NCBI GenBank assembly: GCA_903929765.1
Contig: CAIYVX010000038.1
Span: 1 to 37,357, forward strand
Length of the DNA stretch: 37,357 bases
Direction of reading: 5' to 3'
From: an uncultured Planctomycetia bacterium
GTDB lineage: Bacteria > Planctomycetota > Phycisphaerae > FEN-1346 > JAACEH01
Below are positions 1 to 37,357 of the stretch, piece after piece. Every line of letters starts with the position of its first letter. The first letter of the stretch is position 1. The translations under genes and the position numbers were made by a program. The notes under the pieces were generated by a model that saw only the letters and a list, made by a program, of their open reading frames with translations, was not told where the DNA came from and searched no databases.

Positions 1-87
1 AACGTCGCCGAGGCGCGTGAGTTCGCGGTACATGGCCAGGAGGCCGGGGGCGAGAATGCCGTCGTCGTTGGTGAGAAGGATGTGCAT
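1..87 (-). CDS. surE: 5'/3'-nucleotidase SurE, N-terminal fragment (runs off the window)
   Basis: Only the first 29 codons are present, read leftwards from the ATG at 85-87; the rest lies outside the window. The peptide begins [16 protein letters not shown], which matches the SurE amino-terminal signature: the paired Asp of NDDG are metal ligands, followed by the A-P-G-L turn. SurE enzymes are divalent-metal-dependent phosphatases that remove phosphate from nucleoside monophosphates in the cytoplasm. An AAGGA Shine-Dalgarno-like run sits a few bases upstream of the ATG. The family call rests on this motif alone, but the motif is highly characteristic. Confidence 0.85.
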
Positions 88-101
88 GGGAAGTCCTTGA
101 A

Positions 102-128
102 AAGCAGTCTTCAGTCCTCAGTCTTCAG
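102..128. repeat. Short degenerate CAGTCTTCAGTCCTCAG-type repeat
   Basis: The stretch repeats the unit CAGTCYTCAGTC in slightly varied form just upstream of surE. It has no coding potential. It resembles three other low-complexity filler repeats in this window, at 1476-1500, 27003-27113 and 34896-34930. Confidence 0.5.
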
Positions 129-157
129 GCGCAGCAACAACAAAAGAAGAAGCAACA

Positions 158-283
158 CCCTCACCCTACCCTCTCCCGTCAAGGGAGAGGGGTGAAGAAA
201 AAACAGCAACAGCAGGGCAGAGATAAACTCTGCCCCTACAAGAAGAAACAACAACAACCGGACAGGGCACAGCCCTGTCCCTA
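158..283. repeat. Cluster of three unrelated palindromes in the surE-ADH gap
   Basis: Three stem-loops follow one another. The first, at about 158-201, has arms CTCTCCC and GGGAGAG inside a CACCCTCACCCTACC frame and is repeat family R2 of this window. The second, at 215-235, has arms GGGCAGAG and CTCTGCCC. The third, at 260-280, has arms GGACAGGGC and GCCCTGTCC. The last two are each followed by CCTACAA. All are separated by purine/CAA-rich linkers such as AAGAAGAAACAACAAC. The rest of the 88-359 gap has no gene that I can support. Confidence 0.7.
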
Positions 284-359
284 CAAAAGAAAAGCAACGG
301 CAACGGGGGCATGATAAGATGTAAGCGGTGCGGTGTCAAATGGCAGAGGAGAAAGAAGT

Positions 360-1472
360 ATGAGCGACGAGTTTCGGATTCCGCCGACGGTGGTGACGGG
401 CTGGAGGTGCCTGGAGGAGCTGGGGCGGCTGGCGGCGCCGCTGGGGCGAAAGGCGCTGCTGGTGACAGGCAGCCGGGCGATGAAGAAGACGGGGCTGGCG
501 AACCGGACGCTGGGCCTCTTGAAGGCGGCGGGGCTGGAGACGGAGATGTTCGACCGCGTGGAACGGGAGCCGGACGTGACGACGGCGGACGAGGCGCGGG
601 CGTTTGCGCACGAGGTGGGGGCGGAAGTGGTGATCGGGCTGGGCGGGGGGAGCGCACTGGACCTGGGGAAGGTGGTGGCGGGGCTATATAACGAGACGGC
701 GGCGACAACGCGCTTTTTTACGGAACAGAAAGTCGAGACGATGGGCCTGCCGTTTGTGGCCGTGCCGACGACGAGCGGGACGGGGAGCGAGGCGGGGATC
801 AACGGGGTGATCTGCGACCGGGCGAGAAAGATCAAGGCGTCGATTCGTGACGGGCGGTTCATGCCGATGGCGGCGGTGGTGGACCCGGAGTTAACGGTGC
901 CCTGCCCTGCGGAGGTGACGGCAACGGCGGGCCTCGACGCGCTGACACAGGCGATTGAGAGTTACATTTCGATCCATGCGACGCCGCTGACGGAGGCGCT
1001 GAGCATTCGCGCGGCGCTGGATCTGGCGACTTCGGTGGAACGGGCGTTTCGGGAGCCGGAGAACCAGGTGGCCCGGACGCGGGCGTCGTACGGGAGCCTG
1101 ATGGCGGGAATGGCCCTGGGCAACGCGCGGCTCGGAGTGATTCACGGAATTGTGCATCCGCTGGGCGTGCGGTACGACATACCGCACGGGCTGGCCTGCG
1201 GGGTGCTGCTGCCGGTGGCGCTCGGGTACAACCGGTCGGCGTGCGGGACGAAGTACGCGGTGCTGTCGTCGATTTTTGGCGGCGATGCGGCAGAGTTTAC
1301 GCGGGGGCTGCTGGAACGGATGAAGCTGCCGGCGGATTTTAAATCGTTCGGGGTGCGGGCGAAGGATTTCGAGGTGATCGCGGAGGAGAGCATGCCGAGC
1401 GGGAGTCTGAAAGCGAATCCGAGGAAGGTGACGAAAGAGGACGTGGTGGAGATGTTGAGGAAGGTGTGTTGA
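360..1472 (+). CDS. Iron-containing (group III) alcohol dehydrogenase family protein
   Basis: A 370-residue NAD(P)-dependent dehydrogenase of the Fe-ADH superfamily, which interconverts alcohols and aldehydes in the cytoplasm. Visible motifs are the dinucleotide-binding GGGSALDLGK, the nicotinamide-side PTTSGTGSEA and the C-terminal metal-binding segments GVIHGIVHPLG and DIPHGLACG, which supply two His ligands. The usual first ligand pair, D-A-L-T-H in FucO-type enzymes, reads D-A-L-T-Q, so one His is Gln. The ATG at 360 is preferred over an in-frame GTG at 333 because GAGGAG lies 8 bases before it. The substrate cannot be told from sequence. The gene converges on hypB with only 24 bases between them; co-regulation with the hydrogenase is not shown. 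Confidence 0.9.
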   Translation: MSDEFRIPPTVVTGWRCLEELGRLAAPLGRKALLVTGSRAMKKTGLANRTLGLLKAAGLETEMFDRVEREPDVTTADEARAFAHEVGAEVVIGLGGGSALDLGKVVAGLYNETAATTRFFTEQKVETMGLPFVAVPTTSGTGSEAGINGVICDRARKIKASIRDGRFMPMAAVVDPELTVPCPAEVTATAGLDALTQAIESYISIHATPLTEALSIRAALDLATSVERAFREPENQVARTRASYGSLMAGMALGNARLGVIHGIVHPLGVRYDIPHGLACGVLLPVALGYNRSACGTKYAVLSSIFGGDAAEFTRGLLERMKLPADFKSFGVRAKDFEVIAEESMPSGSLKANPRKVTKEDVVEMLRKVC

Positions 1473-1475
1473 ACG

Positions 1476-1500
1476 GCAGTGGACAGTGGTCAGTGGTCAT
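1476..1500. repeat. CAGTGG-type short tandem filler repeat
   Basis: CAGTGGACAGTGGTCAGTGG is an imperfect tandem of a 6-7 base unit in the gap between the convergent ADH and hypB genes. It has no T-run and does not look like a terminator. Confidence 0.45.
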
Positions 1501-2150
1501 CGGAGGGCGAGGAGCCAGTCGGCGAGGGCGTCGAGGCCCTGGCCTGTCCGGCAGGAAACTTCGAGGATGGGGGCGGCGGGGTTGACGGCGCGGACGCCGG
1601 CGATGAAGGCGGCGCGGTCGAAATCGAAGGCGGCGAGGGTGTCGAGTTTGTTGACGACGACGACGTCGGCCTTCATGAAAATGCCGGGATATTTGCGGGG
1701 CTTGTCGTCGCCCTCGGGGACGCTGGCGAGGACCAGGCGGACCCGCTCGCCGAGATCGAAGGCGGCGGGGCAGATCAGGTTGCCGATGTTCTCGATGAAG
1801 AGGAAGCCGGGGCCGGCGAGATTCAATTCCTTGAGAGCGGCGGCGATGTCGGAAGCGTTGAGATGGCAGCCGCCGTCGGTGTTGATCTGGGTGACGGGGT
1901 AGCCGAGGGCGGCGATGTGTTCGGCGTCGATGGAGGAGGCGACGTCGCCTTCGATGACGCCGACTGAGCCGTGCGACGAAAGAGCTTTGAGAAGGTGGAC
2001 GAGGAGGTTGGTTTTGCCGGCGCCGGGCGAGGCCATGACGTTGATGGTGGTCAGGTCGAGTTTTTTGAAGAGGCGGGTGTTGGCGGCGGCCTGGCGGTCG
2101 TTGGCGCAGAGGATGGACCGGCGGGCGGTGATGATTTTCTTTTTAGCCAT
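1497..2150 (-). CDS. hypB: Hydrogenase nickel-incorporation GTPase HypB
   Basis: This 217-residue SIMIBI-class GTPase works with HypA to deliver nickel to the hydrogenase large-subunit precursor. The P-loop SPGAGKT is at residues 41-47, the metal-binding segment TDGGCHLNAS has Cys95-His96, ENIGNLICP ends with Cys127, and the guanine-specificity motif NKLD is at 167-170. It lacks both the His-rich nickel-storage stretch and the N-terminal CxxCGC high-affinity site found in some HypB proteins. It is the last gene of the ech-hyp run, separated from hypA by 81 bases that contain hairpin repeat R1-A. The Shine-Dalgarno is weak (GGA). Confidence 0.95.
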   Translation of the reverse strand: MAKKKIITARRSILCANDRQAAANTRLFKKLDLTTINVMASPGAGKTNLLVHLLKALSSHGSVGVIEGDVASSIDAEHIAALGYPVTQINTDGGCHLNASDIAAALKELNLAGPGFLFIENIGNLICPAAFDLGERVRLVLASVPEGDDKPRKYPGIFMKADVVVVNKLDTLAAFDFDRAAFIAGVRAVNPAAPILEVSCRTGQGLDALADWLLALR

Positions 2151-2168
2151 TGTTCATTTCCGAGAAGA

Positions 2169-2215
2169 ACACATCTTGCCCGGCGGTACAGCCCGCCGGG
2201 ATAAGGTGTGGCACC
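2169..2215. repeat. Palindromic repeat R1, copy A (between hypA and hypB)
   Basis: The inner stem is CCCGGCGG/CCGCCGGG around the loop TACAGC. The outer stem is ACATCTTG/ATAAGGTGT, followed by GGCACCC. It belongs to a dispersed family, with further copies at 16064-16100, 16124-16163, 25132-25170 and 33726-33764. Its place inside the operon could reduce or uncouple hypB expression. Confidence 0.7.
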
Positions 2216-2231
2216 CTTTATTAATGGGTTA

Positions 2232-2588
2232 TCAAGATTCAACCTCGATGCTTTCCAGGTAACAGGCGTCGTCGGCTTCGAGGCGGTTTGGCCCGCCGCA
2301 CTGGTCGCATTGTACGTCGACGGTGCGGCCGGAGTCAAACGGCATAGCGTGGCCGCAGGTGCGGCAGACAAGGCGGGCGGGGGTGGATTTCAATTCAAGG
2401 ACGGTGCCTTCGGCGGGGGTGCCGCGCGCGAGTTCGGTCAGGTACATTTCGAGGGAGGGCTGTTCGATGCCGGCCAGGGCGCCGGCGACAATGACGATGC
2501 GGATAATTTTGATTTTTTTTCCCCCGTCCTGGCCGGCGGCGGTCAGGGCCGTGTCGAGAATGGCCTGAGCGATGGCGGCCTCGTGCAT
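2232..2588 (-). CDS. hypA: Hydrogenase nickel-insertion protein HypA
   Basis: A 118-residue nickel metallochaperone acting with HypB on the EchE precursor. The start MHEAAIAQ was chosen because the His directly after Met, with Glu3, forms the HypA nickel site. The longer reading starting 36 bases upstream would bury it. A structural zinc site is formed by CRTC (Cys75, Cys78) and CDQC (Cys94, Cys97). The ATG begins two bases after the echF stop codon, which implies translational coupling. HypA is therefore made from the same transcript as the hydrogenase subunits. Confidence 0.95.
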   Translation of the reverse strand: MHEAAIAQAILDTALTAAGQDGGKKIKIIRIVIVAGALAGIEQPSLEMYLTELARGTPAEGTVLELKSTPARLVCRTCGHAMPFDSGRTVDVQCDQCGGPNRLEADDACYLESIEVES

Positions 2589-2590
2589 GG

Positions 2591-2887
2591 TCAGTCCCCG
2601 TGCTTCGGGTCCATGGAGAGGCATTTGACGGGGCAGACCTCGACGCAGTAGCCGCAGACGATGCAGCGGTAGCGGTCGAAGGCCCAGGACTTGTCGGGCT
2701 TTTTACCGACGACGATGGCGTCGGCGGGGCAGCGGCGCTGGCACTGGCCGCAGAAGATGCACTTGGCGATGTCGTTCTTGAGTTGTCCGCGCGAACCGGC
2801 GAACGGCTCGCGGCGGGTGAAGGGATAGAGCCGCGTGGCGGGGGAGCCGAAAAGATTCGAGAAGACGCGTTTAATCATGTTTGCCAT
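2591..2887 (-). CDS. echF: Ech-type hydrogenase polyferredoxin subunit (EchF/NuoI-like)
   Basis: A 98-residue electron-transfer subunit with two [4Fe-4S] clusters, bound by CIFCGQCQRRCP (residues 43-54) and CIVCGYCVEVCP (75-86). It should take electrons from soluble ferredoxin and pass them to the small subunit EchC on the cytoplasmic side of the membrane complex. It is homologous to NuoI of complex I but shorter. The MANMIKRVF start lies 5 bases after the echE stop; an in-frame Met at residue 4 is an alternative. The gene order A-B-C-D-E-F supports the name. Confidence 0.92.
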   Translation of the reverse strand: MANMIKRVFSNLFGSPATRLYPFTRREPFAGSRGQLKNDIAKCIFCGQCQRRCPADAIVVGKKPDKSWAFDRYRCIVCGYCVEVCPVKCLSMDPKHGD

Positions 2888-2892
2888 AGCAA

Positions 2893-3972
2893 TTATCTTT
2901 CGGTGCAACTGATGCACGGGTCGATGGAGAGGACGATGACCGGGACGTCGGCGAGTTCGCAGCCGGGCAACATGGCCAGAAGCGGGGCCAGGTTGGCGAA
3001 AGTCGGGGTGCGGATGCGCATGCGTTCGAGATTTTTGGCGCCGTTGCCCTTGAGGTAATAGATGACTTCGCCGCGCGGCTGTTCGAGGCGCGCGACGACT
3101 TCGCCGGTGGGGTTGCCCTTGACGGGAACGTTGATCGCCCCGGCGGGCATGGCGGCGACGGCGCGGCGGACCATGTTGAGGCATTCGTACATTTCGCCGC
3201 AACGGACTTTCATGCGGGCATAGCAGTCGCCAGCGGTTTCGGTGACGATTTTGAAGCCGACCTCGCCATAGGCGGCATAGCCGGTTTCGCGGAAATCGCG
3301 GGCGATGCCGGAGGCGCGGGCCACGGGGCCGACGGCGCCGAGTTCGGCGGCCTGCTCTTTGGTCAACTTGCCGACGCCGACGGTCCGCTGCTTGATGGAA
3401 TAGTCGTTGAGGACGACGGGGACGAATTCGTCGAATTCCTTCTGGAGGGCATCGACGGTGCGGAGGATGTCGGCCAGGCCTTCGTCGGAGATGTCGCGGC
3501 GGACGCCGCCGACGCAGGAGACGCCGAGCATGACGCGGTGGCCGGCGGTCCGCTCCAGAAGGTCGAGAACCATTTCGCGACAGCGCCAGGCGTGCATGAA
3601 GACGTTCTCGAAGCCGAAGGAGTCAGCCAGCAGTCCGAGCCAGAGCAGATGGCTGTGGACGCGGTGGACCTCGCCCCAGATCAGGCGAAGGAAGCGGGCC
3701 CGGTCAGGGATCGTAACAGACATGATCTCTTCGAGGCCCTGGCAGTAGGTTACGGAGTGGAGGAAGCTGCAAATGCCGCAGACGCGTTCGGCCAGGAAGA
3801 CGCACTGGTTATAGTCTTTTTTCTCGACCAGTTTTTCGAGGCCGCGATGGATGTAGCCGACGGCCGGGAGGGCTTCGACGACGCGTTCCTCTTCCATGAC
3901 CAGGCGCAGTTGGATCGGCTCCGGGAGAACCGGATGTTGCGGGCCGAAGGGGATGATGGTGCGTTTGCTCAC
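2893..3972 (-). CDS. echE: Group 4 [NiFe] hydrogenase large subunit (EchE-like)
   Basis: A 359-residue catalytic subunit carrying the NiFe(CN)2CO site that reduces protons to H2. The four metal-binding cysteines are in the L1 motif ERVCGICSFLH (Cys65, Cys68) and the L2 motif DPCISCTER (Cys353, Cys356). The protein ends exactly at that Arg. It therefore lacks the C-terminal extension that a HycI/HyaD-type protease removes in most [NiFe] hydrogenases, a condition known for some Ech and CooH enzymes. Translation starts at GTG, overlapping the echD stop as GTGA. It is also homologous to NuoD of complex I. Confidence 0.95.
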   Translation of the reverse strand: MSKRTIIPFGPQHPVLPEPIQLRLVMEEERVVEALPAVGYIHRGLEKLVEKKDYNQCVFLAERVCGICSFLHSVTYCQGLEEIMSVTIPDRARFLRLIWGEVHRVHSHLLWLGLLADSFGFENVFMHAWRCREMVLDLLERTAGHRVMLGVSCVGGVRRDISDEGLADILRTVDALQKEFDEFVPVVLNDYSIKQRTVGVGKLTKEQAAELGAVGPVARASGIARDFRETGYAAYGEVGFKIVTETAGDCYARMKVRCGEMYECLNMVRRAVAAMPAGAINVPVKGNPTGEVVARLEQPRGEVIYYLKGNGAKNLERMRIRTPTFANLAPLLAMLPGCELADVPVIVLSIDPCISCTER

Positions 3973-4361
3973 TTAACCGCTCCGTCTTTGGTCTGGGCCG
4001 GCTGGGCCGGCGGGGCGTCGGGCTTCCGCTGCGGGGCCACGGGACTGCCCTCGGAGAGGAGGAACCGTCCGCCGTAATCGATGGCCAGGTCGGTCACGGG
4101 AATGCCGAAGAGGTCCTTGAGTTCGTTTTCGACCAGGACCGCGGCGAAGAAAATCGACGAGATACTCGGCAGGTTTTCGGTGCGGCCGAGCGAGAGCCGC
4201 AGGTTGTACAGAACGTAATCCTTGTCGAAATGGTAGAGGATGTCGAAGCGGTCGCCGAGATCGACGCAGGTGACGGTGACGAAACGGTAGCCCTGGTGGC
4301 GGCGCGCGGCCACTTCGTTGAGGAGCGTGTCGCGCGTGACGGGCAGTTCGTTATTGAGCAT
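3969..4361 (-). CDS. echD: Ech hydrogenase subunit D (NuoC/30 kDa-like)
   Basis: A 130-residue member of the complex I 30-kDa family (NuoC, HycE N-terminus). The core runs from a V-T-C-V-D-L-G segment to ENELKDLFGIPV, which matches the conserved E-x-x-x-D-L-F-G-I motif. It is a structural subunit of the hydrophilic arm next to EchE. The last ~25 residues are a Pro/Ala/Gln-rich tail unlikely to be part of the fold. It follows echC by 3 bases and overlaps echE by 4. Confidence 0.9.
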   Translation of the reverse strand: MLNNELPVTRDTLLNEVAARRHQGYRFVTVTCVDLGDRFDILYHFDKDYVLYNLRLSLGRTENLPSISSIFFAAVLVENELKDLFGIPVTDLAIDYGGRFLLSEGSPVAPQRKPDAPPAQPAQTKDGAVK

Positions 4362-4364
4362 GGT

Positions 4365-4886
4365 TCAGGCGTTCCCCTGTTCGGCGGCCTGGGCCGCGGC
4401 CGGAGCAGCTTCGGCGGCGGCCGTCGGGCGCAGGGTCAGGACGGGCTTGGCGGCTGAGGGCATGACCTCGCCGGCGCGTTTGCGTTCGAGGATGCCCAGG
4501 GCCTGGACGATGCCGTCGATCATAGCCTCCGGGCGCGGCGGGCAGGCCGGGACGTAAACGTCGACCGGAATGACCTTGCTCACGTCGCCAAAGATGTTGT
4601 AGCAGTCGGCGAAGATGCCGCCGGAAGAGGTGCAGACGCCCAGGGCGACGACGACTTTGGGTTCGGGCATCTGGGCGTAGACGTTGCGGAGGACGCGGAC
4701 GTCGCGGTGGTTGACGGAGCCGGTGACGACCAGGATGTCGGCGTGCTTGGGGTTGCCGACGTGGAGGATGCCGAAGCGCTCGACATCGTACATGGGCGTC
4801 AGGCAGGCGACGAATTCGATGTCGCAGCCGTTACAACTGTTGCAGTTGTAATGGACGATCCACGGAGATTTTGAGGAGGCGGACAT
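4365..4886 (-). CDS. echC: Group 4 [NiFe] hydrogenase small subunit (EchC/NuoB-like)
   Basis: A 173-residue subunit holding the proximal [4Fe-4S] cluster next to the NiFe site. The ligands are Cys18 and Cys21 in NSCNGCDIE, Cys85 in GVCTSSGG and Cys115 in ACPPRPE, the NuoB/HycG arrangement. There is no Tat signal peptide, as expected for a cytoplasm-facing group 4 enzyme. The final ~30 residues are Ala/Glu-rich low complexity and differ from the compact end of most homologues. It is preceded by echB at 22 bases and followed by echD at 3 bases. Confidence 0.95.
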   Translation of the reverse strand: MSASSKSPWIVHYNCNSCNGCDIEFVACLTPMYDVERFGILHVGNPKHADILVVTGSVNHRDVRVLRNVYAQMPEPKVVVALGVCTSSGGIFADCYNIFGDVSKVIPVDVYVPACPPRPEAMIDGIVQALGILERKRAGEVMPSAAKPVLTLRPTAAAEAAPAAAQAAEQGNA

Positions 4887-4908
4887 AGTTTCTTACGACC
4901 TCACAGGC

Positions 4909-5760
4909 TCACGCACAATAGAGCCAGATAATGTTGCTCAGGGCCAGGGTCAGGGGGACGGTCCACATGTAGCGGAGCATCCACATGGGCGTCAGACGAG
5001 CGAAGACGTTGTCGACGACGATGAGGGCCAGGAAGCCGGCGGCGGCCAGGCCCAGGCCGATGGCCGGGCTGGTGGCCCAGAAGGACGCGACGACGGCGAA
5101 GACGATGAAGATTTCGTAGAAGTGGGTGATTTCGATGAGGGCCAGGTACGGGCCGGCGTATTCGATGGTGATGCCCTTGACGAGTTCCTGGTGGGCGTGG
5201 TGCGAGGTGGCGATGTCGAAGGGGGACTTTTCGAGCTTGATGGCGGCGGCCATGAGGAAGGTGAGGAAGACCAGGGGGAGCTTCACCAGGAGCGGCTGCT
5301 GGGCGACGGAGGAGGCCTGGAAGCTGCCGGTGATCAGGTAGACGCCGACGATCAGGAGGATGAGGACGGGTTCGTAGGCGAACATCTGCATGATTTTGCG
5401 GTGGCTGCCGATGCGGCTGTAGGGGGAGCGGACGCTCATGGCGCCGAGGATCAGGGCGACGGACGAGAAGGTGTAGGCGAAGAGGGCCATGAGCATGTCC
5501 TGGCCCATAGCCAGCAGCACGACGGTGAGAATCATGAAGGCGAGATGGAGCCAGACGTAGATGATCTGAATGCGGTTGACGCCGAGGGCTTCCTTGCGGA
5601 GCAATTTCAGAACGTCGTAGAAGGGCTGGATGATGGGCGGGCCCCAGCGGCCCTGGACGCGGGCGGTGATCTTGCGATCAAGGCCGGAGACGAGGGCGCC
5701 GAGGATCGGCCCCAGAACCACCGCGAGAATAACCGTGAGCATTTGCGGCGTCAGCGTCAT
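4909..5760 (-). CDS. echB: Ech hydrogenase membrane subunit B (NuoH-like)
   Basis: A 283-residue integral membrane protein with about eight hydrophobic segments, homologous to NuoH/HyfC. It links the hydrophilic arm to the ion-pumping module. Family features are the early GRWGPPIIQPFYDVLKLLRK loop and the acidic loop LEKSPFDIATSHHAHQELVK followed by EYAGPYLAL. The ATG at 5758-5760 overlaps the echA stop as ATGA. A longer reading frame continues upstream but lies inside echA, so this start is preferred. Confidence 0.93.
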   Translation of the reverse strand: MTLTPQMLTVILAVVLGPILGALVSGLDRKITARVQGRWGPPIIQPFYDVLKLLRKEALGVNRIQIIYVWLHLAFMILTVVLLAMGQDMLMALFAYTFSSVALILGAMSVRSPYSRIGSHRKIMQMFAYEPVLILLIVGVYLITGSFQASSVAQQPLLVKLPLVFLTFLMAAAIKLEKSPFDIATSHHAHQELVKGITIEYAGPYLALIEITHFYEIFIVFAVVASFWATSPAIGLGLAAAGFLALIVVDNVFARLTPMWMLRYMWTVPLTLALSNIIWLYCA

Positions 5761-7676
5761 AGTTTCCCTATCATCGTGCCAAACAGCATCAGGATAACCA
5801 TCCAGGCCAGGAGGTTGACCCAGGGGGTCAGCCACGATTCGGCGAAGAAAGAGCCCATGTAATAACTGGCGCTCCAGGCGGTGTTGACCGAGTCGCCGAT
5901 GGAGCGGAAGTTGTAGGAGTGTTCGCCGCCCTGGATGTTCTCGCCGCAGAGGAACGGCTCGCGAACATTCTTTTCCTTGAAGCGGGCGAAGGAAATCAGG
6001 CCGACGAAGAGGCCCAGGCCGAGGAAGACCAGGAACGGCCACATGGGCAGTTGTCCGGCCAGATCGAGTTGAGCCAGGCCGTCAGCGGTCCAGGCCGCTA
6101 CGGTCATGCCCCGGACCACCGGGATGATCCAGGCGTTGAAGATGGGCATGGTCATCAGGCCGCCGGCGACAACGGCCAGGACCAGGAGAAGGAGCGTGGC
6201 GAGAATGGTAAAGGGGAGCTTTTCGGCCTTATATTCACGGTGATAGGAAGCGGTCTGAATGCGGCCGATCCACTTGGCCCAGAAGAAGACCGTGAGGGCG
6301 CTGCCGACGACGAGCAGGAAGAGGACCAGCGGCGCGTGCATGGCCGATTCGATGGCCAGCCACTTGCTCATCAGCATGCCCAGCGGCGGCAGGAGCATCG
6401 AGCCCATGCCGATCAGGGTGATGACGGTGGTGACGGGCATGAGGAACATGATGCCGCCCATGTCTTCGATGTCGCGGCTGCCGATTTTCTGTTCGATGGC
6501 GCCGATGCACATGAAGAGGAGGCCCTTGGAGGCGGCGTGGAAACAGAGGACGAAGAGGCCGGCGGCGTAGGCCAGCGGCGTACCGATGCCGGCGCAGGTG
6601 ACGATCAGGCCGAGGTTGGCGATGGTGGAATAGGCGAGGACTTTCTTGCCGTTGCTCTGGCCGATGGCCAGGGCCGAGGCGGCGGCGAAGGTGAAGGCCC
6701 CGGCAATGGCGATGATGACGGCCAGGCGGGTGCCGGAAAAGGCCGGGGCCAGGCGCAGGACGAGGTAGGAACCGGCCTTGACCATGGTGGCCGAGTGCAG
6801 CAAAGCCGAGACGGGCGTCGGGGCGACCATGGCTCCGAGGAGCCAGCTCTGGAACGGAAGTTGGGCGGATTTGGTGAGGGCGGCGAGGCAAAGGAGGGCC
6901 ATCGGCAACATGGCCCAGCCGGCGGTCAGGTCGCTCAAGTTTTCGCCGTGGCCAGAGAGGTGGGCGATCAGGCCGGCGACCATCATGGCCAGACCGCCGA
7001 AGGTGTTGATGAGCAGGGCGAGCTTGGCGTTATTCTTGGCCTCGGGGGTGCGGTCGTGGCCGATGAGCATGAAGGAGCAAAGGGTGGTGGCTTCCCAGAA
7101 GATGGCGAGCCACTTGAGGTCGTTGGCCATGACCAGGCCGTTCATGGCCCCGAGGAAACCGACGAGGAAGAAGAAAAATCGGCCGCTTCCGGCGGCGGTG
7201 GGCGGGGCGTGCTGCTCGTGGTGCTTCATGTAGCCGATGGCGTAGACGCAGATGATGGAGCCGACGATGGAGACGACCAGGACGAGGATGAGGGCGAGAT
7301 TATCGACGACGAACTGTGGGGCGGCAGATTCTGTTCCGCCCCCCTGCCCCGGCAGGAGGAGTTCGGAGGCGGCCAGACCGAGTTGGATGAGGGCCATGGC
7401 GGCGATGAGCCAACTGCGGATGTTAATGGCTAGGCCTAAGACGATGAGGACGATGAGGAATTCCAGGCCGGTGGCGAGATGCGCTGTCCAGGGTTCCATG
7501 AAAAACTGGAGCGGGGTGCGGGTGATCAGGAACGCGCCGGCGCCGGCGGTCAGAATGGCGGCGATGATGACGATGGCGTTTCTCAGGCCGCGCGACGGGG
7601 AGATGAGGGCCAGGGCGCCGAAGAGTATCGGCCCGAGGATCAGAGCGGCAAAGAGTAGTTTATCGTAGTCCTGCAA
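5757..7676 (-). CDS. echA: Ech hydrogenase membrane subunit A (NuoL/HyfB antiporter-like); start uncertain
   Basis: A large polytopic protein of about 639 residues, homologous to the Mrp-antiporter-type subunits NuoL, HyfB and EchA, that moves H+ or Na+ as the complex turns over. The conserved core includes LAIFWEATTLCSFMLIG, a Lys-bearing LTKSAQLPFQSWLLGAM, and HSATMVKAGSYLVLRL. A C-terminal stretch with another helix pair ends at the echB overlap. The start is unclear. The frame stays open to a GTG at 7760, but that extension is Arg/Pro-rich and encoded by two palindromes. A TTG at 7676 fits the first membrane helix better, although no candidate has a good Shine-Dalgarno. It is the first gene of the operon. 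Confidence 0.9.
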   Translation of the reverse strand: MQDYDKLLFAALILGPILFGALALISPSRGLRNAIVIIAAILTAGAGAFLITRTPLQFFMEPWTAHLATGLEFLIVLIVLGLAINIRSWLIAAMALIQLGLAASELLLPGQGGGTESAAPQFVVDNLALILVLVVSIVGSIICVYAIGYMKHHEQHAPPTAAGSGRFFFFLVGFLGAMNGLVMANDLKWLAIFWEATTLCSFMLIGHDRTPEAKNNAKLALLINTFGGLAMMVAGLIAHLSGHGENLSDLTAGWAMLPMALLCLAALTKSAQLPFQSWLLGAMVAPTPVSALLHSATMVKAGSYLVLRLAPAFSGTRLAVIIAIAGAFTFAAASALAIGQSNGKKVLAYSTIANLGLIVTCAGIGTPLAYAAGLFVLCFHAASKGLLFMCIGAIEQKIGSRDIEDMGGIMFLMPVTTVITLIGMGSMLLPPLGMLMSKWLAIESAMHAPLVLFLLVVGSALTVFFWAKWIGRIQTASYHREYKAEKLPFTILATLLLLVLAVVAGGLMTMPIFNAWIIPVVRGMTVAAWTADGLAQLDLAGQLPMWPFLVFLGLGLFVGLISFARFKEKNVREPFLCGENIQGGEHSYNFRSIGDSVNTAWSASYYMGSFFAESWLTPWVNLLAWMVILMLFGTMIGKL

Positions 7677-7686
7677 CGGGGGTCGT

Positions 7687-7757
7687 CCATTCTTGGTGGC
7701 ACAGCCGCCCTCGGCTGTGCGAATTCTCCTCGGCTTCACGCCCGGGGGCGGGCGTGC
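7687..7757. repeat. Two adjacent palindromes in the echA leader
   Basis: One stem-loop has arms GCACAGCCG and CGGCTGTGC at about 7699-7720. The second has arms CACGCCCG and CGGGCGTG at about 7737-7756. Both are bordered by GTGGCAC/GTGCCAC. They lie between the mapped promoter and the likely start of echA and would fold in the transcript. Confidence 0.6.
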
Positions 7758-7782
7758 CACATGTTGAGTCGCCGCGGGAAAA

Positions 7783-7798
7783 TGTGACCGAACTCACA
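7783..7798. promoter_or_regulatory. CRP/FNR-family operator-like palindrome TGTGA-N6-TCACA
   Basis: TGTGA CCGAAC TCACA is a perfect match to the core CRP consensus half-sites. It is centred about 11 bases downstream of the transcription start expected from the echA promoter. From there a bound regulator would be expected to block transcription. No crp-like gene is in the window. Confidence 0.55.
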
Positions 7799-7807
7799 AC
7801 GAGCGAG

Positions 7808-7835
7808 ATTGTACAGAGTTCCGGGCGGATGGCAA
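7808..7835 (-). promoter_or_regulatory. Sigma70-type promoter of the ech-hyp operon
   Basis: On the minus strand, TTGCCA (7830-7835) and TACAAT (7808-7813) are separated by 16 bases. Each differs from consensus at one position. Transcription would start near 7801 and read echA through hypB. Confidence 0.65.
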
Positions 7836-7871
7836 GTGGAAGAAGCGGAAAATATTTTTTGCAGCGTGGCG

Positions 7872-8876
7872 TCAAATTTCCGCTTCGGTGGCGATGGCGT
7901 CGTGGCCCTTGAGGTGGGCGGAGTAGAGCGACCTCTGGACGCGGGCGAGGAGCGGTCCGGCGGCGGTTTCGCCGGGGTGGAGGGTGGCGACGCCGGCGCT
8001 CGAGGTGACAGGCGAGTCGGCATGGTGGAACTTGGCCTCGCGAATGGCGGCGAGGCTGCGCTCGGCGGCGATGATGGCGCCCGGGAGGTCGGTTTGGGGC
8101 AAGGCCAGGAGCAGGCCGTCGAGGCCGAGGCGGCCGAGGAGGTCGATGCCGCGCACGGTGCTGCGCGTGAGGGCGATGACGGTGGCGAAAAGTTCGTCGG
8201 CGGCTTTCTCGCCGTGACGTTCCTTGAAGCGGAGGAAGCCGTCGACGTCGATCAGGAGGAGGGCCAGGGGCAGCCGGTGGCGGCAAGAGCGGGCGATCTC
8301 TTCGTCGAGGCGATGGCAGAAAAACTCGAAGGTCCAGAGGCCGGTGTCGGGGTCGATGGCGGCCAGGCGGCGGCGCTCGTCGTAGAGGGCGCAGCGGGTG
8401 TGGCAACCGGCGGCCATGTAGGCCAGCAGGCGCAAGATTTTGACCCGCTCGGGGGTGAAATGGTGCGGTTGGTCGGCGGCGGCGATGATCAGGCCGACGG
8501 ACTGGTGCATGGCAACGATGGGCAGGGCGAGGACGGAGCCGCAGGGCAACTCCAGACGCAGGGCGTCGAACTCGGGGCCGGCGAGGGCGAGATCGTCGAG
8601 GGCGACGGGATGGCCGCCGAGGATGATGCGCTGGAGGGCGGGGTGGTCGCGCAAGGAAGGCTTGTAGTTATTGATGAAGGCCCGGCTGAGGCCGAGACCG
8701 GAGATGATGCGGAGGTGGAGCGAATCCTCGGCGACCAGGACAATGGCGACCGACTTGGCATCGAGAACGGACTGGGCGGCATGGGCCAGGCCGGAGAAGC
8801 CTTCCTCCAGGTTCCAGGAATTGGCGATGCGGTCGCCGGCGGCCAGCAAACGCTCGAAGATATCGTGGCACTGCAT
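7872..8876 (-). CDS. GAF domain protein with degenerate GGDEF domain
   Basis: This 334-residue cytoplasmic protein has an N-terminal GAF-like sensor (about residues 20-160) and a C-terminal GGDEF-fold domain (about 170-330). The fold is recognisable from DPDTGLWTFEFF (canonical D-x-L-T-G-L) and LLLIDVDGFLRFKERHG. The active-site loop that should read GGDEF is GLDGL (251-255), and the usual N-D pair after the metal Asp is E-R, so diguanylate cyclase activity is unlikely. It may instead be a GTP- or c-di-GMP-responsive regulatory domain. GGAGG lies 6 bases before the ATG. It reads towards the hydrogenase operon, 111 bases from the open frame of echA, but that operon has its own promoter. Confidence 0.85.
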   Translation of the reverse strand: MQCHDIFERLLAAGDRIANSWNLEEGFSGLAHAAQSVLDAKSVAIVLVAEDSLHLRIISGLGLSRAFINNYKPSLRDHPALQRIILGGHPVALDDLALAGPEFDALRLELPCGSVLALPIVAMHQSVGLIIAAADQPHHFTPERVKILRLLAYMAAGCHTRCALYDERRRLAAIDPDTGLWTFEFFCHRLDEEIARSCRHRLPLALLLIDVDGFLRFKERHGEKAADELFATVIALTRSTVRGIDLLGRLGLDGLLLALPQTDLPGAIIAAERSLAAIREAKFHHADSPVTSSAGVATLHPGETAAGPLLARVQRSLYSAHLKGHDAIATEAEI

Positions 8877-8919
8877 GAGGGGCCTCCGATTTGTCAGAAC
8901 GGTTCAGGCGACGGCGTCA

Positions 8920-8948
8920 AGATTATCCGGCGGGACTGAAGAAGTCAA
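8920..8948 (-). promoter_or_regulatory. Possible promoter of the GAF/GGDEF gene
   Basis: TTGACT (8943-8948, minus strand) precedes an overlapping GATAAT/TAATCT region at 8920-8927. The spacing is 15 or 17 bases depending on the hexamer chosen. The rest of the divergent gap 8877-9095 shows no other gene. Confidence 0.35.
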
Positions 8949-9095
8949 CAAGGCGGGGGCGGGTTCTCCTGAGTTTTGTGTTGCATTTTACAGTGGAAGA
9001 CATAGGTTATTCCTCAAGCTTGTGACGAGTTCGCCGGCCAAAAGGCCGCGAATGGTTATCAAAACGCCTACTGACCTCTGCTGGAGGATCACTTC

Positions 9096-11030
9096 ATGGA
9101 AGGATCGCTGATCGTTCTGGCGATTATGGTTCTGTTGGCCGCGGTTGCGGGGCCAATCCTGGCCATCGTGGCCTTGGTAATGATTTCATCGTTGCGGCGT
9201 GAGGTGGCCCAGTTGCGTCGCTCCGCGCCGACCGCGCTCCCGCCCCAGGAAACACCCCCCGTCCCCGCTCGACCGCCGGCGACGCCAGCCGCGCCACGCC
9301 CGGTCAAGTCGGCGCTGGCGGATCTGGCCGCACCGAGCTTCGCCTCCCGTTCGGCGGCACCGCTCCAAGGCGACCGGCCAAGTCCCACGACTGCAGCGTC
9401 CCGCATGCAGTTGGAGCAGTTCTTAGGCAAGAAGCTCCTGGCCTGGGTGGGCATCGTGGTGCTCCTGATCGCCTCCGGGTGGTTCCTGCAATACGTCTTC
9501 TCGCAGCACCTGTTGCCGCCCATCGGCAAGGTTCTCGTGCAGGTCGCCCTGGGGCTGGCCCTGCTGATCGCCGGCGAATGGACTAATCACCGGAAATGGA
9601 TCGCCCTGGCCCGAGCTTTGTCCGGTGGCGGCATTGCGGCCCTGTTGTTTGCGTCTTTTGCGTCGACCGCGATGTACGATCCGCCGGTGGTTCAGTGGCA
9701 AGCGGCTTTTGTTTTCATGATGATTATCGTCGCGGTGTCGATCCTGCTGGCGGTGCGCTACGACAGCCTGACCATCGCGATCATCTCCACACTGGGCGGC
9801 GTGGCCGTGCCGCTGATGCTCTGGAACAGAATCTACGACTTCTACCACGTTTTCGGCTTTCTGGCGGCGGTCAACATCGGCGTCATGATCCTGGCCTATT
9901 TCAAACACTGGCGTGTGATCAACCTGATCGCTCTGCTGGGCACGGTGTTAATCGTGCTGTTCTGGTTGGGCGAGCGGCATGGGTTTGTACTCCAGCAGGC
10001 CATCGGCGACGGCCAGACCTACGGCGTGCCGCCGGGGATGGCCCTGGCCGTGGTGGGGACGTTTTTCGGACTGTTTCTGCTGGTGGGCGTGGTCTATCAC
10101 CTGGGTCGGGGCGAGGAGCGACCGCTCGACCTGCCGAACTTCCTGATCAATCCGGTCTGGAGCTACGCGACGATCTACAACCTGTTCAACAAGGACTACC
10201 ACAATTGGATGGCCCCGCTGGCGGTCGGCCTGGGCGCCATCTACCTCGTGCTGGCGATGCTCATCAAGGCCCGCGGCCGCGACATCAGCAACGTCATCCT
10301 GCTGTCGGCGGCGGTGGCCCTGGGCTTTCTCACCATCGCCATCCCGATTCAGCTCAATGGCATCATGATTCCCATGGCCTTCGCCCTGGAAGCCCTGGCC
10401 CTCTGCGCCGTGGCCGCCTTCGGCCGGATCAGCCGCCTGGGCCTGGCCGGTTTTATGGTCTACCTGTGCATGGGCGCGTCGCTGCTTCATTACCTGGACC
10501 AGTTGACCCAGACTTACGAGCAGACGATCCTCAATGTGCGGTTCCTGACGCTGGCCGTGTGTCTGGCGTCCCTGGCCGCCACGGCGGTGCTGGTCCGCCG
10601 GAAGAAAGTCGAGTTCCTGCCGGAGTGCGGCGCGGCTAACGCCGTAGTCCCGGCCCTGGCGGCACACGTGCTGGCGCTGTTCATCTTCACGGTCGAAACC
10701 AACACGCTCTTCAGCCACCACGCGGAACTGGCCCACAGCCACTTCGCCCAGCAAATGGTCTACTCACTCGGCTACGGGCTCTATGCGGCGGCGCTGCTCG
10801 TGGCCGGCTTCGCCCTGCGCCAGGCGTATCTGCGGATCGCCGGCCTGGCCCTGTTCGCCGTCACCGTGGGCAAGGTGCTAACCTATGACATGGCCGAGTT
10901 GAAATATCTGTACCGCATCTTCAGTTTCTTCGGCCTGGCCGTGCTGCTCCTGGCCGGAGCCTGGCTCTATCATCGTTACTCGTCGCGGTTGCTGCCGGCC
11001 GCCAGGACCGAGGAGACCACGAATGCCTAA
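9096..11030 (+). CDS. DUF2339 family polytopic membrane protein
   Basis: A 644-residue protein of unknown function. An N-terminal hydrophobic helix is followed by a Pro/Ala-rich cytoplasmic linker (about residues 40-105). Then comes the family-typical FLGKKLLAWVGIVVLLIASG and a long run of about 18 further membrane segments. DUF2339 proteins commonly sit next to DUF3999 proteins, as here: the next gene overlaps this one by 8 bases, suggesting they work together in the envelope. Start support is a GGAGG 7 bases before the ATG. Confidence 0.85.
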   Translation: MEGSLIVLAIMVLLAAVAGPILAIVALVMISSLRREVAQLRRSAPTALPPQETPPVPARPPATPAAPRPVKSALADLAAPSFASRSAAPLQGDRPSPTTAASRMQLEQFLGKKLLAWVGIVVLLIASGWFLQYVFSQHLLPPIGKVLVQVALGLALLIAGEWTNHRKWIALARALSGGGIAALLFASFASTAMYDPPVVQWQAAFVFMMIIVAVSILLAVRYDSLTIAIISTLGGVAVPLMLWNRIYDFYHVFGFLAAVNIGVMILAYFKHWRVINLIALLGTVLIVLFWLGERHGFVLQQAIGDGQTYGVPPGMALAVVGTFFGLFLLVGVVYHLGRGEERPLDLPNFLINPVWSYATIYNLFNKDYHNWMAPLAVGLGAIYLVLAMLIKARGRDISNVILLSAAVALGFLTIAIPIQLNGIMIPMAFALEALALCAVAAFGRISRLGLAGFMVYLCMGASLLHYLDQLTQTYEQTILNVRFLTLAVCLASLAATAVLVRRKKVEFLPECGAANAVVPALAAHVLALFIFTVETNTLFSHHAELAHSHFAQQMVYSLGYGLYAAALLVAGFALRQAYLRIAGLALFAVTVGKVLTYDMAELKYLYRIFSFFGLAVLLLAGAWLYHRYSSRLLPAARTEETTNA

Positions 11031-12375
11031 GATTTACCTGCCTCTGGCGGCAATCATCCTGGCCGGCCTGGCCGCACTCGTTCTTCCGGCCTCACCGGCC
11101 AGGGCAGATTTCGACCCGACCCTGTGGACCCAGCGCAAACTGGTGACACTACCGGGCGAGGCGGGCACTCTGGCCTATGTGACGGTTGACCACCAGGTCT
11201 GGGCCGCCTCGCCGGACGGTCGCTTGCAATCCTTACGGCTCATCGCCATGTCGCCGGGCGACGGTCAGCCGACCGAAATCGGCACGCAGTTGGCCGCCGT
11301 GACCGATCCGCCGGCCCAGCTTGAGCACGCGGCCCGCCCGCGATTTTATAATCTCGCCAGCAACCAGACCGAGACGGTCTTCTGCCTCGACGCCGGCGAC
11401 CGGCCCGCCGCGGTCAACCGCCTGGCCATCGACACTCCGAGCACGTCTTTCCGCCGCGCGGTCCAGGTCGAGGCCTCCGACGATCAACAGAAATGGCTCA
11501 CCCTGCGCGCCGACGGAGCGATCCTCGACTTTTCGGGTGACGTCCGCCTCCATTACCACGACATCAAGTTTCCGACCGCCGCAGAGTACCGTTACTATCG
11601 CGTGACGATCACTAACGGCGCCGAGGAGCCGCTGAAGATCACCGGGGCCGAACTGGCCCTGGAAACCCCGCAGGCCAAAACGCCGGTCGCCTACACGACG
11701 CTCGCCCCGGCCAACGTCACTCGCGCCGAAGACAAATCGAAGTGGACCCGCTTGACCCTGGATCTGGGAGCCGAGAATCTGCCGCTCAATCGCGTGACGC
11801 TTCAGGCCAGCGGCCAGAACTTCTGGCGGCCCATCCGCATCCTGGCGACCACTGGCGTGTTTGAGAGCCAGCGGAACCCGTGGCGGGCCGTGGCCAGCGG
11901 AGTGTTCTTCTCCTTCAGCACTTCGCGCTACCAGCGCGTCAGCGACCCGATCCGCCTCGACGACTGCTACACCCGTTATGTGTGCATCGAAATCGACAAC
12001 GGCGACAACCCGCCGCTGGAAGGGCTGAGCGCAACCGTCGAGGCGCTCCCCCGGCGACTCTATTTCCCGGTGGATGCCGCCGCGAGGCAAGCCGCGGCCG
12101 CGAGCCGGCTCTACCTCTATTACGGCCAGGCCGAGGCCCGCGCCCCCAGTTACGACTTCGCCCGGGTCTGGAACGTCCTCTCCGAGCAGGAAAGGGCACA
12201 AGTTTTGCCTGCCTCGCTCGGGCCGCAGGTGGCCAACCCGAGTTGGCGTCAGCCGGCCGACGCGCGGAGTTGGTTGGAGAAGAATCCGTGGGCGATCTAC
12301 TTCGGCCTGAGTCTGGCGGTACTCATCCTGGGCGCCTTGGCCATCCGCGTCTTCCGCCAAACCCAGAACCAGTAA
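11023..12375 (+). CDS. DUF3999-like exported membrane-anchored protein
   Basis: A 450-residue protein with a signal peptide (residues 1 to about 28, cleavage after A-R-A), a long extracytoplasmic region and one C-terminal membrane helix (about 424-443) ending in RQTQNQ. The soluble part has two discoidin-like beta-sandwich stretches, for example around NRLAIDTPSTSFRRAVQVEA and YRYYRVTIT, typical of the DUF3999 family. The function is unknown. The 8-base overlap with the DUF2339 gene implies translational coupling. Confidence 0.75.
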   Translation: MPKIYLPLAAIILAGLAALVLPASPARADFDPTLWTQRKLVTLPGEAGTLAYVTVDHQVWAASPDGRLQSLRLIAMSPGDGQPTEIGTQLAAVTDPPAQLEHAARPRFYNLASNQTETVFCLDAGDRPAAVNRLAIDTPSTSFRRAVQVEASDDQQKWLTLRADGAILDFSGDVRLHYHDIKFPTAAEYRYYRVTITNGAEEPLKITGAELALETPQAKTPVAYTTLAPANVTRAEDKSKWTRLTLDLGAENLPLNRVTLQASGQNFWRPIRILATTGVFESQRNPWRAVASGVFFSFSTSRYQRVSDPIRLDDCYTRYVCIEIDNGDNPPLEGLSATVEALPRRLYFPVDAAARQAAAASRLYLYYGQAEARAPSYDFARVWNVLSEQERAQVLPASLGPQVANPSWRQPADARSWLEKNPWAIYFGLSLAVLILGALAIRVFRQTQNQ

Positions 12376-12405
12376 ACTTGTGCGTCCGGTGAGGCGTCGC
12401 ACGGA

Positions 12406-14817
12406 TTACAGCGTGCTGACCGGATCGACGTCGACGGAGACGACGAGGGTTTCGCTCGTGCCGGTGTTGAGCGATTGGCGGACCTGGTCGAACAGTTGCA
12501 TGATCTTGCGGGCCTGCGAGGCCTTGACCAGGATCTGGTGACGGTACTGGCGGTTGATGCGGGAAATGGGGCACTCGGCCGGGCCGAGAATCAGAATGGG
12601 CATGGGGCCGGGGGCGGGAACATTCTGGGAGGTTTCCTGCCTCAACCCCTCACCCGCCGCTAAAGCGGCACCCTCTCCCGAGGGAGAGGGGTTAACAGCA
12701 GCAACAGAATTGAGCCGCTCGGCGGCTTCGCGGAGTTGGGCGGCGAGGGTGACGGCGTGCTGGCAGACTTGGGTCTCGTTCTCGCCGCGAATGACGATGC
12801 GGGCCAGGCGGGTGAACGGCGGATAGAGAAATTCCTTGCGGTGAGTCAGTTCGGCGGCAGCGAAGGTTTCGTAGTCGTGGGCGGCAGCGCACTGGACGGC
12901 GAAGTGCTCAGGGTTAAAAGTCTGGACGAGGATGCGGCCGCCCTTTGGCCCCCGCCCTGCCCTTCCGGCGACCTGACTGATGAGCTGGAAGGTCCGCTCG
13001 GCGGCGCGGAAGTCGGGGAGATTCAGCGACACGTCGGCGTTGATGACGCCGACCAGGGTGACGTTGGGAAAGTCGAGGCCCTTGGCGATCATCTGGGTGC
13101 CGATCAGGATGTCGACGGTGCGGTCGCGGACGGCGGCCAGAACGTCGGCGTGGGCGGTGCGGCCGCGCATGGTGTCGGAGTCCATGCGAGCGACGCGGGC
13201 CAACTCGAACTTGCGGCGGACTTCCTCTTCGAGCTTCTCGGTGCCGAGGCCGAAAAAGTTGAGGGCCGGCGAGGAGCAGGCGGGGCACTTTTGCGGCGGG
13301 GCGGTGATCGTGTCGCAATAGTGGCAGCGGCACTGGTTGTCTGAGCGGTGGAACGTGAGCGTCACATCGCAATGGGCGCAGCGGTGGACGTAGCCGCAAC
13401 TGGGGCAGAAAACATAGGTCGAGAAGCCGCGGCGGTTGAGGAAGAGGATGACCTGTTCCTGTTCGTCGAGGGCGTTACCGATGGCGGTTTCCAGGGCCTG
13501 GCTGAGGGCGTGATAGCCGCGCCGCTCGCCGGAAGTGCGGCGCAGGTCGATCAGTTCGACCGGCGGCATGGGGCGATTCTGGACGCGGGCGGTCAGGCGG
13601 ACTTCGCTGTAATGGTCGTGGACGGAGCAGTTGTGTTTGGATTCGAGGCTGGGCGTGGCCGAGCCGAGGAGGACGGGGATGCCGAGGTGGTGGGCCCGCA
13701 TGAGGGCGACGTCGCGGGCCTGGTAGCGCGGGGCGGTGTCCTGCTTGAAGGAAGTTTCGTGTTCCTCGTCGATGACGATGAGTTTGAGGTTGCGGGCCGG
13801 GGCGAAGACGGCGCTGCGGGCGCCGATGATGACGCGGGCGCGGCCGTCGCAGATGTCGCGCCATTCGCGGTGGCGCTCGACGTCGGTCAGGTGAGAATGG
13901 AGGACGGCCACGTCGGTGAAGCGGCGGCGGAACGAGCGGATGGTTTGCGGCGTGAGGGCGATTTCGGGCACCAGGACGATGGCCTGTCCGCCGGCGGCGA
14001 CCACGTCGGCGATGGCCTGGAGATAAAGTTCGGTCTTGCCGGAGCCGGTGACGCCGTTGACGAGGACGCAGCCGAATTTTCCGGCGGCGATGACGGCCCG
14101 GATCTTTTGGAGGGCGGTCTGCTGCTCGGCGGTCAGTTCGTGCGGCGCTTCGTCTTCGAGGACGGGCAGGTAGAGGTCGCGGGCGAATTCCTCGGTCCGT
14201 TTGACGACGGTTTTGACCAGGCCGCGGGCCTCGAGGCCCTTGATGACGGCGATGGTGCAGCCGGCCATGCGGGCGAGTTCGCGCGGGGCGACGGGGTTTT
14301 CGAGGGCGTCGATCTGCTCCAGGACGCGTTTCTGTTTGGAGAGGAGGCGCTGGCCGGCAGCCTCGGCGTCGGCTTCCGTTTTGTCGCCGCGAACGAGGAG
14401 GCGGACGGTCTTGAAGCCGGCCTGATTTTTGACGGCGGCTGGGAGGATGGCGGTCAGAACCTGGCCAAGCGGGGTGACGTAATAGCGGGCCATCCAGCGG
14501 GCCAGGGCCAGGAGATCGGGACCGATGAGCGGCTCGTCGTCGACGACGGCGAGGATGGGCTTGATCTCGAAACCTTCGACGGCGGCCGGGGCCTGGTCGA
14601 GAACCTGGGCGACGTAGCCGACGAGCGAACGGTTGCCGCGACCGAAGGGGACTTCGACGCGCAGGCCCTCGCGGAGGCCGGGGCGAAGCTCGGGCGGCAC
14701 GGCATAGGTGTACAGCCGGTCGAGCGGCAGGTCGAGGGCGACCTGGACGAAGGCGGCGAGGGTTGGGGCAATCTGTTCGCTGGTCATGTTTTGGGTCATT
14801 AAGTTCTTTTCGGCCAC
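12406..14817 (-). CDS. priA: Replication restart helicase PriA (primosomal protein N') with internal repeat-encoded insert
   Basis: An 803-residue superfamily 2 DNA helicase that reloads the replisome at stalled forks. It shows Walker A GVTGSGKT (255-262), DEAH-type VIDEEH (348-353), a zinc-binding region with CPSC, CAHC, CRCHYC and CPAC (471-514) and motif VI QVAGRAGRG. The 3'-DNA-binding domain is at the N-terminus. Residues about 703-737 are a Gly/Ala/Pro-rich insert absent from typical PriA, encoded by palindromic repeat R2. GTG at 14817 is the longest start; ATG codons at 14799 and 14787 are possible. It is divergent from asd and converges on the DUF3999 gene. Confidence 0.93.
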   Translation of the reverse strand: MAEKNLMTQNMTSEQIAPTLAAFVQVALDLPLDRLYTYAVPPELRPGLREGLRVEVPFGRGNRSLVGYVAQVLDQAPAAVEGFEIKPILAVVDDEPLIGPDLLALARWMARYYVTPLGQVLTAILPAAVKNQAGFKTVRLLVRGDKTEADAEAAGQRLLSKQKRVLEQIDALENPVAPRELARMAGCTIAVIKGLEARGLVKTVVKRTEEFARDLYLPVLEDEAPHELTAEQQTALQKIRAVIAAGKFGCVLVNGVTGSGKTELYLQAIADVVAAGGQAIVLVPEIALTPQTIRSFRRRFTDVAVLHSHLTDVERHREWRDICDGRARVIIGARSAVFAPARNLKLIVIDEEHETSFKQDTAPRYQARDVALMRAHHLGIPVLLGSATPSLESKHNCSVHDHYSEVRLTARVQNRPMPPVELIDLRRTSGERRGYHALSQALETAIGNALDEQEQVILFLNRRGFSTYVFCPSCGYVHRCAHCDVTLTFHRSDNQCRCHYCDTITAPPQKCPACSSPALNFFGLGTEKLEEEVRRKFELARVARMDSDTMRGRTAHADVLAAVRDRTVDILIGTQMIAKGLDFPNVTLVGVINADVSLNLPDFRAAERTFQLISQVAGRAGRGPKGGRILVQTFNPEHFAVQCAAAHDYETFAAAELTHRKEFLYPPFTRLARIVIRGENETQVCQHAVTLAAQLREAAERLNSVAAVNPSPSGEGAALAAGEGLRQETSQNVPAPGPMPILILGPAECPISRINRQYRHQILVKASQARKIMQLFDQVRQSLNTGTSETLVVSVDVDPVSTL
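12644..12693. repeat. Palindromic repeat R2 inside priA
   Basis: The outer arms AACCCCTC/GAGGGGTT enclose two stem-loops, GCCGC-TAAA-GCGGC and CTCTCCC-GA-GGGAGAG, giving a cloverleaf-like fold. The CTCTCCC/GGGAGAG core matches the intergenic copies at 158-201 and 23597-23700. Here it is translated in frame as part of PriA. Confidence 0.75.
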
Positions 14818-14853
14818 GACGGAGCGCCGACTTAAGGCGGTCAGCCATTGGGC

Positions 14854-14882
14854 AGGCTATCGCCGGGGCGAGCGGGTGTCAA
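14854..14882 (-). promoter_or_regulatory. Putative priA promoter
   Basis: On the minus strand TTGACA (14877-14882) and TAGCCT (14854-14859) are separated by 17 bases. The -35 is perfect and the -10 is weak. Confidence 0.4.
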
Positions 14883-14935
14883 CAGTGGACTTCCGGCACA
14901 GCGGACTCCGGCTTCAGGATCGGCAACCGGCGACG

Positions 14936-14963
14936 TTGATAATCCGGGACCACTTGCTATAAT
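14936..14963 (+). promoter_or_regulatory. Sigma70-type promoter of asd
   Basis: TTGATA (14936-14941) and a perfect TATAAT (14958-14963) are separated by 16 bases, about 40 bases upstream of the asd ATG. This is among the best sigma70 matches in the window. Confidence 0.75.
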
Positions 14964-15004
14964 GCCGCGTCCGGTGTGTCTATTTATGGTAAGGAGCAGT
15001 CGAG

Positions 15005-16036
15005 ATGGGCAAGAAGATTGTCGTGGTCGGTGCGACGGGCGCGGTGGGCGAACGGTTCATCAGCATCCTGGAGCAGCGGAAATTTCCGGTGTCGGAGATC
15101 AAGTTCGCGGCTTCGGCGCGGTCGGCGGGGCGGAAGGTGAAGTTCCGCGGCCGGGAATATGTGATCGAAGAACTGACGGAAAAGACCTTCGACGGCGGGT
15201 GGCAGATCGCCCTGTTCTCGATTCCCAAAGACTTGAGCCGCAAGTTCGCACCCATTTCGGCGGCCAAAGGCTGCGTGGTGATCGACAACTCGAACGCGTT
15301 CCGGATGGACGCGGACGTGCCGCTGGTGGTGCCGGAGGTGAACGCCGAGGACGTGCCCTGGGGCGTGAAGCGCGGGATCATCGCCAATCCGAATTGTTCG
15401 ACCATCGGAATGGTCGTGGCCGTGAATCCGCTGCACCGGGCGAAAAAGGTCAAGCGGATCGTCGTGACGACGATGCAGAGCGTCAGCGGCGTGGGTCTGA
15501 AGGCGATTGAGGAACTGCTGGAGGAAACCCGGGCGGCGCTGGCGGGGAAAAAGTATGCCCGGAAGATTTTTCCGCACCAGATGGCCTTCAACGTGGTGCC
15601 GCAGATTCCGAATAAGGACGCCTTCGGGGCGAATGGCTATACCTCGGAAGAGATGAAAATGCTGCACGAGACGCGGAAGATCATGCACGACGATTCGATC
15701 CGCGTGACGATGACCTGCACGCGCGTGCCGGTACTCTATTGCCATTCAGAGGCGATCAACCTGGAGTTCGAGAATCCTTGCACGCCGGAGGAAGCGCGGG
15801 CGATACTGGCGGGAGCGGCCGGGGTTAAAGTGGTGGACGATCCGGCGGCGCAGCAATACCCGCTGGCGACGGACGTGGAAGGCCAGGACGACACCTACGT
15901 CGGGCGAATCCGGCAGGACGAGTCGATTGACGGGCGGCGCGGGCTGAACCTGTGGCTGGTGTCGGACAACCTGCGCAAAGGGGCGGCGCTGAACGCGATT
16001 CAGATCGCCGAGGTGATGGTGGCGAAGGGGTTGTGA
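15005..16036 (+). CDS. asd: Aspartate-semialdehyde dehydrogenase
   Basis: A 343-residue NADP-dependent enzyme that reduces aspartyl phosphate to aspartate semialdehyde, the branch point for lysine/diaminopimelate, threonine and methionine. GATGAVGERF (9-18) is the dinucleotide-binding loop, the catalytic Cys131 is in NPNCSTIGM, and CTRVPVLYCHSEAIN carries conserved active-site residues. The length is normal. AAGGAG precedes the ATG by 8 bases. The gene appears monocistronic: its own promoter lies upstream and a double hairpin (R1 copies B and C) follows the stop. Confidence 0.95.
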   Translation: MGKKIVVVGATGAVGERFISILEQRKFPVSEIKFAASARSAGRKVKFRGREYVIEELTEKTFDGGWQIALFSIPKDLSRKFAPISAAKGCVVIDNSNAFRMDADVPLVVPEVNAEDVPWGVKRGIIANPNCSTIGMVVAVNPLHRAKKVKRIVVTTMQSVSGVGLKAIEELLEETRAALAGKKYARKIFPHQMAFNVVPQIPNKDAFGANGYTSEEMKMLHETRKIMHDDSIRVTMTCTRVPVLYCHSEAINLEFENPCTPEEARAILAGAAGVKVVDDPAAQQYPLATDVEGQDDTYVGRIRQDESIDGRRGLNLWLVSDNLRKGAALNAIQIAEVMVAKGL

Positions 16037-16063
16037 GGACTTGTTTGAAACTCCAGGGGGTGC

Positions 16064-16163
16064 CACACCTTGTCCCCCGGCTGTTTGGGGGCAAGGTGTG
16101 TAGAATGGTGGCCGATGTTCTACACACCTTGCCCGGCGATAAAGCCCGCCGGGACAAAGTGTG
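16064..16163. repeat. Palindromic repeat R1, copies B and C, in inverted arrangement
   Basis: Copy B (16064-16100) has arms CACACCTTG/CAAGGTGTG around CCCCC/GGGGG. Copy C (16124-16163) has CACACCTTG/CAAAGTGTG around CCCGGCG/CGCCGGG. The right arm of B and the left arm of C also form a 14-bp perfect inverted repeat, CAAGGTGTGTAGAA/TTCTACACACCTTG, across a 12-base loop. The pair can therefore fold in two exclusive ways. It follows asd and may act in transcript ending or stability. Confidence 0.75.
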
Positions 16164-16202
16164 GCACCCCCCGGCGAAACACGGCCTGTTTCGAGACTGA
16201 TC

Positions 16203-18818
16203 ATGCGCAGCGGACTGGCCATTCTGGTCATGGCGGCATTTCTGGCGGGTCCGGCCGCAGCGGCGACATACCATGTCGATGCGAATAACGGTAGCGACGT
16301 GCGGGGCAACGGCTCGGCGGCGGCGCCGTGGCAGACGCTGGGCAAGGTCCGCCCGGTGCTGGCCGGCGGCGACACGGTCGTACTCTATGACGGCAACTAC
16401 GGGGCCATCGAGGAAGTTCAGAACGGCCCGGCCGACCTCTACGCCAACTGGGTAACCTACGCGGCGGCCGCAGGGCGAAACCCGACGGTCGATCACGTCC
16501 TTCTCGGTGCGGACGACAAAGAATATCTCGGCGACAATCAGGCGGGCAGCTACGACGCGTACCTGCGCCTCAAGGGCGTACACATCGCCGACGGCGTGGC
16601 GGCCTACGGAGCGCGGCGGCTGGAACTGATCGATTGTCTGGTCCAGCGGCAGGGCGCGGCCGGCGGCTCGGCGGCGGCGCTGGAAAAGACGGCGGTGCTG
16701 GTGCGCAGCGGGGACGACGTGACGGTCCAGGGCTGCGAGATCGCCAACGCCGGCGTGGGGATTTCGGCGGCGGGGCACCATGTCCGCCTGATCGGCAACC
16801 ACGTCCATCACGCCACCAACGACGGCCTCCGGGCGGCGGGCCTGTGGGACTCGGAAGTGGAAGGAAACCTGATTCACGATATCGACGAGGGCGGGCCGGC
16901 GGACCAACCATCAGCCCCGCGGCGCGGCACGGGCCTGGCCATTGTCATTCCGCCGCCGGGCGCCGATGGGACGCAGAATCACGACGTGGTGTTCCGCAGC
17001 AACGTGATCTACGACGTGGCGGCGCACGCGGTGCGGATAGCCAATTGTCCGGCCCGGCCGCAGTTGGAAAATGAATTGATCGGGTTCGAGAACAATATTT
17101 TCGGGCCCGCGGGCGGGACGATGTTCGACGACGGCGACGCGATGGCGGGGCTGGTGTTGCGGCACAACACGGTGGTGAATTTTTCGGACGGTCGGAAGTT
17201 CAACGGCCTGGTCTGCCGCGATACGGCGCTGCGAATCAGCCGTCATGCGACCGACGTGGAAGTTTACAACAACATCCTCGGGGCCACGGCTATCGAGACT
17301 GGAGCCGACGTGCGGCTGTTCGACTGGAACCTGGTCCAGACGCCCGGCGGGGCCTTCGGCGTGGACCGGACGCGGGCCTACGGACGGTTCACGATCATCG
17401 GCGGCGAGGCGAAGTTTGTCGACCGGGAGGCCTGGGACGGGCGGCTGGAGGCGGGCAGCGCGGCCATCAACGCGGGGACGCGGCTGTTCGCGCCCGATCC
17501 GCTCTATCCCTACGACTTCGAGGGCACGCGGCGCGACGCCCGACCGGACCTGGGGGCCTGGGAAGCGCCGGGCCGGACGCCAAATGCGGAGCGGCCGCCG
17601 CCGCGCGATCCGGGGCCGAAGACGCTGTTCGTGGACGATTTCGAGCGCGGGCATTATGCCGGTGTCGATCCGTGGCTGGACGGTCCGGGCCGGATGGGCC
17701 TGAGCTGGAATCAGCCGGACGGCCCGTTCAAGTATTATGTAACCAACGGTGATATTCTTACGCGCAACGCCTTGTATGAGCCGACCGGGACAGCGGGGGA
17801 AGAGCGGGACGCCTGGATTTTCTCGGATCAGGGTTACAACTGGGTCGATTACGATCTGGATTTTGACGCTTACAACAATCATCTGGCCAAAGGCGGCGGG
17901 CCGCTGGTGCTGGCCCAGGACCGGGACACTTACTACTGGTTCGACCTCGCGGGCGGGCAACTCCTGCGGCGCATGGCCGACGGGTCGGGGCGGCCGAGCA
18001 GCAAGGTGCTGGCGACGAGTCCGGGCCTGCGGATTCCAGATGCGACGATGCGGCACTATCACCTGACGGTCCGCCACCACGGCGAGGGCGGGATCACGAT
18101 TACGGCGGGGACGGGCGGCAAGCCGCTCCTGACTTATACCGACAAAGATGCTGCGGCGGCGGGGACTTTTGCCGCCGGCGGCGTGGGCTTCCACGGCGAG
18201 ACGGACGAACAATACGCCAAGCTGGCTTACGACAACGTGGCGGTCCGTCTGGTTCAGGCGCGGGACGAGCAGCCGCCGAAAATCGTGCGTTGGGAAGTGC
18301 TGGAGAACCACGGGACGGCGGGGCGGCTGGCCGTGGTTGTCGCCAACGGCGACACGGTGGCGACGATTGAGGGGATTCGCGCGGTCCGGGTCGTGTTCAA
18401 CAAGCCCGTGACGGCGGCCTCGGCAACGGCGAAGGCGGTGCGGGTGCGCGGACAAATTAACGGCGCGGTTTCGGGCCGCGTGGTCCGGGTGACCCTCGAC
18501 GCGAGCGGGCGCGAGATGACCATCACCTTCAACGGTCCCCTGTCCGACCAGGATCGCTACGTGCTGACGATGGCCAACAGCGTCCGCGACGCCTCGGGCA
18601 ACGGCCTCTCGGGCGACCGGGACCGGGTGGTGACGGCGCTGGCGGGGGACGTGAACGGGTCTGGGACGGTCACGTCGAGCGACCTGGCGGCCGTGCAGAA
18701 CCGGATCGGCGTCGCGGTGACGACGGGGACGGCCCGCTGGGATGTCAACGGGAGCGGGATGATTACGGCGGCGGACCTGGTGGCGGTGCGAGCCATGTTC
18801 GGTCACACGGCGCCGTAA
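16203..18818 (+). CDS. Secreted right-handed beta-helix protein with dockerin-like C-terminus
   Basis: An 871-residue exported protein. A signal peptide (residues 1-20, cleavage after A-A-A) precedes YHVDANNGSD, typical of the opening of parallel beta-helix pectate-lyase-like folds. The helix spans about 21-450 with N-x-I/V repeats such as NHVHHATNDGL and VYNNILGA. A concanavalin-like beta-sandwich (about 475-690) and an Ig-like SbsA-type domain (about 700-810) follow. The C-terminus has two Ca-binding dockerin-like repeats, GDVNGSGTVTSSDLAAVQ and DVNGSGMITAADLVAVR. It may bind or cleave polysaccharide, but no catalytic residues are evident. There is no clear Shine-Dalgarno. Confidence 0.82.
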   Translation: MRSGLAILVMAAFLAGPAAAATYHVDANNGSDVRGNGSAAAPWQTLGKVRPVLAGGDTVVLYDGNYGAIEEVQNGPADLYANWVTYAAAAGRNPTVDHVLLGADDKEYLGDNQAGSYDAYLRLKGVHIADGVAAYGARRLELIDCLVQRQGAAGGSAAALEKTAVLVRSGDDVTVQGCEIANAGVGISAAGHHVRLIGNHVHHATNDGLRAAGLWDSEVEGNLIHDIDEGGPADQPSAPRRGTGLAIVIPPPGADGTQNHDVVFRSNVIYDVAAHAVRIANCPARPQLENELIGFENNIFGPAGGTMFDDGDAMAGLVLRHNTVVNFSDGRKFNGLVCRDTALRISRHATDVEVYNNILGATAIETGADVRLFDWNLVQTPGGAFGVDRTRAYGRFTIIGGEAKFVDREAWDGRLEAGSAAINAGTRLFAPDPLYPYDFEGTRRDARPDLGAWEAPGRTPNAERPPPRDPGPKTLFVDDFERGHYAGVDPWLDGPGRMGLSWNQPDGPFKYYVTNGDILTRNALYEPTGTAGEERDAWIFSDQGYNWVDYDLDFDAYNNHLAKGGGPLVLAQDRDTYYWFDLAGGQLLRRMADGSGRPSSKVLATSPGLRIPDATMRHYHLTVRHHGEGGITITAGTGGKPLLTYTDKDAAAAGTFAAGGVGFHGETDEQYAKLAYDNVAVRLVQARDEQPPKIVRWEVLENHGTAGRLAVVVANGDTVATIEGIRAVRVVFNKPVTAASATAKAVRVRGQINGAVSGRVVRVTLDASGREMTITFNGPLSDQDRYVLTMANSVRDASGNGLSGDRDRVVTALAGDVNGSGTVTSSDLAAVQNRIGVAVTTGTARWDVNGSGMITAADLVAVRAMFGHTAP

Positions 18819-18833
18819 ATTTCGATCATACCT

Positions 18834-18869
18834 CAAACAAAAAAACACGGCGGGCCGAGACCCGCCGTG
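18834..18869 (-). terminator. Rho-independent terminator of the second beta-helix gene
   Basis: On the minus strand the stem CACGGCGGG/CCCGCCGTG with a 6-base loop is followed by TTTTTTTGTTT. It lies 27 bases after the stop codon. The same stem could fold for the convergent plus-strand gene but has no T-run there. Confidence 0.85.
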
Positions 18870-18895
18870 GCACATTCGTTCAATATATTTCCATC

Positions 18896-20683
18896 CTACG
18901 GCGTCAGGTTATCCAGAATCTTGTACAAGATGACGCGATCTGCGGCAGTGACGTAGCCGTTGCCGGTCAGGTCGAAGTTGTAGTCCGGATAACCGGTGGC
19001 AAGATTGTTCAGTCGCGTGTTCAGAGACGTGAGGTCGGATGAATTAACCGCGCCGCTGTTGTCGATGTCGCCGAGGGGGCGAACGTTGGCGGTGAGCGTG
19101 ATGGAGCCGCGGACGCCGGACGGGCTGCCGACGACCTGGGCCAGAATCTGGCAGGAGCCGGTGCCGGTCGGGCTGGTGGTGCCGTAGACATAGACGGTTG
19201 AGGAGTTGGTGCCCGAGGCAAAGGTGGCCAGGCCGGGGCCGGCGGCCAGGCTGGTCGAGACCGTATAACTGGTATCGGAGTAAGGATCGTTGCTGACGGC
19301 GACCGTGAGGGTGTCATGGGGTTGGGCGTCGGCGGCGTTCACATAGACCCAGCCGTGCAGGAGGCTGGCGGTGAGCGTCAATACGCCGTCCAGAGAGGCC
19401 TGGGCGGTGTTGCCGTAAGCGCCGATTTCGATGCGTCCGCCGTTGGGCAGGGGCTGGGCGGAGTAGGTGAAGGCGGGGTCGCCGGCGGCGAGGCCGGGGC
19501 TGGTGGCGGCGTCGTAGAAGTAGGAGCCGTTGGCCGGGTTATAACGTCCGGCGACAGACTGGAGATGATAATCGCCGGTGGCGGGCGAGCCGAACAGCGG
19601 ATCGGTGGCGAGGTTGCCGGCGCCGTAGGTCAGGATGTTGGCGACGCTGTTGGTGGCCTGGTAGATGGCGGAATAGCCGCCCTGGAGGTCGCTGTAGAGA
19701 ATCGAGGCGACGGAGCCATTTTCGAGCGAGACCTGGGGGCCGTTGCCGACGGCGCTGTTGGAGTAGATCAGGCAACTGTCGATTTGGCCGGAGAGATTGG
19801 CATAGAGGAAACCGACGCCGCCACCGTTGCCGACGCCATAACTATTGAACGCCATATTGCCGACGATAGTGTCGTTATTGATTGTGGCCTGGACCTGGTA
19901 GCCGACGAAGATGCCGCCGCCGACGTCGCCGGCATTGTTGGCCACGATCAGATTGTTGACCATACTGGTGCTCATGGCCAGAGCGGCATCCGACTCGAAC
20001 GGACAGAATCCGCCGCCGTTGTCACCGGCGGAGTTGCTGATGACGGAGTTCAGCAGCAACTGCGGTGCGCAATAGCCGGAGGCGGTATAGACGAAAACTC
20101 CGCCGCCGTCCACACCGGCGGAATTGGCGCTGATGGTGTTGCTGACGACCACGGGCGAGGAAAAGCCGAGAATGCAGATTCCGCCGCCGTCATCGGTCGT
20201 GCTGTTGTTGGCGATGACATTGTTGCGAATGGTCGGCGAGGAGTTGTAGATGTAGATGCCGCCCGTGCCCAGGTCGGGAAAGTCCAAGCCGCTCCAAACG
20301 CCGCCGGTGATGGTGAAACCCTGAAGGACGGCGCCGGAATTTTCGCCGTGGTTAAAGGTGACGAGCGGGCTGCCGCCCGGGCTGTTGATGATCGTCGCGG
20401 CCACACCCGCCGGATTGGTCCAACTGGCACTTTGGACGGTGATGTTTTTGCCGTTGAAATTGATGGCCGAGTAGGTGCCGGTCAGGACCGTGACGTTATC
20501 GCCGTTGGCGGCGACGGCGGCAGTGATGCCGGCCTGGATGGTGTTGAATGGACTGGCGAACGTGCCGCTGCCGTTGGTGGGTCCGGCCTTGACGTACCAG
20601 GTCGTCGGCGCCGCCTGGGTGGCCTCCGCCGCAAGAACCAGAGTGAGCGCCGCCAAAAGCAGAGCGCTGATTGAAATTCGCAT
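18896..20683 (-). CDS. Secreted polymorphic-type beta-helix protein with dockerin-like C-terminus
   Basis: A 595-residue exported protein with a signal peptide (about residues 1-24, ending T-Q-A-A). The parallel beta-helix (about 28-400) has regular turns of the NNVIANNST-DDGGGI and NSAGDNGGGF type, as in Chlamydia/planctomycete Pmp-like passenger proteins. A beta-sandwich (about 420-530) follows. The dockerin-like pair GDIDNSGAVNSSDLTSLN and DLTGNGYVTAADRVILYK is at the end. The MRISISALL start is preferred because GAGGAG lies upstream; a longer in-frame start exists at 20731. The protein is shorter than, and convergent with, the 16203 gene, and both share the dockerin-like end. The substrate is unknown. 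Confidence 0.85.
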   Translation of the reverse strand: MRISISALLLAALTLVLAAEATQAAPTTWYVKAGPTNGSGTFASPFNTIQAGITAAVAANGDNVTVLTGTYSAINFNGKNITVQSASWTNPAGVAATIINSPGGSPLVTFNHGENSGAVLQGFTITGGVWSGLDFPDLGTGGIYIYNSSPTIRNNVIANNSTTDDGGGICILGFSSPVVVSNTISANSAGVDGGGVFVYTASGYCAPQLLLNSVISNSAGDNGGGFCPFESDAALAMSTSMVNNLIVANNAGDVGGGIFVGYQVQATINNDTIVGNMAFNSYGVGNGGGVGFLYANLSGQIDSCLIYSNSAVGNGPQVSLENGSVASILYSDLQGGYSAIYQATNSVANILTYGAGNLATDPLFGSPATGDYHLQSVAGRYNPANGSYFYDAATSPGLAAGDPAFTYSAQPLPNGGRIEIGAYGNTAQASLDGVLTLTASLLHGWVYVNAADAQPHDTLTVAVSNDPYSDTSYTVSTSLAAGPGLATFASGTNSSTVYVYGTTSPTGTGSCQILAQVVGSPSGVRGSITLTANVRPLGDIDNSGAVNSSDLTSLNTRLNNLATGYPDYNFDLTGNGYVTAADRVILYKILDNLTP

Positions 20684-20741
20684 CACTTGCTCCTCTCGGA
20701 AGCCGCTAAACAAAGGCCGTCCCGCCGCCACGCAGGGTCTT

Positions 20742-20775
20742 CCCTGTTAACTCCAAGCGTGAAAACAGGGAGAAA
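20742..20775 (-). promoter_or_regulatory. Leader stem-loop upstream of the beta-helix gene
   Basis: CCCTGTT and AACAGGG arms pair across about 14 bases inside the ~120-base leader predicted from the promoter at 20813-20841. There is no T-run, so it is not a simple terminator. It could be an mRNA stabiliser. Confidence 0.35.
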
Positions 20776-20812
20776 CATGCTGCAGGCCGACAGACAAAGG
20801 CCCGGCAGGGTA

Positions 20813-20841
20813 AATATAACCCATAAAATGCCCGGGGTCAA
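20813..20841 (-). promoter_or_regulatory. Sigma70-type promoter of the 18896-20683 beta-helix gene
   Basis: On the minus strand TTGACC (20836-20841) and TATATT (20813-20818) are separated by exactly 17 bases, each with one mismatch to consensus. The -35 overlaps the T-run of the rho terminator. Confidence 0.65.
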
Positions 20842-20872
20842 AAAAATCGGCCGGAAATGGCGATTTTTCCGG
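20840..20872 (-). terminator. Putative rho-independent terminator of the rho gene
   Basis: On the minus strand CCGGAAA/TTTCCGG forms a 7-bp stem with an 8-base loop, followed by CCGA and seven T residues. It lies about 40 bases after the rho stop codon. Confidence 0.6.
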
Positions 20873-20913
20873 GAATTTCCCGAAGATTTCGAGGAAAACA
20901 GCTCGCCGCCGAG

Positions 20914-22062
<1,149 letters not shown>

Positions 22063-22157
22063 AGTTCCTCTAAGGCAATTTGGGCAGTTGAAAACCCACC
22101 AGATGGAGTGGTTACACGGAATTCTAACCTAAAAAAAGTCAAAAGGCCAGAAAATCC

Positions 22158-22183
22158 CGCGCGAATTGCAGAAATTCCGCGCG
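22158..22183. repeat. Imperfect palindrome in the rho leader
   Basis: CGCGCGAATT and AATTCCGCGCG pair across a 5-base loop with one bulged base. It lies just after the stop of the 22202 gene and within the predicted rho leader. It may end the upstream transcript or modulate rho. Confidence 0.45.
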
Positions 22184-22201
22184 ATCGGCAGCCACTTTCT
22201 T

Positions 22202-22660
22202 CTAGTAATAGTTTGTTACCATTTCACTTTCGCCGATTCTAATCCCGTCGAATTCGACGGGATTAGAACCCGCAACAAAGTAAACCGAATGAGTAGGGGT
22301 GTCAATTTCCTTCGGGAGTGGGCGGCGGGCCAGGGCGGCTTCCTCATCGGATCTGGCGGCGGTGTCGCTGGCGGATGATGCGCTGACTGCGGCGGCAGAT
22401 TCCGACAGGTCGGCCATGTCTTCAGTAAGATGTTGCTGCGAAGGCGTAATTGGTCTTCGAGCAATCGCAGATTTAATCGGTTTCCTGGCGACAGCAGAAA
22501 CGCCGCTGGCAGCAACGGTGGTTTCGGTCTGATCGCTCGCCGCTGGCCGCGGGGCAGACAAACCGCTGCTATGACCAGCAAGCACAGTCCAGACGACTAC
22601 TACCACGGCGGCTATCGCCACCAAACCTGCCGCTGCCAAGATGAACCGGACTCTCGTCAT
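22202..22660 (-). CDS. Hypothetical single-pass membrane protein
   Basis: A 152-residue protein not recognised from any family. Residues about 7-29 form one strong hydrophobic helix after M-T-R-V-R, giving an N-in anchor. The rest is Ala/Ser/Thr-rich and low complexity, with a basic patch (RKPIKSAIARRP) and an acidic stretch after it. GAGGACAACAGC before the ATG is a good Shine-Dalgarno. The last ~25 codons coincide with a promoter module and a 32-bp perfect palindrome, so the true C-terminus may have been captured from regulatory DNA. Confidence 0.55.
   Translation of the reverse strand: MTRVRFILAAAGLVAIAAVVVVVWTVLAGHSSGLSAPRPAASDQTETTVAASGVSAVARKPIKSAIARRPITPSQQHLTEDMADLSESAAAVSASSASDTAARSDEEAALARRPLPKEIDTPTHSVYFVAGSNPVEFDGIRIGESEMVTNYY
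22237..22268. promoter_or_regulatory. Perfect 32-bp palindrome
   Basis: The arm TTCTAATCCCGTCGAA is followed directly by its exact reverse complement, with no spacer. It begins within two bases of the transcription start predicted from the promoter at 22277-22305. It could be an operator bound by a dimer, or a 5'-terminal RNA hairpin in the rho leader. Confidence 0.6.
22277..22305 (-). promoter_or_regulatory. Promoter module 1 (probable rho promoter)
   Basis: On the minus strand a perfect TTGACA (22300-22305), a 17-base spacer and TACTTT (22277-22282) are followed by GTTGC. The upstream CGCCGCCCAC and AAGGAAAT segments are conserved with module 2 at 23448-23476, while the spacers differ. That conservation pattern is what a promoter would show. 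Confidence 0.6.
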
Positions 22661-22798
22661 GCTGTTGTCCTCTTCCTTCGCTACTTCCCGGCCGCCGGAG
22701 CCACGCCTTAGCCCCCACCGCGACGCGCACGGCCCCTCAGAATCGCCCGATCACTTCCAGCGATTCGTTTTGATATTCCTTGAGATTAAGGGTGGGCA

Positions 22799-23092
22799 TC
22801 AGGAAACCGCGAATTCCATGGCCTTGGGATTATCCGCCCGCTTGGAGGCCTCCAGCAGTTCCATACTGACTACGTTGCCGAGGGCATCCAGTTCGACAAA
22901 AATGCCCGGAGCGAGCTCCTCGCTGCGCGACACCGCCCCCTGACGAAACGTGATCGTCAGCGTGTCGGTCCGCGTATCATAGTTCACCCGCACCGCCGGA
23001 TGACGAAATCGCAACTGCTCCGGCGGGGGCAGGAAGTCCTTGATAATCCGCGCCTTAATCGGCTCATCCGTGTACTTGATTGGCTTTCTCAT
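22799..23092 (-). CDS. DUF2283 protein, probable antitoxin of the BrnT-type toxin
   Basis: This 97-residue protein has two parts. The N-terminus, with KYTDEPIKARIIKDFLPPP, resembles the opening of CopG-like antitoxins that accompany BrnT toxins. The C-terminus (about residues 33-97) fits DUF2283: VNYDTRTDTLTITF, an acidic turn, IFVELDALGNVVSMELLEAS. The DNA-binding ribbon-helix-helix expected after DFLPPPEQL is absent. An AGGAG lies 5 bases before the ATG. The start lies 29 bases inside the brnT reading frame, so the two are translated together. The antitoxin role is an inference. Confidence 0.7.
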   Translation of the reverse strand: MRKPIKYTDEPIKARIIKDFLPPPEQLRFRHPAVRVNYDTRTDTLTITFRQGAVSRSEELAPGIFVELDALGNVVSMELLEASKRADNPKAMEFAVS

Positions 23093-23360
23093 AAAGTCTC
23101 CTGCCTACCCGCCAGTAACCCGCTCCAATGATTCTAACCTTCCCGCCCCGCCATGTAAAGCGAACCGTCAGGACGGCCCCGGCCACCTGGCCGAAACAGA
23201 AGTAGCGCCGCTCCGCGCCACCGTGGGCCAGGTCGTCGGCCAACACGCGGCGCCGGTCGCCGAACGCCTGCTGCGCCGTCCGGAAATCGACGCCGTGCTT
23301 GACCACGTTGCGGGTCTCTTTCCGCAAGTCCCATTCGAAATCGCTTTCTGGTGATTCCAT
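23064..23360 (-). CDS. BrnT-family toxin-like protein
   Basis: A 98-residue protein of the BrnT family, RelE-fold ribonuclease toxins of type II systems. FEWDLRKETRNVVKHGVDF matches the F-E-W-D-x-x-K-x-x-x-N-x-x-K-H-G-V signature, and KVRIIGAGYWRVGRRLYE corresponds to the C-terminal R-I-I-S-A-R block. In that block the second conserved Arg appears lost and the R-R-E-R helix reads R-V-G-R-R, so activity may be reduced. AAGG lies 7 bases before the ATG. The gene sits directly upstream of, and overlaps, the DUF2283 partner, the usual toxin-first order for this family. Confidence 0.78.
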   Translation of the reverse strand: MESPESDFEWDLRKETRNVVKHGVDFRTAQQAFGDRRRVLADDLAHGGAERRYFCFGQVAGAVLTVRFTWRGGKVRIIGAGYWRVGRRLYEKANQVHG

Positions 23361-23380
23361 TAGTGCACCTTCAGTTCATC

Positions 23381-23440
23381 GGGCGCCTGGCGGTGATGGT
23401 TCACGACTGCGGCTTTTCCGATCCAATCCAGGGTAGGCGT
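23381..23440 (-). pseudogene. Possible remnant of a DNA methyltransferase N-terminus
   Basis: The brnT leader encodes TPTLDWIGKAAVVNHHRQAP. This resembles the opening of adenine-specific DNA methyltransferases (L-D-W-I-G-K-x-A-V-x-N-H-H). Reading stops after DELKVH at a TAATG that overlaps the brnT ATG. No methylase motifs follow, so it is at most a fragment of about 20 codons. Confidence 0.3.
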
Positions 23441-23447
23441 GGCAACA

Positions 23448-23476
23448 AAGGTACTCCGGCGGGGCCGAGATGTCAA
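23448..23476 (-). promoter_or_regulatory. Promoter module 2 (probable brnT promoter)
   Basis: On the minus strand a perfect TTGACA (23471-23476), a 17-base spacer and TACCTT (23448-23453) are followed by TGTTGC. It is a diverged copy of module 1 at 22277-22305 and lies about 90 bases before the brnT start. Confidence 0.55.
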
Positions 23477-23596
23477 TTTCCTTTGGGCGTGGGCGGCGGA
23501 GAACCGATAATGAGGTAGAGTGGGGGCGGGTGAATTTTTCATGGCCCGTCTGCGACGGACCAGGCCACCCCCTCTGGCGATAGGGTTGAAACAGAT

Positions 23597-23700
23597 ACAC
23601 CCTCACCCTACCCTCCCCCCTCAAGGGGGAGGGGTGAAGAAGAAACGGCGACACCCTCACCCTACCCTCCCCCGTCAAGGGGGAGGGGTTAAAAAGAAGG
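23597..23700. repeat. Palindromic repeat R2, tandem pair with 54-base period
   Basis: Two copies of ACACCCTCACCCTACCC followed by a C-run/G-run stem (TCCCCC...GGGGGA) start at 23597 and 23651. Each ends in a purine-rich tail (GAAGAAGAAACGG or AAAAAGAAGGAACG). The second tail supplies the Shine-Dalgarno of the sulfatase gene. The rest of the 23361-23708 gap holds promoter module 2 and the methylase-like remnant. Confidence 0.8.
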
Positions 23701-23708
23701 AACGGACG

Positions 23709-24917
23709 ATGGCGAAACTCAACGTGGTCGTGATTCTGGCGGAAGCGTTGCGGCAGGATCATTGCGGCTGCTACGGGAACACCTGGATTCACACGCCGCA
23801 CCTAGACCGCCTGGCGGCTGGGGCGGCGCGATTTACACGATGTTACAGCGAGGCCCTGGGCAGCGCGGCGGCGCGGCGGGCCATGCTCACCGGGCGGCGG
23901 TCGTTCCCGGACGCCGGCGGCCCCGCAACCGACACACCCTCCGATCTCTCCCGGTGCCTGGCCCAAGCCGGATACTGGACCGGCATGGCCGCCGACATCT
24001 CCGAGCCCTGGACGCGGCCCATGAACCTCGCCGAATACACCGTCAATGCGAAGCACCTGACCGCAGTGAAAACGGAACTGGCCGAGACCCTGGCGGCGCG
24101 CGGCCTGCCACAAAAAGAAGCCGACTGGCCCGTGGCCAGGGTTTACTCTCGGGCCATGGAACTCCTGCGCGAGAACGCCTCGAAGAAACAGCCGTTTTTC
24201 CTGACGATCAAGCATGCCGCCCCGGCGCCGCCGTGGGCCCCGCCGCAGAATTACACGGAGATGTACGATCGCGGCTACGAAGGTCCAGCCAAGCGCGGCA
24301 TCTATCCCCTGAGCGGCAAGGCCGACTGGCTCAACGAGCGGCAACTGAAGCACCTCCGCGCGCTCTACGCCGGCGAGGTCACGCTGATGGACGCCTGGCT
24401 GGGCAAGTTCCTTGCGGCCCTCGGCGAACTGGATTTGATGGACAAGACGCTGATCGTCTTCGCCGGCGATCACGGCGTGGCCCTGGGCGAACACGGTCTG
24501 ACGGGCTATGTGCCGGCGGCGCTCTATCCGGAACTGACCGACGTTCCGGCCGTTTACTATGACCCGGAGTTGAAGACGGCGCGGAGCGTCGGCGGTCTGA
24601 TCTACAACATTGACCTGATGGCCACGATAATGAACCGCCTCGGTGTGGCGGCGCAGCCGGTGCTGGAAGGGATCGACGTGCGGCCGATGCTTGACGGCGG
24701 CCACGGCGGGCGGCCCTATCTGACCAGCGTCCTCGGGGACGCGATCTGGATCCGCAATGCGAGCCATGTGCTGATTGCCCACCGCCGCGGGTCACAATTC
24801 GAGCTTTACGAACTGGCCGACGACGCGAAACTGGACCGCAATGTGGCCGAACGCCACCTCGGACTGTGCGAGGAAATGTTCGCCCTGGCGGTCAAAGATG
24901 CCGGGGGCGAATTGTAA
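23709..24917 (+). CDS. Sulfatase/alkaline-phosphatase superfamily hydrolase, atypical
   Basis: A 402-residue protein of the formylglycine sulfatase fold. NVVVILAEALRQDHCGCYGN is the N-terminal metal-binding strand, but the usual Asp is Glu12. The nucleophile motif C/S-x-P-S-R reads S-A-A-A-R (Ser52-Arg56) before AMLTGR, so it would be a Ser-type site needing an anaerobic sulfatase-maturating enzyme if active. FAGDHGVALGEHGLTG provides the second metal segment. There is no signal peptide, unlike most planctomycete sulfatases, suggesting a cytoplasmic substrate. The ATG at 23709 is preferred to an upstream frame that merely translates the R2 repeats. The substrate is unknown. Confidence 0.82.
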   Translation: MAKLNVVVILAEALRQDHCGCYGNTWIHTPHLDRLAAGAARFTRCYSEALGSAAARRAMLTGRRSFPDAGGPATDTPSDLSRCLAQAGYWTGMAADISEPWTRPMNLAEYTVNAKHLTAVKTELAETLAARGLPQKEADWPVARVYSRAMELLRENASKKQPFFLTIKHAAPAPPWAPPQNYTEMYDRGYEGPAKRGIYPLSGKADWLNERQLKHLRALYAGEVTLMDAWLGKFLAALGELDLMDKTLIVFAGDHGVALGEHGLTGYVPAALYPELTDVPAVYYDPELKTARSVGGLIYNIDLMATIMNRLGVAAQPVLEGIDVRPMLDGGHGGRPYLTSVLGDAIWIRNASHVLIAHRRGSQFELYELADDAKLDRNVAERHLGLCEEMFALAVKDAGGEL

Positions 24918-25034
24918 TTTCGGGAACACCAGTTGTTCTTCGACGAACAGCAGGTCCGGCCCCGCCTCCTGGAGCAGCCGGCACAGGGTGGACGGGTCGA
25001 GCAATCGCCGTCCGCCGCGCCCCCTTCATTCCTA
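24918..25034 (-). pseudogene. Possible decayed nuclease fragment in the gap after the sulfatase
   Basis: On the minus strand about 35 codons read GGRRLLDPSTLCRLLQEAG then PDLLFVEEQLVFPK. This loosely recalls the acidic-strand region of RuvC-fold resolvases (P-D-x-x-x-x-E). It has no proper start and runs into sulfatase antisense. This is a weak call. The remaining gap to 25210 holds only repeat R1-D. Confidence 0.15.
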
Positions 25035-25131
25035 ATTTATCATATTCCTGTCCCTGATTTCCATCTCCGCTCCGTCACTAGAGCAGATAACGATTGGTTG
25101 TACTCTATTGGGAAAGTTTGCCGGCCTTCCT

Positions 25132-25170
25132 CACACCTTGCCCCCCAAACAGCCGGGGGGCCAAGGTGTG
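25132..25170. repeat. Palindromic repeat R1, copy D, between convergent genes
   Basis: CACACCTTG/CAAGGTGTG arms enclose CCCCCC/GGGGGG with a loop containing AAACAGCC, followed by GCACCC. It is essentially copy B in the opposite orientation. Lying between the convergent sulfatase and aldo-keto reductase genes, it could serve both as an end-of-transcript structure. Confidence 0.75.
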
Positions 25171-25210
25171 GCACCCTGGAAGTATCCATTCAATCGTTAA
25201 CTGATCTAAG

Positions 25211-26260
25211 TTAACCTAGTAATTTATGCGCATTTTTCAGCATTTCCCTTATGGGAAGGTCATACGGGCATTCATTTTCGCAATTGCCGCACTCCGCGCA
25301 TTCCGCGGCGCTCTTCTTGATTTGCGCGTATTCATTTCTTGCCCACTCTATGCTGTAGTAGCGGTTCGCCTGCCTTTCCATATAGAAAATGTACTTTATG
25401 TCTATGCCTTTTGAACAAACCGGCACGCAGTAGCCGCATTGGCGGCAAATATTTTTTCCCTGCGTTCTGGCTATTTCATCAACTTCTTGTTTCAAGGCCG
25501 CATTGTCGGCATGGGACAGGATGCGGAATCCGGCGGCGGTCCTGATGTTCTGCTCCAGCTCAGCCACAGTCATCATGCCCGGGATGGCTACGGAAATATC
25601 CTGCGAAAAAACATATTTCAGCGCAGCTTCGGGGACTTCCGTGAAAAGACCCTTGGCAAACGGCTTCATGGCCATAATGCCGATATTAAGTTTTTTCGCG
25701 ACCGGCAAAACATCCTTGATCACATCCTGGTCAAATAAATTGATGGCGACCATGGCCACGTCAAATTCATTTGTTTTTAAGAGTTGTACAATTTCCTTAT
25801 GATGGTGCCCGCTCACGCCCCCGATGAACCTTATCTTCCCGGAAGCCTTGGCTTCTTTCAACCCTTGAAGCGCTCCGCCCTGCCCCGTGGCAGTTTTTAC
25901 CCGGCCCGTTGCCTGGGTAACATTGTAAAGCCCGTATATGTCCAGATAGTCGGTTTCCAGCATTCCAAGTGTTTTATCCAAATCTTCCAGCAATTTTTCG
26001 CGCGTAAGCGCTGAAGAGCGGTCAGTAAAGATGACTTCGGACCGTTTGCGGCTGGATTTTTTTAGTGCGTTCTTAATTCGGATGCGGTTATCAACTTCGG
26101 TCGCGTCTTTGTACTCGTGTACGTCAAACAAATTCAAACCGTATTCCATGGCCTTTTCGTACACTTCCTGCGGGCAAATACCCCCCACGCCCAATATCTT
26201 GGTACGTAATTTCGTCCGGCCCAGAACCCTTTCTTGCATTTTCGCTACCAGGTCATTCAT
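25211..26260 (-). CDS. Aldo-keto reductase-like protein with two C-terminal 4Fe-4S clusters
   Basis: A 349-residue fusion. The first ~265 residues form an aldo-keto reductase barrel. The tail holds two ferredoxin-type motifs, CRQCGYCVPVC (Cys272, 275, 278, 282) and CAECGNCENEC (Cys321, 324, 327, 331). Of the catalytic tetrad, Asp46 and Tyr50 remain (FDVHEY), but the Lys of the usual T-K reads T-D and the His of L-H reads L-Y, so classical NADPH-dependent reduction is doubtful. The clusters suggest ferredoxin-linked redox. MNDLVAKM was chosen because AGGAG lies 7 bases upstream. Codon and base use are clearly more AT-rich than in its neighbours, suggesting transfer. Confidence 0.85.
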   Translation of the reverse strand: MNDLVAKMQERVLGRTKLRTKILGVGGICPQEVYEKAMEYGLNLFDVHEYKDATEVDNRIRIKNALKKSSRKRSEVIFTDRSSALTREKLLEDLDKTLGMLETDYLDIYGLYNVTQATGRVKTATGQGGALQGLKEAKASGKIRFIGGVSGHHHKEIVQLLKTNEFDVAMVAINLFDQDVIKDVLPVAKKLNIGIMAMKPFAKGLFTEVPEAALKYVFSQDISVAIPGMMTVAELEQNIRTAAGFRILSHADNAALKQEVDEIARTQGKNICRQCGYCVPVCSKGIDIKYIFYMERQANRYYSIEWARNEYAQIKKSAAECAECGNCENECPYDLPIREMLKNAHKLLG

Positions 26261-26439
26261 TCTGCTTCTCCTGGGTACCTCCGCCATCTGGAAGACCACA
26301 TACCGCGAGTGCGCCAACACCTCGGATTCTCCAGACCTCCGTGTCCGGATGCACAGAAAACCCTATATTCACGCGGTCAGACGACCTTATTATTGTCAGA
26401 ACTGTAGTGCCGATCTGGGAAATCCGGGGTAATCACATT

Positions 26440-26886
26440 TCAGCCCTTCGTCGGCGGCGCGGGCGACGGGCCGCAGAACTCGCAGGTAAAAGCCGCCACC
26501 AACTCGTCGTCAATCTGCTCATTTCCGCCGTGAATGACCAGCGGGAACCCGTGTACTTCGACGCCCGCGCTGCGCAGGCGATTCATCAGCCCATCGAAGA
26601 AATGGCCCTCGCCCCAGTCATAGGAGCCGAAAAAGCCGATCCGTTTGCCGGTCAACGGTCCGGCCACGTCGAAGAGAAAATGTTCGACGGCCGGGACGAC
26701 GTTTTCGCCCGTCCAGGCTGGCGAACCGATCAGGATCGCTTCGGCGCCGGCCAGGTCGGCAGGCCGGGCGTCCTCGAAGCTGGTCAGGAGCACCCGCGCG
26801 CCCCCCTGCCGCAGATGGTGGGCCAGACGGTCGGCCAGAGCGGCCGTGTTGCCGCTGGAAGAGAAGTAAAGTACGGTGACGTTCAT
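26440..26886 (-). CDS. Flavodoxin family protein
   Basis: A 148-residue FMN electron carrier. The phosphate-binding loop is YFSSSGNTAALA near the N-terminus, and the two isoalloxazine-contacting loops are GSPAWTGENVVP and GSYDWGEGHFF. It can stand in for ferredoxin in anaerobic electron transfer. GGGGA lies shortly before the ATG. It is separated from the upstream low-GC aldo-keto reductase by about 180 bases and has its own promoter, so the two are not an obvious operon. Confidence 0.88.
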   Translation of the reverse strand: MNVTVLYFSSSGNTAALADRLAHHLRQGGARVLLTSFEDARPADLAGAEAILIGSPAWTGENVVPAVEHFLFDVAGPLTGKRIGFFGSYDWGEGHFFDGLMNRLRSAGVEVHGFPLVIHGGNEQIDDELVAAFTCEFCGPSPAPPTKG

Positions 26887-26943
26887 TGGCAGTCCCCTTT
26901 CGCGTTGCTGGTCAGAGTTCGGTGCGCTTCTATGTCCTCAGTG

Positions 26944-26973
26944 AGTTTACGGTCCGGCGGAGGGGAGAGTCAA
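26944..26973 (-). promoter_or_regulatory. Putative flavodoxin promoter
   Basis: On the minus strand TTGACT (26968-26973) and TAAACT (26944-26949) are separated by 18 bases, about 58 bases upstream of the flavodoxin ATG. Confidence 0.45.
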
Positions 26974-27002
26974 GGGGTACGAGAGGCGACAACGGCAGAA
27001 AC

Positions 27003-27113
27003 GGCGAATATCCAATAACGAACACCCAATATCCAATCATGAAGTGCGGACTGCGAGTCGGGAGTTTTTCCCTTGATGATTGGGTGTTGAGTATTGGATA
27101 TTGGATATTCGCT
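27003..27113. repeat. ATTGGATATT-type degenerate repeat in inverted arrangement
   Basis: The right half carries TATTGGATATTGGATATTCG and GATTGGGTGTT. The left half carries the reverse complements, such as CGAATATCCAATA and ACACCCAATATCCAATCAT. The arms flank about 30 bases. It has no coding potential and lies between the flavodoxin promoter and the coiled-coil gene terminator. Confidence 0.6.
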
Positions 27114-27149
27114 GTTTTTTTCGTGGCGAAATCACGGAAAAGGTCTGAA

Positions 27150-27189
27150 GAAAAAAAGTGGCCCGAACGTCTCCGCAAACGTTCGGGCC
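27150..27189 (-). terminator. Rho-independent terminator of the coiled-coil gene
   Basis: On the minus strand an 11-bp perfect stem GGCCCGAACGT/ACGTTCGGGCC with an 8-base loop is followed by AC and seven T residues. It lies about 75 bases after the stop codon of the 27266 gene. Confidence 0.88.
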
Positions 27190-27265
27190 TCCCTCACAAC
27201 TCTGGAATGCCACTACTGCAACCCTCCGCGCATCATCCCCGCGCTTCCCACGTGAGCTGCATCCT

Positions 27266-27526
27266 TCAGACCTCTCCCTCCTCCAACATCTTCCGAAGGA
27301 TACAGTTCTCCCGCTTCGTGGCCTCCAGGTCAAACGCCAGATACTTGATCGACAACCGCAGATAATCGAGACTGTTTTGCAGACTGGCGACGCTCTGCCG
27401 CAACTTTTCGTGCTGATTGGCCGCCGCCGCACCAACGTGTTCGAGTTTTTTCTTTTCCAGATCGGGGAACTTCTGCATTTCCACCAGCAGCTCGCTGATC
27501 TGTTGTTCGAAGGCTGCCTCATCCAT
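27266..27526 (-). CDS. Small coiled-coil protein under sigma54 control
   Basis: An 86-residue cytoplasmic protein, not recognised. Most of it is predicted helix with heptad-like Leu/Ile spacing (ISELLVEMQKF, SLQNSLDYLRLSIKYLAF, ENCILRKMLEE), suggesting a coiled-coil dimer or adaptor. MDEAAFEQQ is the chosen start: GGGAGG lies 9 bases upstream, and the longer frame would put the start inside that Shine-Dalgarno. It has a consensus sigma54 promoter (27560-27575) and its own terminator, so it is a complete one-gene unit. Function could be as a chaperone or scaffold, but nothing in the sequence decides this. Confidence 0.72.
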   Translation of the reverse strand: MDEAAFEQQISELLVEMQKFPDLEKKKLEHVGAAAANQHEKLRQSVASLQNSLDYLRLSIKYLAFDLEATKRENCILRKMLEEGEV

Positions 27527-27559
27527 GACTCGTACCTCCCTCGGCACTGCCCCACCTAA

Positions 27560-27575
27560 TGCAAAGTGCGTGCCA
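27560..27575 (-). promoter_or_regulatory. Consensus sigma54 (-24/-12) promoter
   Basis: The minus strand reads TGGCACG-CACT-TTGCA, an exact match to the sigma54 consensus TGGCACG-N4-TTGCW with correct GG-to-GC spacing. Transcription would start near 27549, about 23 bases before the ATG and just ahead of its Shine-Dalgarno. Confidence 0.82.
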
Positions 27576-27949
27576 GAAGGAAAGATTTCCGAAGAACTTT
27601 TGGCGACCCGTTTTTTTGCGTAATTTTGCTGGTTCCCAACCGGGATTTGCCGGACACTCGGAGTTTGCCCGGACTAACGATTGTAACGGACAGCGCTGCT
27701 TTGCATCATCATCGGAGGTTGCCACCAGGCTGCACGGCGGCTAAGTGGTGAATAGAGCGTAAGTTATGATTGTGATACCCGAAGGGAACGGTTGTGGTTT
27801 CTCTTCAACGTGCCCATCACTAAGCGGAGGGCCGTCTCAAACGGCACAAACGTCCCGTTCGCACCCTCAACCGGCACAAACGTCACAAACCGCAGGTGGC
27901 GGGGGTCGGAAGAGCGCAAACTGACGATTGGTTCGACTAACTTTATCGG
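27576..27949 (-). promoter_or_regulatory. Gene-free region upstream of the sigma54 promoter
   Basis: About 370 bases hold no gene that I can support. Two direct repeats are visible: TTTGCCGGAC/TTTGCCCGGAC at 27646 and 27664, and CGGCACAAACGTC at 27842 and 27872 (30 bases apart). Such pairs are candidates for the upstream sites of an AAA+ enhancer-binding protein, which a sigma54 promoter requires. This is inference. Confidence 0.35.
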
Positions 27950-29506
27950 TTACTCATCCGGCCGCGCCGCGGCGTCGGATTTTGGCGGGGCCGGCGGCGT
28001 GCGGACCGACGGTTTGCCGGCGGCCAGGACGCGGACGAAGATCGGGTTGCTGGAGAGCTTCGAGGCCCAGACCTTGGGACCGTCGCCGCCGCGCGGCTTG
28101 ACGACGTAGGTGGCCTGAATCTTGTAGACGCCGGGCGCGTCGAAAGAGAAGAGGGTCTGGCCGTACTTTTCGTAATCGAGATCGGTTCGTGGGGCTGTGG
28201 CGGGGGCCTGAGAAAGGAGGCTTTCTTCGCTGCGACCATAGACACTGTTGACGTCAACCAGTTTGCCCCAGAAGGCCAGCGGCCGCAGGTAAGAGAGATA
28301 ATAGTCCTTGTCCTTGGGATCGTCTTCGGGCCAATTGATGCGCTGGATGAAGGGGCGGATGACGGGGCTGCCGGCCTGGGCCGTGACCGTCACCTGCAGG
28401 GTCCGCTCCAGGCGAGTGTCGATCAGCATCGGCTGTTCGCCGGCGTTGACCAGGCGGAACTCGACCAGAATTTTTTCGCCGACGGCGAATTCCGGGCGGA
28501 TCGGTTTGAGGAGCGCCGCCAGGCCATTGACCGGCGCGCCGGGTTCGTAGACGTCGGGCGAGGGAATGCGGATCGCGTCCGGTCCGGTCGCCTTGACCGG
28601 CGGCTCGGGCAACGGGGCGGCGGGCGGGGGAATGATCTGGAGGTTGATGACGCTGGACTTCAACTGTTCCTTGCCGTCGGGGCTGTCGAGGACCATGGAG
28701 ACCATGTAATTGCCGGGGCGGCTCAGGTCGAAGAACTGGGCCAGGTCGATCTCGGTCTGAAAGTTACGCTCCGCCGGAATGGTTTTGGGCGTGGGCGGCG
28801 CGGGCGGCAGGCCGCCTTCGCGGACGGTCGGCTTGGGGGCGACGGAGTTGCCGCGGCCGTCGGTCACGTCGAGGCGGCCGGCGCCGGTGAGATAAAGCGT
28901 CCCTTCGCGCAGTTCGACGGGCGCCTGCTCGTAAAGGACGGCGTTCTTGGACGGATTGTCGATGACGATCCGCAGCAGGGCGGGCTGGCCGACCGGATAG
29001 GGCGGGCGGGTGGGTTCGATGCGCAGGCGCAGGGGCGTCAGGGTTCCGGTGGCCGCACCGCCGCGAGCGAGTTCGGCGACCTTGAGCGCTTCGGGCGTGC
29101 CGACCGGAAACCCGGCGGCGCCGGCGAGGCGGAACTGGGCTCCCGTGACCTTTTCCACCGCCACCAGCGGCAGGATATATTCGACGCCGGGGACGGCTTT
29201 GCGGGCGGTGCTGAGTTCGTCGAGCGGGCTTTGGATGCGGAGGTCGAGGGTTGTTTCGGCGAACTTGCCCTTGAGGACTTCGACCACCTGGCAGGGAATT
29301 TTCCAGGGCAACGCCTTATCGCCTTCGGAGACGGGTTCGGCCGTGGCCTTGGCCCGGACGACGAGCGTGGCGTCGGCGACCATGTGGTTGAGTTCGTCGA
29401 GGCTGAAGCGTTTGCCCAAGTCCTGGGCCGAGGCCGGCGGCGCCGCCAGAAAGACCGCCACGACGACCGCAACCGCAACGAATAAACCGAAACGTATTCC
29501 TGGCAT
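27950..29506 (-). CDS. Hypothetical exported protein with Ig-like regions
   Basis: A 518-residue protein with a clear signal peptide (residues 1 to about 28, A-S-A-Q). The first part (about 29-130) contains VADATLVVRAKATAEP and VEVLKGKF, recalling planctomycete surface proteins in which such a segment is followed by beta-sandwich domains. The middle and end have two Ig/cohesin-like beta stretches (around RIEPTRPPYPVGQPALLRIV and RPEFAVGEKILVEFRLVN). The tail is Pro/Ala-rich. No catalytic motif is seen. GGGAGG lies 5 bases before the ATG. It stands alone between the sigma54 regulatory region and the divergent methyltransferase. Confidence 0.75.
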   Translation of the reverse strand: MPGIRFGLFVAVAVVVAVFLAAPPASAQDLGKRFSLDELNHMVADATLVVRAKATAEPVSEGDKALPWKIPCQVVEVLKGKFAETTLDLRIQSPLDELSTARKAVPGVEYILPLVAVEKVTGAQFRLAGAAGFPVGTPEALKVAELARGGAATGTLTPLRLRIEPTRPPYPVGQPALLRIVIDNPSKNAVLYEQAPVELREGTLYLTGAGRLDVTDGRGNSVAPKPTVREGGLPPAPPTPKTIPAERNFQTEIDLAQFFDLSRPGNYMVSMVLDSPDGKEQLKSSVINLQIIPPPAAPLPEPPVKATGPDAIRIPSPDVYEPGAPVNGLAALLKPIRPEFAVGEKILVEFRLVNAGEQPMLIDTRLERTLQVTVTAQAGSPVIRPFIQRINWPEDDPKDKDYYLSYLRPLAFWGKLVDVNSVYGRSEESLLSQAPATAPRTDLDYEKYGQTLFSFDAPGVYKIQATYVVKPRGGDGPKVWASKLSSNPIFVRVLAAGKPSVRTPPAPPKSDAAARPDE

Positions 29507-29536
29507 GTTCGCCTCCCGGGAAGAACCCCGCCCGCC

Positions 29537-29564
29537 ATTCTATCGCCGGGCTGCGGAAATGCAA
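29537..29564 (-). promoter_or_regulatory. Putative promoter of the 27950-29506 gene
   Basis: On the minus strand TTGCAT (29559-29564) and TAGAAT (29537-29542) are separated by 16 bases, about 31 bases upstream of the ATG. Confidence 0.5.
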
Positions 29565-29626
29565 GCTTGCCGCCTCGCCGAATGGGCCTCGGACCGAATC
29601 CGGGTTCTCCGGCGCGGCCTTTTCTC

Positions 29627-29654
29627 TTGAAAGTCCCATCCGACCGGCTAAACT
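29627..29654 (+). promoter_or_regulatory. Putative promoter of the DNA methyltransferase gene
   Basis: TTGAAA (29627-29632) and TAAACT (29649-29654) are separated by 16 bases, about 46 bases upstream of the ATG at 29700. Confidence 0.5.
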
Positions 29655-29699
29655 CCGCAAACGGGTCGCGGTCCCAGAAAGCGACTCCTGGTGATTCAG

Positions 29700-32156
29700 A
29701 TGGCTAAAAATTATCCCAGTTTCATTTCCGCCCTGCTCAAGGCCAAAACGGAAGAGGAAGTCAAGCACGCCTACGCCGAGAATTTCGGTTTGGATTACGA
29801 CACCGAATTTCGTCACGACCTTTACTCGCCGGAAATTTTTTACGAGTTCAAATTTTCCCGCAGCCTGCAAAGGCGGGCGGCCCGCGCCGCCGTCCTGGCC
29901 CAGGTCATGTATTACATTCGCCGCCTGCGGCTCGGCCATGCCGACAAGGTGATTCCGCCGGTGATCTGCGTGGCCGACGGACGGCAGGCCTTTTTTACGG
30001 AAACCAGCAAGTGGCGAAAGTTTTACAGCAAGGACACCAAGTACGATTGGGAAGTCGCGCCCAGCAACCCGGACCCGCAACTGGTGGACGACCTGGCCGC
30101 CTTTGCCGAGACCAGTGCGATCAAGGTCTACGACCTGTTCGTTGAAGACGAATACGAGTTGTTCAGCCAACGTTTGGCGCAATACCGCACCAAGCAACTC
30201 GCGTTCGATTTCCGGGTCAAGAAATTGATTACCGAGGAAAATTTCGAGGAGGTTTTTGATTATTGGAACAAGTGTTTCGGCGATGCTGTTCGCAATGGAA
30301 CAAAATCTTCACGTTATTTTTTGTGCGACATCAGGCCGGACGGTTCCAGCTACGACCGGAAGGAAAACAAGGTAGTTTTTCACATCGGGCCGGACGAAAA
30401 CCGTGCCAAGAAAATTTTGCCGAAAGAATACGAATGGTTTTGGTCTAATTTCGATAAAATCAACGACCCCGCCGCCATCCGAAATATCCTGGCCAAAGTT
30501 GACCGCCTGACCGACGAGCCAATCCGCCGGTTCACCGGGGAATTTTTCACACCGGTTGCGTTCGCACGAAAGGCGCACGGATATTTGGAAAAGGTCATCG
30601 GGCCGAAGTGGTGGACGAAAAATTACCGCTTGTGGGACATGGCGGCCGGTACGGGAAATCTGGAATGGTTTCTTCCGGCGGACGCCTACAAAAGCATATA
30701 TCTTTCGACGCTCCATCACGAGGACGTGCAGCATTGCAAACGGGTTTTCCCCGGCGCGACCGTCTTTCAGTACGACTATCTCAATGATGACATTGAGACC
30801 CTCTTCGCTCAAAAATCCTTCTTTGCCGATGGGGTCAAGCTGCCGGAAAACTTGCGGCTGGACTTGGCTAATCCCGATATCAAATGGCTCATCTTCATCA
30901 ATCCGCCTTTCGCCACATCGCAAAAAGCAGGACACTCTGGAGGAAGCAAAAAGAGCGTGAGCGACACAAAAATCCGTCCGCTCATGCACGAATGTGGCTT
31001 GGGCGAGGTCTCGCGCGAACTGGCGGCACAGTTCCTGTTCCGCATCCGCCGGGAGTTTGCGGGCAAAGAGGCGCACCTCGGCCTATTCTACAAACTGAAA
31101 TACATCAACTCAAACAACGACCAGACCTTCCGCGACAAGGTGTTCGAGTTTACCTTTGAGGATGGCTTTGTGTTTTCATCGGGACATTTTTCCGGCACTT
31201 CTTCGGCCAATTCATTTCCCGTCGGCTTTCTCGTCTGGAATTTGGCGAACCACAAAAAACTTGAGACACAAAAAATTGAAGTCGCTATTATCAATAATGA
31301 AATGGAAAAAATTGGCCGTAAGTTGATTGTGTCCGAGCATCGTGACAGATTTTTGAGCAAGTGGATTGACCGCCCGGAAGCGAATATCATTTTCCCGCCG
31401 TTGGGTAGTGCCATCGCGGTGAAAGGCGGAAACGAAGATGTGCGCGACCGCATTGCGCCGGGCTTTCTCGCCTCACTCATGAGCAAGGGCAACGACGTGC
31501 AAAACCACAACTACGTCGCCTTGCTCTCCGGGCCGTATGTCAGCGCAGGCGCTCTTTCCATCGTCCCGGATAATTTCGACAAGGCGATGATCGTCCACGC
31601 CGTGCGGAAGAATACACGCAAGACCTGGCTCAATGACCGTGACCAGTTCCTCATGCCAAAAAAAACTCCGGGCATTGCTTTCGTGCGGCAATGTGCGGTC
31701 TGGAGTCTTTTTGCCGATTCCAATCAGACGGCTTCCTTGAGAAACGTCGCCTACAAGGGACGAACCTTTCAGATCATTAACCACTTCTTCCCCTACCCGT
31801 CGTCCGCGATCAGGCGTTGGAACATTTCCGATTCCGCCATTGCCCAATCGCTCGCGGACGACACCGCCGACCGTTTTGTCGCCACGTGGTTGAAGAAGCA
31901 GAAGCTCGACGCGGCCTGCGCGGAACTGTTGGAAATTGGGCGGGAAGTCTACAAAAAGTTCTTTGAACATTTCAAAGATCTGCCCACCGCGACCTACAAG
32001 ATCGAGCATTGGGACGCCGGCTGGTGGCAAATCCGGCGCTGCCTGGTCGAGGCCGGGTTGGAGACCGAGCGACTGGAAAAAATCGAGGATATTAAAAAGT
32101 CTATTGGCGAAAAGATTTCTGAGGAAGCCGTGCGGCTGGGAATAGTTTGCCTCTGA
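29700..32156 (+). CDS. Single-chain N6-adenine DNA methyltransferase, possible type IIG restriction-modification enzyme
   Basis: An 818-residue protein. TGEFFTPVAFARKAHGYL (279-296) is the target-loop entry typical of HsdM/type IIG enzymes. Motif I is WDMAAGTGN (312-320), the SAM site, and motif IV is NPPFA (401-405), the N6-adenine catalytic motif. The first ~170 residues contain D34 and PEIFYEFKFS with E49-x-K51, compatible with a PD-(D/E)XK nuclease, followed by helical RAARAAVLAQVMYYIRRL. The C-terminal ~350 residues may hold the target-recognition domain. No separate restriction or specificity gene is nearby. GC content is lower than in its neighbours. The ATG at 29700 is preferred to a GTG at 29691; both have weak ribosome sites. 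Confidence 0.85.
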   Translation: MAKNYPSFISALLKAKTEEEVKHAYAENFGLDYDTEFRHDLYSPEIFYEFKFSRSLQRRAARAAVLAQVMYYIRRLRLGHADKVIPPVICVADGRQAFFTETSKWRKFYSKDTKYDWEVAPSNPDPQLVDDLAAFAETSAIKVYDLFVEDEYELFSQRLAQYRTKQLAFDFRVKKLITEENFEEVFDYWNKCFGDAVRNGTKSSRYFLCDIRPDGSSYDRKENKVVFHIGPDENRAKKILPKEYEWFWSNFDKINDPAAIRNILAKVDRLTDEPIRRFTGEFFTPVAFARKAHGYLEKVIGPKWWTKNYRLWDMAAGTGNLEWFLPADAYKSIYLSTLHHEDVQHCKRVFPGATVFQYDYLNDDIETLFAQKSFFADGVKLPENLRLDLANPDIKWLIFINPPFATSQKAGHSGGSKKSVSDTKIRPLMHECGLGEVSRELAAQFLFRIRREFAGKEAHLGLFYKLKYINSNNDQTFRDKVFEFTFEDGFVFSSGHFSGTSSANSFPVGFLVWNLANHKKLETQKIEVAIINNEMEKIGRKLIVSEHRDRFLSKWIDRPEANIIFPPLGSAIAVKGGNEDVRDRIAPGFLASLMSKGNDVQNHNYVALLSGPYVSAGALSIVPDNFDKAMIVHAVRKNTRKTWLNDRDQFLMPKKTPGIAFVRQCAVWSLFADSNQTASLRNVAYKGRTFQIINHFFPYPSSAIRRWNISDSAIAQSLADDTADRFVATWLKKQKLDAACAELLEIGREVYKKFFEHFKDLPTATYKIEHWDAGWWQIRRCLVEAGLETERLEKIEDIKKSIGEKISEEAVRLGIVCL

Positions 32157-32216
32157 CCGCCAGCTTCCCCGCCCGCGGTCGTAGAATCCGGTCCAAAAAC
32201 TCGGCACTTTGTCCAC

Positions 32217-32245
32217 TTGACAGTCGCGCCGGCCACGTGTAACCT
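32217..32245 (+). promoter_or_regulatory. Putative promoter of the receiver-domain gene
   Basis: A perfect TTGACA (32217-32222) lies 17 bases before TAACCT (32240-32245). The -10 is weak. Confidence 0.4.
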
Positions 32246-32291
32246 TATACGCTGATTCCTGTCGCCTTTTCGAACCACGGAGGGCCGCTTT

Positions 32292-32681
32292 ATGGCCGAC
32301 GATGCCAAGAAAAAAATTCTCCTGGTCGACAATGACCGCGACATCGTTGAGGCCATGCGCCTCACGCTCGAACCGCTCAACCAGGAAATCCTCATCGCCG
32401 AAGACGGCAATCAGGCTATTGAATCCGCCCTGGTCAACAAGCCCGACGTCATCGTCCTCGATCTGATGCTGCCCAAGCGCGGCGGGTTCCTCGTCCTCCA
32501 GAAACTCAAAGGCTCGCCCCAGAAAAAGGGGCAGAAACCTTTTGTCATCATGATCACCGGCAACGAAGGCCAGCGGCACAAGGTCTTCGCCGAAAGCCTC
32601 GGCGTCGATGAGTACCTGAAAAAACCATTTCGGATGGACCACTTGCTCGAACTGATCGAAGCCTTTCTCGCCCGCAGTTGA
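32292..32681 (+). CDS. Stand-alone response-regulator receiver domain protein
   Basis: A 129-residue CheY-like protein consisting only of a receiver domain. The acidic pocket is Asp13/Asp15 (VDNDRD), the phospho-acceptor is Asp57 (VIVLDLMLPKRGG), the switch Thr89 is in MITGNE and the conserved Lys111 is in YLKKPF. There is no output domain, so it must signal by protein contact or relay phosphate. GGAGG lies about 9 bases before the ATG. No histidine kinase is nearby, and its partner is unknown. Confidence 0.92.
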   Translation: MADDAKKKILLVDNDRDIVEAMRLTLEPLNQEILIAEDGNQAIESALVNKPDVIVLDLMLPKRGGFLVLQKLKGSPQKKGQKPFVIMITGNEGQRHKVFAESLGVDEYLKKPFRMDHLLELIEAFLARS

Positions 32682-32784
32682 GCAGCGAGGCCGTGGTGGC
32701 GGGGGACGTTGACGTGAGCGGTTTCGCTGGGATGTGAGACCGCCATCTTTTCAAGCTGGCGCCCTTCTAGGATGGGAATCTGAA

Positions 32785-33690
32785 ATGCCGGAAGAAAACC
32801 CTTTTGACCCGCGCAAGTTTCATCCCTACCGCCCGCCGTCGCGAACCCCGGGACCGGACTCCGAAGCGGCGCCGGACCAGGCTGCGGCGCCGCCGTCGAT
32901 GCCCCGGACCGCCGGAGAGTTTTTCCCGCCCTCCGGGCCGCCCCAGGTCGACCCCGCCGAGTGGCAGGAAGCGCCCGAACCGGAACATCTCGCCAAAACC
33001 GGCGCCGACGACATTCCCCTCACCGGCGAAGAAGCCGTCTTCACCATGCTCGCCGTCTGGGCCGTCATGATCCTTCTCAGCGCTTTGGCCAACCACTACG
33101 CCCCCATCGCCGGCAAACACCTCTGGTTTCCCCACGTCCTCGGTCTGGCCGAATCCAGCCTGATCGTCCTGGTACTCGTTTACCTCTTCTATCTTCGCCA
33201 CGAAGAGGGCTTCATCGAAGGACTCCACCTCGACTTCGCCCCCACCTGGTGGACCGCCGGCGCCGCCCTGGTCGGCATCATCTATTGCGGCGCCGCCTCC
33301 TACGTCATCCGCAACTTCGCCGGGCAGAGCGGGCTGCTGAGCCGCAATGCTCCGGAACTCATCCTCCTGACCATCGTCCTGGTTGTCACCGCCTTCACCG
33401 ATGAACTCTTCTACCGCGGCGTCGTCTTCCCCGTCGTCCGCCGCGCCGCCGGCTCGATCATCGGAAAAATCGGCGGCATCATCGCCGCCGTCATCGTCTC
33501 CACCGTCTGGTTCGGCTTCGCCCACAAGAGCCAATCCACTTGGGTCCTCGTCTACGTCCTGCTGGGCCTGGGGTTGCTCACGACCCTGGTCCGGCAATTC
33601 TCCCGTTCCCTGGTTCCCTCCGTCGCCATGCACCTGGCCTTCGCCGCCACCACCTGCGTCGTCCTCTGGCTCAAGCCCTGGGGCGCGTAA
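32785..33690 (+). CDS. CPBP family intramembrane metalloprotease
   Basis: A 301-residue membrane protein of the CAAX-protease/bacteriocin-processing (Abi, Rce1-like) family. A Pro-rich cytoplasmic N-terminus (1 to about 80) precedes about seven hydrophobic segments. The active-site motifs are D-E-L-F-Y-R (206-211; the usual first Glu is Asp), W-F-G-F-A-H (His247) and S-V-A-M-H (His283). The MPEENPF start is chosen over an upstream in-frame Met because GGGAATCTGAA precedes it and the extension is not conserved-looking. The substrate is unknown. It is not obviously linked to its neighbours. Confidence 0.85.
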   Translation: MPEENPFDPRKFHPYRPPSRTPGPDSEAAPDQAAAPPSMPRTAGEFFPPSGPPQVDPAEWQEAPEPEHLAKTGADDIPLTGEEAVFTMLAVWAVMILLSALANHYAPIAGKHLWFPHVLGLAESSLIVLVLVYLFYLRHEEGFIEGLHLDFAPTWWTAGAALVGIIYCGAASYVIRNFAGQSGLLSRNAPELILLTIVLVVTAFTDELFYRGVVFPVVRRAAGSIIGKIGGIIAAVIVSTVWFGFAHKSQSTWVLVYVLLGLGLLTTLVRQFSRSLVPSVAMHLAFAATTCVVLWLKPWGA

Positions 33691-33725
33691 AATTTGTTTC
33701 GTGATTAATTAAGGAATCCGGGGGC

Positions 33726-33764
33726 CACACTTGGAAGACCCGGCGCAGCCGGGACCAAAGTGTG
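33726..33764. repeat. Palindromic repeat R1, copy E, between convergent genes
   Basis: CACACTT/AAGTGTG outer arms enclose CCCGGC/GCCGGG with a GCA loop. This is a more diverged copy of the R1 family, in the gap between the CPBP protease and dnaJ-like genes. Confidence 0.65.
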
Positions 33765-33791
33765 TTCTTTGTAGCGCTCGCGACGCCACAC

Positions 33792-34811
33792 TCACCAACC
33801 GATGTTCTGTCTCGGATTGAACGGCTTCACCCGATCAAACTCCCGCAACAATTCCTGCCCCTGCGCATCGATCCCGCGCGGCGAAACAATCTTTACCACC
33901 GCGTAAAGATCCCCCGCCGCCTGGCCCCCCTGCCCCGCCAGGCCGCGACCGCGCAAGCGCAGCTTCTGCCCGCTCGACGTCCCCGCCGGAATCGTCACCG
34001 CCGCCCGGCCCCCCAGCGTCGGCACGTCCACCTGCGCTCCCAGCATCGCCTCCGTCGGCGAGATCGGCAAATCCAAATATAAATCCCGACCCTCGGCCCG
34101 AAAATACGGGTGCGGCGCTACGTGGCAGACCACATACAGATCCCCGCGCGGGCCGCCGTACGGCGAACCCCGCCCCTGCCCGCGCAGCCGAATCCGCTGC
34201 CCGTCGTGCACGCCTGCCGGAAGGTCGATGCTCAGCGTTTCGTCTTTGCCCGAGGCGTGACGCAAGGTCAACTCCGTCTTCGCCCCCCGCGCCGCCTGTT
34301 CAAACGTCAGGCCGATCTCGGTCTCCATGTCCTCGCCGGGTTCCGCCTCGACTTCCCTCTCCGCCTGCACCCGGCCCCGCCCGCGCCGCGGTCCCGGCCG
34401 GCCGCGACCAGATTCGGCGCCGCCGAAGAGGCGACCGATCAGGTCTTCCATCGACTCGGCGCCGCCGGTCCCGCGAAACTGCGAAAAGTCGAACCCCTCG
34501 AACGGATTCCCGCCCGGACCGCCCTGCGTATAGGCAGGCCCGCCCGGCCCCGGCCGGAACCCGCCCGCACCAGGCGTAAATCCCGCCCGCAACCCGTCCG
34601 CCCCATACTGATCGTACAGCTTCCGCTTGTCCGCGTCGGCCAGCACGTCGTGCGCCGCCGAAAGTTCCTTGAACTTTCCCTCGGCCGCCTTGTCGCCCGG
34701 ATGAAGATCAGGATGATACTTCCGCGCGAGCCGCCGGTAGGCCTTCCTGATCTCGTCGTTCGAGGCCCCGCGTGCGACCCCCAACACCTCATAATAATCC
34801 CGCTCCGCCAT
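33792..34811 (-). CDS. DnaJ-class co-chaperone, CbpA type (no zinc finger)
   Basis: A 339-residue J-domain protein that stimulates the ATPase of DnaK. The J domain (about residues 5-70) has the HPD triad at 33-35. A Gly/Phe/Pro-rich linker (about 75-150) follows, then two C-terminal peptide-binding beta domains, with [20 protein letters not shown] and [19 protein letters not shown] as the paired repeats. The zinc-finger domain of DnaJ proper is absent, so it is the CbpA/class B type. A purine-rich AAGAAGAAAC leads straight into the ATG and is the tail of a palindromic repeat at 34837-34855. Confidence 0.93.
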
Positions 34812-34828
34812 GTTTCTTCTTTTTCTTC

Positions 34829-34862
34829 TTATGAAGCCCCCAGCACGGCTGGGGGATGCTGT
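34829..34862. repeat. Palindrome with purine-rich tails in the dnaJ leader
   Basis: CCCCCAGC/GCTGGGGG arms (34837-34855) with an ACG loop are bordered on both sides by TGTTTCTTCTT-type sequence (AAGAAGAAACA on the coding strand). The same kind of tail follows repeats upstream of the ADH and sulfatase genes. Confidence 0.6.
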
Positions 34863-34895
34863 TTCTTCTTCTTGCTTCTTCTGTTTTTCTCTTCT

Positions 34896-34930
34896 ACATT
34901 TTTAATTTTGCATTTTTAATTTTTAATTCC
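34896..34930. repeat. AATTAAAAATG-type degenerate AT-rich repeat
   Basis: The plus strand reads TTTTTAATTTTGCATTTTTA followed by ATTTTTAATT, an imperfect tandem of a TTTTAAT unit in otherwise GC-rich DNA. It lies in the dnaJ leader between the promoter and the hairpin. Confidence 0.55.
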
Positions 34931-34943
34931 CTTTCGCCCCGCC

Positions 34944-34972
34944 ATTATAATCCCGCCCCCTTCCCCACGCAA
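34944..34972 (-). promoter_or_regulatory. Putative promoter of the dnaJ-like gene
   Basis: On the minus strand TTGCGT (34967-34972) and a perfect TATAAT (34944-34949) are separated by 17 bases. The site abuts the miaA stop codon and gives a leader of about 125 bases. Confidence 0.5.
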
Positions 34973-34974
34973 TC

Positions 34975-35910
34975 TCAACCGTTCCACGCCTCAACCACCC
35001 GCGCTGCCACCGCCTCCGCACTTTCCCCCTCCGCCACGTCCAGCCACGTGCATTCCTTGAGCGACCGCAGGTGCGTCATCTGTTGTTTGGCGAAGCGCCG
35101 CGTGTTCTTCTTGATCTCCGCCGCAAGCTCTTCGCGCGGCAAACGGCCTTCGAGCAGCGCGATCATCTCGCGATAGCCCACGGCCTGCGCCGCTTCCATC
35201 GACAGCCCGCCCGGCGACGCCAGAAGTCCCCGCACCTCGTCCTCGAACCCCGCCGCCAGCATCCGCTCCACCCGCTCGTCGATCCGCCGCACCAAATCCT
35301 CCCGCCCGCGCCGCAAGGCCACCAGGACCGGCGAAAGGCCGGGCCGTAAATTCCCGAATTGCCCCTGCAACTGGGAAATCGGCCGCCCGGTGAGTTGCTG
35401 CACCTCCAGCGCCCGGACGATGCGGCGGAGGTCGTTCGGATGAATCCGCGCTGCCGCGGCCGGATCGACCGTCGCAAGCCGCGCGTGCAGCGATGTCACC
35501 CCCAACCGCTCCGCCTCCGCCTCCAGCCCGGCCCGCAGCGCCGGATCGGCCGCAGGGCCATCGAACAAACCGTAGAGCAGAGCCTTGAGATAAAGCACCG
35601 TCCCGCCCGAAACAATCGCCACCCGGCCGCGGCCACGAATCTCCCCCAGCGCCGCCTCGGCCAATTCCGCCCACCGAGCCGCTGAAAATTTTTCCCACGG
35701 ATTGACCACGTCCAGCAGATGGTGCGGCGCGCGACGGCGGTCCGCCGCCGAGGCCTTGGCGGTGCCGATGTCCAGGCCGCGATAGACTTTCATCGAATCC
35801 AGACTGATGATCTCGCCGCCGAGGCGCTCGGCCGCCGCCAGGGCGGCGCCCTCCTTGCCCGACGCCGTCTGGCCGGTAATCACGAGAACTCTGACTGCTG
35901 CGCTTTCCAT
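34975..35910 (-). CDS. miaA: tRNA dimethylallyltransferase MiaA
   Basis: A 311-residue enzyme that transfers a dimethylallyl group to A37 of tRNAs reading UNN codons. Family motifs are IISLDSMKVYRGLDIGTAK, HHLLDVVNPWEKFSAARW, the RRIVRALEVQQLTGRPIS region and FAKQQMTHLR. The P-loop reads GQTASGKE instead of GPTASGKT/S, replacing the hydroxyl residue that normally holds Mg-phosphate, and GGTGLY reads GGTVLY. The start MESAAVRVLVITG is chosen since the longer frame adds about 56 residues lying in the divergent promoter region. It lies directly upstream of the dnaJ-like gene. Confidence 0.92.
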   Translation of the reverse strand: MESAAVRVLVITGQTASGKEGAALAAAERLGGEIISLDSMKVYRGLDIGTAKASAADRRRAPHHLLDVVNPWEKFSAARWAELAEAALGEIRGRGRVAIVSGGTVLYLKALLYGLFDGPAADPALRAGLEAEAERLGVTSLHARLATVDPAAAARIHPNDLRRIVRALEVQQLTGRPISQLQGQFGNLRPGLSPVLVALRRGREDLVRRIDERVERMLAAGFEDEVRGLLASPGGLSMEAAQAVGYREMIALLEGRLPREELAAEIKKNTRRFAKQQMTHLRSLKECTWLDVAEGESAEAVAARVVEAWNG

Positions 35911-36028
35911 GACTGCGTATTCTGCGGTTGCCGGCGGTAAAGTCAAGCTATTGTGCCCTGATCCGTTCCGGCGTAGACTGAAATCCGTGTTCTGAAAGTT
36001 ACCGGGATTTGATGAAAGGGACTCGCCC

Positions 36029-36361
36029 ATGTCAGGAATGAAAAACTTATTTACCTTCTCCGTCCTAGCCGCTCTCATCCTCGCCGCCGGTTGCGTCTCC
36101 TATTCCCCGCAGACGCCGCTGGTCGTGGTCGGCGACAATGGTTACGGCGGCCCTCAGCCCCAAACGACCGCCGCCTCCGGCGACAGCGACGAGGTCCGCC
36201 AGCTCAAGGATTATGCGGCCAAATTGGAACGTCAACTCGCCGACGCCCGCGACGATCTGAGCAAGGAAAAGTCCCGCCACAAGGCCGACGAAAAACGCAT
36301 CGACCAGCTTCAGGATCAGGTCAAGAGCTTGGAAAAACAACTCGCCAAGGCCAACCGCTGA
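36029..36361 (+). CDS. Small coiled-coil lipoprotein
   Basis: A 110-residue lipoprotein: a signal peptide with lipobox L-A-A-G-C (Cys22), then a short Gly/Pro/Thr-rich linker. Residues about 52-108 form a charged coiled coil (EVRQLKDYAAKLERQLADAR and following). It probably sits in the outer membrane or periplasm, like other short Lpp-like or scaffold lipoproteins. A second Met at residue 4 is an alternative start. It is divergent from miaA. The family is not recognised. Confidence 0.75.
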   Translation: MSGMKNLFTFSVLAALILAAGCVSYSPQTPLVVVGDNGYGGPQPQTTAASGDSDEVRQLKDYAAKLERQLADARDDLSKEKSRHKADEKRIDQLQDQVKSLEKQLAKANR

Positions 36362-36449
36362 ATGCCGGGGGTGAAGTCGCGTGGCAGCTTGCGGGATGCC
36401 CCCCGGACCAAGGCCTCGCGATTTTTACCATTTTTATGCCCAAAAAAAT

Positions 36450-36478
36450 TTGACTTCTTGACTTTTTCGTAGTACATT
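36450..36478 (+). promoter_or_regulatory. Sigma70-type promoter of the small membrane protein gene
   Basis: TTGACT (36450-36455) and TACATT (36473-36478) are separated by 17 bases, in an AT-rich stretch about 58 bases upstream of the ATG at 36537. Confidence 0.55.
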
Positions 36479-36536
36479 TCCCCGTCATTGGTCTAAGCTC
36501 CCTGGGCCGCACGGCTCCGGGAGGGGGAGGAGACAT

Positions 36537-36848
36537 ATGAGTACCACGGTGCAGCGCCCTTGCGCAACGGCGATTCCGCCGGAACCCAAACCCATCTCCG
36601 TCATCGGCAATCCGTTTCTTGAGCCGCCGGGGCATATCCTGCCGTTGCTCACACAGCAGGACCACGCTGCGGTTCAGGCGGCGCGCGAAGAGCCGCGGCC
36701 CTCGCCCGAGATTTCGGCGTTCAAGGCCGAGATCCGGAAAAAGACCGGCCTGGTGCTGGCCATGACCACCGTCGCCTGGTTGCCTCTGGCCGTGGCCGTT
36801 ATGGTGGCCGGCAGCATCATCGACCTCTGCTACTGCGTCTTCCAATAG
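36537..36848 (+). CDS. Hypothetical small membrane protein
   Basis: A 103-residue protein. The first ~70 residues are soluble and Pro-rich. Residues about 72-98 form one long hydrophobic helix (LVLAMTTVAWLPLAVAVMVA and on), ending in DLCYCVFQ with two Cys near the C-terminus. This resembles a tail-anchored protein. A strong GGAGGAG lies 6 bases before the ATG, with a promoter upstream and a terminator downstream, so it is a monocistronic, probably well-expressed gene of unknown function. Confidence 0.72.
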   Translation: MSTTVQRPCATAIPPEPKPISVIGNPFLEPPGHILPLLTQQDHAAVQAAREEPRPSPEISAFKAEIRKKTGLVLAMTTVAWLPLAVAVMVAGSIIDLCYCVFQ

Positions 36849-36914
36849 GGCCAGGTCGCGGGATAATCGCCCGAACCCGGGCCGCCCGCACCACCATTTA
36901 TATTGCCGCTCACC

Positions 36915-36945
36915 GGGCAGGGTTTTTCCCTGCCCTTTTTCTTTT
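36915..36945 (+). terminator. Rho-independent terminator after the small membrane protein gene
   Basis: GGGCAGGG/CCCTGCCC (8-bp stem, 5-base loop) is followed by TTTTTCTTTT. It lies about 67 bases after the stop codon. Confidence 0.88.
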
Positions 36946-37357
36946 CCCCGTCCTCTCCTCGCCGCTACGGCCCACTTCCACTTTGATTCATTTTGGAACA
37001 TCTCCGGTAGAGTTTATATATAGATTCTGGTTTTTTGGCGGGACAACCTGGGGCGGGGGATGGCCCGGCGGGCCGGCGCGCCGATAAAACTCGCCGGGGG
37101 CTGGGGTTAGGCGCGAAATGGGCGGAGTTTTCGGCGACCGGGCGGAGGGCGGTTTGGGACAGAATCTATAAAATAGGTAAATTCAATTTCTCTATTTGAA
37201 AATGACGGGCGGCAGTGCGAAGATTTTGGGTGATATTATAAGATACGCCAGAGTGTGTACGATGGAATTATACTCCGTCACCAATGGCGCAAAGTCGCAA
37301 TCGGGGGTGTAAAATCCTTTCTGTAAATTGATCTTCCTGGGGCGGCGGAGCGGAGGC
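36946..37357. other. Gene-free right end of the window
   Basis: No gene is supported here. Visible are AT-rich patches (GTTTATATATAG near 37011, GATATTATAAGATAC near 37233), a weak AAATAG/CTATTT hairpin near 37172-37197, and a CCCGGCG/CGCCGGG stem at 37064-37098 recalling the inner stem of repeat R1. It is probably the regulatory region of a gene beyond the edge. Confidence 0.4.

Follow-up and report, generated by a model that had tools for sequence, protein, structure and literature searches.

A small gene on the minus strand of the window (the whole stretch of 37,357 nucleotides that was analysed) encodes an 86-aa coiled-coil protein and is very probably under sigma54 control. On comparative grounds its activator is likely, with good confidence, to be an NtrC-type protein designated here as EBP-A, and the unit is probably the core target of an RpoN/EBP-A two-component system of planctomycetes, for which a link to cell surface and exopolysaccharide is proposed.

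Organization of the unit and its promoter

The sequence-only reading of this DNA had described a self-contained unit consisting of a -24/-12 promoter, a Shine-Dalgarno sequence, an 86-residue gene and its own terminator. All of these parts were located on the minus strand; the features of the unit and its upstream region, with the nearest relative denoted as L003, are the following:

27152..27189, minus strand: intrinsic terminator with a 13-bp stem (stem 27189-27160), a loop of 4 and a U-run, from sequence and fold
27266..27526, minus strand: gene of the 86-aa coiled-coil protein (P0001), stop codon included, with orthologues in Planctomycetota and a predicted helix 3-18 and long helix 22-84
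27535..27540, minus strand: Shine-Dalgarno sequence GGGAGG, 8 nt ahead of the ATG at 27526, from sequence
27560..27575, minus strand: sigma54 -24/-12 promoter TGGCACGCACTTTGCA (TGGCACG-CACT-TTGCA), conserved ahead of orthologues
27694..27711, minus strand: probable EBP-A enhancer TGATG-ATGCAAAG-CAGCG, degenerate, its place and spacing matching TGATG-N8-CATCA of L003
27793..27810, minus strand: second, weaker enhancer-like dyad CGTTG-N8-CCACA with two mismatches, at -284 compared to a one-mismatch dyad at -300 in L003
27836..27893, strand unspecified: direct repeats CTCAAACGGCACAAACGTC, probably not an enhancer, not found upstream in L003

The terminator is a strong one: its 51-nt fold has an energy of -27.2 kcal/mol (z -5.2). 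Behind it, an imperfect 53-nt inverted repeat of the AATATCCAAT type was observed at window positions 26992-27124, the core of which recurs in a few other places of the genome. The gene-free upstream region, earlier put at about 370 bases with two pairs of direct repeats, measures 374 bases between the -24 element and the next gene (27950), and both pairs are present. The parts of the unit are as described, but it does not stand entirely alone: the regulon to which it belongs extends, in relatives, to PEP-CTERM, PilZ and sugar-transferase genes.

The promoter TGGCACGCACTTTGCA is located 49 nt ahead of the ATG and matches 12 out of 12 defined consensus positions. With GG at -24, GC at -12 and the correct spacing in TGGCACG-N4-TTGC, the earlier assignment of a consensus sigma54 promoter to 27560-27575 was confirmed. 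The genome contains rpoN, as well as eight strong sigma54-activator domains. The exact core TGGCACGN4TTGC is present in seven copies in the 3.83-Mb genome, with approximately 1.8 expected from base counts alone (an estimate assuming equal base frequencies). Further copies precede glnA and a response regulator gene with groES and groEL behind it (G000:C62:30618), and the core also occurs in a flagellar region. The glnA, groES/groEL-type and flagellar loci are usual contexts of sigma54. An exact site was also observed at G000:C67:50731 (L095:2232, + strand), reading TGGCACGACCTTTGCT. Weak dyads precede it and no plausible ORF follows; this site possibly drives a sigma54-dependent small RNA.

For 69 distinct orthologues, the 200 nt ahead of the gene were scored for sigma54 elements with weights that approximate the published consensus. 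A score of 12 or higher was reached in the sense direction in 31 of the 69 and in the antisense direction in none, comparative evidence which is decisive against chance. Conservation of the -24/-12 element, proposed earlier as a check, was thus recovered for about half of the orthologues, not for all. In the Pirellulales, the element takes the form YGGCACG-N4-NTGCT and is mostly located 50-56 nt ahead of the ATG.

The coiled-coil protein family

The gene has orthologues in 50 of 61 relatives and also in 19 named contigs, all belonging to the Planctomycetota. An even draw across the phylum yielded the gene in 29 of 199 genomes, a sample too mixed to give rates. In all computable orthologue pairs but one, dN/dS was between 0 and 0.17; the exception (0.56) was a pair with a dS of 0.04. 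The ORF is clearly under purifying selection, and it passed the check that had been suggested on this point.

The orthologues share the invariant core K-Y-L-x-F-D-L-E-A-T-R-R-E. An AlphaFold model of the 86-aa protein (mean pLDDT 80) consists of a short helix of residues 3-18 and a long helix of residues 22-84, with an uninterrupted heptad register from residue 49 to 81. The invariant residues K61, Y62, F65, D66, E68, A69, R72 and E73 are located outside the a/d core. As most invariant residues are found there, the model suggests that this invariant outer surface is a partner-binding face. A parallel dimer is suggested by N74, which occupies an a position. The sequence has neither a signal peptide nor a PEP-CTERM tail; the predicted product is a small coiled coil of the cytosol, probably dimeric.

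Searches of Pfam and NCBIfam with the 86-aa protein gave no match above the curated cut-offs, with weak coiled-coil matches only, and no PspA model was among the Pfam matches. PDB searches by sequence and by fold returned chance coiled-coil matches and nothing useful. YabA was matched weakly by 7 of 45 members (E 0.001), and this was discounted as a resemblance between coiled coils. No conserved gene neighbours were found in the class of the window. In the Pirellulales (L033-L050 and L146-L149), the gene is adjoined by a divergent gene for a secreted protein of about 890-1000 aa without Pfam match, and a Ser/Thr protein kinase is located downstream in about a dozen loci. These neighbours did not carry over as a general context.

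Probable enhancer and activator

The direct repeats in the upstream region were considered as a possible enhancer. The repeats are real: CTCAAACGGCACAAACGTC occurs at 27836 and 27866 and, in a weaker form, a third time at 27875, and an 11-mer is repeated directly at 27673 and 27920. They were rejected as a conserved enhancer because they are absent upstream of the gene in L003. Inverted repeats upstream of the orthologues revealed a shared dyad, TGTTG-N8-CAACA, which is found in exact form ahead of 10 of the 69 orthologues and in one-mismatch form ahead of another 21; no exact and eight one-mismatch copies were counted in 271 kb of background sequence from the same loci. The conserved upstream site, a probable enhancer, is a dyad of this type. 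The corresponding dyads are located at -188 in L003 (TGATG-N8-CATCA) and at -185 in the window (TGATG-N8-CAGCG), each 136-137 bp away from its -24 element (136 bp in the window). With one mismatch to the local consensus TGWTG-N8-CAWCR and three to the strict dyad, the degenerate window copy is considered the weakest link of the case.

Whole genomes were searched for composite sites of dyad and promoter, for which the controls were near zero. Genomes G015 and G024 of family f10 contained 32 and 13 sites, respectively. Outside f10 there were few matches, the coiled-coil gene being the most recurrent target with several of them; at a wider spacing and with f10 excluded, it accounted for three of the four matches. 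One composite site in f10 adjoins an NtrC-type activator, and the label EBP-A was given to its orthologues. These show about 49% identity and above, versus 47% and below for paralogues, a gap that is narrow for G046 and for family f59. In the genome of the window, EBP-A is encoded on contig C82 with 63% identity, compared to 46% or less for the other activators of this genome. Two further sigma54 activators, 95% identical to each other, are cut off at contig ends (G000:C56:4-501 and G000:C87:4-501).

EBP-A shares its operon with a histidine kinase of the GAF/PAS type. When these operons were located with tblastn, a dyad with at most one mismatch was found near their start in 22 of 25 genomes inspected, including that of the window. 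Ahead of the coiled-coil gene, a dyad and/or promoter was present in 42 of 49 EBP-A genomes versus 0 of 12 genomes without EBP-A (Fisher 3e-8, a P value that is too small since genomes of one family are not independent); several EBP-A genomes have no recognisable element upstream of the gene. At least four lineages, separate from one another, lack the element (f16, f59, part of f11 and one of f7), and for G033, G039, G051 and G057 of f11 this was predicted before the DNA was examined and then confirmed. In L026-L028 (family f16), which are without EBP-A, a sigma70-like promoter, TTGATT-17-TATTAT, replaces the sigma54 element. Among the 61 genomes, 41 have both the gene and EBP-A, 10 have neither (the whole of family f5 among them) and one has EBP-A alone. 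The gene alone was found in nine genomes, without the element, which indicates that its role is not tied to the EBP-A circuit alone. By sequence comparison, the gene, its promoter, the putative enhancer and the match between EBP-A and this enhancer could be demonstrated.

Other explanations of the unit were weighed against these data. A chance match to the -24/-12 consensus, with the gene driven by an ordinary promoter, is extremely improbable: although copies with no more than one mismatch are scarcely more frequent in the genome than in the reversed control (73 versus 65), the element has been conserved ahead of the orthologues, at comparable distances and never in antisense, and its presence correlates with EBP-A. 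A real promoter served by another activator, for example the NtrC-like protein by glnA/amt (C12) or the flagellar one (C40), would be compatible with the number of strong sigma54 activators in the genome and with the weak dyad ahead of the window gene. This is nevertheless quite improbable, given that the dyad found in relatives matches the one at the start of the EBP-A operon, that the element is missing wherever EBP-A is missing and that no dyad was found at the glnA, groES and flagellar sigma54 sites of this genome.

The coiled-coil protein could also be a feedback regulator of its own activator, induced by EBP-A and binding EBP-A or the kinase to shut off the response. The model for this is the phage-shock system, in which a coiled-coil protein, PspA, is sigma54-driven under an enhancer-binding protein, PspF, an arrangement which the present unit would share. 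PspA is much larger and membrane-binding, and PspF has no receiver domain. Feedback would agree with the co-occurrence of gene and EBP-A, the conserved outer face of a small coiled coil and the dyad of the EBP-A operon itself. It appears rather unlikely, however, as nine genomes keep the gene without EBP-A, the sigma70-like promoter in f16 implies that the gene works without this activator, and no similarity to PspA was found in the Pfam searches.

Proposed circuit and known systems

The regulation of the gene by sigma54 and EBP-A is well supported; the function of the protein, like the binding, phosphorylation and signal of EBP-A, we infer. A soluble GAF/PAS histidine kinase and EBP-A, both encoded on contig C82, would sense a signal, upon which phosphorylated EBP-A would bind a dyad of the TGTTG-N8-CAACA type about 100-200 bp upstream. 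Activation of the sigma54 polymerase at -24/-12 would then yield a short mRNA ending at the terminator, and EBP-A would probably control its own operon as well. The undescribed regulated response suggested by the sequence-only reading fits this proposal, a probable activator and enhancer having been identified. In relatives, this combination of enhancer and promoter also stands ahead of PEP-CTERM, PilZ and sugar-transferase genes. On this basis, the coiled-coil protein might serve a surface-attachment/exopolysaccharide programme as adaptor or regulator, a role that is put forward tentatively. Equally speculative is the wider proposal that this new protein family, as the most conserved target of a two-component sigma54 circuit widespread in Planctomycetota, is the master adaptor of a surface/PEP-CTERM/exopolysaccharide programme, the circuit having evolved apart from the proteobacterial PrsK/PrsR.

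The complete genes downstream of the composite sites of family f10 encode mostly PEP-CTERM proteins and one PilZ protein. The exact enhancer-plus-sigma54 sites of G015 and G024, mostly ahead of PEP-CTERM genes, would constitute a large sigma54 surface regulon outside the Proteobacteria. In G001, the dyad is located ahead of a gene for a small PEP-CTERM-like protein, and in G011 it separates a PilZ-like gene from one for a bacterial sugar transferase. The distances between dyad and promoter fall into groups near 96-100, 105-106, 110-113 and 116-125 bp, a pattern expected from the phasing of the DNA helix. An exosortase was found in 58 of 61 relatives, the genome of the window included. In this genome, the regulon of which was read from pattern matches only, at most one of about 31 PEP-CTERM genes shares enhancer and promoter, having a sigma54-like site with a weak dyad, so that the surface link depends mainly on family f10. 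A PEP-CTERM regulon as general explanation was not recovered in the window's own genome, and the surface link is to be regarded as a lead, not as a result.

The closest described system is PrsK/PrsR (TIGR02916/TIGR02915), with a sigma54 element ahead of proteobacterial PEP-CTERM genes (Haft et al. 2006, PMC1569441). In that survey, the motif of 17 nt ending in TTTACA, about 63 bp upstream, was found only in Proteobacteria and no PrsR was listed for Rhodopirellula baltica. Both circuits combine a two-component NtrC-type activator with sigma54 on single-gene units with long upstream regions, both have PEP-CTERM genes as targets (for EBP-A putatively, in family f10) and in both the activator is tied to exopolysaccharide genes. 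EBP-A differs in scoring below the TIGR02915 cut-off of 502.6 bits, which is passed in none of the 61 genomes (best 423 bits), and in its dyad TGTTG-N8-CAACA about 95-125 bp upstream, the two motifs being compared by description only. The core target is also different, being the coiled-coil protein here. In f10, EBP-A behaves as PrsR does, although it falls outside that family. The RpoN-dependent pepA of Aquincola tertiaricarbonis (PMC9850573) has a secreted PEP-CTERM product, unlike the 86-aa protein, which has neither signal peptide nor PEP-CTERM tail. The main text of a sigma54 survey that includes Planctomycetia (PMC12316311) mentions neither coiled-coil nor hypothetical proteins. No description of the coiled-coil gene or the dyad was found in a literature search, most subscription papers being outside its reach.

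The regulation of surface attachment in Planctomycetota is poorly known. The results suggest that this phylum may have its own sigma54 control of PEP-CTERM surface proteins. An uncharacterised and widely conserved planctomycete protein is now joined to a named activator, an enhancer and a sigma factor, which makes its function testable.
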